Source: Platerodrilus igneus
Lineage: Eukaryota; Arthropoda; Insecta; Coleoptera; Lycidae
Length of the DNA: 64,000 bases
Reading direction: 5' to 3'
Assembly: GCA_036346225.1 (NCBI GenBank)
Contig: JARFIW010000139.1
Span: 7,750,001 to 7,814,000, forward strand
Shown here in pieces: positions 1 through 64,000 of this stretch. The notes below the pieces were generated by a model. That model ran no database searches, was not told the DNA's origin, and saw only the letters and a program-made list of their open reading frames with translations. The position numbers and the translations under genes are program-made. Each line of letters opens with the position of its first letter. Within the stretch, counting starts at the first letter, position 1.

Positions 1-7
1 TAAAGAC

Positions 8-625
8 TGTTATACTCAACACTGTTCTAGTCTAAGGTATACTGTTAAAGTCCCGCGCATAATTGATAAGAGCCACTACGACAGTTGGCAACACAAAATA
101 AACACGTGCATAATATTGCGCAACAATGTATTACGTCATTATTGCGTCTCAAATTTGTATCACATACAAAGAAAAAGATAAATGTACTCACATAAAATGT
201 GGAGCTCTTCACAACATGGCAGCTATAGCATCTTGGCGTTAGTTAGGCGTGGCTCGGCCTTCGCCCCCGTTGAAGTCAGATTTTCTGTCTTCCCTCTTCT
301 TGATCGTAGGTAGGACGGAGCAATAAAGGTAGGAAACGATACAGGGCAGAGATACGACAATAGCACCTACATTACCTGAAAGAGAAGACAAGAAAGGCAC
401 AGATAACCTCACTATTCGACGTTCCGTTGACTGGTCCCTGACGTGACGGAAAATGCGCACCCCTTCCACACTCCGCGTTTGCGCATTCTCTGGCGTCGAC
501 GCAACTGTCTAAAGTGACGGAAATGCAGGCACAAGTCTATTTTTTGAAATATTGGCGCGATTTCAGTGTCATATTTTAAAACTAAAACCAGAAATGTTTA
601 CATAGCCGATATTTGGCTTGTAACA
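8..625. repeat. LTR-like direct repeat, copy A
   Basis: About 615 bp, repeated in the same orientation at 6544-6954. Both copies begin TGTTATACTC and end ...AACA, so they have the TG...CA ends of an LTR. Copy A holds about 205 bp (roughly 225-430, with an AATAAA near 321) that copy B lacks. The four bases before this copy and the four after copy B are both AGAC, as expected of a target-site duplication around one LTR element. I found no primer-binding site just after 625 and no polypurine tract before 6544. Two independent insertions of a dispersed repeat remain possible. Confidence 0.6.
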
Positions 626-1337
626 ATCGCGACTAAGCCATAAAAGAAAAAAAAATCTTAAAAAAAGAAAAATGACTGTTAGCACGGTGAAAGCTTAAAA
701 TCTATATCCTAACTAACCTACATATACCCTAACTTAAATTCTAGAAAATGTTTATTTTAGGCGCCACCTGGTTTTTCCAACCGATAACACGTCTTCCGAA
801 TTACCAGAAAACGGAATGTTATAGCCCTACTGTTTATGACTACATCTATAAGTGCACACACGAGTCTTTAATGTGGCGCAGTTATAATCGACAGCATAAA
901 TTTGTCGGAGAGCACGAAACACTAATAAAACTATAACAAATGCGACAAGTCGCCTAACCTATACACTATAACTAAAGCTAACATTACAGTTTTCTAAGTG
1001 CATACGCACATGAGCGCTGCATCTAGACTGTATCTTCTTTGGCAAGAAAATGCCCAAATTTCAAAATGTTCAAAAGAGCAAGTTACTCTACACTTTAGCA
1101 AATTTTTAAGTACTGGTACTCTGGCTTAATAAACAATACACATCAAAACATTTTCATGACATGGTTGTGAATCAACAAGTTTACCAACAGTACCATCTTA
1201 CTAATTTCTTATATTACTAACCTAACAAATTACATTCCTATCATTAGATTAGCATCTTCACTCAATATTCAAAAAATAATTCCTACGTCTGGTCGTAAAT
1301 ACCAAACGTTAGGAAGATTAAAAGGATAAGACAAAGT

Positions 1338-1469
1338 CTTAAGTTATTATCGAAGATAATAGGTAAGATAACGATATTAAGCTAAAGTTACTATCAAAGA
1401 TAATAAGTAAGATAAAGATATTAAACTCAAGTTATTATCAAAGATAGTAGGTAAGATAACGATATTAAG
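1338..1469. repeat. Tandem repeat, 3 x 44 bp
   Basis: Three adjacent 44-bp units (1338-1381, 1382-1425, 1426-1469) share the core AAGATAATAGGTAAGATAA with a few substitutions per unit. A fourth unit is not recognisable. The array is minisatellite-like and no function is evident. Confidence 0.9.
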
Positions 1470-1830
1470 ATAGAACTAGATAACAATAGATGGATCCGAA
1501 ACGTCCCAGCACGCTAAGGCACGCTACGACTACATACACTAAAGATATAGCGTAAAATTCCCCAGCTCACCAAGCCGTTTCGTCATCCATCCCAAAGATA
1601 TAAGATAGAGTGGCTCCTGGAAGCCGTTATATAGGGAAAATACTCGTACCCCTTAAAAGAGCGACCTGTGAAGCAGGCCCGTTTATAAAAAACGGTACGA
1701 GGGACCGAAAAAGGCATTTGGGTGCATTCCTGCACTCGGCGTTAATTGATATCGATAAGATATTCACCCTTATATATGTGGACACATATATATTCATGCA
1801 CTCACACTTACACACACTCATACATACATG

Positions 1831-1860
1831 CACTGTCAGCGGCTATGTGCGCTGACAGTG
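1831..1860. other. Perfect hairpin
   Basis: CACTGTCAGC at 1831-1840 is the exact reverse complement of 1851-1860. One further G-C pair gives an 11-bp stem with an 8-nt loop. A run of CA-rich repeats precedes it. It could be the end of a small inverted-repeat element; no function is assigned. Confidence 0.8.
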
Positions 1861-4800
1861 GCACCGCATGACCTCACGAAAGATTCCCAGAGACGTGGTC
1901 CGGGTGTCTGTGAAAACCCCCCGCGCAACCACATGGTGACTAACGGAAATGAAAATACAATAGAGATATAGGACAGGTAGAAAGAAGGAGGTAGGTATTT
2001 TGGAATGCATAAGAGGCACTTCCAGATAGAAGAGAATAGAGGAAGGGCTCGCATTGAGCTAAAGAGACAGAAAAGGTGGATAGAAAAGCACTATTCAACC
2101 AGCCAATATGGTCGTCAGTAGCCCGGAGAACGGAAAAAATCACTCTTATGTGGTAGACGGGTGTTCCGGGACAAGAACAGGTCTACCGAATGAAAGATAA
2201 AGCAGAAACGGAGACAGCAGGATATGAAAAAGTAGAGTTTTTAAACAAGCGTCCGAGAGAAGATAGAGAGTTGTCCCTATTAAACACAGGTCGGTCTGAA
2301 TGACCACCTGCTATATTAATCAGACAAGTTAAGATACATCATAAGTTAAAAAATTACTAGACTCTTGGTGAGAATTAGTACAATCATTTTCCTAACGAGT
2401 GCATCCACTACGATAAGAAAGTCAAACAAGAGTTGAAACAACAACTTAAAAGTATCCCTACAGATACCTTCACACAAAAAACCAACTGTTTCAAAGTAAT
2501 TTTTAAAACGGTAACGCCCTAAACACACAAAAATGTCTAACTATAAGCAGTTAAATGCAGACACACTGTCCCAATATGCTAAGAACAACCGAGAATTCGA
2601 TAAGATATCAATAAAAAGCGATAGCACCTCACCACGAAGTTCAATAAAAAAACAACAAAAAAATGTTTATATGTTATGATGACCTAGTAGAAAAAGAAAC
2701 AAGTAATGATATAGGATAAAGTGGGCGACTGTAATAATTCAGAAGAAAACACATGGAATAGAAACTCCTAGTTTTTTGCAACTGTGAATATAGACTATTT
2801 CTTATAATGGCATTAGCCGCGGCTCCTATGTGAGCCCAAAGAAAAAAGCATAAACTCAAACATCAGCTAAAACCAATCATAAAAATTCAATGAGTTATTA
2901 CAACCAAAGTTACGACAATCACCACAAAATTAAACGGTGTAAGATAAATACTGGAAACAAAATAATATGGTGTAGAAAAGGTGCGAGGATTAATTAAATG
3001 AAGTGACAGAGTTAAACTGGGGAATCTAGATAATAAACGGATGTGTGACTAATAATAAATTCAAGGAAAAGTCAACAAGTAGCAAAAAATAGCTAGTTTA
3101 AGGTAAATAAGTTAAACGTATAAAAGGTAAATGCTGTATAAGGAAAGGAGTGTCTAAATATAGTTAACTAACTCATAGTGGGGACAGAAACATTAGGTAA
3201 ATCGTTAAGGAAATGAAACGTGAAAAATTTTAGATGTACGCAAAGGTTAAACGATTTTAAAGATAATTTTATACCACATAGTGTGGTTTGAATCGATATG
3301 TGAAGAGATATCAGTAATTAAAACTCGATTTACTGATAGAATTGTTGAAGAACAGAAAGATATCTAATAACGCATATACTTACTAGGATGACGAGCCCTC
3401 CTGTAACGTATTTTTTTTCTTGTTGCACCAAGCCTAATAAATTAATAATAAAACAGATAAATTTTAAAGCATTTAATTCGTAAATATTCAGCCAATAAAA
3501 ATTAAAGTATAATGTTCATAATAACACATAGATTCTAGAAGATATATATTCTCAGGCTTGTTACCAAGCGTTGTCCAGTTAATTATCAGCACTTTTGTTC
3601 CCAACGTCGAAGAGTGAAGTCGCTTTTTGTAGACTAGAGATAAAAGTCAAGATGGCCCGACTAAAACACGAGGCGTCTAATAGAGTCAAGAAGAAGAACT
3701 TGAGTTGAGAACATGGAACGATAATATACATCATTTAAGACAGTTGGTATAGATTAATACAATAAATTAAACTAATATATTTCACTTTAGTGCAATATCT
3801 AATGGACATATCTACAACAACAATTTTCAATGTTAAATTATAATAAATTTTCGTCGCAATAATTTAAAGCAGGCAGTTATGGTTTCGTTCTATCTATTTA
3901 ATACGCCGTATAGAAATGGTTTATTATACAAAGAATCTTGGTACTTCAAACTTACAGATGATTAATACGCTGGAAAAATACAACAGCTGACGTCAGGATT
4001 TTGCACCTGCAATTTATTTGGATACACGTGAGTGTTTGAAACTTTCCGTAACTTTGAAAGTATAGTAAATTATTATGAGATTTGCTACGTTGAATATTAG
4101 AGTAACACAAATAAAAAGTAGTTTTTTAAAGTCAATAACACACCGAATAAATATCTAATTTGTCTGTTGCTTGTACACGCACTCAATGTGTTTTAAGATA
4201 TTTAAAATGACAACTTATGTGAGATAAAAAAATAGTATAGATTCTGTTTCCTAATCTAGACGCCAGATGCAGTCTTGATTTAATTTTCACATTTTGCTTA
4301 AAAACAGTTAGGTCATGTAAAAGCTTTTTATTAGTGCTGAAATTCGTGTATATTTTTTTGTGTAGACTACAGTTAAATTTGAGTAGTTGCATTTTATGAT
4401 CGCTATTTTTCTGATGATCAATCTTTGTTGTAAATGGTCAAGGAAGCGCTTCAATGATTATAGTAAAAATAAATTCATGTGCTATGAACTAATAAATTAT
4501 TACATGTTTGCTTAAACTAAATTTTATAGAAATGATTAATTTATACATATTTATTTTGAAGGTTAAACTTCATTAAAATTCTTTTTATAATAAATTTTTA
4601 TGACAAGATAGTAAATATATATATAGCAGTCACATGTATTTAATCAGATTTCTACATATAAATAGAATTCATTTTGTTTCCTTTGAAAGAAGTTTTATTA
4701 TTCTACATTTAAATTAGGAAAGAGAAAACTAGAGCAAATCCCCCTTAAGTAAAAAGACAGAGTAATGAAAATGAATCCCTTTAGTATTTCACAGATGTTT

Positions 4801-6543
4801 AAATTCATTTATTCTATTTTTGGCATATGCTTTTGAAGACACAAATAGTGTCCATGTGGTGTTTTTGTTTGTTCACAGGTAAAGCTGAGACAACTGTTTC
4901 ACATCTGGTGGTTGAGGTTTTGGTAAGTGTGTGATAAAGAGTGAAATTCAAATTTTATGGCTATGATAGTGGTGTTAAGATAAGGTTTCCGCATTTCCCT
5001 TATACAAACACAGTTAAATTTTGTTGGCACTTGTATTAAAAAATACGGTGGCGCCTATTAAAAATATTTTTGGTCGATTATCCACCCATGACCCATGCTC
5101 ATGATCTACCCAGAGCTAACACTCTACTAGCCGTTTAACCCCTAAGAGTTTTCTTTGTCTAAAGCCGTTTTCCATCTGACATTACCCTGGGCTTGGAGTA
5201 TAAAGAAGAAAATCTCGACCTAGTGATATCAGATTAAAAATAGAGAGTTTTAGTATATAGCTGATAGTCACGAGGATAAAGGGTAATAAACTTACAAAAA
5301 GTTTTTAATTACCCCGTTTTTTATTACAATTACACTCCTTTGAGCTTCACCTAGACTAATAAAGAAAAACTCCAACATCATTCTTAAAAAAATGATTCAC
5401 AAATTGCTAGAACGACAAACTTACCCCGAGTCTCGTCTAGACTTATGAAATGCTGAGCGACCAACTCGGACGGAAAATCTCGCCTAGACCAAATAGATCT
5501 TAAAATGCTGCGTTGGAATATCGATATATCTAAAAAATATGCTATCAAAACAAAATCATACTCGCTACACAAAAGCAATATTCGACGATACAGTATTCTA
5601 AATTATTAAAATATTCTTTTGATATCGCGGGATTTATCAGCAACTATCGTAAATTAGCTTAAATACAAAACGTTATCAACAACTTCATTATTGTAGTGTT
5701 TAAAGAAGCAGATATAACGAAATCAAGTTTATTATAGCGTTTTAGAAGGTAAAACATATACTAAGAACTCAGTTAATTGCGTTAGTTGTATTTTAAAGCA
5801 AAATTTTCAATTAAAATGGATTCGTAAGTTATAGTTGATTATTTAAATTACTAAGAGAACATTTTAAAATAATAATAAGGTAAGATAGTATATAAGTTAT
5901 CTAAACGACGACTTTTAAAAAGTTAACCCAAAAAAGAGGTTAAAATAAAGTAAGAAAAGTTTCAGGGTTAAGTAATTATACTTGGTGTCATTTTAAAAGA
6001 TTTTTTTCCTTTTTTTTTAATCATAATGAATGGAAAATGAAGATATTTATTATAATGAAAATACTCACAGAAAAACTTATTTAATCCAAAAAGCACATGC
6101 TTCCACCTAGAACTGAGGTTAAGTGAATCTGTCAAACACATTTGAAAGGTATACACTTTAATTTTATTCTAAATTAGATGAAATAATTATTTAAAAGAAT
6201 TTAAAATATAACCACACTAGTTATAAAAGAAAAGTGTGAATTAATTAAATTTAGGAATAACATGTATGAAGTCAACAAATACACTAGTCAACATGGCTGT
6301 CTATATCAGATTGACACATCAGCTGTATTTCATGTCAATTCAACTTAAGATAGATGTCACCAACTTGCAATGTTGCCAAATTATACTTTTTCTATTTGAA
6401 AGTTATTAAAAAAATTAAATAATTATTTTCTTTATTATTATTTGAGCGAATAAGAGTCAATTACTACAAATATATTCAAACTAATACCTTATAAGATACA
6501 CAAGAAGTGAAAACAAATTTCAACACACGCGTTAGGTGCGCCA

Positions 6544-6954
6544 CTGTTATACTCCACACTGTTCTAGTCTAAGGTATACTGTTAAAGTCCCGCACGTAAT
6601 TGATAAGAGCCACTACGACAGTTGGCAACACAAAATAAACACGTGCATAATATTGCGCAACAAGGTATTACGTCATTATTGCGTCTCAAATTTGTATCAC
6701 ATACAAAGAAAAAGATAAATGTACTCACGTAAAATGTGGAGCTCTTCATAACATGGCAGCTAGTCCCTGACGTGACGGAAAATGCGCACTCCTTCCACTC
6801 TCCGCGTCTGCGCATTCTCTGGCGTCGACGCAACTGTCTAAAGTGACGGAAATGCACGCACAAGTCTATTTTTTGAAATATTGGCGCGATTTCAGTCTCA
6901 TATTTTAAAACTAAAACCAGAAATGTTTACATAGCCGATTTTTGGCATTTAACA
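6544..6954. repeat. LTR-like direct repeat, copy B
   Basis: Second copy of the repeat at 8-625, same orientation, with few substitutions but about 205 bp missing near 6764. It ends ...AACA at 6954 and is followed directly by AGAC, which matches the bases before copy A. A LINE fragment begins at once on its right side. Confidence 0.6.
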
Positions 6955-7072
6955 AGACATCTCCTCCGCAGACCTCATTATACTCATTTACTCGCAAAAC
7001 TCCTTAGAACTCTTAATCCCAGAAACAGTTTATACCTCAAACATATCCGTAGCCATCCGCCGACCATAAACC

Positions 7073-7432
7073 GCCGAATTTGAAAACGTAATCCTCAACG
7101 TCTCTCCTAAAATCCGAACAACCCTGACCTCTAATCCTCACGTCTTCATTGGTTTTAAGTCATGTATTCGTGATCTGGTATCTGTAACCCGCTGCTACAA
7201 TTGCCAACGCTTTGGTCTTTCGATCAAAGCGCGAAAATCCCCTTCCTCGTGCGGTCGCTGCTGCGGCCCGCACATTACAAGATCCTGTCTTAACCCAGCA
7301 CTCACAATCCCCAAATGTCGTAACTGCACACGTATCAACAAGCCATATGACCATGATGTTACCAGCCCGGACTGTCCGATTTATAAACAAGCCCTACACC
7401 TAAAAAAACTCCAAACCGATTATGGCTACTAG
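7073..7432 (+). pseudogene. LINE ORF1 (gag-like), zinc-knuckle C-terminus
   Basis: A 119-codon fragment of the RNA-binding ORF1 protein of an I/Jockey/R1-type LINE. It shows cysteine clusters typical of these gags: CYNCQRFG, then CGRCCGPHITRSC, then KCRNC followed by a spaced ...SPDCPIY. In active relatives these CCHC knuckles bind the element RNA. Upstream, stops interrupt the frame near 7067, so the N-terminal part is lost or shifted. The stop codon (7430-7432) lies inside the start of ORF2: both share the 11-base string ATGGCTACTAG, the overlap expected for termination-reinitiation. Confidence 0.75.
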
Positions 7433-7667
7433 ACGCCACACACGATACCTTCCACAAGACTTGCACATTCCTAAATCCTCGATCCGCTGCATACAATTGA
7501 ACCTGCAATACTCCCGCTCCGCTACATTGGAACTTATAAACCTTCTACAAACACACAAATTCCAAGTTGCTTTCCTTCAAGAACCATACCTTCACAATCA
7601 CAAAATTTCAAATATTCCAAATCACTATCGAACATTCATACATCCAACCCCAATAAATCCTAATTAA
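7422..7667 (+). pseudogene. LINE ORF2 start: endonuclease N-terminus
   Basis: 81 codons from the ATG overlapping the ORF1 stop. The protein contains IRCIQLNLQYSRSATLELI and then FLQEPYL, the first conserved blocks of the exonuclease-endonuclease-phosphatase fold that nicks target DNA in LINEs (the N and E positions are present). It stops after the first quarter of the domain, and the DNA then continues with the end of the RT domain. A large internal deletion has therefore fused the two regions. Confidence 0.7.
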
Positions 7668-8663
7668 CATCCCGCATTGAATCCTGTTCCGTCTTAAATA
7701 AGCAACTACTATCCCCATCCATATTAAAACTTTGCCTGCTGAAAGGCTTCCTAAACCCACAAGGTCCTCCCAAGATCAAGATCCTAAACACCCCGCTTAG
7801 ATTCTCCCCTTACGTACGCTACTTAGGACTGTATATAGACATCCGACTAGACACACACGCACGCAACCAAACTAAGAACAAAGACACAGACCATATTGAA
7901 GAACCTTCACCAATCACTCCCAACTTCAATACATTTATCGACACACTCGACGCCTGATTCTTTCCCAAATTATAATTCCTATCATACAGTACGCATCCGA
8001 CACCTAGTTGACATTAACCCCACCTTCTTCTAGAACGAAACTAAATACAATAGTCCGACCTTTCCTGCTATATACATGCCGCGCATACAGAACCACATCC
8101 ACGCTAGCCCTATATACCATTCTTCAAATCCCTTTCCTAGAATTACAACTCAACGCAGCCCTACAAATCCTAAACTGAAACGAAACCTTAGACCATCCTA
8201 ACTCCTGACAACTACAGAACACTACCTAAGTCCAACATTAAAACCCGCATTTGTTCCTCGTTAAACCATTCCTGGCAACAACTTTGGTCCATACCCCCAT
8301 CCTACACATACACATTACGACTTGTTCCCCGAACTACTAGAAATCCCACAACACGTATCCCACTCCAGCCCTCAAATGATACAATTCCTAACCTCTCACG
8401 GCAAATTTCGATCCAAACTTCACTACTTCAACATCACCCCATCCCCACATTGTCCTTGCGACAACTCCTCACCTGAGACTCCTAGCTACCTCATCTACAC
8501 ATGTTCACCTTTATCCACCTCCTGCTCAAACTTCAAATCCGCACTAAACCTATATCCCTTCACTCCACTAGCCAGCATAACACACCTCATCACGCACAAT
8601 CCCGAGCTACTAAACAAATTCCTCACCAACATCCTAAACACAAAACCCCCAATAAACAATTAA
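7668..8663 (+). pseudogene. LINE ORF2 remnant: RT C-terminus and zinc-binding tail
   Basis: The first part (about 7670-7950) reads as the end of a LINE reverse transcriptase, with FSPYVRYLGLYIDIRLDTH matching the usual 'YLG..lD..L' block. After several stops, 8322-8663 encodes an open stretch with FLTSHGKFRSKLHYFN and CPCDNSSPETPSYLIYTC. This matches the C-terminal motif of I/Jockey/R1 ORF2 (TGHG...L...F, then C.C, then a position normally His, then C). The His position is Tyr here. The RT catalytic YADD region is absent. The frame is broken in several places, so this is a dead copy. Confidence 0.7.
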
Positions 8664-8840
8664 ACACTCTAATACATAACCGACCCCACATCCCACACTC
8701 CACACATTGCACAACACCATTGCTTACTCCCCTACATCAAGTATCCAGGCACTGCGACGAAAGGGGGAGTTGCCTCATCGAAAACCAATTAAAACAGCAG
8801 ACCTCCGCACACCATAATCAACCAGCATCTTAAAAGAAGA

Positions 8841-11429
8841 ACTCTCATTTTGAAAATATTACCGTTTATTTGCTTACATGTATTTCACTTAAATTGTATG
8901 TTTTACTAACCAGTATGGATTTCTATCCAGGAATGGTTATAAATAGATGTTTACTAATTGAAAAAAAAATTTGGAACTTTACCAAAATACGTCTACACCT
9001 TGTTTCGACCTATAGCTTTCAACGAACCATCGTCTCACCTCTAACAAAGGTTAATGTTATGGCGCAATTTGGTGGGCACAGCTGCACGTTAAGCATGGGA
9101 AACGCAATTATTGCGGTTTTCCAAACCACAAATCATAAATTAATGTCCAGAATTATGCATTTTGTGGTTTTCACGTTTATTAAACATAATAATATTGGAT
9201 AATTACCCATGCGGGGTTTAAAAATCCCCTGAACCTAACTAATACCATAAAAGATTAAACCTTTTCGAAAAGAAGCGTAACAGCCTTCAAAATTACAACA
9301 TTTCTTAAATATTTGAACAATTTGAATGAGTAACAGATTGTAAGAGTTCGTGTAAATTAATTTATTGGTTCCGCCTATTCTGGAACAAATAGCGATTTTG
9401 ACTTTTTAATAACTTGCTTCTAACGAACAGTTAAAAATCCTTCATTGGAAAAGAAACGGATTTATTAAAAGTAATCATTCAACGTTAAAGTTCTTCAGTG
9501 ATTTAATTTAATTTCTTGGAGAACATGAATAAAGTTTCGGAGGTCACTACTACATATACAGGAGACTTCATATATTCAATTTCTTTGCAGTGAAACTATT
9601 ACACATCTTTGAAAAATTGTTTTGGCGGAATCGAATATATTCTTTGAAACATCAAATGATATTCAAAATGGTTTAATATTTGCTACAGCAACGGTTGTGG
9701 CTATTGTTTTATTCAATACAATGTATATTACTAATAGCGCTCAACTATTTGCGGTATTGCGCTGCGTAGGTGATGAAAATGTTCAAGACATATCAAGTAA
9801 TACAACGGAAAACTACTATATCAGATAGTGCATGTTGTTAATGCAGTTTCCAAAGTCAGCTGAACGTTTGTAGCTCGGTTTAGGTGAGCTTGCAGTTATG
9901 GCTGGACACCTTGCAGGTCTTCAGGCAATATTTCCAAGCGCATCAATCGTACACTGTTTTACTGATCTCCTAAATCAGAATAGTTACATTAGAACGTAAA
10001 CGAAGGATTTGTACACAAGATATGAGTGATGGGCGCTTCGGCACCACATGTTGCAGATGAACTTAATTGACAGGTACATGGGTTTTGCATGTAATAATTA
10101 TTTAAATTACAGTGCTAAATCTCGAGAATATTATTTACATATTCTGGTATGTACTTGAATGATTGGATAAAATATAAATTGCCGTGATGAGCGTTAGATA
10201 AGTCGGTTCTGATTGAAGCTTTGATTACAATATGTTCTAGTTTAAAGTTTTGAAAGATGTGATATAAATTGCTGTTGATCTAAATTGCTTTATTCGATAT
10301 AATTTAATTATAATGATTTGTATATAAAAGAATAATTAGTGCTTGGGCAGTTAATTGTAGTGTTTCGATATTAAGTTAATTAAGAGGTTATCATTGCAGT
10401 TCAAGAAGCTTAATTGTACTGTTAGCGATTAGCTGTAAGTAAATTGCTGTAAGAGCTTTTAGAATTCAACTGTAGCTGCGATTTATTGAAAAGGCTTGTA
10501 TAATAAGTTTGAAAATTAATAACTGTAGTTTGTCAAAATAAAGTTTTCGTTACATTAATTTTATTTCTGTCTGTCGTCAGTTACATATCCCCCAAATTAG
10601 AATATATATGTAATTCATGAAACCATTAAGAATTAAGAATTATTAAAACTTAAGTTATATGCAACATTGTAAAATTTAAGGACATGATAAAAAGGTTAAT
10701 GAAAGTTTAACAAGCCAGACAGTGAGAACGGAAACAGACATTGTATTCCAGACGTAACGTGATACTGCAGGTGCAGGTCACAGTAGTTTATAAGACAGCA
10801 ATTATTAGAATTAAGATTGTTACATTGTATTTAATACAGAAATAAGCAGACATGACCTCTACAGTTCTCACAAGCTATGTGAGGGTCAGGGATAGCATTA
10901 ATACCCTCGAGAGCCCAAAATGGCCAGTCAGTTTAGAGCTTCTCAACTTTAACATTGTTGGTTAGTTCAGCTACTCACCATAATTTAATTTTATTTAATT
11001 AAAGCTAATTTCAACTTAGAATTATTTCGATCATACGTTACTGCACATAACGAACTTGTAAAATTAAAACTCAATTGTAATTTAGTGTAAAAATAAATTT
11101 GTTAGAAGAAGTTCTTTGGAAAAGCTTTTTAAAAAGTCGCTGCAAGAGGCCCGAAACCTAACTCTCCTACATTAAGGAACGAAAAGAATTTTGTTAGCAC
11201 CACGTTCTATGGCTACTTTTTTCACAGTCCAGTAACCGTACGCAAGTAATGAAAATTCGATAGTACAAAATAGGTTGTCAAAAGTTGCTCCAAATATGAA
11301 ATTATAACGGAGAGATTATTATTGAGATGACAGTGGCGTACGAGTATCTATTGCTTTTGATTGATTTGCTTAGAAGTATTTTAGAACGTAGTTGGGATTG
11401 TAACATCGCTCAAGAGAACAATTAGGATA
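8841..11429. other. Intergenic, no gene recognised
   Basis: 2.6 kb without recognisable coding sequence. Open frames at 8870-9202 and 9622-9828 have no motif I can name; the second starts only with TTG. It includes a hydrophobic stretch and could be a worn fragment of a membrane protein, but this is a guess. The rest is AT-rich and featureless. Confidence 0.5.
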
Positions 11430-11579
11430 CGAGGGGTGCTCGATATGTAACAAGAACTGGCAACACTAGCGTTGCTAGGTGCGATTTGACATTTCTAACC
11501 TAAAGTTTGACATTTTTGACAGTATACATACTCATAAAATTTTGCCATATGAAAACTATTTGTTTTGTTTTGATTGAAT

Positions 11580-12277
11580 TGAAAATTTCGTCTCGGGCAA
11601 AAAATCGAATTAATTCGCGAACATTTTAGTGCGATGATTTTTACGATTTCAGACGTGGATTATCTCCAGATCAGTGCCTAAATCAACTTATTTCGACTTT
11701 TGGGGAGAAGATTCAACTAAAACTACTGTATATCGTTGGTATAGTGAATTCAATCGTGATCCTAGTTCGCTAGTGGAAGAATTTAAAGAAGGTCGTCCAA
11801 AATCGGCTGTTGTGCCAGAAAATATTAATGCTGTGCGTGAATTGATAGTGCAAGATCGTCATGTGACTTATCGTGAGATTCAGGCATCCGAGGCATTAGT
11901 ATGACAAGTATACATTCCATATTACAGGAACAGTTAGCTTTGAAAAAGGAATGTGCGCGTTGGATCCTACATAATTTGACAGTCGCTCAAAAAGGCTCGT
12001 GTCGATTGGTGCAAAAAAAAATGCTCAAAAATACGATTGAAGTGCATCAAACGCAGTCTATAACATATACGCAGATGACGAATCTTGGATTTATTCGTAT
12101 GAACCCAAAAGTAAACAGCAGTCGACTTGCAAGATGAACGAAATCCAACAAAAGTTGTCCGCGCACGAAGCACTTCGAAGAACATGGTTGCCTGGTTTTT
12201 CGAAATAAATGGACATGCCGCGACCGTTGGTTTAGAGGGTCGTAGAACAGTTAATTCTGCTTGGTATATAACTGTTT
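11580..12277 (+). pseudogene. mariner transposase, N-terminal part
   Basis: Codes, with frameshifts and stops, for the paired helix-turn-helix DNA-binding region and the first half of the catalytic core of a Tc1/mariner transposase. Recognisable pieces are DFRRGLSPDQCLNQLISTFG, TTVYRWYSEFNRDPSSLVEE, GRPKSAV, CARWILHNLT, the first catalytic Asp in DDESWIYSYEPKSKQQ, then VACFFEINGHAATV and TVNSAWYITV. The last piece breaks off at the insertion. The open stretches at 11674-11904 and 11901-12137 are parts of this broken gene. Confidence 0.85.
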
Positions 12278-12284
12278 AGCACTC

Positions 12285-14614
12285 TAGAATTGCGATGGTT
12301 TTTCGAAGAGATCATCTCATGTATTCAATTTTGAATTTAACTCAAGAAAATATCACCAAGCGAGTCATTCTTTCAAGCGTGTCGCACATTTTTGACCCTC
12401 TTGGGCTCTTGGCTTCTTGTATCATTGTGGCTTCAACAACTTTGATTGGAGAGGTTGTTGTGGGATGACCTAGTTCCAAACCACCCAACGGGAAAATGGA
12501 ATTTATTATCACAAGACATGCCAGTTCTCAACGATCTTCGAATTGCACGTCCAGTTTTATGTTCTGACCCAACAGAAGTTGAATTACATGGGTTCTCTGA
12601 TGCATCCGACTACGGGTACGGTGCATGTATTTACCTGAAGTCCACTAATTCCAATGGCATTGTTCAGGTCCATCTACTGTGCGCTAAATCCAAGGTTGCG
12701 CCTTTAAGACTCCTCCAAGGTTAAACTGTGTGCAGTCACTTTACTGGCCAGACTCTATGAATGTGTTCGTGGGGAATTGGGTATACAATTTTCGCATTGT
12801 GTTTTGTGGTCTGACTCTACAATAGTACTCGGATGGTTCAACACAGCACCTAAGCTTCTGAAAATCTTTGTGTGCAATCGCGTTGCCGAGATTTAAGAAC
12901 TGGTCTTTCAATACAAGTGGCATCACGCCCAACTAAAGATAATCCAGCAGACATGCTCTCACGGGCCGTTTTTCCAAATCAACTCATTCAGTCATCTTTG
13001 TGGTGGAACGGTTCTCAATGGTTACGTGAAAGTGCAACTATATGGCCTTCTATATTCCCACATCTTCGACTATTCCAAACTTTAATAAGGAAACCGCGTG
13101 TTTTCATAACGTCTGCAAAGAGATCTTTGCTGTGCCAGAGCATTCTAACCTGAAACGACTCTTAGCAGTCGTAGCCTATTGCCAACGCTTTGTGCACAAT
13201 TGCCGCAATTCGAATCTTCGAGGTATTTTGGTCCCTTAAGCTGCAAGGAATTAAATGACACCGACGAATCATCTAGTTTGAATGTCAGAATCTGAGACAT
13301 TCCCAGATGAATTTAACGACCTCAAGTGCGATTGGGTAGTTAATTCTTCAAGTCCTATTGCAAGTCTACATCCTTTTCTAGATACTAATAAAGTCCTTCG
13401 CGTTGGGGGTAGGCTTCGCAATTCGGATTGCAATGTTAAAAACGCCATCCTATTTTGTTTTCCAGCAAACATCAACTTTCCTATTTAATTATGATGCATC
13501 AGCATGTGAAGCATTTTCACGCAGGTGCTCAATTGTTGCTTTCTACTGTTAGGGAACAATATTGGATTACTTCGGGACGCAATCTTTCGAAACAAGTTGT
13601 TCATGGGTGCATAAAATGTTTTAGATTTTTCACAAAGCCCACTAATCCCATCATGGGAAACCTACCAGCTTTTCGCGTTCGGCCCACTTCCCCCTTTACT
13701 ACAGTTGGGGTCGCCTATGCAGGCCCGTTTGCGATAAAGGATCGCAAGGGTCGAGGCCACAAAATTACAAAGGCTTATTTAAGCTTATTTATTTGTTCCA
13801 CCACTAAGGTAGTTCATATTGAATCGTCATCGACCTATCCACAAATTCATTTTTTCTTTCTTTAAGGAGGTTTATTGCTCGCCGAAGCAAGTCTTCTTAC
13901 ATTAACTCTGACAATGGCACCAATTTTGTTGGTGCGAGCTTTGCCTTGAAGGAATTCAGTAATTTCTTAACTAGTCAAAATACGATTACTTCAGAGACAT
14001 GTGCCTGTGGAGGAATGCTCTAGCATTTTATTCCCCAACATTCCCTTCATTTCGGAGAATTGTGGGAAGCTGGTGTGCGGTCAGTAAAGCACCATCTTAA
14101 AAAGGTTAAGGGCAATTCGGTTTTAACTTACGAAGAGTTATCTACTTTATTTATTCAAATCGAGGCAATCCTCAATTCACGTCGCTTAAGCCCGTTATCT
14201 TCTGATCTGAACGACCTGCACCCTTTAACACCGGCTCAGTTTCTTATTGGTCATGGAATGACTGCGATGCCTGATACCGATCTAAAATCTATTCTTGCTT
14301 CACGCCTTTCTACATTTCAGGCCATTCAATCCATGCAACAACATTTTGGAAAGGTGGGGCAAGGACTATGTCTCAGAATTTCAACGCCGCACGAAGTGGC
14401 TATCTTATCGTTTATATTTGAAGACAGGTACGTTGGTGCTAATAAAGGAAGATAATCAACCTCCACTCCGATGCAAACTCGGAAGAATCGTTGCATTGCA
14501 TCCTGGTACCGATGGTATTTCAATGGTGGCTACCATATATACAGCCAATGGTAACATCCGTCGTTTATTTGCCAAAATATGCCCACTCCCACTGGACACA
14601 GAACCAAGTGATTA
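12285..14614 (+). pseudogene. BEL/Pao retrotransposon pol remnant (RT end, RNase H, integrase)
   Basis: A frameshifted piece of BEL/Pao pol. In order: the RT-to-RNase H linker (ITKRVILSS, then SHIFDPLGLLAS); RNase H (ELHGFSDASDYGYGACIY, LLCAKSKVAPL, WSDSTIVLGWF, DNPADMLSRA); the LWWNGSQWL block; the integrase zinc-binding region (H...HAGAQLLLSTVREQYWI, C..C); the integrase core; and the C-terminal tail (DNQPPLRCKLGRIVALHPG, ending KICPLPLDT). In the core the first catalytic Asp, normally in 'VDYAGP', is Ala (VAYAGP); SDNGTNF and LWEAGVRS keep the later Asp and Glu. At least four frameshifts or stops are present. Gag, protease, most of RT and the LTRs are absent. The fragment starts at the left edge of the block inserted in the mariner. 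Confidence 0.88.
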
Positions 14615-14689
14615 AGTTTATGTTTATTTTCAAATGTTAAGATGTTTCACATTCATGGTTGTTTTTAGTTTAAGCAGTATTATGTCCAT

Positions 14690-17600
14690 TTCGATGGACC
14701 TGCACCTTGCCGAAGTTCTAAATTACTAGAACAGGTAAAATGGCTTGCGTGTTCTAGTGAGCTAAAGAGCCAAACTACAGGTCCAACCAAAGTAGTAGGG
14801 TCGTTAGTGAGGAACCAGATTAAGACAGGTTCCCGAAAGAGGGGCCCGGCTCTTTCGGTACTTCGATTGGCAGAGACCATAGGGGTCGGTATGGCAGTCT
14901 AAGACACACTACCGCGATGTGGAAGGCAACGGAAAACCACCACATTATCTCCAAAGTACACAACGTACTTAAATTGTAACAGGATGCGATTAAAAATAAG
15001 AGAACATTCTGCGAGTCGAAGCGTGGAATGTGAGAAGTACAAAGCAAGTAGGTAAGCTAGAGAACCTAAAACCGAAATGAATAGGTTTTTCACTAGACAT
15101 AGTAGGGATCAGCGAAGTTCGGTAGCCAGAGGCGGGGGATTTTTGGAGTGGAGACTTCAGGGTAATTCATACAGGAGCAGAGGTAGGAAATTTGGGTGTG
15201 GGGATAGTTATGCGGAAAAAGATAGGATACTGTGTAGAAAATTACTTACAAAAGAACGAAAGAGTACTCATGTTTAGATTAGAATCTAAACCGGTAAACA
15301 TAGTAATAATACAAGTATACATGCCCAGCTCTAGCTATAGTGATGAAGAGGTAGAAGCCATCTACAAAGATATCCAAGACATATTAAGATACGTAAACGG
15401 ACATGAAAATTTAATAATTACGTGGATTTTAATGCCTTGGTAGGTGAGGGTCGGGAAGGAGCGGTAGTAGGTTTATTTGGTTTAGGCACGAGAAACGACG
15501 GACGAAATAGGCTGCTAGAATTTTGCGACAAGAACAATTTAATCATCACAAACACATTATTTCAACATCATATACGTGGAAGATGCCTGGAGATATGGAA
15601 AGATATCAAATAGATTACGTTATTGTTAGACAACGGTTTAGGAATCAAGTAAAAGACTGTAGAAGCTACCCAGAAGCAGATATAGATACTGACGACAACA
15701 TTGTAATTATGAAGGCCGCACTTAAATTTAAGAATGTGAAAAAAAGAAACGGAAAAAGACACTTGGACTTACAGAAACTAAAAGACAAAGATATTCAAGA
15801 AAGATTCGAAAAAAAGTCAAATGAATTACTCAAAGATATCGGGAAAACATCTGATACTAAGGGAGTAGAAACAGAATGGAATAACATTAAATCCAGCCTA
15901 GACATGGCGGCCAGATATATTCTGGGGTATACACAAAAAAGAAAATAAGAAACCATGGATAACAAAGGATATCCTGAATTTAATAGAAGAAAGACGAAAA
16001 TACAAAAATAAATCAGACGAAACAGGAAAACAGAGATACAAAGCCATAAAATGGGAAATTATTCGAAAATGCAGGAAAGTTAAAGAACAATGGATTGATG
16101 AAAAGTGCAAAGAGGTACAAACGAAGATGGAAATAGAAAAAACAGACGAAGCATACAAATTAATTAGAATGAATTATAGGGATATAAAACCGTGTAGCAA
16201 AAATATAAGGGACGCACAAGGAAACGTCATCATAGAAAACGCAGAGAAAGTGGGTAGATGGCAAGAATATATAGGGAATTTATATGCAGGAGAGGAACTA
16301 ACTGCATTAGAACAGGAATCAGACATCGAAAATGATGACTTAGGATATCCTATACTTAGAGATGAGTTTGAATTAGCATTAAAGAGTCTGAAAAATGGTA
16401 AGGCGCCGGGTACACATAAGGTGCAAGCAAAAACTCTAAAAGCCGCTGTACAAGCACACAGAACTTTTCTTCAAACTTGTAAGCTATATGTATGAGACAG
16501 GCGAGATACCCAAAGATTTCAAACGTAGCACCATAGTAACTATACCAAAAAAGAAAGGCGCGGATAGATGTGAAAATTGTCAAACAATAAGTTTGACAGC
16601 ACACGTGTCAAAAATATTAACTAGAATTGTGCAAAGACGAATGGAAAAACGGACGGAAGAAATACTAGGAGAAGACCAATTTGGGTTTAGGCGAAACAAG
16701 GGAACACAGGAGGCTATTTTAGCTCTGAGAGTGATAATAGAGAAAACAATAGAAACCGGGGAAAGCGTGTATATAGGATTTGTAGATCTGGAAAAAGCAT
16801 TCGACAATTTAAAATGGAAAAAAATGTTTGAAATACTCAAAAAGATTGGAATGAGTTATAGGGATAGACGAATAGTACATAGCTTATACAAAAAGCAAAC
16901 AGCAGTAATAGAATTAGAGCAGGAACGTAGAGAAGTAAACATTAGGAAAGGGGTGAGACAGGGATGTGCCCTATCCCCATTGATTTTTAACTTGTACATA
17001 GAAGAGGCAATGACTACTGTCAAATGCAGGAAGACATTTGGAATTACTATGCAGGGACAAAAGATTGATATGCTTAGATTTGCAGATGATATAGCGGTAT
17101 TAGCGTCTAGCAAGGAAGAGTTAGAAGCTGTTTTTAATGAAATGGAAACGGTTCTAACAGAGAGATACGGTATGAAAATTAACAAAACTAAAACTGAAGT
17201 TCTAGTATGCAAGGGTGGGGAAAATAAATCAAAAACAAGAATACACAAAGTTAACGAGAACTTACAAGAGGTTAAGGATTTCAGCTACCTAGGAAGCTAA
17301 ATAACGCAAGATGGGAAAAGCGTAAAACATATAAAACAAAGATTAGCACAAGGTCGTGCTACATTTAACAAGGAAAAGCAACTACTATGCTCAAAGACCA
17401 CAAACAAAGAAACAAGGAAAAGATTATTTAAAACATATATGTGGAGCACAGCACTGTACGGCTGTGAAGCCTGGACGGTAGAAGAAGCGGACAAGAAAAC
17501 GGTAGAAGCCTTTGAAATGTGGTGCTACAGACGTATGATGAAGATATCATGGACAAACAAAGTTAAGAACGAAGATGTACTAAAATGGTAGGGGAAGAAA

Positions 17601-18030
17601 GAAATATATGGAAAACGGTAAAAAATAAGAGAGATAAGATGATAGGCCACATACTACGGCTTGAGGGAATAGTGCGGAATATATTAGAAGCAGAGATAGG
17701 AAAAAACAGAAGAAGAGGCAGACCTAGGTTAGACTACTGCACACAGATAGTAAAAGATGCAGGCTGTAGGGGTTTCAGGGAGATGTGTAGGCTAGCCCAG
17801 AATACAAATCAATGGAGGTACGCATCCAACCAATCCCAAGATGGATCAACTAATGACGAAAAAATAACTGTGCTTAAACATGATGCTTATTATAAGTAAC
17901 TACAAGAATTGGTTGGCCAATATTCTCGAATAATGTTAAGTGTGTGAAAGGATTTCGGGAAAACCATTATTTCGGCAAATGTCTAAGTGTTGGGGGATCT
18001 TGGTAGCCACAGGTTGCTTAACTCCCTTCA
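14690..18030 (+). mobile_element. RTE-like LINE, near full length but disabled
   Basis: Begins with about 320 bp of leader that reappears at 40325 onward. Next comes a single long ORF with an AP-like endonuclease and an RT, then a tail that recurs in the composite repeats further right. The domain order, and RT motifs close to the RTE/BovB group, support RTE-like; a related CR1/L2-type clade is not excluded. It lies entirely inside the mariner insert. Confidence 0.8.
15015..17899 (+). pseudogene. RTE-like ORF2: endonuclease and reverse transcriptase
   Basis: Endonuclease: WNVRSTKQVGKLENL near 15023, then GVGIVMRKKIGYCVE, VNIVIIQVYMPSS, DFNALVGEGREGAVVGLFGL, TNTLFQHH and RQRFRNQVKDCRSYPEADID. 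The usual final 'DH' reads TDDN here, a loss of the catalytic His, whereas the copy near 41200 has TDHS. The RT lies mainly in an open stretch at 16488-17300: EDQFGFRRNKGTQEAI, motif A GFVDLEKAFD, RQGCALSPLIFNLYIEEA, and the catalytic LRFADDIAVLAS. It is followed after stops by YGCEAWTVEEADKK, WCYRRMMKISWTNKV and, near 17700, the tail RRRGRPRLDY. Stops or shifts near 15440, 15600, 15950, 16490 and 17300 disable it. Confidence 0.87.
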
Positions 18031-19110
18031 CTGAATGTCCGTGAAATAGGGCATAAAATTAGAAAACAATAGAAGGTGAACGAGCTGAATACACATGCCG
18101 TGTGAAAATTTCAGGAAACTATGTAGGCTAGTTCAGAATATAAATAAATGCAGGTACGTGCCCAACCAGTTTTGAGACGGAAAACCTAATGACGAAAAAA
18201 TAAGCGCAGATAAATCTGATGATTAGAATAAACAACTAGTTGTTGGTTGCGAAATATCTGCAACTAATGTAGACCGTGCGAAAAGATATATTGGAAAATG
18301 TATTAAATCGGTAAATGGTTAAGTGTTGGGGGAACTTGGCAGCCACAGGCTGCTTACCTTCCTTCACAACCGTTCATTTACATTTCCAATGCTCCACCCG
18401 AAGGTACTACATTGTCCAGGAGGCGAGTTTTTTGTTGCCTGGAAATTTAGAATTTTGCCGAACCCTTGCCGTTCCAGGCAAGATAGGGATCTTTAACGTG
18501 CGTGACAACACTCACACACGGGACCTCCATTTAACCTCTTATCCGAACAAGCCTTCCTTCACAACCACTGAAGGTCGGAGAAATAGGGTATATAATTGTA
18601 AAACAATAGAAGGTGACCGAACTGCATCTAACAAGAAAGAACAGCGCCTATGAGGAAAGACAACAAACATAGAACAAAAAGAAAGTTGTCGAAAGCATAT
18701 GTGTGGAGCACAGCACAGTATGCCTATGAAATACGGGCAGTCTGGAACGCAGACAGAAATACGGTAGCAGCCTTTTGAAATGCTGTGCTTCAGATGTATG
18801 AGAATGATAGCATGGACAGACAAAGATAATAACAAATAAGTTATAGAAATAGTAGGGGAACAAGGATATCTGGGAAAAAAGATAAGAGAAATAGAAGGGC
18901 AGAACACGTTCTAAGGCATTTTTGGGGAATAGTATGGGATATATTACAAGCAGAGATAAGAAAAAAGAGGTAGATGTAGACCTAGATCAGATAGTGATAT
19001 ATGCAGACTGTGCAAATTTCAGGGAAATCTGTAGGTTAGTTCAGAATAGGAAACGATGATGGTACGCGTCCAACCAGTTCCAGGACTGAAGACCTAATGA
19101 TGATGATGAC
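18031..19110 (+). repeat. RTE-derived composite repeat, copy A
   Basis: About 0.9 kb of repeat DNA, excluding a SINE inserted at 18372-18551. It begins GTGAAATAGGGCATA, holds a degraded piece of the RTE ORF tail (18110-18220), then a UTR-like part, and from 18600 a second piece of RT C-terminus (WSTA..., then AWTDK-like) and ORF tail. It ends GACCTAATGATGATGATGAC. Copies with the same internal order or 3' end lie at 62254-63173 (+) and 41962-42715 (-). The shared ATG-repeat end is typical of RTE-type 3' tails, so it is probably a non-autonomous retroposon. Confidence 0.7.
18372..18551 (-). mobile_element. SINE, 5'-truncated copy
   Basis: Matches the body of the tRNA-derived SINE at 37245-37540 but lacks the tRNA-like head. 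It is flanked by a perfect 15-bp target duplication, CCTTCCTTCACAACC, at 18357-18371 and 18552-18566, which fixes both ends. It sits within the RTE-derived composite repeat. It keeps the internal hairpin (CTTGCC...GGCAAG) with one base pair changed relative to the other copies. Confidence 0.85.
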
Positions 19111-19376
19111 AGTATTATGTTTAGATCATCAATTGCTGTCTATTCTATATACTTTAGTTCAATTGAAAGTCAAGCCTTTCCAAGCTGGGAGCATGTTTAG
19201 CCTTCTTGCTTATGCATATACTATAAAAAAGTACTAGTTTATGCAAAAATGTTAATTGCATCTGTCAAGTCAAGTTTGTAATAAAATGCAACATTATTTT
19301 TCTATTTTAATGCAGTAATCATAATTGCATTATTCAAACATTCTAACGTTTCAAAACAAACGTCAAAGTACGAACA
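19111..19376. other. Right part of the mariner insert, nothing recognised
   Basis: AT-rich sequence between the 3' end of the composite repeat and the resumption of mariner coding sequence. No motif or repeat partner was found in the window. Confidence 0.5.
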
Positions 19377-19720
19377 ATAACCGTTTTTTTGCCACGACTT
19401 TCGGGGAAAATAAGAAGAAAAAAACCGACGACGCCAAATCATTCTCCATCGTGACAATGGGAGCTCTCACACATCGGCTCAAACAAGTGACTATTTGGGC
19501 ACTCAAAACATTGCCGTGTAGTTCTGATTTAACACCTAATGATTTCTTTTTGTTCCCACATGTGAAGAACATACTGCGTGGACAACGATTTTTGACACCA
19601 GAAGAGACGGTTGATGCGTTCAAAACCCATGTTTTGGAGATATCTCAATCGGAATAAAAAAAATGGTATGAAAATTGGTTCCAACGTATGCAAAAGTGGA
19701 GAATATTTTGAAAAACAGTA
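19377..19720 (+). pseudogene. mariner transposase, C-terminal part
   Basis: Continues the transposase broken at 12277. It reads, across frames, NRRRQIILHRDN (second catalytic Asp), SSHTSAQTSDYLGTQNI, then DLTPNDFFLFPHVKNILRGQ (third catalytic Asp of the mariner D,D34D triad), FLTPEETVDAFKTHVLEI and NWFQRMQKW. One frameshift lies between the second and third Asp blocks and stops occur near the end, so it is inactive even if rejoined. Confidence 0.85.
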
Positions 19721-19796
19721 AAAAAGATTTCACGCCTTAAGTTTTGGTTTTGTTATTTATTCCCGATACATATCAAGCACCCCTTGTACTTGAAAT

Positions 19797-20164
19797 GGGA
19801 CTTCAATCTAATTTTCTTTAAATATTTTTGAGGACTTTTATATTTTGTAGACAGTTTTCACTTATTTAATATATTACGAAGCAAGTTAAACGATATTGGA
19901 CGTTGTGTTAACAGAATAAACAATTTAAAAGTGTCAAGCTACAAAAATTACTTTGAAGCTGTGTGGGAAAAATAAAACAGAGTGGAGATTAAAATCCCGA
20001 CGTAAACATTTAAATACAAACTGTGTTGGAGACGTCATAGTATCATCTTCTATTTGGATTAATAAATGATATTTATAGAAAAATCAAGCCTCAAATTTCT
20101 GGAACTCTGTAATTTTAGTAAAATTAATACTACGTTTGGTTTTTAATTTTTCATTATGGAGAAT
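19797..20164. other. Spacer, no gene recognised
   Basis: AT-rich DNA between the mariner right end and the long-TIR element. No coding or structural signal was seen. Confidence 0.5.
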
Positions 20165-22628
20165 CAGTAGATGAAAATTGACGGTTTTGGGCCCTCATTT
20201 CCACACGCATCTGGACCAAATTTACATGTAAATTCCCATAAGGAGGAAATGAGGGAAATGAATCTCCTCATGCTCTCGCCTTGTGGGATTTTTTTACCTC
20301 AACCATCCCTACCCTAAAAAATCGGTAACCTAACCCCTAAAATTTTCGAGCTACCTCTCGGTGCCTATAGGCACCGCACCCACGAGATAAATCTATATTG
20401 TTTGGTATCGATTAATATTACAATTTTCTCAGCTACCCGAATCCCTAGGAATTTATTAAATTTCATCAACCCCCACCCCGATCTACCACAATTTTAAGAT
20501 TTTTACCTCCAACATTCTGAATCAAATAGATTTCTTCGACTAGCCATTTTTACCCACGAGATAAAGGTACATTGTTTGGTATTGATTAATATTAAAATTT
20601 TCTCAGCTACTCGAATCTCTAGGAATTTCTTAGATTGCATCACCCCCCAGGGAGCTACCCTCATTTTAAGATTTTTTGCTGGTAGCGATTTTTACCCGTT
20701 CTTATAAATTTTTTAGCCACGCGATACGTCAAATTAGTTTAGAATTTTACGTAAAATCGGAATCTGCAAACAGATTTAAAATGGGACCACCCCTTACAAA
20801 GTTACACTTATGCAGTCTGCTAGATAAATCTTTCTCCAGATTTCCACTCACGAGATCAATGTACCTTGTTTGGTATCAATTAATATTAGATTTTTCTCAG
20901 CTACTTGAATTTCTAGGAATTTTTTAGATTGCATCATCCCCCACGAATTATGTATAAAGTATGCGATTTCGAAATGGAAAAGACTATGTATGCCGCACAC
21001 TTGAGAAGCAACAGGCATAAAAATGCAACAGTTACCGCTACTGGAGAAGATGGTGTAGAAATGGTTAGCACAGCGTTTAACAATCGTATGGCTAGCTATC
21101 GCATAAAGAACGCCAGTGTCGACAATGGAGTGTCCGAATTTTTTTGGAAGCAGAAAGAACGGTTTATTCGTTTACTTAATGAAAAAAGAACACAACATAC
21201 AGCAATAAAAGTCTATTGCGAACTCTACGGCGTTTATACCAAAATGGTAGAAGAGACTAGCGGTTTAAAATCCTTTAACACAAACAATATGGTTATAACG
21301 TCTTCTAGTAATCTGGAAAATATGTACGAGGTCTTAAGCGAAACCATGAGAACAAAATCAGAGGAAATTGAAACACGTGGGTCCGGTTGGTCTTTGGAAA
21401 AAGTGCTCTATTTAGAAATAAATATTAATAAGTATAAGCCGATGTGAGGAGTTCTAGGTTAAGAATAAAAAATTGTGAATATGTATTTAAAAATGTGGTT
21501 TACAAAATTTAAACTGTATTAGTAAAAATTGTCTGTAATAAAAAGTTTTAAGAATGGTTTTTAGATTTTCTTTTAGGTATGAGCTGCAGGAAAGTTATAA
21601 TTTAGAGGGTATGTGTGTAAAACGGTAAGGAGTGGTCCGATTTTAAATCCATTTACAGATTCGGATTCTGCATAAAATTCTAGACTAATGTGATGTATTG
21701 CATGACCAAAAAATTTATAAGGACGGTTTGAAATCGCTGCTGGTAAGAAATCTTAAAATGAGGGTAGCTCCCTGGGGGATGATGCAATCTAAAAAAATCC
21801 GAGAGATTCGGGTAGCTGAGAAAATCCTAATAATAATTAATACCAAACAAGGTACATTTATTTTGTGGGTGGAAATGACTAGTCGAAGAAAGCTATTTGT
21901 TAGGTTAGCTTATAGAGCAAAGAGCAAAATTTAGAGGTTCAGGACTTTAAAAGGGTATAACTTTGCAGGGGGTGGTTCGATTTTAAATCTGTTTGCAGAT
22001 TCGGATTGTACGTAAAATTTTAGAAAAATTTCATGTATTGCATGGTTAAAACTGTATGCAAACGGTCAAAAATCGCTACCAGCAAAAAAATCTTAAAGTG
22101 AGGGTAGCTTCCTGGGGGATGATGCTATCTAAAACAATTCCTAGAGATTCGGGTAGCTGAGACAATTCTAATACTAATTGATACTAAACAATGTACATTT
22201 ATCTCGTGGGTGGAAATGGCTAGTCGAAGAAAACTATTTGATTCAGAATGTTAACGGTAAAAAAATCTTAAAATTGGGGTACCTCCCTGGGGAGTGATGC
22301 AATCTAAAAAAATTCCTAAAGATTCGAGTAGCTGACAAAATTCTAATATTACTCGATACCAAACAATATAGATTTATCTCGTGGGTGCGGTGCCTATAGG
22401 CACCGAGAGATATCTCGAAAATTTTAAGGGTTGGGTTACCGATTTTTTAGGGTAGGGATGGTTAGGGTAAAAAATCCCACAAGGTGGTCCACAAAGCGAG
22501 AGCAGGAGGAGATTCATCTCGCTCATTTCCTCCTTATGGGAATTTATATTTAAATTTGGTCCAGATGTGTGTGGAAATGAGGATGCTGGTGGAAATGAGG
22601 GCCCAAAACCATCAATTTCCATCTACTG
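20165..22628. mobile_element. Long-TIR element with a polymerase-like ORF
   Basis: Inverted arms of roughly 780 bp (20165-20943) and 1.0 kb (about 21605-22628), starting CAGTAGATG on both ends. The outer 400 bp contain a block (TTTTGGGCCCTCATTT, then GGTGCCTATAGGCACC) that is nearly identical in inverted orientation. The inner parts hold iterated subrepeats of about 190-330 bp, marked by 'CCACGAGATAAA', 'TTTGGTATC.ATTAATATT' and 'TTAGATTGCATCA'. GAAT directly precedes the left end and directly follows the right end, a candidate 4-bp target duplication. The single ORF lies between the arms. The superfamily is uncertain: fold-back-like, or a shortened Polinton-like element. Confidence 0.75.
20950..21447 (+). 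CDS. Probable N-terminal fragment of a protein-primed type B DNA polymerase
   Basis: 165 codons from the first ATG; the frame is open further upstream but has no ATG there. A zinc-finger-like N-terminus (YKVCDFEMEKTMYAAHLRSN, then RHKN) is followed by AFNNRMASYRIKN, a helical ELYGVYTKMVEET, LKSFNTNNMVITSSSNLENM, and at the end RGSGWSLEKVL then LEININKYKPM. From memory, the combination of 'KSFNT.N.VI' and 'GSGW.l..il.l.vNINk.nP' marks the region before the catalytic domain of type B polymerases in Polinton/adintovirus-related arthropod sequences. Those proteins are far longer; this one stops exactly where the rest should begin. An AATAAA follows near 21463. It could be a captured gene fragment, a regulator derived from one, or an assembly-free remnant. 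Confidence 0.6.
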   Translation: MYKVCDFEMEKTMYAAHLRSNRHKNATVTATGEDGVEMVSTAFNNRMASYRIKNASVDNGVSEFFWKQKERFIRLLNEKRTQHTAIKVYCELYGVYTKMVEETSGLKSFNTNNMVITSSSNLENMYEVLSETMRTKSEEIETRGSGWSLEKVLYLEININKYKPM

Positions 22629-25543
22629 GAATCATTGTGACCTACCAGCATTATGTTCCGTGTTTATTATATGCTACTGAAGAAATTTAAAAAACAATAC
22701 ATGTGAATTGATAAACTTCTTAAAACAAAGAGGTTTGCATGAAGCTTACCGGGAAGCGTTAAAGTTCTACAAATTTTTGCAAAACGTTGTTGTTAAGCGA
22801 ATTCTAAATTTTGTTAGGAATTCTAATTGCAGACTTTCAGAACTCTCCCTGAAGGAGAAACTTTTTCTAAAGCAATTATCTGTACATTCCAGTTTATATA
22901 GTGATGTTATGAAGAGTTTGCCAAAAAGCACGGGTGAATAGAATTACATTTTAAATAGTATTTGCTTTTCTTTTTCAAAATGAGTTATACGCCAGGATTA
23001 GCTTCACGGTTGGTGTACATAAAAATACAATAAATTTGAACATACCGTAAAACAGCTTATGTCTGTTTAATTTTTGCAAAAAAATGGAATAGTTGTGCAT
23101 TATAGAAATGTTTTAGAATTTGATTATGTGCCTATTTTATAATTTATGTACCAAAATTTTGAGTACGCGTGGTAAGACTATTCAATTCAAAATAAAATTC
23201 TAACGGCGCCCCTTTTAACTACATTCTTGAAATGTATCTCAGAGCTTTACATATTAATGCAGGTTTTACACACAAATAAACCAAGTACAAATTTATCCAT
23301 ATCCGTTTGTAATAATTTGCATACAAATAAATATGCAAAACGCTCATACAATACAGCAATATTTATTTAAAAGTTAAATCATATTTTGAACGTTATGATT
23401 ATTGAATATTTATTAAACCCTTGTATCTTCCATGTACAAACTCAAAACAGGTTATTTTAAAATAGATAAAGATAGAACCGTGTAGTTACTTCTCTTTATA
23501 TATTAAATTATATTTTTCGTCGGTGGAATGGGCGATAGGAATAACCAAGAGTATCCGCTCCCACACTGAAGTGTCCTTATCTAACCGGAACCCTTTCCTT
23601 ATTATTCCTTCCTCTTTTAGTAAATCTGTGGCGGTTTCATCGATTTTACCTTCTTGACCGTAACTGGGCATATTCGTGTCCCTCTGTCATAATGGATATA
23701 GTTGGAAGGGTGAGTTCACCCTCTTTCTCGATTTCCTCTATCATATCTAAGTACAATTTCGTGTCAACTATACAACTTTAGTGGAATATGATGGTTTAGA
23801 AAAATTAACGATGTAATTAATGTTGACTTAAAATTGTTTTTAGAACTAATTTACGGACAAAGCGTAAGGAGTTTATAATTTTTGCGCAAATTGTAATGTT
23901 GTAGAAAATCTTTACTAGACATTTTTTGCACTTATTACCTTTCGATTATGTTGACATTAGAATAAGTGCTTGTGACTATAGTTCATTCCAAATAAGAATA
24001 AAGTAGATAACCTTGTACGCAAGGTGGATTTACATAGCTTAAAAAAATTTAAAAATGTGAAAAGTTTGAAATTATAGATATTGATTAGAATTTGTTATGC
24101 ATATTTACACGAGAGATATTTGTTGTAATGCATGGGATCTCGTCTAAATTAAATTAATTCGTAGCACTCCTGCTCCTATTGCGTATTTAAATACAACTTC
24201 AAAGATTAAAACATACCAAATTGTTTAACATAGGACAATATGGCAATATATGACAAAAAAAGACATAACTCACAATTAGTTAGCGGTCTGGTATGTTGGC
24301 AGCGATTCGCTGTTTAAGCCTTACCATAATATATAATTTAACACTTTTCCTTTCCTTTCCTTTTAATAATAATAACAAATATAACCAGTTTAACACGTTG
24401 GCTGCGGCACCAGATATTTTATAAGCACCACTGGTGCGGTTCGGGACATAGGACTTGTTCGTGTTAATCAGGTAATACTTCATTTCCTTATAAATAGAAA
24501 TCATGTAGATATGTTAAAGTTCTTTAAAAACCGTCAGGTTGCTAATATCTATGTAGATCTAGGTATATAAGAAAAAGAAGAAGAGTATTGAAGACCTAGA
24601 CCAAGTTATATTAGTCAAATTATTAGAAATTTAGGTTGTGAAGGGTATGTTTGAACTTTTTAGATTAGCACAGAATAGAAAAAAATTTAGAGCTGCCTCA
24701 AATCGACCTTCAGTAAGGCAGTTTGTTAGTACATCAAACAACTAATAATTTGTCGATAAGTAACATCTATGAAAGTGTAGTTTGAACAGTTGCAGGGCCG
24801 ATGAAGTCAGATAGTTGGTTTACAATTGTCAATTACAAACTATATGAATACACGGTCAAAGATACTTGATATCTCCACTCAATCTAATTTTAAATTCGTA
24901 TTTTTAGCTCTTTAAGAAATTTCTTTGCTGTTTGTTTATGGATAAAACCAAACCATCAACACAGAAATAGCTATCAAAAGTCTTTGACTATTGCAATTAC
25001 AGTAAACAAGGAGGGGGTCAGACTTACTTTGTATAAGCTCATAATTCAATACGACTGAAGGGAATTTGGACTTCCAGCAATGAGGAGGTTTACCATACAA
25101 GCTTTTTGAAGTAGACACAAACAACCAGGCACATCACTATGGCCATCAGATAGTTTCATGTAAACTCCTCCTGAAGCTCACAATAAAGGAATGCAGTTTC
25201 AATATCAAACTGATTTGTGAAGAAATCAATGAAATTGCATTTTTATTTGAACAAGAACACACAAAACAAATTAATGACAACTTTTGTAAAACAACAGCAA
25301 TACTGTCAACACTTTTTATCAAATACACATGCAGTGCTAATAGTTTATTACAACATCACAAAGATATATAATGTGTACATCCATACACTACAATATTTCA
25401 AAATAAATAATTGATATTTAATAAACGTAAAAATATATTTAGTTCGGTTTTTGTGTACAATATGTAAAGTTCTTGACTCATTAAAACGTGTTCGAAATGG
25501 TTCAAAATTCTATTTGATATTGGTACATTATCAACACCCATGT
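22629..25543. other. Intergenic, no host gene recognised
   Basis: AT-rich, 2.9 kb. An open frame at 22708-22941 (TTG start) would encode a helical, Lys/Leu-rich peptide of 77 residues without known motif, and one on the minus strand at 23486-23671 is likewise unassigned. The only recognisable item is a LINE tail remnant at 24570-24745. Confidence 0.5.
24570..24745 (+). pseudogene. LINE ORF tail remnant
   Basis: Reads, with one frame change, a proline/arginine run followed by IIRNLGC, then FELFRLAQNRKKFRAASN and a stop. This resembles the C-terminal tail of RTE-like ORF2 (compare GCRGFREMCRLAQNTNQWRY at about 17760-17820). It is a short and old fragment with no RT in front of it. Confidence 0.45.
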
Positions 25544-27015
25544 TTAGTCGCTCAATTCATCATTGGATAATTCTTCGCTTGAACTTTCCACTCCTAAATT
25601 GATGACAATCTTTTCTACCATTTCTTCTACTATTTCGTCTAAATCCCACATTTGTTTTTCCTCCTTAACTATGTGGTCAATACAATCTTTCCATTGCTCT
25701 GCAGTTACTGTAGATATAGCTCGATTGAAAAGCACTTTCACATCAGCAAGTTTATATGTTGTGTTATTAGCTGTTACATAATTTTTATTTGTGCCCATAT
25801 CAGCTCGACTGGATTTAAAGTGCAGTGGTAAGGAGGCAAACGTAATATGGTTCTTCCAGTACCCTTTACCAGTTCATCGATAACATATGGTGTTGGATGT
25901 GAAAGGGAATGTTGTTTGACTAATTCCAACAACTGTAATTATAATAAATGCATCTCAGTTGAAATATTTTTACTATGAATCCAGTCAATAATGTCTTGTT
26001 TTTTCCAACTTTGAGTTGGCGTTTTCTCTGATTTCATGCTATGATATGGGGCATTATCTATCACAATTACAGGTAATACGCAGGTAATACGCCTTCGAGC
26101 CACTGTTTAAATACATCACCATTCATGTCTTCATGATAATCACCTAATAAAGATTATTATACAAACACAAACTATGTATATTATTAATCCTACCAGTTTT
26201 CTTTGATTCGAAGATCAATAAACCTCCATCAACAAATCCTGTGTCGCTACCAATATGTACAATTAACATACGCTTTCCTTTGCCTGATGGATCCTTTACA
26301 CCAGAAGAAACCCCTTCAATTAAAGCTTGTCTTGCAGTTTTAATTGTTGTATCATATCAAACTTTATTTTTTACATGACCTGCATTCAACCATGTCTCAT
26401 CAGTGTAATAGACTTTTGTCCCTTCGTCGCGATATTTTTTTATTGCGGTTAAGTATTTTCTCTGCCAAAGAACTATTCCAGGTTTTTCAATTAAAATAGG
26501 TTTTCTTGTTCTTTTGTCGTATTTAAAGCCTAATTTCTTCAACACTCTGTACAAGGATGTACGACTGAAGCTAGGTAATGAATCATCACCATTAACAACG
26601 GCTATCACCTTCGATATAGTTGGCAATTTGTTGCAAAGATAGAATGAATGCACATGTCTTCGAATTCCCATTTTCTCAAAATCATCAAGCTTTTCAAAGA
26701 CCGTTAAGCATTTTTTATTTTTCTTTGGTGAACGTGCGATACCAGAATCTTTAATTTGTTTAATTGAATTCCACACTGTGTTTTGTCCAATGCCTGTATC
26801 TATAGCAGTACGTTTCACAGCAGCAGTCTTACTGAGGTTCTTAGCAATGTATGTTAAATACATGTTATATGCCATTAATTTCTGACCACTGTGAATTATC
26901 CTTCCCCTTCGATTTTTTAATAATTGTTGCTCTTGCTCGGCCATCTTTCGAATTGGATGCTAAAATAATAATATACGTGTATTTGACCCATAATTAGTTT
27001 AATTAATCGACATAC
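25544..27015 (-). pseudogene. IS630/Tc1-like transposase pseudogene with introns
   Basis: Transcribed right to left from ATG at 26942-26944. An N-terminal HTH region (MAEQEQQLLKNRRGRIIHSG, then LSKTAAVKRTAIDTGIGQNT) is followed by VYYTDETW (first catalytic Asp), SDTGFVDGGLLIFESKKTG, then DYHEDMN, VIDNAPYHS (second Asp), YVIDELVKG, LRLPPYHCTLNPVELIW (catalytic Glu) and an acidic C-terminus ending SNDELSD. A 50-bp intron (26144-26193, GT...AG on the minus strand) joins KKTG to DYHEDMN. A likely 5' UTR intron is 26960-27015. Defects: TGA after KNKV near 26357, an 11-bp tandem duplication (26070-26091) that shifts the frame, TAA after MHLL, and a 1-base loss before NYVTANN. Ends are not defined; a Tc1-like terminus (AAAACACCCTGTA) lies near 27429. 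Confidence 0.85.
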
Positions 27016-27349
27016 CTCCACAATAATAAAACTCCAAGGAAGTGAGTTCTGACAAGAACTATTGTATACCAGTTTACAAAAAGAAGCGAAGTTATAAATG
27101 AAAATTGAAAATGACTAAGAAAAAACAATAAAGCACAAGATTGATCAAAAACTTAAAGGATGTCAAACGATGGATATTGATTGAATGCCATTTATTTATC
27201 AGGGACCATTAATATTTTTAGAATTACCCACAGCATTGCCAGTTTTAAGTGCAATTCTTATTCTCACCAACACATAATTTAAATTTAGTGGTATCAATCA
27301 ATTAGCATTTTGTGGTGTTGTTGTAAATACAAATTAATTATAATTTCTA

Positions 27350-27352
<3 letters not shown>

Positions 27353-27384
<32 letters not shown>
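27353..27384. repeat. (TA)n microsatellite
   Basis: About 15 uninterrupted TA units between the transposase pseudogene and the old LTR. Confidence 0.95.
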
Positions 27385-27389
<5 letters not shown>

Positions 27390-27442
27390 GTTTTAAAGGG
27401 TTAAAAATAAATACAAACTAAGCAATTTCAAAACACCCTGTA

Positions 27443-29496
27443 TAAAGAAACAAACAGAAATTACGTGCGAAATTTATATTAATTAATTCAATTTTTAAGT
27501 AACGGGTATTAATCAAATTGTACAAATAATAATTAAAAATTTAATAGCTTTGCAAATAATTAAATGGCAGAAGCCAATGCCATGCATTTATTAATTTAAT
27601 TGGAGTTAATTGAACAATTATTGATATATAATAAGCACAAAAGCCTGTAAAAACCCAAGGTGAAGACGCGTTGCTAACAAACGGATATATCAGGAGGGTT
27701 GAAATACCATGAAACGAAGCTCGGAGAATTGTATTTAAAACGTTCATTATGATCGAACACCTGCAAACATTTAAATGTCAAGTTATAATAAATTTGAGTA
27801 GATAAACATGCAGCTTCTTATATTGGAAACGGTTGAATGTTTTAGCATGAAATACTAAACGGGGTTTATTTAAAGTCACGTCGCCAGTCCACGTGTGTTT
27901 AGACAGCAGATAGTCAAGAATATCGATTTTGTACCACTCAGACCAGGGTAGAAAGGGACAGAGAAAACGCATAAATAAGAGACACTAATAGGATAGGAGG
28001 GATTTGTGAAGCGTCACGAGGTTAGTGATTGGTCGATATGTTAGTTTGTTTTGAAACAAGCACGAGGATAGTGGAGAGTGATATTCTTGAAATTTTATAA
28101 CGAGGTATTAAAATTCGCGGAGTTGAAAATGAAGCCGAGTGCAAAATTGCGAGAATGTGTGTTGTTAACAGGGGATTTCGCGTTAAGCAGGTATGGAGAG
28201 GTTACATTCGAAGGTATAAATGCTTTTACAGAACGTGGTGAAAGCCCTTAGGTTTTCGATCGCTCCAAACAACGTATCTGAGTATCACGAGTTGTAAGTA
28301 TTACTAAATCAGTTAAATTATATTACAAGGTGATAATATCTTAATTAAATACGCGGTTAAGTGTGCCGAAATTACATTTTAATAGAGATATCATCTATAA
28401 TTATAATCAACTCGTGTCGGGACATTAAGTAGCGTGGTTTGAAGCATCTAATTAATGAAGAAATAATTTTAAATGGAATTTGGAATTGGTTATACCGGGG
28501 AGGCAGCGTTTGCAGTTTAATTTGGATGGAGTTTTTCTAGTAACAGCTAGAAACGACCTGCAGAACGGACAGAAGAAATAGATGGCATCATCCTCAGAGC
28601 AGAGATCTACTATAAAATTCCAGGTAACGATTTACATTGTGACTTTATAAACTGTGAATATTGGGAGAACGTATGAGAGTGAAATTCCAAGGTAGTGTGT
28701 ATTATTTACGTATTGAACTTAATACGTGTAAAATCTTTATTATGGTATTTAATTAAAAAGTTGAAGGTGTCTATAAAGCATTTAAACGTTCCCTCAGAAC
28801 GTAAAAATTTTGTGAAGAGTACATGGCTTTGTTTTGTTATTTGTTTTAAAAGTATGCAAATGCATAATTAGCTGGGTTATTCTGAGCTCACCCTACCCCA
28901 GAGTTTAGTTAGAGTAAAATGAATAAATAAATTATAAAGAAGGAATTTTAGAGAAGGTATTATTCAAGGTCCATTTACTCCGGGTACAATTTATGTGTTT
29001 AATGATTTAAAAATAAAATACTGGACATTATAAAATAAGGTTTTTCTGAAGTGTAACGTGATCAATGGAATATGGACTATATTGCATTTCATTTGTAAAT
29101 AGTTATAAATAAAAGCTTGTATTTTGGTTGTATTTGTGGTTTTATTGCTAGTGTGTGTGTATGATTGAGAATATGCGAGTGAATCTAGATACCCAAGAGG
29201 GGATCCGAATGAGCTAGCCGGAAGCAGTTGAAGAAGGCCGTTCAACCGAGGATGAGAGGAAAACGGGTAAGGATAATTTTTTTTGTGAAGTAGTTAATGT
29301 TTGAAAATTTGTTATTGTCGAATTTGAAAATTTTATAAAAATTTCGAAAATAATTTATGGTTGGTAAGCATCATACCCGAGTTCCACTGCATAATTTTGA
29401 CGCCCAATTCAGGAGCTGAGGCGATTCTTATAGGGATACACAGCAATTTTTGACGCCCAATTCGTGAGGCTCGATTCAAAAATAAGGTTACACAGC

Positions 29497-29497
<1 letters not shown>
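27443..29497 (+). repeat. Diverged solo LTR of the Gypsy family next door
   Basis: About 2.05 kb related to the LTRs at 29537 and 34615. The clearest match is ACGTGCGAAATTTATATTAA (from 27464), followed by co-linear blocks: AAAGCTCGGAGAATT, ACACCTGC, GTCACGAGG. The right end has the family's ...CACAGCA terminus followed by (AT)n, plus GACGCCCAATTC blocks. No pol is attached, and divergence is far higher than between the other two LTRs. A short gene here is not supported: the minus-strand frames at 27541 and 27778 show no motif. Left boundary uncertain. Confidence 0.65.

Positions 29498-29501
<4 letters not shown>

Positions 29502-29536
<35 letters not shown>
29502..29536. repeat. (AT)n microsatellite at the 5' edge of the Gypsy element
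   Basis: Perfect dinucleotide run between the old LTR end and the first base of the 5' LTR. A matching run follows the 3' LTR at 36729-36773, so the element appears to have landed in an AT microsatellite. This hides the target-site duplication. Confidence 0.9.
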
Positions 29537-29542
<6 letters not shown>

Positions 29543-31652
29543 CTCATATTTAGACCAGGGTAGAAAATTAAATAATCACATCAAATAATTTTAATCACCG
29601 TGTATAATGAATATTATTAGATAATACGCGTTATTAAAACCGTGAAGCATAAAAATTTATTAGTTTCATCAAACATAAGAGATTTAAATCATGTACAAGA
29701 CGCTTTATATCAAAAGAAGCAGTATTAAAAGCTCTACGTGTAATGTAATTATTCCTAAACAAATGGAAATTACGTGCGAAATTTATATTAATTAACCCTA
29801 TTTTAAGTAACCGGTATTGAACAAAACGTACAGATGACAACTAATATTTAGTTAGGATTCACTAAAATTTAAAGGGTATTAATTTTAATTGGAGTTAGTT
29901 GAACCATTATTAATAATAAGCATAAAACTTGTAAAACCCAAGATTATAATACTAGAAAATAAAGCTCGGAGAATTAATATTATGTTGAACACCTGCGTAG
30001 TTTAAATGTCAAATACGGCGAAAATTTTGCAGATAATTAATGGTTCAGAGAATCTTGGGAAAACGTCGCATAATAGTTACAAGAATTGCTAAAGGTGGGT
30101 ATTTCACACTCCATGTGGACTAAAATAATCGATAATACAGAATATCAATTTGCACCAATACGAACAGGTTAGAAAAGGAAAGAGAAATGCGTCAAGCAAA
30201 GACACATATAGTAAAAGGCGGGATTTAAGCAACGTCACGAGGGTCACAATTGGTTGAAAATAGGATGCAAATATCAGAGGTAGAAACAACAATTTCTGTA
30301 CAAAATTAATTAGTTTTTCTCGGACATGCTTGCGTGCCGTGTGTTGAAATTTCTGAGATTTAAATGGGACGAGTGAAAATTCGTAAAAATCGACGCGCGA
30401 GCGACAGACTGGGAACATAGAATGAGGAATTCTTTAGAATTACCCGTTTTGGGGACAAAAGCGACGTGCCGGCTTTTGCTATATATACCGAGATGAATAT
30501 AAACAAGCCCTCTTAGACTCTTAGACTTTTGACGATTCGATGCGTTAAAAGCTCGTACATCCGCGACTTGATTGAAGATGTTAAACAGTGCATTTTAGTT
30601 GATAAAATAATTTAAAATTCTGCTCGTATATTTTAGTGATTCAAAATAGTTGGTTATTTACGTGCTAACATGAATGTACTTCAGTGCACTTAGATACAAG
30701 GTAATAAAATTTAGTTTCACTGTACCAATTAGCAAAATTTACAACGACAAATGTATACACAAAAGTAGGCAGTTTTGGCGTATATTGGGGAAAGAAGTAT
30801 GAAGTTATTTGCTATTTTTCGGGGGTGTTAATAATTGAATGGTTCAAATACGTGTCTGGATCCACGAAACAAGGGTCAGATATACATAGATGAGTTCCGG
30901 AAAAGCCCAGAAACAACTGGTGATGGAGAAAATTTTAAAAGCGTTGAGAATTAGAAGCCGTAAATATAATCCTGTTGGAATGGTGTGATTAACTAAAGGG
31001 ACGATGTACTTTGAAGCTACGAGGACAGTAACCTTCAGGTAAATTATACTATTTTGTTTGACATTTTTGTGTGTGTTGAATAACTTTATAATTGATGTAC
31101 TTTAAATGGACATTAGTGAAATTGTACTAACCATAAAATTTTAATTTTAAGATGAAATTTGCTTGTTGAAGTAGAAAGGAGTATTTAGTTTTGATGTTCG
31201 GTAATATGATGAAAATTTGGGTATGTCTTTGAGCTCAATTAGACGAACCTGGTTAATTAACGTAAAGGGTGGTAGATGCTCCTTTATACTCAGACTCCGG
31301 TCTGCTTATATTGTTATATTAATTAGTAGGCATCCAACAAGGACTTTAATTTTGGATGCACATTAAAATGATAATAAAATTAATCTTGAAATTCTTTTTA
31401 AAAAAACTGAAATTTATGCTGAGTTTAATTTTGAAATTTTAATGTATTCTGAATATTGATGTAAATAGAGTTAACGTTGATGTTTTTGGTAGGAATGTGT
31501 TGTTTTTTTTTATGAATGAGGAGGTTTATAACATTAGGTGAGCAGCCGAGGCGAAAAGAGAATCACAGCCGTTTATGACGCCCAATCTGTGGGACTAGAA
31601 TTTTTTTGTTGATAGGACCCAGTTCCCGCAGTCAAAGGAGAATATCACAGCA
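29537..31652 (+). repeat. 5' LTR of the Gypsy element
   Basis: 2116 bp, from AAAATACTCATATTTAGACC to ...AGAATATCACAGCA. Contains a TATA box at 30480 and, in the downstream part, a good splice-donor-like AGGTAA near 31037. Nearly identical to 34615-36728. The first bases are not the canonical TG, so the exact start is uncertain by a few bases. Confidence 0.88.
30480..30487 (+). promoter_or_regulatory. TATA box in the 5' LTR
   Basis: TATATATA followed after about 20 bases by pyrimidine-rich CTCTTAGACTCTTAGAC. In LTRs this position marks the U3/R border; transcription would start near 30510. The same box is at 35561-35568 in the 3' LTR. Confidence 0.6.
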
Positions 31653-31657
31653 AATTT

Positions 31658-31676
31658 TGGCGACCACAACGTGAGG
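31658..31676 (+). promoter_or_regulatory. tRNA primer-binding site
   Basis: TGGCGACCACAACGTGAGG starts five bases after the LTR end. It begins with TGG, complementary to the CCA end of a tRNA, and matches the style of Gypsy primer-binding sites. The exact tRNA was not determined. Confidence 0.75.
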
Positions 31677-31777
31677 GCTCGAGTTCCAAATAAAATTTTT
31701 GTTATTTTATTCCAAGAAACTGGCGATCTGAGAGAGAGAGTTTCTGTGTGTGTATAAATTTAGGAGTATTTTAGAGT

Positions 31778-33023
31778 GTGTGTGAGCGATTAGAACGTAT
31801 GCAGAGAAAAGAGTGGTTAAGGAGTCAAGGAGTGGAAATTGGAAGTGACGATAGTGCATTGTGTGGGAAAAATTCGAAAATGGAAGAAGCTGGAGGCAGT
31901 AGAGATCAGTCGAGGACGGAATCAGAGGATCAAGGAAATGGGTTAATGATGAGAATGTTTGAGGAAATGCGATTAGCTAGGGAAGAATCTAATAGAGCGA
32001 GGGAGGAGTCCAACCAAAAATTAGAGCAGATAAGCGGGAAAATTGAACAAAATACGAAAGAATTTACAGAATTTAAAAATAGTCTTACCGTAAAAATGGG
32101 GGAGGTTGAAAATAGGGTTGAAAAAAATGAGCATGATATTACAGGTCTTCGACAGGAAATGGGACATTTAAGGTCCGAAGTACGCAATTTTTGTGAAGAA
32201 GAGATTAATGTAAAAATGACAGAAGTGACAGACTCATGTAGGGATCAGTTAGGCAGGGTAGAACGCGAAGTTAGTAGTATCAAATACAACATGTCGAATT
32301 TAACGGGGGATGGTCCCAGATTTTCTACAGGTGGAGTATCATTGGACCAACACATGAAGTTTTATTGCGATAACAGGGTAAATCCACAAATTTTTATTAA
32401 TAGTGTAAGAAATCTAGTGGGAAATTTATTTGACGAACAGACTAAACTAAATACGATAAAGGCTTTATTAAAGGACAATGCGGAGGCATGGTACAATTTA
32501 GTAGGACAGGACATAGACACGTATCAGGACTTTGAAAACAAATTTTACAACATTACTGGAGTGATCACAAACAGGATCAGATTAGGGACGACTTGATTAC
32601 AGGAAAATTTAAGGGAGAGTTTGCAGGAGCTAGGAGCAATATGCCATCCGCAAATACAGTGTGGCCAAACAACTGAATCCACCATTGACGGACAGACAGA
32701 TAATCAAGTACCTATCACGACATTTTGAACTGGAAATTAGACAACACGTGGCCTTACAAAACATCACAGAACGGGAGACATTTTAGAGTATTTACAGAGA
32801 TATGACGATGTATGTGTTGGACGGACAAGAGAGATACGAGAACGAAACGTTAACACAGTTAGGTTTGACAACAGGACACCGAATTATCCGAGACGGCCTG
32901 ACTACAACAGAAATTTTCGACCGAATTGGGAACGACGAGGACAGGAATACAGGAGCAATAGTGCGACTAGGGGACCGACGCCAAGACCTAGTTACACGCG
33001 ACAGAACAGTTTACCGGAGGTAA
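31778..33023 (+). pseudogene. Gypsy gag, frameshifted
   Basis: An open stretch 31778-32596 starts a gag-like protein with a long charged coiled coil (about residues 60-170; EEMRLAREESNRAREESNQK, then KIEQNTKEFTEF). It is followed by a capsid-like part: FINSVRNLVGNLFDEQTKLN, AEAWYNLVGQDIDTYQDFEN. A one-base loss near 32552 moves the continuation (YWSDHKQDQIRDDLITGKF) to another frame. A further shift near 32655 leads to LNPPLTDRQIIKYLSRHFEL and then an Arg-rich tail up to 33023. No CCHC knuckle is seen; the Arg-rich tail may replace it. The capsid pattern 'YWS...Q...R..L..GKF' supports gag. Confidence 0.75.
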
Positions 33024-33269
33024 ACAGGACTGTGACCAGCACGCCGAATAGAGACAGGGACACGGATATTAACACGAGGAGGACGTACGCACAGGTTGTA
33101 GAAGGACAACCAGGACCAAGCACGGAAAACAGGATGGGACAGGATTTTTAGAACGCGACAGACCACTAGATTTCTGTGTAAATGTATATGAACATCCACG
33201 TGAATTTTTCAAAATTGAGGAGGAAGTAGAGCCAGAAACTGAGGAAAAATTATGTTTGCCAATTATTAA

Positions 33270-34178
33270 TTTAGAAATTTTGAGAATAATGTAGAAGTAT
33301 TACTTGATACAGGGGCAGAGGCGAGTTTAATATCGGAGGAATTCGTCAGCAAAATTAGGGATAAGGTTTGTGATAGAATTATGCCTATAAAACGTAGCCA
33401 TTTAGTAGCTCCAAATAAAAAGAAGTTTGCTGTAGTAAATAGTGTTGTGGTGCTTAGGATAGATATAGGAGGTTTAAGCTGTGAACAGGAGTTTGTAATT
33501 GTACCTGGACTGAAGTTTCAGAGCATTTTAGGTGTTGACTGTATGATGAAGTTAGGGGTTTTGATAGATATGGAAAGGAAGGTAATAAGGATTAAGGATA
33601 GGGTAGTGCCATGGAAGGGCAGTTATGAAGTCACAGAGGATGACACGGGGTTTAGTATTAATGTAGTAGAGGTAGAGGATGATGAAAGTAAACAGATCAA
33701 CACAATAAGATGTCCAGAGGAAAGGAAAGTAGAGGTTCAAGCTTTAATACAAAAACATGCAGAAGTAGTGGGGGTAGAAGCAGCATATCAGGAGCAGGTG
33801 AAGGCGAAATTAAGTAAAGATGGCAAATTTGTTTTTAATAAAGTAGATTTAAGGGATTCATTCTGGCGGATTCCATTACACAAAAATTCTAGAAGGTACG
33901 TAGGGTTTTCCATAGAGGGAAAAATCGATAATTGTAAAGTAGTATCGTTTGGTTTGTCGGCAGAAAGGGAAACAAGAATAAATGAGAAACAGACAAGTGT
34001 AGGGACTGAAGAAGAAGTAATATTTAAGAGTCAGGATAAGAGGGATGATAAGTTTATTGTATGTGAGATAATAGAGATGTTAAGTATAGATATAGAAGGG
34101 GGAGAAATAGGGATGAAGAGTATTAGGTTGGTGAGAAGAAAGACTTGGAGGGTCAAGAAGAGAGTTAGATTTAAATAG
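33270..34178 (+). pseudogene. Gypsy pol: protease and truncated RT
   Basis: Protease active site VLLDTGAEASLISEEF near 33295-33345, with the flap and end of the protease in ILGVDCMMKLGVLIDMERKV. After about 40 residues the frame jumps to a mid-RT block (FNKVDLRDSFWRIPLHKNSR, then RYVGFSIEGKI and VVSFGLSAE). The N-terminal RT segment between protease and motif A is missing, and the catalytic YVDD, RNase H and integrase are absent downstream. The rest (from about 33970) is a Lys/Arg/Glu-rich open stretch without a domain. Enzyme activity is not expected beyond possibly the protease. Confidence 0.8.
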
Positions 34179-34560
34179 GATAGGGATAGAATAGGTGTAT
34201 ATAGAAGAGTAGAAGTAGGTGTGTATTGAAAATAAAGCTAGGTATAGGATAAATATGGGAGATAATTAGGAATAGGTTTAGGATGAGAATAAAGAGTAAA
34301 TGTAGGAAGAAAATAAGATAGGTTAAGTGTAGATATTTCATAGAAGATTAGTGGAGAGTTAGGAATAGAGTAAGAGTAGGATAGGCATATAGGATTAGGT
34401 AGGGGGAAGTAAAGTATAGTGAAAATTAGTTAAAAGTTAGGAATAGGATAAGGATATAGGATAGGTGTAAATTTTTTTTTTCGATTGGAGACAAAGTAGG
34501 TAAGTTAGATAGATAAGTTAGAGAGAGATAGGCAGTTTTTTTTTGTAATTTGTTTGTCTA
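34179..34560 (+). other. Purine-rich degenerate repeat
   Basis: About 380 bp in which the plus strand is overwhelmingly A and G with scattered T (recurring TAGGATAGG, GGAATAGG, GATAGGT) and almost no C. It directly follows the truncated pol and precedes the polypurine tract and 3' LTR. It replaces the missing RNase H/integrase region. Confidence 0.7.
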
Positions 34561-34608
34561 AATACTTAATATTTGCATTCAAATAAGTGGGATTATTTGT
34601 ATTCAAAT

Positions 34609-34618
34609 AGGGGGAAAA
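34609..34618 (+). promoter_or_regulatory. Polypurine tract
   Basis: AGGGGGAAAA at the edge of the 3' LTR, the expected plus-strand primer site of an LTR element. Confidence 0.7.
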
Positions 34619-36726
34619 TACTCATATTTAGACCAGGGTAGAAAATTAAATAATCACATCAAATAATTTTAATCACCGTGTATAATGAATATTATTAGAT
34701 AATACGCGTTATTAAAACCGTGAAGCATAAAAATTTATTAGTTTCATCAAACATAAGAGATTTAAATCATGTACAAGACGCTTTATATCAAAAGAAGCAG
34801 TATTAAAAAGCTCTACGTGTAATGTAATTATTCCTAAACAATTGGAAATTACGTGCGAAATTTATATTAATTAACCCTATTTTAAGTAACCGGTATTGAA
34901 CAAAACGTACAGATAACAACTAATATTTAGTTAGGATTCACTAAAATTTAAAGGGTATTAATTTTAATTGGAGTTAGTTGAACCATTATTAATAATAAGC
35001 ATAAAACTTGTAAAAACCCAAGATTATAATACTAGAAAATAAAGCTCGGAGAATTAATATTATGTTGAACACCTGCGTAGTTTAAATGTCAAATACGGCG
35101 AAAATTTTGCAGATAATTAATGGTTCAGAGAATCTTGGGAAAACGTCGCATAATAGTTACAAGAATTGCTAAAGGTGGGTATATCACACTCCATGTGGAC
35201 TAAAATAATCGATAATACAGAATATCAATTTGCACCAATACGAACAGGTTAGAAAAGGAAAGAGAAAATGCGTCAAGCAAAGACACATATAGTAAAAGGC
35301 GGGATTTAAGCAACGTCACGAGGGTCACAATTGGTTGAAAATAGGATGCAAATATCAGAGGTAGAAACAACAATTTCTGTACAAAATTAATTAGTTTTTC
35401 TCGGACATGCTTGCGTGCCGTGTGTTGAAATTTCTGAGATTTAAATGGGACGAGTGAAAATTCGTAAAATCGACGCGCGAGCAACAGACTGGGAACATAG
35501 AATGAGGAATTCTTTAGAATTACCCGTTTTGGGGACAAAAGCGACGTGCCGGCTTTTTGCTATATATACCGAGATGAATATAAACAAGCCCTCTTAGACT
35601 CTTAGACTTTTGACGATTCGATGCGTTAAAAGCTCGTACATCCGCGACTTGATTGAAGATGTTAAACAGTGCATTTTAGTTGATAAAATAATTTAAAATT
35701 CTGCTCGTATATTTTAGTGATTCAAAATAGTTGGTTATTTACGTGCTAACATGAATGTACTTCAGTGCACTTAGATACAAGGTAATAAAATTTAGTTTCA
35801 CTGTACCAATTAGCAAAATTTACAACGACAAATGTATACACAAAAGTAGGCAGTTTTGGCGTATATTGGGGAAAGAAGTATGAAGTTATTTGCTATTTTC
35901 GGGGTGTTAATAATTGAATGGTTCAAATACGTGTCTGGATCCACGAAACAAGGGTCAGATATACATAGATGAGTTCCGGAAAAGCCCAGAAACAACTGGT
36001 GATGGAGAAAATTTTAAAAGCGTTGAGAATTAGAAGCCGTAAATATAATCCTGTTGGAATGGTGTGATTAACTAAAGGGACGATGTACTTTGAAGCTACG
36101 AGGACAGTAACCTTCAGGTAAATTATACTATTTTGTTTGACATTTTTGTGTGTGTTGAATAACTTTATAATTGATGTACTTTAAATGGACATTAGTGAAA
36201 TTGTACTAACCATAAAATTTTAATTTTAAGATGAAATTTGCTTGTTGAAGTAGAAAGGAGTATTTAGTTTTGATGTTCGGTAATATGATGAAAATTTGGG
36301 TATGTCTTTGAGCTCAATTAGACGAACCTGGTTAATTAACGTAAAGGGGTGGTAGATGCTCCTTTATACTCAGACTCCGGTCTGCTTATATTGTTATATT
36401 AATTAGTAGGCATCCAACAAGGACTTTAATTTTGGATGCACATTAAAATGATAATAAAATTAATCTTGAAATTCTTTTTAAAAAAACTGAAATTTATGCT
36501 GAGTTTAATTTTGAAATTTTAATGTATTCTGAATATTGATGTAAATAGAGTTAACGTTGATGTTTTTGGTAGGAATGTGTTGTTTTTTTATGAATGAGGA
36601 GGTTTATAACATTAGGTGAGCAGCCGAGGCGAAAAGAGGATCACAGCCGTTTATGACGCCCAATCTGTGGGACTAGAATTTTTGTTGATAGGACCCAGTT
36701 CCCGCAGTCAAAGGAGAATATCACAG

Positions 36727-36728
<2 letters not shown>
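34615..36728 (+). repeat. 3' LTR of the Gypsy element
   Basis: 2114 bp, nearly identical to 29537-31652. The differences I could see are about five substitutions (for example near 34840 and 36639) and several one- or two-base changes in homopolymer runs. It is followed directly by (AT)n. Confidence 0.88.

Positions 36729-36773
<45 letters not shown>
36729..36773. repeat. (AT)n microsatellite at the 3' edge of the Gypsy element
   Basis: Uninterrupted AT run right after the 3' LTR; counterpart of 29502-29536. The DNA from 36774 to 37244 beyond it shows no gene. Confidence 0.9.
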
Positions 36774-36779
<6 letters not shown>

Positions 36780-37244
36780 AATTATTAATTCCAAATTTCA
36801 GTGATTATACATCGTGACTAGCCTAAATTAATTTCCATAACTCGTTTTTATTGCAAATATGACAACGGCGCATTACATATATTTTAAATACAAATTTTTA
36901 GTATTAAGCTGTGTAAATCAGCATCGTGTTTTAACCAATCAAATCGAAGGCTAAACTTTCCCTAAACCTTTCATCGCTTTATTCTTAGCTGGAATGGAAT
37001 ATACTCATTATCTTAAAAAAATGAAGGAACTGTATGCGTAACAACTAGTTACGCTTTACGTTGTGACATTTGTGGGTTGTCGAACAATGCACGCTAAATG
37101 TTGTTCCACTTTAATCAAAAATACAAGAGAAACTTTTTGCTTGGTTGCTTTTCTCGTTTATAAATGAACTACAACCTTAGAATTATCATTCATTGCATAG
37201 TTCTAGCTTCACTCGTTTAAGATAGACTAAATAAGATACTCTAC

Positions 37245-37540
37245 ATGTGATTTTCCAATGCTCCACCCGAAGGTACTACATTGGCCAGGAAGCGAGTTTT
37301 TTTTACCTGGAAAATTTGGAATTTTGCCGAACCCTTGCTGTTCCAAGCAAGGTAGGGATCTTTAACGTGCGTGACAACACTCACACACGGGACTTCCATT
37401 TTACCTCTCATCGGAACGAGGGTGTATTTTTGTGAAAAATGCTCGCTTAATATTTTTCAAGCGGACCGTGTTGGGATTCGAACCTAGGACCTTGGGCGTA
37501 GTAGTCACACACATATCATCTACGCCACTGAGCCGCCTCA
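37245..37540 (-). mobile_element. tRNA-derived SINE, with head
   Basis: On the minus strand it starts with a tRNA-like head: a box A-like GGCTCAGTGGCGTAG (plus 37521-37536) and a perfect box B, GGTTCGAATCC (reverse of 37474-37484). These would form an internal RNA polymerase III promoter. The body follows, with the hairpin CCTTGCTGTTCCAAGCAAGG, and the end is at about 37245. Related copies are 18372-18551 and 61946-62253. It is not a functional tRNA gene because the cloverleaf is incomplete. Confidence 0.82.
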
Positions 37541-37550
37541 AAATAGAATA

Positions 37551-40256
37551 GAGGAAAGTGCCCAAAACGGGACCCCCATTTTATTTTTATTTTTATTAAT
37601 TAAAAAATTAAAAACAACTAAAACTATGTTTTAAAAGCACGTAATAATTAGTTGATAATGTTTTACGCCATTTAAATTTTATTTCCAGGAAATATTATAA
37701 TAAATTAGTAAGAAACAAAATATTTTACAAAACCTTACATTTCGGAAATTCTAAAAAAAGTTGCTTAAAGTGGACCCCTTGGAAAAATAATGGAAATAAC
37801 ACTTAAATGAATGTAAAAAGGGATTAAATCACTTAAAACATGAATTAAGTTAAAAGTAAATTATAAGGTATTTAATAGTGGTATAGTATAGTACAGAGAT
37901 GACATTTTTAACGGCAAAAATCACATACATAAATGTCTTTTTCTGCCCCAGCACAGTCCACATGGGCCCACTGTGAGCACATCATGCACATCACCCAAAG
38001 TTCCCCCTTAGAGTTCTCAGAAAATCTTCTGTCACAGAATATGCACAAAGCATCATTTTTTGATGGCGTTACTCCTGGCAAAGGCTCCATTACAGACGAC
38101 CCAGAGGAGATGCTGTCATCGTCACTGCTTGATTCTTTCTTGGCGTTCTTATCAAAGTTAAGACGTTTTTTTACAAGCTCTTTTCGTTTCCTTGAAGGTC
38201 CTGCTGAGCTACTTCCACGACCGCGATTAGTTTTGCATCCTCGAGCTTCACTCCGAGCTTGCTGTACAGCTTCCTTGGCCTTTTTAGCTTTTTTTAGCTT
38301 CCAACAAATGGGCTTTATAAGGCGTAGATGTGATTATTGTGGAACTGCAAGCTTTTCGTCTTTTCGTTGAGGTCCTCTTTTTGATTTTTAGTATAGGTGC
38401 AATCTCAAATGAACTTGTAACACTGCCCTGCTGAATATGTTGAACGTTGGTTAGGGTCAAACCGTGCAATTACTTGTGGTTCGTCTACATTGAATTCCTC
38501 TGTAACCACAGAAAAAATCTGTGGTTTTTCTCTTTAGCACTGATTCCTAGAAAGATAAATCTCGTTTCTTGTTTGCCTCTTCAATGAATTCAGCATCTGA
38601 GAACTACTTCTTATTCAGAGGATATATTCCTGTTACTCTGAAACCATTTATGGCTATTTCAGCTGTTTGGCATTTAATGTAGGCCTTGCCAAACAGTTCC
38701 ATTACATCAGAAGCACTCAGAGCACGTTCATTGAGTCGCAACCATTGCCTGATTTCCTCACTGTAGTAGACTTTTAGAGAACCCATGAAGGTTTTATCTA
38801 GAGGCTGTAATTTATGTGAGCAATGATGAGGCAGTGACACAATGGTAACGAAATTGGCTTTTGCCAAATCAATAACCTCAATGTTCTGTGTGTGGCTAAA
38901 GTGCCCATCCAAGAGCAACAACACTGGTTTTTCCTCGCTAGGATTTGTAAACTCGACGAAGTGTCTAAACCACTGAGTGAAGGAGTTTATTTGGATCCAT
39001 CCTGATGGGTGAACTGCAAATTTTGTTCCAGGTGGAGCCCTTTTTTTCAACTGCTCACTCATGTTTTTCCTTGAAAAAATCACTAAAGGGTGAACAAATG
39101 AGCCACTAGCACTCATACAGGCAACAACAGTTATTAGAGCACCACGTTCTCCCGATGTCAGGGCAGCTACCTGTTTTTGCCTTTAAGGCCAATTACCTTT
39201 GCTACTTTAGATTGAACCACAGTAATGCCGCTCTCATCGACGTTGTATATTCGGTCTGGTGTGAATTTTCCTTTGTCGTAGACATTTTCCAGAAGGTTAT
39301 AAAATGTCTGTGTTCTGTTTGTTAAACCCTGGGGCCCTGCTGTACGACGTTCCAGTAGGTTTCCTTTCTGACAGCTTTGCTTTGTGGTGTTTAAGAAAAA
39401 GGCTAACCCACTTTTTACCTGCAATATCATCTTTGAAAGGATGTTCTATGTAATTTTTTTCTGCCACTTGTACGACCATCCTTCTCAAGTCATTCCGAGT
39501 AAGGCCAAAAAAAGAAGTTTCCATAACAAGACAGTACTGAACTAATTCTTTTTCAAGATCTTTGCCCAAAACTGTAGGCTTGTCTCTGTTTGCTTTAGCT
39601 GCTTCCTCGGGTATACCGTATTTCATGTTTGATAACCGCATAAGAGTTGTTTTTGGTTCATTAAATTGCTTAGAAGCTTTCTTCCAACCCATCTTCTATT
39701 TTCGAACTGCGTCAATAGCTTTAGCCATTTTCGATGGACACCACTTCCTATGGTCAATCTTCCCCATTATCCTCTTGAAATCTAAAACAGAATTCAAAGA
39801 GAATAATAGTGTACAGAGGCATATACAGCAGGTTTTTAAACATGACAAATAACGGGTCCACTTTAGGAAACTTACTGGGTCCCTTTTGCGCGGCTATAGC
39901 CTCAATATTGTTTACATAATAACTTTTTAATGGAACATTCAAATACGATGGCTTCACGATACATATTATCTACATTCCTTACTATTCAAGAATAGAAATA
40001 TATGTTAAAAACCTTACCTGCCAAAATATAGGAGGAATGGCAAATAACGTATTACACTAAAGAATGTTTATCTAACAACAAAACACGTAATGGCGAACTG
40101 ACAGCCAGCGGGTAAAGCAGGTGAACGCTCCACTTTGTAGCGGTAGAGGTCTAAACTAATAGTTACGATTGATTCCGAAAGAGTTCATCACAGTACAGAG
40201 CCAGAAGACCAGGGGTCCACTTTAGAGGTAGGAGTCCGGTTTTGGGCACTTTCCTC
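37551..40256 (-). mobile_element. pogo/Tigger-like DNA transposon, 2.7 kb, with TIRs
   Basis: The left end GAGGAAAGTGCCCAAAACGG (37551-37570) is inversely matched by the right end, 40237-40256, with one mismatch in the first 22 bases. TA flanks both ends (37549-37550, 40257-40258). Subterminal copies of GTGGACCCC occur inverted at both sides (near 37775 and 40213). The interior carries one transposase gene on the minus strand. Size and ends are complete; only point lesions in the gene disable it. It inserted right next to the SINE head. Confidence 0.9.
37908..39775 (-). pseudogene. pogo-type transposase with C-terminal PHD-like finger
   Basis: Read right to left. N-terminal HTH (GWKKASKQFNEPKTTLMRLS), CENP-B-like second HTH (LVQYCLVMETSFFGLTRNDL, then KKWVSLFLKHH), then the DDE core: IYNVDESGITVV (first Asp), [11 protein letters not shown] (second Asp), [20 protein letters not shown] (third Asp), and [12 protein letters not shown] charged linker (about 38100-38600) ends in a Cys/His finger, CIFCDRRF...GELWVMCMMCSQWAH...CAG...YVCDFC, as in other insect pogo transposases. 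Frameshifts lie between 39297 and 39430 and near 39170. The in-frame TAG after PLNKK (38604) and further shifts in the linker break the finger from the core. The plus-strand open frame 37933-38370 is a shadow. Confidence 0.88.
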
Positions 40257-40324
40257 TACTACTGAACAATACCATAGTGCAAAGATATAGTCTTTTATAA
40301 CAATACTTTCTGTTTTAAACGATC

Positions 40325-41460
40325 TTGCACCTTAAAAAAGTTCTAGAGTAGTAGAACGGGTAGAATGGCATGTGTGTTTCGGTGAGCTAAGGAGCCGAAT
40401 TATAGGATTACCCCAATTAGTGAGGTTTTCAGTAAGGAATCAGGCTAAGACAGGCCTTTGAAAGAGGGCAGTCCCATTCGGATCTCCGGGGGAGAACTGC
40501 TTCAGAGGATGTGATGGGAAAGTTAAATAAGAAGAAAAGAAGAACCGGGAACATCTAGCGAGTCGGGGCATGGAATGTTAGAAGCATGTAGCAAGTAGGT
40601 AAGCTAGAAAATTTTGAAAACTGAAAAGGATAGGTTAGCATTAGACATAATAGGGATTAGCGGAGACTTTAGGGTAATTCATACAGTATCGCAGGGAGAA
40701 AATGCTGATGTGGGAATAGTAATGCGGAGAAAGGTAGAATATTGTGTAGAAAACCACTTACAAAAGAACGGTTAGATTAGAATCTAAATCGGTAAATACA
40801 GTAATAATACAAGTTTACACGCCCGCCTCTACCTACAGTAATAAAGCGGTAGAAAGGACCTACAAAAATATCGAAAACATATTAAGATTCATAAATGGGC
40901 ATGAAAATTTAATCATTACAGGAAATTTTAATACAGTGGTAGGTGGGGTAGGAAAGGGGCGATAGTAGGTTTATTTGGCTTAAGAATGTAAAACCACATA
41001 TGAAATAGGTTGGTTGGATATGACGACAAAAATAATTTAAACGTTACAAACACATTATTTCAATATCTTGCTAGAAGACGATACACTTGGAAGATGCCTG
41101 ACGACATAATGAGATATCAAATAGGTTACGTTCTTTTTAAACAACAGTTTAGGAATCAACTAAAAGGTAGTAGAAGCTACCCGGAAGCAGATATAGACAC
41201 TGACCACAGCATAATAATTATGAAGGTCACGCTTAAATGTATAAATTTGAAAAAGAGAACCGAAAAAGGCACTTTGACCTAGAGAAACTAAACGATACAG
41301 GTCCCACAAAAAATTTGAAAGAAAGTCAAACGAATTGGTGAAAGACATCGTGAAAATTTCTTATACTAAGAAAGTAAAAATAGAATGGAATAACATTAAA
41401 TCCAGCGTAGATATTTGTTACAGTATTCCGTGCAGACAAGAAAAAAGATAGTAAAGTAAG
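40325..41460 (+). pseudogene. RTE-like LINE, second copy: leader and endonuclease only
   Basis: Co-linear with 14700-15950: leader, then a broken endonuclease (FRVIH-like, GIVMR, VNTVIIQVY, GHENLIITGNFN, NTLFQYL, FRNQLKGSRSYPEADIDTDH). Parts of the first third are deleted near 40670. It keeps the catalytic DH (TDHS) that the first copy lost. It ends where a local direct repeat begins; no RT follows. An open stretch at 41010-41282 belongs to it. Confidence 0.8.
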
Positions 41461-41785
41461 TAAAGATAATCGCTCACACCGAATACTCCAACTAAATAGA
41501 AGGGTAGAATAGAAATAAAAAAAAATGGATTCCGTGCCAGCTCAAACTTTCATGTATCAAGTTCGATTATCTTCTTATTGAAATGAGTACTTATTTAAAA
41601 CCTTGCTTTGCTTTGCAAAGGTTAAAACATTATCTCCAGCTTAGACATTTGTTATGGTATTCCGTGCAGACAAGAAAGAAAGTATTAAAGTAAGTACAGA
41701 AAATCGCCCACACCGAATACAGCAACAAAACACAAGGGTAGAATAGGAATCCAAAATAATTGGATTCCGTGCTAGCTCAAAAGTC
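41397..41785. repeat. Direct repeat inside the LINE remnant
   Basis: About 145 bp at 41397-41545 recurs at 41632-41785 (GTATTCCGTGCAGACAAGAA, GGATTCCGTGC.AGCTC). The copies diverge by roughly 15 percent by eye. The sequence from 41786 to 41961 is AT-rich without features. Confidence 0.7.
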
Positions 41786-41961
41786 GTAGCGTGGGCTGGG
41801 TCACAAAAAAAAATTGGAAATTTCAGTTAAATCACTTATTTACAAACCATTAATTAACAAACATACTATCAAAAGGAATAGTTACAAAAACCAAAACGAG
41901 CAATTCCGTAATCGTCCTGTTACAACACGATGTTAACAAAAGCGTCAACTCGCTTATGACA

Positions 41962-42715
41962 CATCACCATCATCATCAGGTCTTCAGTCCTGGAACTGGT
42001 TAGACGCGTACCCTCATTGTTTCCTAGTCTAAACTAACTTACACATTTCCCTAAAATTTGCACAGTGCGCATCTATCACTATCTGCATGCGAAAGTCTGA
42101 TCTCGGTCTGCCTCTACCTCTCTTTTACTATCTCTGCTTGTAATATATCCCGTACTATTCCCCAAAAATGTCTTAGAATGTATCCTGCACTTCCATTTCT
42201 CCTACTTTTTTTCCACAGATATCTTTATTCCTCTACTATTTCTATAACCTATTTGTTATTAACTTTGTCTGTCTATGATGTCATCCCCATACATCTGAAG
42301 CACAACATTCCAGAATGTTTCCATCTTTTTCTGCCTGCTTTACCTACTGCCACTATTTCATAGAGGTCCTTGCTGTGCTCCACACATATGCTCCCAACAA
42401 TTTTTTTCTTGTTTCTATGTTTGTTGTTTTTTAACATAGCTTCTGTTCCTTCTTGTTAGATGTAGTTTGGTCACTTTTTATTGTTTTACAATTATATACC
42501 ATATTTTCCGATGTTCAGTGGTATGTGAAGGTGGTAACCAGCCTCCGGCTGCCAAGTTCCCCAAGCATTTGAGCATTTGTCGAATTAATAGTTTTTCCAA
42601 TATATTCATTCAAACAATCAACAATAGTTGAAAATATTTCATACCCAACACCTGTAGTTGTTTATAATAATCATCAAATTCAAGTGCACTTATTTTTTCG
42701 TCATTAGGTTTGTAA
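41962..42715 (-). repeat. RTE-derived composite repeat, copy B
   Basis: Minus-strand copy. Its 3' end reads GACCTGATGATGATGGTGAT-like at 41962-41985 and it runs back through the RT C-terminus and tail to about 42715, where it is cut off. It is co-linear with 18230-19110 and 62450-63173. Open frames on the plus strand here are antisense shadows. Confidence 0.75.
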
Positions 42716-43978
42716 CAATTTTATTTTTGATTAATAAATCCCTTCATAAAAGTGCGAGAATAATAAAACACTTTTATTAAAATAATGGTAAAATACATTT
42801 AACAACTAAGGTAATACGTTAAAGCAGCATCGTCCTTTGGTATTCTATTTGTGGTTAATTATCTGTGTCTTCTACAACTATTCGCAGGCGCGTTTCGGTT
42901 TGACAGTCCCCTCCTCGGACGCCACGGTCGCCCGAGCTAGTTTTGTAATCAGTCGGCCATACGTGGAAGAAGCGATAAGATGTACCAAAGACTGCAGGCC
43001 GGCAATTTGCGTATCAACTTTGAGGAGTCGGGACACATCTTTGAATAGCGGTTGGTATCGTATGAAGGTTATTAACTTGTTTAATTTGAGATAATTTATT
43101 TAGCACGACGTGAAGAATGCTACAATTAAAAATGCAACTTAGAAAATAGGAAATTTAACCCATTTTATGAAGACCACTTTGTTTTACGACGTGAGGAATG
43201 CTACAATTAAAAATGCAACTTTGAAAATAGAAAGTTCAACCAATTTTAAGAAGACCACTTTGTTATACAACGTAAAGATGCTACTTTGGTGAGGCAGCGT
43301 GATTCAACATCCGGATTGCAGCAGCTGCCGAATGTATCGTGACCGTATTTGATTCTACACGTGGAACAACTCCATTTGGTAGAAGTTGTTTAGTATGAGC
43401 TTGGTTCACACTACATGCAGTAATCTTCGCGTGAAATAACAAGTACCTCATCAAGACGAGAAAAGCAGTTTTTGGTTCGCAGTTAGCTTTAAGTACTTTT
43501 TTGGTGTAATTCAGTTATTAATTAAATTTTTGTTGCAATTCATTTATTTTAAAAGAGATTCTTTTTAGTAAATAATTGGTTCAACATTAAAGTTTTTTAT
43601 TTTGATCAAATATGATCAGAAAGCTAACATCCTTAAGAGTAGAATTTTTATGCCAACTTTATATTGAAAATATCTTTTTACTACTTCTTTATGTATATTT
43701 GCGGGACACAAATAGTGTTCCACCTTTTTTATTAACCTAACTATTATAATTTCTTACAGGAACAGCGTCTTATTTTATTAAGACAGGTTTTTGTCATCAA
43801 AGGCGATTTTTTTTTCTTTGGGTCTCCACGTCCGCCCTTAGAAATATGCCATGCCATTATCCTGAATAAGTCCGGACTTGGTGGCGCCTATTTGTTTTAG
43901 ATTAAGTTTGACCTACAAACAGATTTCGACTTACCCCCCCATTTCTTATAGCTCTACCCAAGGAATAGACCCCTAGTT
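42716..43978. other. No gene recognised; holds a tandem repeat
   Basis: An 86-codon frame at 42837-43094 overlaps a sequence that on the minus strand resembles a worn hammerhead/PLE motif (CCGAGGA...CCGAAACGCG). The 81-bp tandem repeat is listed separately. The left end of the piggyBac element was not found. Confidence 0.5.
43105..43290. repeat. Tandem repeat, 2.3 x 81 bp
   Basis: Units start at 43105, 43186 and 43267 (ACGACGTGAAGAATGCTAC). The third is partial and diverged. A/T-rich, with no function evident. Confidence 0.88.
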
Positions 43979-44834
43979 ATGTCGGAAGACTTCGTCTCAC
44001 TAGCTCCCATGAGTGGGGCAGGAGCCTCTAAGGAAAAACCGTTGCAGGTTTTCCGTCTGGAAACTGGTTGGACACGTATCAGTTCCAGAATTTCATACAT
44101 TCATTGGATTGTTGTTGCACATGGGAACTTAGAGAACAAACCGAATACAAGACTATTGGAAAACTTATGCTCTTTTAATGTAAAATGTTTTCATGATAAC
44201 ATGAGTAGGGATCGCTTTTTCATAATTCTTAGGTGTCAGCATTTTGTTAAAAATCTTACAGGACTAGCTGTTATTGAGGATTGAATTTATAAAATACGTC
44301 CATTACTTGAATTTTTCAACGTAATATATCAGCCAGGAAATATGTCTCGCTTGATGAGTCAATGATACTGTGGCGAGGACGATTAGTCTTCAAGCAACTT
44401 ATTAAAAACGAACGTCATGAATATGGCATCAAGTTGTACGTTTCGACAGAGTTTGATGGTATGGTTTTGAACATGAAGATATACACTGGTAAACTGGATT
44501 CTTTAGGAGGAAAGGGCCATTAAAAAAAAGTTGTACTGCATTTAATGAAGAATTATTTTGGATATGGTCATTTGCTGTTTATTGACAATAATTATGCAGC
44601 AGTTGATCTAGCTGAGGATTGTTTGAAAAATAATACGCATTGCACAGGAACGTTAAATCCAAAACGTCGGAAACTTCCTAGGGAGGTGAAGGAAGCAAAT
44701 TTAAAAAAAGTGAGACTATAGGAAAATACAGGAATGGTATTTTAACGAATAATTTTGCCTGGCATGGAGAAAGTAATTCGAGCATAGGGAACCAAATCAA
44801 TATATAAATTGTTGGTTATTTTGCAAAAAGACAA

Positions 44835-44877
44835 GCCCGTGACCGGTTTCACTGTTCTTGCAGATCATCAGACGGAC
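44835..44877 (-). ncRNA. Hammerhead ribozyme, inverted copy
   Basis: Reverse complement of the ribozyme at 45256-45298, with all core bases intact (CTGATGA, GAAA, GTC on the minus strand). It belongs to the inverted partial unit at the left edge of the element. Confidence 0.78.
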
Positions 44878-45255
44878 GCATATATTTTTGCAAAACAACC
44901 AACTAAGTTCTAAAATAATACACAAATTAAAGTGTATCTATAGTGCAAATATTGGTTTCCGCCGACCAACTTCCTCGATTAGCACTGGGTGTAGTACCTT
45001 CTTAGAAGGTCCGCCAGTGCTAGGTAGGTAACAGGTCATTTGTTTATTTAATTTTCATTTTGTCTTTTGACTAGCTACTTAAATTTTGTCTGGCAATGCC
45101 ATCTACACTATCCCGTCGGAGACTGGAAACAGTCTTCGATAGTTAGTTGCTTATTCTCGAGTATAAAGGGCGCATGGGAAATATTTGCACTATAGATACA
45201 CTTTAATTTGTGTATTATTTTAGAACTTAGTTGGTTGTTTTGCAAAAAGATATGC

Positions 45256-45298
45256 GTCCGTCTGATGATCTGCAAGAACAGTGAAACCGGTCACGGGC
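45256..45298 (+). ncRNA. Hammerhead ribozyme, type I minimal
   Basis: Stem I GUCCGU pairs with ACGGGC (6 bp, one G-U). Core CUGAUGA is at 45262-45268. Stem II CUG/CAG has loop CAAGAA. Core GAAA starts at 45283. A minimal, self-complementary stem III ACCGGU leads to the cleavage triplet GUC, so cutting is predicted after 45292. Such tiny stems III are known to favour action as dimers or in tandem RNAs, which fits the tandem units. Confidence 0.82.
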
Positions 45299-45713
45299 TT
45301 GTCTTTTTGCAAAATAACCAACAATTTATATATTGATTTGGTTCCCTATGCTCGAATTACTTTCTCCATGCCAGGCAAAATTATTCGTTAATGTTTAATT
45401 GGAAACGGATTGGTTTCCGTCGACCAACTTCCTCGATTAGCACTGGGTGTAGTACCTTCTTAGAAGGTCCGCCAGTGCTAGGTAGGTAACAGGTCATTTG
45501 TTTATTTAATTTTCATTTTGTCTTTTGACTAGCTACTTAAATTTTGTCTGGCAATGCCATCTACACTATCCCGTCGGAGACTGGAAACAGTCTTCGATAG
45601 TTAGTTGCTTATTCTCGAGTATAAAGGGCGCATGGGAAATATTTGCACTATAGATACACTTTAATTTGTGTATTATTTTAGAACTTAGTTGGTTGTTTTG
45701 CAAAAAGATATGC

Positions 45714-45756
45714 GTCCGTCTGATGATCTACAAGAACAGTGAAACCGGTCACGGGC
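45714..45756 (+). ncRNA. Hammerhead ribozyme, second unit
   Basis: Exactly 458 bp after the first. Identical core, but stem II carries CUA/CAG, so one pair is lost; activity may be reduced. Confidence 0.78.
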
Positions 45757-46487
45757 TTGTCTTTTTGCAAAATAACCAACAATTTATATATTGATTTGGT
45801 TCCCTATGCTCGAATTACTTTCTCCATGCCAGGCAAAATTATTCGTTAATGTTTAATTGGAAACGGATTGGTTTCCGTCGACCAACTTCCTCGATTAGCA
45901 CTGGGTGTAGTACCTTCTTAGAAGGTCCGCCAGTGCTAGGTAGGTAACAGGTCATTTGTTTATTTAATGGTATTTTAGTTGAAAAATGGAAGGACAAGAG
46001 GGATGTTTTGTACCTACTTACACAGTTTAAAAATACTTTAACGAACACTAAAAATAAAAGAGGACAGAATATAAATAAACCATTGCCGATTTTAAAATAT
46101 AACGATTGTATGTATGGCGTTGATCGCAAAGACCAGATGTTGGCATACTACCTTTGCGAGAGAAAAACGTTGCGATGGTATAAAAAGTTGGCCATTCATA
46201 TTTTTCATGTGATGATGTTAAATTCTTATTATCTATTTAATAAATTTTCTGGCGAAAAAATGTCGTTGTACGATATTCGCTTACAGATCATTACACAACT
46301 ACTATATAAACTTTCAACATCTTCCAACTAAAATAACAACTAAAAATAAGAAGAGAGGAACTCAAAGAAAAAATGTAAAATTTGTACAACAAAAAAATTA
46401 AGGAAGGATATAATATACGAATGCAACATATGCCCAGATAAACCAGGTCTATGTTTAAACGAATGTTTTGCATTGTATCATCAGTAG

Positions 46488-46695
46488 TTTTGATTATGGT
46501 TTATGTTTATTTTTGTTCCGGGCTTGGTGTTTTGTTTTTTATGTTATCTAGGGCACTAATTTCTATTTAATCATTAATTGTTATTGTAATAGATTTAACA
46601 TCTTTCTAATGTTCGTTTTACTTAGTTACCATTAGTTTTTTAACTTTTTTGTTTATCTACCTTTTAGAATTAAAAACGATTAATTCGTATAATGT
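46488..46695. other. Spacer, nothing recognised
   Basis: AT-rich sequence between the piggyBac C-terminus and the hAT element. It may include the piggyBac 3' end, which I could not identify. Confidence 0.5.
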
Positions 46696-47897
46696 GTTTG
46701 CATTAGGGATGGACTCGGGCCGGGCCCGGCCGGGCTTTTAATAAGCCCGGCCCGGCCAGTCGCAGAAAAGTGACCGGCCCGCCCCGAGGCCTGACCCGAA
46801 ATAAAACTGACGACCCGGCCCGGCGGGCCGGGCCGGCCCGACTTTCATTCAGTGAATGGGAAGATATTTTTTTCAGTTGTGTTCACCAACTAACTATTTT
46901 GCAATGAATTTTAGTGGCAGCCAACATAAAAACTGTAACTCTAATGATGTTTATTTAATCTAATATAAACCAACGGCTGTATGACAGATATATTTAAAGC
47001 ATTGTTGCTATCGGTGATGAATCTCTACAAATTCGCATTTTGGATCAGTTTTAAGTGGGAATTTTTTCGGTTTTAGATTTAATGGTATTCAAATTCATCT
47101 GAATCATCTTGTATAATTCTACAAAAAGTATCGAAGAATTCCAAGATGTAATTTTGAGAGATCTGAAATTTTATTTGAGGATCGACAGGGAAAACCCTAA
47201 CAAAACTTAATCAAAATTAATATAAAAGTTTTTAGTTTTTGTAATAGGAGTTCTCTAAAACAAACTAGAAACTGCTCAAGCAAGTAAATTAGAATAAGTA
47301 GTAAATCACTTTCTGACGGTTGAATAGCGTGCCCGATAGAAACAAATGTGCGGGTACAAATTGGTGTAGGTAAGGTACCTATTTGGCATTTTAGTGAAGT
47401 AAACGTTTACTTTCGTTTAAATACAATCGAGAAAGTTTAACGAACAAACATAGTGCAACCACCTGCATCATAATCCCTGTGACGTTATATGGAAGAAATA
47501 CTAATATCTACCCGAGACCTGAAAGGTAGGACACCTTGGAGAAGTTATAACAGTTGCTTTTATTCTAAATTTGTGTCATTGAATAGGTGTGAGCACATAT
47601 ATTATTTTTGGCACATATGCCAACAAAAATTACTTTAATAAATTTTTCAAGCAATAAAAAGTATATGCCTACGGTTAATTTGCAAGGAATAAAATATGTA
47701 ATTAACCTCAATAAACTGATTATGGTAGTGCAATTTTTGTCCTCTTTGTTGATGTCGATATAAAGTTTATTTTAGATGCCATTTGAAGACATCTTAACTT
47801 TTGTAGGTAATTTATATCTATAGTTCGTCTATACACAAACACCTTATTTTGAAATTTTAAATTCCTAATTATAAGAATCAGTAAATATTATGCTTAC

Positions 47898-48290
47898 CTT
47901 TGCTTGGTACATCTCCTTTAGAATCTTCTGCTTATAAAATGGGTCCTTACTGGGTTCGGTCTAGTCAGCATTTGCAAATAAAACTTTATATTCACTTTCA
48001 TGAACTGATTTTAAATGACGTTTTAAATTGGTGGTACGTGAATATTTAATTTTGAATTCCACCCTGCCTTTTTTCTTTTTACACAACAAACAAGACGCAG
48101 TTTATATCATTTGAAATAACACCAAACTAAAAAAATTGTTTAAATTTGTTGCGGTATGTCGACCCGGTTGTCATATCAAAACGTAGGTTTGTTTGACTAT
48201 CAGCAGCACTATCGCTATTTTCATTGGGATTATAATTAGGGTCTCTCACGCTATTGTCGCTAGTCTGACATGATAGTTATTGTATCAAAC
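47898..48290 (-). pseudogene. hAT transposase BED zinc-finger exon
   Basis: Minus strand. Upstream acidic part SDNSVRDPNYNPNENSDSAA, then a BED-type finger: CLLCKKKKGRV, SRTTNLKRHLKSVHESEY. In hAT transposases this finger binds the ends of the element. An in-frame TAG follows ...LFANAD, then EPSKDPFYKQKILKEMYQAK and a good splice donor AAG|GTAAGC at 47896. One frameshift precedes the finger. The stop and shift make it a pseudogene. Confidence 0.75.
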
Positions 48291-48299
48291 AACACTGTC

Positions 48300-50501
48300 A
48301 TATATGAAGTAGATAAATATTATTTTATTTTTTATATATTTGTTATACTCGGTAGTCTATATACTATACTAGAAATAAATGTTATTATTAAATTCAAATA
48401 AAGACGGTCTTGAGTATAAAGTAGTCATCGACGAACTGAGACTGGGAGACCTGAGCAAAATTTTTAAAACTTTAAGGAACTACAATAAACAATTCCTAGG
48501 AAGTACAATTACCATAAAAACCAATTGTTTTCTACACGGACTTGCAACTGCACTGAAAATATTATGTACGAAATGTACGAGAGATTATAAGGAATGGGTA
48601 CATCCAGCTTTTCAGCAAACTACCAATTTAGTGAAAATACGCGCTGTTTTTAAACAACCTTGCCACATTTTTAACTTGTAGCTATAAAACTATAAATTTA
48701 AACTACGAAAGCTATTAAAAACAACATGTGGCTGCAAAATTTGCGCATATATAAATATAAAACAGGGGTATGATTTTATGGGGTGAGTAAATCAACAGGC
48801 AATTTTTAAAAAAAGGGTCGACAGTGAATCCTACAAAAAATTGAAAATAGAAATTTGTTGCAAAAACGCATTGACATCAATTGCACTTTTATGTAAGTTG
48901 AGTGTACGCTTAACGTACCTTATAAATTTATCATAAATTTGCGTCCGCTTTATCTTCTCGTTCCTACTTCAAAGAATTTTACTAAAATCACTTACTTGAT
49001 ATTAGAGAGTTATTGCAAACTCATTCCAAGTAAACTTTATTAAAAGAATCTTCAAATAAAATATCGTTTATTAAAAGTTTGCATCCAATTTAAAGGAGTG
49101 TTAGTGCAAGTGTTTTTTCCTTTACTCTTTATTCTGACATATATGTTTAGTATTCTATATCTGTAGGTTATGTTTTAAAAATGAATAAAGAATTCATCTC
49201 TTTTGTGATAAGGTGACCTATAATACATGTTTAACTATATTGGAAAAGATCAAAAAAAATGTATTCACACAAAGATGAACCTTTTTTTTGTTATTTGAGT
49301 TTTTCATATCCCACTGATTCGATAACATTTGTATGTGTTGTGAAAAAGTTTTCACAGAATACTCTTCGATTTCACTTCAAGACACTGTTTTTACTTCTTA
49401 CCAAGCATATAGGATATCTGTTTTCAAAAGGATTTTACAGTTTACTTCTAGGAAAAGCATTACAAAACAGCATCCTCGTATTTAGAGCGTTGACGTTTTA
49501 TATCTTTTTCGTGTTATAAACTTGGACATTATATCTCTAATTTTAATTACGGAAACAACACTACAAAAAGCCATTTAATTTCACAATATTTATACAGAAA
49601 GCGTTCAATTAAATGTAAATTTGTACGTTAGGCATTTGGTATATGTCAAAATTAAGACTCCTTAAATAAAGGTATTCCTTGCCTGTCTGTATTTAAATTA
49701 AATAAAGGTGTCCTGCATTTTAATAAAGTTCAAATATTAAAGATCTGTTAATTGCGCATGTGTAAATGTCAAATAGGGGAAAACTTTATTAAAAAATTGG
49801 TAAAATGAACATTGCAATAACTTTCTAGTGTTTTACGCGGTAGACATAAACTGTAACGAATATATATTCTGTAGCACTAGTTTTGAAGGAATCACATCTA
49901 TGCATTGTGGATCTGTGATATTTGATTTTTGTATTCGATATAGTTATATCTGAAAGAAAGAATTCCACAATGGAACAGGAAATTATGACCATTTAATTAG
50001 TTTAAATGCATTACCCAGAAATATTTAATAACAATATACACTCTGAAAACGTATTTAAAAAGGAACCAGTCGTTTGTGTTGCCTAATCCATAGGCGGATT
50101 ATATCCTTTCAGTTGTTAAAATTAGGATAGCGCTTGCGTAAATACGGTCACGAGGTGACGCGCAAGGCGTATCAGCTGTTCTTTACGTGCACGGTACGGA
50201 TAGCCAAGCCGGCCATTGTAGTTTAACATGTAATCAAGACTGCAACTTATAAAGATGGGGTTACTGGTTGGTGACAAATGGGGCCTCAGAATAGGCGTGT
50301 CGTGGTAGGCGCAGGAGAGCTGGTCGGCTTGGGGGCACAGAAGAAATGTCATTCCTGTTACTCTGGCAAGGCAATAGACAACGCTTCTTTTTAAAGATGG
50401 TTCGAGAAGTCGGTATTTGTTAACGGTGAGACCGCATTATTCAAGTATTTTAATACTAATACAAAATATCTTTAATTCCTTAGCGCATGAAGTAATCATA
50501 G

Positions 50502-50554
<53 letters not shown>

Positions 50555-52140
50555 TGGGGCAACTTTCGTTAACGAAGAACGTACAGCTTTTGTTCGATGT
50601 TTTTGTTGTAAGCAGGATCCGGAAAATGTGCATCGCAGTTCGATAACAAGGGGCAACGTCTTCATTAAGAACAGGTATCAAAACTTTCAGATCTTATGTT
50701 TGTCAGACTTTTAAAAGTGCTCACATAATATTTTAATAGAAAATTGCTTAATCATGCTAAATTTTGTGCACGAATAATAACGTGAAATATGATTATTAGG
50801 AAGTACTAGTAAGGTAATTTTGAAAGACACGCGGTGTATACATGTGTTTAAAGTATTGTGATTCTAAAGTCCACCTCCTGTTTTTTAAAAAGTTCATTAC
50901 AGATGGCTAATCTTTAATGTCATTAATCATTTCTATATCTGAATAAGTTTGAAATTTTATTTACTTAAATTACCTGCATGTGATTCAAGTTTTCTATAAA
51001 GAATATTAACTAAAATTGATGTGATATACATGTAAACCAATACACAGATCTGTCCATTGGGTATCAGAAATCTTGTTTTAAAATATTATTAAAAATTAAG
51101 GTCTTGTTATGTCAAGACAGATTTATAAGAAAAACCAGAAGTCAATTTTATTATTTTGTATTTGTAACCATATTTAAAAAGAAAAAAAAAACGAAAAGAG
51201 AGAAACTATATTAAATTACATTTTTGGACTCAAGTTTTTTATTCCATGCACAATTAATTTTAATACGAATATTTTAGAGAAAATAAATTTTTTGAATAAT
51301 GAAATTAGGCGAAGGCCGAAGTAATTTAAAAACACAGATATGTTACAATTGATTTATTCTAGATGTCCATTTTTAATTCAAATACCTTTGGTGTGGTAAT
51401 CTCAAGATTATCCACTCGTAATTATTAGTATGCTTTTTTATTAAAAAGCACAAACAGTGTCTTTTTAATAGAAAATTTGTTGTGTACTTTTTCTTTCAGG
51501 ATCTTCGAGATTGAAGAGATTGTAAGTATGTTCCAGAGGTTTCCAGATGTGTTAGTTCATTAAGTTGTAAGTTTTTTATGGTGCTTAAATCCAATGAGTT
51601 TCTGTATCTTCTCATAGGAGTATTGAATTTTTAGTGTTGTATATATAGATACAGTGGCGCTCAATTTCCCTTTTTCTTTTTATGTTAGCTTATTGTAGAG
51701 TTTATACCATCCCCTCGCCCTTTCTCATTGCTCACCCTTGGGGTAATTCCCAGACTTAGCCGCGAACAAGTAAAAAAGATAAAGCTTTACTTGTATCCAA
51801 CGAGTAGAGGCGAAAAGTGTTCAAAACTATGCACGCGATTGATAATATCGACGTTCGCCGCATGATTGAAATTTGAAGTATATACATATACATAATATAA
51901 ATCGTGCAAACTTTTGAATTATGAATAACTCACCTAGTTTGATGTGCCTGGGCATTTTTAACTTGCCTTAAGTACAACATGAGGAACATTAAATAGGACT
52001 TAAAAAAATATTCGGGATAAGAAGTGAGTTATAATATCACGTCTTCTTTACACTAAACAAGATGAAATATTGATTATTAATGGGTTCATGAAGACACTTC
52101 GTGAAAATATAATTAAAAACGTTTACTTACTCAATGTGAG
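48300..52140. other. Interior of the hAT element, unassigned
   Basis: AT-rich, with scattered short open frames. The longest plus-strand one is 48379-48681, 100 codons, no motif recognised. Nothing supports a real gene. It contains a (TA)n run at 50507-50549. Confidence 0.5.
50507..50549. repeat. (TA)n microsatellite
   Basis: About 21 uninterrupted TA units. Open frames crossing it that encode runs of IYIYIY are artefacts. Confidence 0.95.
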
Positions 52141-52368
52141 ATAGAAGTGACGCGACGGTGGAATATCCACTCGTGCGTTTTTCGGCCCGAAAAGTTCGGG
52201 CCGGCCCGAGTCGTTTGTGCCGGCCCGGCCCGAGAAAAGATAGGCCCGGTCCGGGCCTGGCCCGAATAAAGTAGTCAACGGCCCGACCTGGACTCGAGCC
52301 CGAAATCGGGCTGGGCCCTGGCCGGGCCGGCCCGAAAGCCCGAGCCCGAGTCCATCCTTAGTTTGCAT

Positions 52369-53995
52369 GCTTACTCTTTTAATTTTCAATTTTTTATATT
52401 TAATTGATATGTTATGTAATAATAAACTTGTTTTATCATTCAATAGAGTACTGCTTTTCACGAATAATGGCCTAAATTGTAAAGCGCGGATCCGCGAATT
52501 ACCTAATATTTGTTCCCGAGTACTCACGGCGTAGATCCGCATCCTTTTGACAGTAAGTGTGATCTTGACATGTAGTACCAAACCATGCAATCTCAACCAC
52601 TTTCTACATATTTAATGTAGCAATTACCAAAAACGCCAGTCAGCTCCTGGTGAAGGTGGTCCAATGCCTATGAGCAGCGAGCGTGTTAATAAACAGTTTC
52701 CACATTTTTTCCAAAAATTTTCTGGTAAAAGGGTACTAAGATTTTACGTCATCTAAAAGAAGGAAAAATCTCTCTCAAATGAGCGTAATGAAAGGGTACA
52801 ATTGTATTTAAAAAAATGAAAGTGTTATTCGTTACTCAATTGTTTGCTGAAATAAAAACAAATAAATGCTGCCTTATTATGGAAAATAAAATGTTAAACG
52901 ACTTTTGTATAAAATCTTTTTGTATATACTCGATATTTACCGAGATACATACTATTTTCCATACATAATGGGCACCCTATATAATTAAAATCTAGTACTA
53001 GACACATTATTCTATAATTATCTTAGAAGATATTTGATGTGTTCCCAATTGTCCTAGTTTCTGATTACCCCATCTGCCTATAATTGAATGAAACTCTGTT
53101 TCCAAAAATTGTCACTTAAGACACATTAGTTATCAGTTTTTTACTCACGAAAGAACGTAAGAAATCGTATGTAAATAGGACACTTTTTAACAAGTAAGAG
53201 CTTATTGCAATTTCACAATTATTGCTCTTATCAAACACCCCAAAACGCAATAAAACTGTGTAATAGCAAAATCGCAACACAATTACCATCCAAAATCAGG
53301 AAATCCGCACCCCTACTTAACTAGAAATTACACAAAATACGTGTCGTGTTGTAGGTATCTAAGGAAGTGTTATAACTGCTGATTAGTGGGTAGTGCCTAT
53401 AATAGAACGGGTGCTTGTTTTGTAATTTAGATGGAATCGACGTTGTCTGTGAGTGAATCAACCCCTAATTTAACTAACTACTTCAGACCGTGGCAAACTA
53501 CAAATATTGGTTTTGTCTTTGCACACAAACCATTTATTCATTCATCGTTTGATTGTTTTACGTTATTAGATCAAATTAATTTTGACGTTTTCCTATTCCT
53601 TTTTCCATCAGTGGTTGAAGTTATATCAGATAATGTTTAATAGAGGGGTCTATCTGTTTATAGCGCCGCATGCTGAGAGAACAAGGACGCCACTCTATAT
53701 CCCGTAGTGAGGTGTAAAGCTTTAGATAAAAACCTACCAGATAAGTGCCTTTTGAAATAGTACACTAGATGGGCTACTTCATATTTATCCCCCTTAATAT
53801 ACTCGTTAAACTGCCCGTTCTCTTTTATGAAGTCTTTAATAAGAATTAGTCGAGTTTACACTTACAATGTTTCGTTAAGAAGAGGATTGTTTTTTTGGGC
53901 TGCCCTTGAACGCAAGTAAATGTTTTAAGTTATAGCAAAGTTTGTTATAATTAAGGAATACGAGAACCTTACAACGTTTTTCGTTTTATTTAATA
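52369..53995. other. Intergenic, no gene recognised
   Basis: AT-rich. The open frame 53431-53640 (69 codons, hydrophobic C-terminus) has no motif I know. Otherwise featureless. Confidence 0.5.
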
Positions 53996-54059
53996 AAAGA
54001 TTGTATACAAATAATTTATAGTTCCGGGTTGGAACCGTGTCATTTCATACATTAAGGTC

Positions 54060-54094
54060 GATGTTTCACCCACTTTTGTAAGGGTCTTCATCAG
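54060..54094 (-). ncRNA. Hammerhead-like motif in PLE, inverted copy
   Basis: Minus strand: CTGATGA, stem II ACCC/GGGT around a TTACAAAAGT-type loop, then GAAAC followed by ATC where the others have GTC. The cleavage triplet is thus altered. Stem I is short (about 3 bp). Confidence 0.5.
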
Positions 54095-54324
54095 GACAAG
54101 TAAAGAAATAAGTAATAAAATAAAAATAAGAATGATAATATTAAGCAGACAAGTTAAAGTGTAAAGAGAAGAGTTACTCCTGAACTAGCAGACTCACTAG
54201 CCCATTTAAAGCCCCAAGGTGTCTTGTAGCGAAGTAACTGGTGAAAGTAGCGAAAGTGGTAGTTTATATAAGGCGAGAACTTGATGCATGAGCAATCATG
54301 AATAGAGAGGAGTGTCGTGGCGGA

Positions 54325-55838
54325 TCAGTGAACGTTACGGTTCCGCTGTTGTGAACATAGGCTTGTTTTCCAAATAGGGGAAAGGTAGTAGCCATCGTCT
54401 TTGTTTAGAATATTAGAATTTTTATTGATTTCTATGGATTCTCTAATTTTTCTATTGTAGAAAAATGGAATTCGGACTATTAGTTTCGTTTTGTCAAAGT
54501 TAATGGTATGGCCTGTTTCATGGTGGTGTTCGGCCACCGCTGAGCGATTGCACTGGCTTGTTCTTAAGCATCGATTATGCTCGTTTAGTCTAGTCCGTAC
54601 TGACCGTCCTGTTTCTCCTATGTATACTAAACCGCAACTGCAAGGTATACTATACACTCCTGGGGCTTTAAGACTATTTATGGAAACTTTTGGGATTGGT
54701 AATATTTGCGAAATTTTACTGGTGGGTTTATAGATTGTGTTGATGTTGTGTTTACGTAGAATTTTGCCAATTCGGTCTGTTACTCTGTGTATATATGGAG
54801 GGATTGCTAAAGATCGTGTATCGGGATTAAAGCGTGGTTTAGGGGTTCGTGTAGGATGCAGATGCCGGTTTATTACTCTGCCGATATCTGAGTTACGATA
54901 GCCATTTTTTATAAGACTGGTTTTAAGATGGGTCAGTTCATTAGATAAGTGTTCTGGTTGTGAAATCTTAATTGCACGGTGGACCAGAGAGTTGATTACC
55001 GATGATTTTTGTGAGGGATCATGATGTGATGACGCATGTAGGTATCTGAACGTCGAGGAATGGCAGAGTTCCGTTCTTTTCAATTTCTATAGTGAACTTA
55101 ATATCCTTATGTTGATTGTTTATGTGATCTAGAAAATTATTGAGCGTTTGATGTCCATGGGGCCAGATTACAAAAGTGTGGTCTACACAACGGAGCCAAG
55201 TTTTTGATTTAAGGTCTGTGGATTCTAGAGTCATGGATTCCAAAGGCTCCATAAATATATTGGCCACAATAGGGGATAGAGGTAAGCCTATTGGTGTGCC
55301 CGAGGTTTGTTTGTAAAATTGTCCGTCGAAGACAAAATAGGTAGAAGTTAAGCATTTTTCTATGAGCGTGGCCAGGTACTCAAATTCGTTTTCTTGAGGT
55401 AGGAGTTGTTTAATAATGGAGACAGGGTCTATGACGGGTACATTTGTAAATAAGGATGTTACGTCAAAACTAACCAGTATATCATTTGGGTCTAGTTCAA
55501 TATTTGCAATTAGTTCTATAAAATGAGTGGAGTTTAAAACATTAGTAGGGTTGTAACCGGAATAAGGTTTTAATAAATTTGCTAGGTATTTTGCCAGATG
55601 GTTGGCGAGTCAATTGTGCTAACTATCGGACGCAGAGGGACATCAGCTTTATGGACTTTAGGAAGGCCGTATAAGCGAGGTGGTTTAGATTCGCGAGGTA
55701 TTATGCGTTTTTGGATAGTTTTGGGAATATTAGAGGACTTGATAAGTGCTGAAATTTCCCGTTCAAGCTTTGAAGTGGGGTCTTTTGTTATAGGAGTGTA
55801 GGAATCGTCTTCTAATAATTATTTAATCTTTTTATGAA
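54325..55838 (-). pseudogene. PLE protein, 5'-truncated inverted copy (RT and GIY-YIG)
   Basis: Minus strand, from codon 'KIKQLLEDDSYT' at the junction. RT blocks: SFDVTSLFTNVPV (first catalytic Asp kept), a GTPIG block, then WLRCVDHTFVIWPHGHQTLN, where the usual YVDD reads CVDH. The Penelope-specific thumb and the GIY-YIG endonuclease follow (GVYSIPCSCGLVYIGETGRS, with the CCHH-like elements C..C, H...H). The C-terminus is complete, ending SPIWKTSLCSQQRNRNVH. A frameshift near 55040-55080 splits RT from the rest, and a start-like shift occurs near 55600. Confidence 0.85.
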
Positions 55839-56316
55839 ACAGGCCATACCATTAACTTTGACAAGACGAAACTAATTGCCAGAATTCCATTTTTCTACAA
55901 TAGAACAATTAGAGAATCCATAGAAATCAATAATAATTCTAATAAGCTAAACAAGGACGATGGCTACTACTTTTCCCCCATTTGGAAAACAAGCCTATGT
56001 TCACGACAGCGAAACCGTGACGTTCACTGATTTGCTAGGACACTCCTCTCTATTCATAATCGCTCATGCATCAAGTTCTCGCCCTATACAAACTACCCCT
56101 TTCACTACTTTCAACAGTTACTTCGCCACAAGACACCTTTTGGCTTTGAATGGGCTAGTGAGTCTGCTAGTTCAGGAGTAACTCTTCTCTTTACACTTTA
56201 ACTTGTCTGCTTAATATTATCATTCTTATTTTTATTTTATTTTATTACTTATTTCTTTACTTGTTCTGATGAAGCCCCTTACAAAAGTGGGCGAAACGTC
56301 GACCTTAATGTATAAA
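55839..56316 (+). repeat. Left pseudo-LTR of the PLE
   Basis: Plus-strand copy of the 3' end: endonuclease tail (ETGHTINFDKTKLI-type sequence, then KDDGYYFSPIWK-like), UTR and hammerhead motif. It is near-identical in order to 60500-60960. It forms the 5' flank of the full copy. Confidence 0.8.
56266..56300 (+). ncRNA. Hammerhead-like motif in PLE, left pseudo-LTR
   Basis: CTGATGA (56266-56272), stem II GCCC/GGGC, GAAAC (56293-56297), then GTC with the minimal stem III ACGU. Stem I is weak (about 3 bp with the flanks), and one unpaired A precedes stem II. It looks like the best preserved of the three PLE motifs. Confidence 0.6.
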
Positions 56317-56829
56317 ATGACACGGTCCCAACCCGGAACCATAAATATTTATAATGACTCCGGCCGTGAAAGCCTCCGACAATATCACAAAAACCTTTAC
56401 GGAGAGGATATTGTAAACAAAACAAAAACTTTCAGTAACCTTAGACATTCACTAGCAAAATTACTCTGTACACTCACCTTTTTGGTACGGTGTCGTGATT
56501 CCGACATAGTTCCAAATTTCCTTAAAATAAAATACCACATTAAAACATATTCCAGCAGAAAAATTCTTCACATAGCAGAACTCTCACTTCTTCACGAACG
56601 AATTTCCAACACTCAAAAAGAAATAGACAATATTTCTAAACAACTCCTACAGCTCCATCTAACATTATCTGCCACGCTTAACTATAATGACTGGACTCTG
56701 TTTGACCGAATTTCATACTTGCAAGCCCAAAACCGAACTCACCACAAAAACCGACTTACGCAAATTCTGGCAACTTTCCAAGAACCCTTCACACCCTGAA
56801 AAAACATCTTGCCCGAAAACTCTGTTACG
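56317..56829 (+). pseudogene. PLE protein, N-terminal part
   Basis: ATG at 56317 directly follows the hammerhead motif; an in-frame ATG at 56269 lies inside it, so 56317 is preferred. The product has the N-terminal pattern of Penelope proteins: TLTFLVRCRDSDIVPNFLKI, IAELSLLHERISNTQKEIDN, LLQLHLTLSATLNYNDWTLF. A stop after EPFTP (56797-56799) and a frame change follow; reading resumes as ARKLCY up to the LTR insertion at 56829. It continues at 58747. Confidence 0.78.
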
Positions 56830-58746
56830 TTTTTTCTTCGTGGCCGCCACGTTGGGCGCCAAATTTATGCTACGTAACACAAAGAAAAACAAAGAAATGA
56901 CCGGGCTCAATCGGAGAGTAGGGGGGTTGTAGAAAGCAGACTGACCTATGATGTATGCGGCGGTAAGGAGTTAGTAACAGTACCTGCAATAAAAGAAATT
57001 AGAATAGCAAACCTGTAATAAAAAAGATTAGTCCTGCAAACCTGAAATAAAGAAAAAGCATAGCAGCAATGCATAGTCTAAGTTATTCATTCAGTACTTG
57101 GTAGAATGAAAATAAAAACTGTTTAGATAAACTATATAATATAACAACGGTAAAAGCAATACAAAAATATTTAGTACAAAGTGAGGTAATATTGGGGAGT
57201 AGCATTAACGTTTCCTCACACACCAATTAAACATAAATCAGATAAAATGTTGACAAAAGATAAATAGATAAGACACAATTGGTATGAGTAATTCAGTAGT
57301 ATTGATTTTTCTTTCTTTTTTTTTTCTTAATCGCAGGCAAGTCTATTGTAAAAGGTATCAGAACGACGAAGATATGGCAAAACAACGGATAGATATTTAA
57401 AGTAATAATAAGTAGGAAATAGTTCAACTTACAAAAAGTCCTTCAGCAACGCTTCCTCGCGTTTGAAGTGTGGGATTCACGAGGTCCTGCACTAGCGAAG
57501 CACTTCACCCTTGTCTGTGGGGGTGTTGATGGAATTTCTTACACTTTACACTAATCACACCTTCGCATTTCACTGGTGTTAGCAGCAGACACCATCAGGC
57601 TGATGGAACTATGTAGCATTGATAAATTTATTGTTAATTCTATTTCCTGAGACAATAATGTCGAAATACTTTGTAACACAAATCAAAAAAAAAATGGTAA
57701 TAAAAATTTAGAATCACGGGCCTTCAAGGCACGATGTAATGCATTAAACTAACAGTAACGTAAGGACTAGATCGCACACACAGTTCAAATATAAAAAGAC
57801 AAATCAACTAAAAAAACACAATCAATAAAGCAACGCGTATCACTAAGTCAATGTTCCGTAAAACAAGCACGTGCGGTCGAGTAAAACAAGTTCTATCACT
57901 TTTTTTTCCAACAGAAGATCAACACAAACAATTAGCAAAGCAACGCGTAAAACCGTCAGTCAATGACCTTAAAACAAGCACGGGCGGTCGAGTCAAACAC
58001 GTTCGCCTATAAAAGCATCTTTTTTTCAATATATTCAGAACTACACTGCTCTACAGTTAATAAACAACTTTTACCCCACAAGAAAACTCAACTAAAAACA
58101 CAATTAGTGAAGCAACAAGGAAACAGTATTTTTAACGTAATATCGGAACAAAACACAAACTACAACTTTCAAAGCAAACAGGACACAGTATTATCAACGT
58201 AAACAATATATAAGAACGAAGAACAAACGACAACTCCTAGTCTGTAGATATAAAATCGTTGTTACCATAAACTCTTGTCGACTATTATCTCCTTCGCTAA
58301 TAACATAAGGAACAACCAAAACGTGAATCCGCAATCATATCTAATAATTAATTCTCACTATTTTCAAAGCAAAACGGAAAGCAGTATTTTTACCGTAATT
58401 AATATATAGGAACGAGGAACAAAACTACCACTCACGTTTCAAAGGACCGCGCAGGACTCATGTTTTCCCAGGTGTTGGTTTTAACGACCTCCTATCGATA
58501 ACTAGAAAATCAATAATATCCACATGAGGAACAAAAATGTATATCTACTAATTACTTACGAGCTGTTTATCATTTTCGATAAGTTTATTAATGAAAATCA
58601 ATCTTCAAATTATCTACTTTTAAAGTAATACCCACGAGATAAATTGCATACAAATCTGAATTATTCTGAAGTGTTTCCTTTATACAAACAGCGATCCCAA
58701 AGAAACGATGTATTTTTAAGTACGTTAACAGAAAGGAAGCGTAAAA
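56830..58746 (-). mobile_element. Single LTR with primer-binding site inserted in the PLE
   Basis: 1917 bp flanked by TGTTACG (56823-56829 and 58747-58753). Near its left edge, the minus strand reads TTGGCGCCCAACGTGG (from about 56856 leftward), a primer-binding site complementary to the lysine tRNA 3' end. The LTR would therefore occupy about 56868-58746 on the minus strand. Only about 20 bases follow the primer site before the flank. The body holds two direct repeats (57831-57900 and 57941-58010; 58170-58230 and 58365-58420). No gag or pol remains, and the LTR ends do not show clean TG...CA. Confidence 0.55.
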
Positions 58747-58753
58747 TGTTACG

Positions 58754-60550
58754 CTATAAAAAATGCCCGTTACAACTCTGTCCTCAAATACCGTCATAAA
58801 CCGATCAGAACATATCCTATCCGAAAACGAACTAAATATCCTATCCAAAGGACTAAACTTCTCAATTGCACACAGAAAAATTCCCGCAGAGAAAATCATT
58901 AGCTCTGTAGAATCAGCGATCCGATCTCTACCCCAAGACGATGCCAACTTAATTCGCTTTAAAACAACTAGATGTCTCCGATATGCCAAAACTCCTAACA
59001 AAAATGTGACAAAGCAATAAATGACGGCCTTAAAACACCTACGAACAAACAAGAAAATTGTTATACTCCATGCAGACAAAGGTAATGCGACTGTAATTCT
59101 AAACCGTACAGAATACCAAGAAAAGATTGAACAGTTATTAGAAGACGATTCTTACACTCCTATAACAAAAGACCCCATTTCAAAGCTTGAACGGGAAATT
59201 TCAACACTTATCAAGTCCTCTAATATTGCCAATACTATCCAAAAACTCATAATACCTCGCGAATCTAAACCACCTCACTTGTACGGCCTTCCTAAAGTCC
59301 ATAAACCTGATCTCTCTCTGTGTCTGATAGTTAGCACAATTGACTCGCCAACCTACCATCTGGCAAAATACCTGGCAAATTTCTTAAAACCTTATTCCGG
59401 TAACACCTTTACTACTGTTTTAAACTCCACTCATTTTATAGAACTAATTGCAAATATTGAACTAGACCCAAATGATATACTGGTTAGTTTTGAAATAACA
59501 TTCTTATTTACAAACGTACTCGTCATAGACACTGTCTCCATTATTAAACAACTCCTACCTGAAGAAAACGAATTTGAGTACCTGGCCACGCTCATTGAAA
59601 AATGCTTAACTTATACCTATTTTGTCTTCGACGGACAATTTTACAAACAAACCTCGGGCACACCAATGGGCTCACTTCTATCCCCTATTATGGCCAATAT
59701 ATTCATGGAGTCTTTGAAGCCCATGACTCTAGAATCCACAGACATTAAACCAAAAACTTGGCTCCGTTGTGTGGACCACACTTTTGTAATCTGGCCCCAT
59801 GGACATCAAACGCTCAATAAATTTCTAGATCACATAAACAATCAACATAAAGATATTAAGTTCACTATAGAAATTGAAAAGAGCGGAACTTTGCCATTCC
59901 TTGACGTTCTGGTGGAGCGCCAACCTAACGGACGACTAGGTCATTCCGTATACCGAAAACCCACACACACAGACAGATACCTACATGCGTCGTCACATCA
60001 TCATCCCTCACAAAAATTATCGGTAATCAACTCTCTTGTTCACCGTGCAATTAAGATTTCACAATCAGAACATTTATCTAATAAATTGACCCATCTTAAA
60101 ACCAGTCTTATAAAAAATGGCTATCGTAACTCAGATATCGGCAGAGTAATAAACCGACATCTGCATTCTACACAAACCCCCAAACCACGCTTTAACCCCG
60201 ATACACGATCTTTAGCAATCCTTCCAATTATACACAGAGTAACAGACCGAATTCGCAAAATTCTACGTAAACACAACATCAAAACAATCTATAAACCCAC
60301 CAGTAAAATTTCGCAAATATTACCAACCCCAAAAGATTCCGAAAATAGTCTTAAAGCCCCAGGAGTATATAGTATACCTTGCAATTGCGGTTTAGTATAC
60401 ATAGGAGAAACAGGACGGTCAGTACAGACTAGACTAAACGAGCATAAGCGATGCTTAAGAACAAGCCAGTACAATCGCTCAGCGGTGGCCGAACACCAAC
60501 ATGAAACAGGCCATACCATTAACTTTGACAAGACGAAACTAATAGCCTGA
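58754..60550 (+). pseudogene. PLE protein, RT and GIY-YIG endonuclease
   Basis: Frame continues through VTTLSSNTVINRSEHILSEN to TAA at 59018-59020, then an uninterrupted 509-codon stretch. RT: ILHADKGNATVILNRTEY, PHLYGLPKVHKP, SFEITFLFTNVLVID (first Asp now Glu), YKQTSGTPMGSLLSPIMANI, WLRCVDHTFVIWPHG (YVDD read as CVDH), FTIEIEKSGTLPFLDVLV. Penelope thumb, then GVYSIPCNCGLVYIGETGRS (GIY-YIG). It ends KTKLIA with a premature TGA; about 45 codons of the usual C-terminus lie downstream, out of use. A long open frame with at least two altered catalytic positions. Confidence 0.88.
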
Positions 60551-60873
60551 ATTCCATTTTTCTACATTAGAAAAATTAGAGATTCCATATAAATCAATAA
60601 AAATTCTAATATTCTAAACAAAGACGATGGCTACTACCTTTCCCCATTTGTAAAACAAGCCTATGTTCACAACAGCGGAACCGTGACGTTCACTGATCCG
60701 CTACGACACTCCTCTCTATTCATGATCGCTCATGCATCAAGTTCTCGCTCTATATAAACTACCACTTTCGCTACTTTCACCAGTTACTTCGCCACAAGAC
60801 ACCTTTTGGCTTTGAATGGGCTTGTGAGTCTGCTAGTTCAAGAGTAACTCTTCTCTTTATACTTTAACTTGTG

Positions 60874-60908
60874 CTGATGAATCCGCTTACAAAAGTGGGC
60901 AAAACGTC
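60874..60908 (+). ncRNA. Hammerhead-like motif in PLE, right pseudo-LTR, decayed
   Basis: CTGATGA followed by CGC...GGGC stem II, but GAAAC is AAAAC. Loss of the core G argues against activity. Confidence 0.5.
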
Positions 60909-61139
60909 GATCTTAATTTTTAAAATAACACGGTCCTAACCCGGAACCATAAATATCCGGCCGTGAAAGCCTCCGACAATATCACAAAGATTGTATACAT
61001 TTCTTAAAACACAACTCTAAATAAGGAAAGATACGTTTAAACAATAAAAGGTAGGAAAGGTATCCAAGGTAGAAGTATGTTAAAAAACCGTAAGAAAAGA
61101 AGATTTAAACAGTGATTGACTGATTAAATTGGGAAGGGT

Positions 61140-61945
61140 GACTTAAAGCCACGCGCACTTAGGCCTCCTGGTGGGCCCATTGTGCTGCCTTCCTTGCCCT
61201 AGGTTGGTCCTTCATTGCTCAACCACCCAACCTTGCAGGTGAATTTGAGGGTGTCTCTAATTCCGGCCTTCTCGGGTCAGAAGTCTCCCAGCATGGATCT
61301 TCGAAGTCGGGCGAGTACCGGACAGGTGCACAGAATGTGCTCCGCCGTCTCATCCTTCTGTTGACAGCCGCGACAGGTGGGGTTGTCTGACAGACCCATC
61401 CTGTGCAGGTGCTTCCTTAAAGTGCAATGCCCGGACAGAATACTTACTAGTAGCCGTAGTTTCTGTCTCGGCAAGCGTATGACAAATTTTTCTATTTTGG
61501 TCATGGGAGACCTTATGAACATTTTTGCCTGCCGGCAGCTTAATGTACAAGCCCACCTATCCTTGTGACGGCGGTGGGTTATTTGTCTTATCATGGAGAA
61601 CACCACCAGATGGCGCAATAGCAAGCGATGGCTCAGGGCCGACAAAACCCCGAGCCGCTTCCTGCCTCGCCAAAGAATCGGTCTGTTCGTTACCATGTAC
61701 TTCTGAATGCCCTTTGATCCAAACCAGCTCAAGGGCGTTTGTATTAGAAGCGAGCTCGAGAACACGATGACATTGGTATACCACCCCCGAGAGAAGCTTC
61801 TGCTTGTTTAAGCTCAGAAGAGCTGCTCTACTATCGCTCAAGATGCGTATAGCTTTATTTTGGATTCCACGTTCTAGTATGGCGTTAGCGCCATGCATGA
61901 TGGCTATGACCTCACCTTGGAATATAGTTACCAGCCTGCCCAGTG
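61140..61945 (-). pseudogene. LINE ORF2 C-terminus with RNase H, truncated
   Basis: Minus strand. RNase H from an I-type or related LINE: FQGEVIAIM (catalytic Glu), IRILSDSRAALLSL (Asp), LELVWIKGHSEVHGNEQTDS (Asp in the last block). The first catalytic Asp is lost because the SINE at 61946 cuts the domain. After a frame change it continues RLLVSILSGHCTLRKHLHRM, CRGCQQKDETAEHILCTCP, the usual C-terminal zinc-binding motif (C..C...H...C), ending MLGDF near 61277. Its 3' UTR continues to about 61010, next to the PLE. Confidence 0.82.
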
Positions 61946-62253
61946 CTTGAAAAATGTTAGGCGAGCATTTTTCACAAAAATACGCCCTCGTTCGGATGAG
62001 AGGTAAAATGGAGGTCCCGTGTGTGAGTGTTGTCACGCACGTTAAAAATTCCTACCTTGCTGTTCCAAGCAAGGTAGGGATCTTTAACGTGCGTGACAAC
62101 ACTCACACACGGGACCTCCATTTACCTCTCATCCGAACGAGGGTATTTTGTGAAAATGCTCGCCTAACATTTTTCAAGCGACCGTGTCGGGATTCGAACC
62201 CGGGACCTTGGGCGTAGCAATCACACACATACCACTACGTCACGGAGCCGTCC
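61946..62253 (-). mobile_element. SINE fold-back dimer
   Basis: A minus-strand SINE with tRNA-like head (box B GGTTCGAATCC at 62190-62200 reversed; box A-like near 62228-62250) is joined to an inverted partial copy on its left. The two arms (61946-62061 and 62068-62178) are about 113 bp, almost perfectly complementary, with a 6-nt centre at the natural hairpin CCTTGCTGTTCCAAGCAAGG. It lies between the LINE RNase H fragment and the composite repeat. Confidence 0.88.
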
Positions 62254-63173
62254 CCCTTCACATACCATTAAATTTCGGTGAAATAGGGCATATAATTAGA
62301 AAACAATACAAGGGAATCAAGCTGTATATATGCTGTTGTGAGAATTGCAGGGAACTGTGTAGGCTAGCTCAGAACATAAATAAGCTGAAGCACAAGTCCA
62401 ACCAGCTCCAAGGCGTAAAACCCAATGACGAACAAATAAGTGCTCTTACATCTGATGATTATTATACACAACTACAGGTGTTGGTTGTGAAATATTTTCA
62501 ACTTATGTTGATTGTGCGAAAGGATAAATTGGAAAATCTATTAATTCGACAAAGGTTCAGGTGCTGGGGGGAACTTGGCAGCTACAGGCTGCTTACCTCC
62601 CTTCAAATACCACTGAATATCGAGTAAATAGGGTATATAACTGTAAAACAATAGAAGGTGACCCAACTGCATCAAACAAGATAGAACAGCAGCTATGTTC
62701 AAAGACAACGAACATATATACAAGAACAAAACTGTTCAAAGCATAGTGTGGAGCACAGCACAGTACGTTTATGAAATAGGGGCAGTAGGAAAAGCAGACA
62801 GAAAGAGATATAAGCCTACTGGAATGTAGTGCTTTAGTTGTATGAGGATGGTAGCATGGATAGACAAAGTTAATAACAAATAGGTTGTAGAAATAGTAGA
62901 GTAATAAACATATCTGTGGAAAACGAAAAAATAGGAGAAATAGAAGGACAGGATACGTTCTAAGGCATTTCTGGGGAATAGTACGGGATATAGTACAAGC
63001 AGAGATAAGAAAAGATAGGTAGAGGTAGACCGAGATCAGACTTTCGCACACAAATAGTGATAAATGCAGACTGAGCAAATTTCAGGGAAATGTGTAGGTT
63101 GGTTCAGACTAGAAAACAATGAGGGCACGCGTCCAACCAGTTCTAGGACTGAAGACCTAATGATGATGATGAC
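62254..63173 (+). repeat. RTE-derived composite repeat, copy C
   Basis: About 0.92 kb, co-linear with copy A (18031-19110 without its SINE): GTGAAATAGGGCATA, ORF-tail piece (CRELCRLAQNINK), UTR part (GGCAGCTACAGGCTGCTTACC), RT C-terminal piece and ORF tail, ending GACCTAATGATGATGATGAC. No open gene: the plus-strand frame 62184-62627 and the minus-strand frame 62593-63078 are chance or shadow. Confidence 0.78.
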
Positions 63174-64000
63174 AATATAAATTAAAATAAATAAGAAATT
63201 TGCTAAAGAGGTCTAATGGTAACGACTGAACGTTGGTATGAATAATTTCTTAAAAGTGGTGTTTTCCTAAATTCGCCCAAAATAAAGTGAAATGATGATG
63301 TAGAACAAAAGTGACCATATAATTGTTGGTTAAGAGTACTATATTGCACAAAATAAACAAACTGTAAATTTTCAAGGGCATAAATTACGATTTGACATAA
63401 ATGTGGATTCCAAATATGTTAGTTAATAACTAGAGAAACCCCTTAGACGTACGTAGGCAAGGTTCATATTAATTATTCTATTATATTTACAATATATACG
63501 AGTATAATAAGTGTTCGTGTGATAACTGTGTGAAATAACGGGAAGTAACTCGGTTCACTAATGCAACAGTCACGTGCCACATTCTAAATAAATTGCTTAG
63601 AGGGTTCATGTGTAATTGTTGGCTGCCAGAATCATATCCTCCATGAAAAATTGTTTACAATAACATCCCCTAAGGTTTCAACATTCGACTTTAATCGGTT
63701 CGTGAGAAGACACCGCGAATATACTTTTAATCGAACAGTCTTAGTTTGATTAAGGGAAGTTGTCTAAAAAGACAGCCAGCCAGACAGACACTCCCTGATA
63801 AGAAAGTAATACCGGAAATAAGGCTGTCAAATACCGGAATTGGTATGAAATTACCCCTTTTCTTGCTCTTGTTTTATAACGTTATATCATCAATAGGGCA
63901 ATGTGTATAGAATGTAGAGAAATAACATAAATTTAATTCAATTGCTGAATATATGTATAAAGTCGGCGGTCATAATTTGCCATATAATCTTCCGTGATGG
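63174..64000. other. Right edge, no gene recognised
   Basis: AT-rich without motifs I can name. Confidence 0.5.

Follow-up and report, generated by a model that had tools for sequence, protein, structure and literature searches.

A hammerhead retrozyme family with head-to-head insertions in the beetle Platerodrilus igneus, probably mobilized by a PLE enzyme

Introduction

How retrozymes return from RNA into DNA is an open question, for which Penelope-like elements (PLEs) are the likely candidates in the literature: a 2020 paper by Cervera and de la Pena (PMC7229834) and a review (PMC7761336) regard them as likely helpers of metazoan retrozymes. PLEs themselves have been described with an inverted pLTR and target duplications of 8-10 bp, and one of the inverted ends may carry a 31-bp tail (PMC3846280). 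Biochemical work on a PLE of Anolis carolinensis (PMC11167929) reports that the purified protein cuts and extends both target strands from two internal sites bounding a 'tail', and that no difference in start site was seen from one strand to the other. In the literature on retrozymes, hammerheads, PLEs and circular RNA templates, taken at the level of main texts and leaving aside the PLE hammerhead papers of 2014 and 2017, we found no description of a head-to-head, two-end anatomy for retrozymes.

Here we analyse 64,000 nt of the genome of Platerodrilus igneus (contig JARFIW010000139.1, positions 7,750,001 to 7,814,000; hereafter the window), in which an earlier note, made from the letters alone, had recognized a retrozyme-like element inserted in a piggyBac transposase. 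The identity of the element as a retrozyme is supported, as its hammerhead core, tandem units, target duplication and lack of a long ORF fit the description of metazoan retrozymes in PMC7229834, and it is plausible that it represents a new family in this lineage. Mobilization of retrozymes by PLEs has already been proposed in print; our contribution is anatomical support for that proposal.

Results

Structure of the window insertion

The insertion (44745-45965) consists of 2.2 tandem copies of a 458-bp unit on the plus strand, placed behind a 212-bp inverted partial copy. The first full unit, whose position 1 lies at 44951, spans 44951-45408, the second spans 45409-45866 and a partial third runs from 45867 to 45965. 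The tandem units had been called exact; their length of 458 bp stands, but units 1 and 2 differ at two of 458 positions (44962 and 45272). The inverted arm (44745-44953, minus strand) descends from unit position ~441 to 230, with a match that extends to 44742. It lies in front of the units as first described, with a length of 212 bp and one mismatch in the alignment of 44742-44953 to 45180-45391 rather than the 213 bp originally given. These few differences (2/458 between units and 1/212 in the inverted piece) indicate that the window insertion is young compared with most of the copies examined. The unit is A+T-rich (38.4% G+C), and its longest ATG-initiated ORF, scanned in a trimer, is 38 aa. 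An ORF with reverse transcriptase and GIY-YIG nuclease, by which membership of the PLEs is judged, is absent from the 458-bp unit, which on this measure is not itself a PLE.

A 12-bp target duplication, AATGGTATTTTA, is present at both flanks (44733-44744 and 45966-45977), as the earlier note had reported. The host sequence is a piggyBac-like transposase on the plus strand, whose decayed left part (43952-44744) is recognized from its reading frames without a separate family match and whose right part (45978-46331) is matched by Pfam PF13843. The claim that removing the duplication restores the piggyBac frame is true locally, in that the flanks minus the insert and one duplication read through in a single frame, but stops and frameshifts disrupt the same copy at other places. 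A 12-bp duplication preserves the reading frame in any case.

A hammerhead with a loopless stem III

The type I hammerhead core ascribed to each unit was confirmed. In the first unit, the core and inner stem I read GTCCGT-CTGATGA-TCTGCAAGAACAGT-GAAA-CCGGTC-ACGGGC at 45256-45298 on the plus strand, and the hammerhead occupies 45230-45322 when the whole of its long, internally looped stem I is included. The core recurs in the second unit at 45714-45756 with one base changed (A at 45730, which breaks one stem II pair) and on the minus strand in the inverted arm at 44835-44877 (core 44841-44871). The inner stem I of 6 bp is followed by an internal loop and then by the long outer stem; stem II has a loop of 6 nt and a U-U closing pair, while stem III (ACC/GGU) has no loop. 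Cleavage had been predicted after 45292 and 45750, which is consistent with the positions of the GTC.

Support from covariance models was partial. At the gathering score, Rfam gave no match in the window, nor in five further stretches (L046, L048, L049, L052 and L056). Below that threshold, the best match for all three window copies was Hammerhead_HH9 (RF02275), at 27.5-31.6 bits against a gathering score of 52, the highest of these having E = 1.3e-5 in a 1.5-kb search; the model has a stem III loop, which the window motif lacks. The model search suggested in the earlier note returned a hammerhead, though under Rfam's own threshold. The region 45225-45330 is stable (-42.7 kcal/mol, z = -7.3, equalled by 0 of 200 shuffles), but its minimum-energy fold differs from the active hammerhead. 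Misfolding is also predicted for the motif in isolation: the first pair of stem III has a probability of ~1e-6, and the core CUG pairs instead with the CGG of stem III with a probability of ~0.8.

Because stem III consists of ACC and GGU without intervening nucleotides, a single motif would be unable to close it. Pairing between two motifs through ACCGGU/ACCGGU has a predicted duplex energy of -8.3 kcal/mol, and the same calculation gave -7.5 kcal/mol for ACGCGU of another family of this genome and -1.7 kcal/mol for ACGU of its PLE. These folding models suggest that the window hammerhead would cleave as a dimer. Dimeric cleavage is described for the axolotl hammerhead, whose stem III is weak and capped by a palindromic loop and whose stem II has a U-U at its base (PMC7229834).

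Copies and constraint across the genome

The earlier note had proposed a search for further copies, naming their lack among the outcomes that would refute its reading, and many were found. In the 2.71-Gb genome (1723 contigs), the pattern CTGATGA-N(8-20)-GAAACCGGTC had 1215 matches compared with one for the reversed control, which excludes chance. The exact 31-base core pattern had 0 matches in viral contigs. Stem II was assessed in 41 distinct variants, typed by eye among the matches listed and selected blind to pairing. Standard pairs occupied 102 of 123 cells for pairs 2-4, a count that none of 2000 shuffles attained (mean 92.9), and 118 of 164 cells for all four pairs, attained in 1 of 2000. 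The first pair is U-U in the subfamily of the window and G-C in other members. An alignment of 68 hammerhead stretches of the young subfamily (the window and 67 of 117 distinct ones) was too uniform for pair covariation.

A wider core pattern had 7668 genome matches and none for its control. Those listed belong mainly to two further repeat types, F2 (spacing ~510 bp, motif GAAACCATTGGTC) and F3 (spacing ~300 bp, motif GAAACGCGTC). Comparison of one or two copies of each detected no significant nucleotide similarity among the window family (F1), F2, F3 and the PLE of this genome.

A genome search gave at least 199 matches, with 39 of 3021 candidates scored, and 37 clusters were fetched from the matches listed. 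Together with the window, these form a sample of 38 loci with 48 match clusters, which is non-random because it represents the best-scoring matches. A separate stretch (L054) is mitochondrial-like, with ND2, COX1, COX2 and ATP6 in order under the invertebrate code, the names being read from translations; a tRNA search of this stretch in the bacterial setting found none.

Two arms and two fixed outer ends

Both orientations were present in 30 of the 48 clusters, and in all 30 the order was minus then plus, i.e. head-to-head. The inverted piece is a trait of the family, not an accident of the window copy. This count supersedes one of 63 places picked by eye, in which head-to-head neighbours numbered 18 versus 0. 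Among the 18 clusters with a single orientation, two derive from split two-armed copies and two run off the end of the fetched sequence. One single-armed copy (L017) has an A end, as defined below, and an exact 12-bp duplication, so that insertion with one arm only also occurs.

In all, 24 two-armed copies allowed a call at both outer ends; they account for 26 of the 48 clusters as two copies are split; the other 22 clusters are single-armed, cut or too decayed for both ends to be judged. The ends fall at two places in the unit, A at ~441 and B at ~101, with the sense ends pointing outward on both sides. In the window, A is the outer end of the inverted arm, and it recurs internally at 45391 and 45849, while B is the outer end of the partial third unit and recurs internally at 45051 and 45509. 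Of the 24 judged copies, 21 are A/B, with one A/C, one B/C and one A/other; A/A and B/B were not seen. A script had classed 19 clusters at both ends (12 A/B, 6 B/A and one A/A). The apparent A/A copy (L018) was rejected as such: its right match stops near unit 446 and a decayed unit continues to ~45, making it A/other. Three more copies, two of them split by interruptions (L021 and L032) and one with a slightly shifted end (L010), class as A/B and carry duplications of 13, 11 and 9 bp, respectively. The third place, C, lies near unit 48 and occurs with A and a 12-bp duplication in L040, and with B and no duplication in L042.

Exact duplications of 11-16 bp flank 18 of the 21 A/B copies, with duplications of 8-9 bp at the other three; among at most 300 random pairs of places, one of at least 10 bp appeared twice. 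When 72 flanks were compared, a single pair had a stretch of 69 bp in common at E 1e-10, from which it follows that the insertions are independent. In 16 empty sites that could be oriented, the base after the cut was G in nine on each strand, a weak motif that looks as if one nuclease had cut both strands.

Predicted cleavage falls after unit position 342, placing A 99 nt and B 217 nt downstream, with 118 nt between them. As both outer ends are sense ends, each flank would carry the start of a cDNA, and as neither A nor B coincides with the cleavage site, reverse transcription would start within the RNA. A circular fold of the unit has a predicted energy of -140.3 kcal/mol, compared with -100.0 (sd 5.8) for 60 shuffles. 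In this single-sequence prediction, A and B fall within or next to single-stranded stretches that flank a stem-loop domain (unit 448 to 87; 45398-45495, plus strand).

PLEs and two further families share the anatomy

The window also contains a PLE-like element, split by other DNA, with a reverse transcriptase (PF00078). This was its only domain match: searches of Pfam, NCBIfam and PDB sequences found no nuclease domain above the cut-off, a T5orf172 match (E = 0.073) falling below it. A relative in the same genome (L046) has an 819-aa frame with 48% identity over 96% to an 836-aa protein of A. carolinensis. Among 120 relatives listed, one carries PF01541, which we take to be GIY-YIG, and another is named a GIY-YIG endonuclease. 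The reverse transcriptase, the L046 relative and these nuclease annotations led us to assign the window element to the PLEs.

Of the two outer ends of the window element (54011 and 60988), one is A-type and the other B-type, and the duplication beside them measures at most 14 bp. Both ends were found in three of the eight PLE copies examined, each with A and B offset by 33-42 nt; the other two copies (L056 and L058) have B and A ends, an offset of 33 nt and duplications measuring at most 14 and 13 bp, respectively. The remaining five have one A or B end, a single arm and no duplication. The PLE starts lie ~49-57 and 88-91 nt past the hammerhead cleavage site, and the PLE motif, GAAACGTC, also has a loopless stem III.

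The F2 and F3 families resemble this arrangement. Six of the seven copies fetched (L047-L052), all chosen for opposite-strand neighbours, are A/B, with decayed A ends read by eye in L048 and L050; the right end of the seventh (L053) was too uncertain to class. Starts are ~60 and 97 nt past cleavage in F3, and 139 and 180 nt past it in F2. A+T repeats, mostly (TA)n, occur at one or both ends. The spacing from A to B is 33-43 nt in the PLE, F2 and F3 compared with 118 nt in the window family.

Discussion

The A/B ends of 21 of the 24 judged copies, the head-to-head arms and the target duplications indicate that this retrozyme family has the insertion anatomy of PLEs. We interpret the window element as a metazoan non-LTR retrozyme, non-autonomous and non-coding, that inserted recently. 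A PLE enzyme would have copied its circular RNA into cDNA from two internal starts, one for each cut strand. We give this reading a probability of about three in four. The template of the PLE-type reverse transcriptase would have been a small RNA, most likely a circle. Several observations weigh against this reading: many clusters have one orientation or an end too decayed to judge, five of the eight PLE copies have a single end and no duplication, the distance from A to B exceeds that in the PLE, F2 and F3, the unit shares no sequence with the PLE family compared, stem II closes with U-U and the lone motif is predicted to misfold, the cut-site motif is weak, the nuclease domain of the local PLE stays below the Pfam cut-off, and the purified PLE showed no strand difference in its starts.

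The form of the template was addressed by comparing the arms of 21 elements. Mean divergence between units was 0.0243 for opposite arms and 0.0223 for the same arm (Wilcoxon p = 0.95), and the two measures were correlated (Spearman 0.82). Agreement at 18 polymorphic columns was 95.4% within an arm, 95.6% between opposite arms and 76.6% between different loci. Unit columns 385-398, an indel with ambiguous alignment, were dropped from the arm comparison but are included in the variant counts and the analysis of unit types in L034 described below; units with <92% identity were left out of all three analyses. Equal similarity of the arms is what repeated copying of one circle from both sides predicts, and a homogeneous linear multimer predicts it nearly as well. 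Opposite arms were clearly more divergent in two loci (L010 and L034).

The template may instead have been a linear multimer that was transcribed from a pre-existing array and left uncut, with a hammerhead that is a relic or acts later, and with the PLE enzyme still starting at A and B. We consider this unlikely, although several observations fit it. Unprocessed RNA was the main substrate of the PLE in vitro and ribozyme mutants still inserted (PMC11167929), the units of an array are homogeneous by descent anyway, and L034 mixes two unit types. Within loci, a subset of units shares the minor allele at 46 variable non-CpG sites, and at 18 of these the allele is the majority in at least two other loci, compared with 31 of 242 sites where the variant is confined to a single unit. 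The predominance of the single-unit variants (242 versus 46) is, on the other hand, expected if units were identical at insertion, and a linear multimer is also opposed by the between-arm difference being no greater than that within arms. The ~8-kb copy in L032, 18 units' worth, likewise speaks against an uncut RNA, though 144 of the 168 hammerhead copies covered in the loci retain CTGATGA..GAAA..GTC.

It is less probable still that the arrays are runs of solo pLTRs from a PLE whose coding part was lost. In anatomy they are the same as PLE pLTRs, and in its loopless stem III the motif resembles the hammerhead of the PLE in this genome. However, units abut directly with few interruptions in the 37 fetched loci, the 2.4-kb interruption of L034 has no stop-to-stop frame >83 aa and is unmatched by the other fetched loci or the window, and the unit has no nucleotide similarity to the one PLE family compared.

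Twin priming likewise yields head-to-head inversions with target duplications, so that a LINE-type enzyme could in principle have moved the RNA and produced the inversion in this way. We rejected this as highly improbable because of the fixed internal starts at both ends in 21 of 24 judged copies, the lack of poly(A) at the junctions examined and the two-end anatomy shared by PLE copies of the same genome. Amplification as satellite DNA, with a chance or relic hammerhead, would suit a tandem, A+T-rich, non-coding repeat, but it is hardly credible and was also rejected, being contradicted by the dispersal of copies in unrelated flanks, the target duplications and fixed ends, the 1215 core matches against one control match, and stem II pairing above that of shuffles.

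Returning to mobilization of a hammerhead-made circle by PLEs, we propose the following cycle, in which cleavage, a circular template, the sequence of steps and the enzyme responsible are all inferred. A tandem array would be transcribed, and neighbouring units would pair through the self-complementary ACCGGU into a shared stem III, so that a double hammerhead could cut each unit after GUC. A host ligase would close the 458-nt monomers into circles, and a lone circle, being unable to form stem III, would remain closed. The PLE enzyme, with its reverse transcriptase and GIY-YIG nuclease, would then cut both strands of an A+T-rich target ~11-16 bp apart, and reverse transcription would be primed from both cut ends at the internal RNA sites A and B flanking the stem-loop domain. 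The cDNAs may go round the circle once or more and, once joined head-to-head, would give an inverted arm, tandem units and a target duplication.

A more general model is put forward tentatively, at slightly less than even odds. A single PLE complex would contribute two reverse transcriptases, one per cut strand, which would start at two fixed sites of one hammerhead-made circle and roll round it, and tandem arms would thereby arise head-to-head from the outset. The loopless stem III (ACCGGU, or ACGCGU in a second family) would act as a switch that restricts cleavage to adjacent units within a multimer and leaves the circle unable to reopen, and three unrelated families would parasitize PLEs by having the same RNA layout of hammerhead, then A, then B. 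A stem III of this kind could readily explain why hammerhead circles might stay closed, a puzzle raised in PMC7229834. That the retrozyme anatomy matches both the PLEs of the same genome and the start sites of a purified PLE makes the proposal of PLE mobilization directly testable.

Minimal PLE hammerheads are reportedly described by Cervera and de la Pena in 2014 and by Lunse et al. in 2017 as having a stem III of self-complementary nucleotides with no loop. The loopless stem III is thus common to these and to the window family, in which it has 3 bp per motif (ACCGGU) and is combined with a long, internally looped stem I. The Penelope/Poseidon PLEs (PMC11167929, PMC3846280) share with the window family a head-to-head partial copy, a target duplication, a tail on one inverted end and two internal reverse transcription starts downstream of a minimal hammerhead. 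They differ in bearing an ORF and in an A-to-B distance of ~31-42 nt, whereas the window family has no ORF and a distance of 118 nt.

The metazoan non-LTR retrozymes of PMC7229834 are described, as found here, with a type I hammerhead, short A+T-rich non-coding units in tandem, arrays from dimers to large multimers and target duplications >4 bp. Their RNAs are ~170-400 nt and earlier repeats 150-450 bp, slightly below the 458 bp of the present unit, and the loopless stem III and head-to-head arms with two fixed ends set the window family apart from them. The plant LTR retrozymes described in the same paper can be likened to the window family as hammerhead-bounded, non-coding retroelements with a circular RNA; they have, in contrast, a type III hammerhead, an LTR, a PBS and a PPT, and duplications of 4 bp.

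Further copies and neighbouring repeats

Some genomic copies of the 458-bp hammerhead family are very long: locus L032 extends over about 8 kb, equivalent to 18 units. In another, L034, units of two types are mixed, and a 2.4-kb stretch of other DNA breaks up the copy. Four fetched loci (L040, L042, L028 and L018) suggest a possible third start site near unit position 48; L018 itself ends near unit position 45, followed by some unexplained bases.

Two additional hammerhead repeat types, with spacings of about 300 and 510 bp, are present in the same genome (L047-L053). In the copies fetched, (TA)-rich tracts lie at one end or at both, and the shorter type has a loopless stem III with the self-complementary sequence ACGCGT.

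The window also holds a Penelope-like element with head-to-head arms (54011-60988), flanked by a duplication of up to AAAGATTGTATACA; from about 56825 to about 58774 it is interrupted by other DNA. This element carries hammerheads at about 54094 (minus strand) and about 56266 (plus strand), and a decayed one near 60873. Remnants of other mobile elements in the window comprise a reverse transcriptase (RT, PF00078; 16440-17300), a retroviral-type aspartyl protease domain (33270-34178) and a DDE_1 domain (38604-39182). Genome-wide, COX1 has 97 matches, scattered across many contigs; most of these matches probably represent mitochondrial DNA copied into the nuclear genome.
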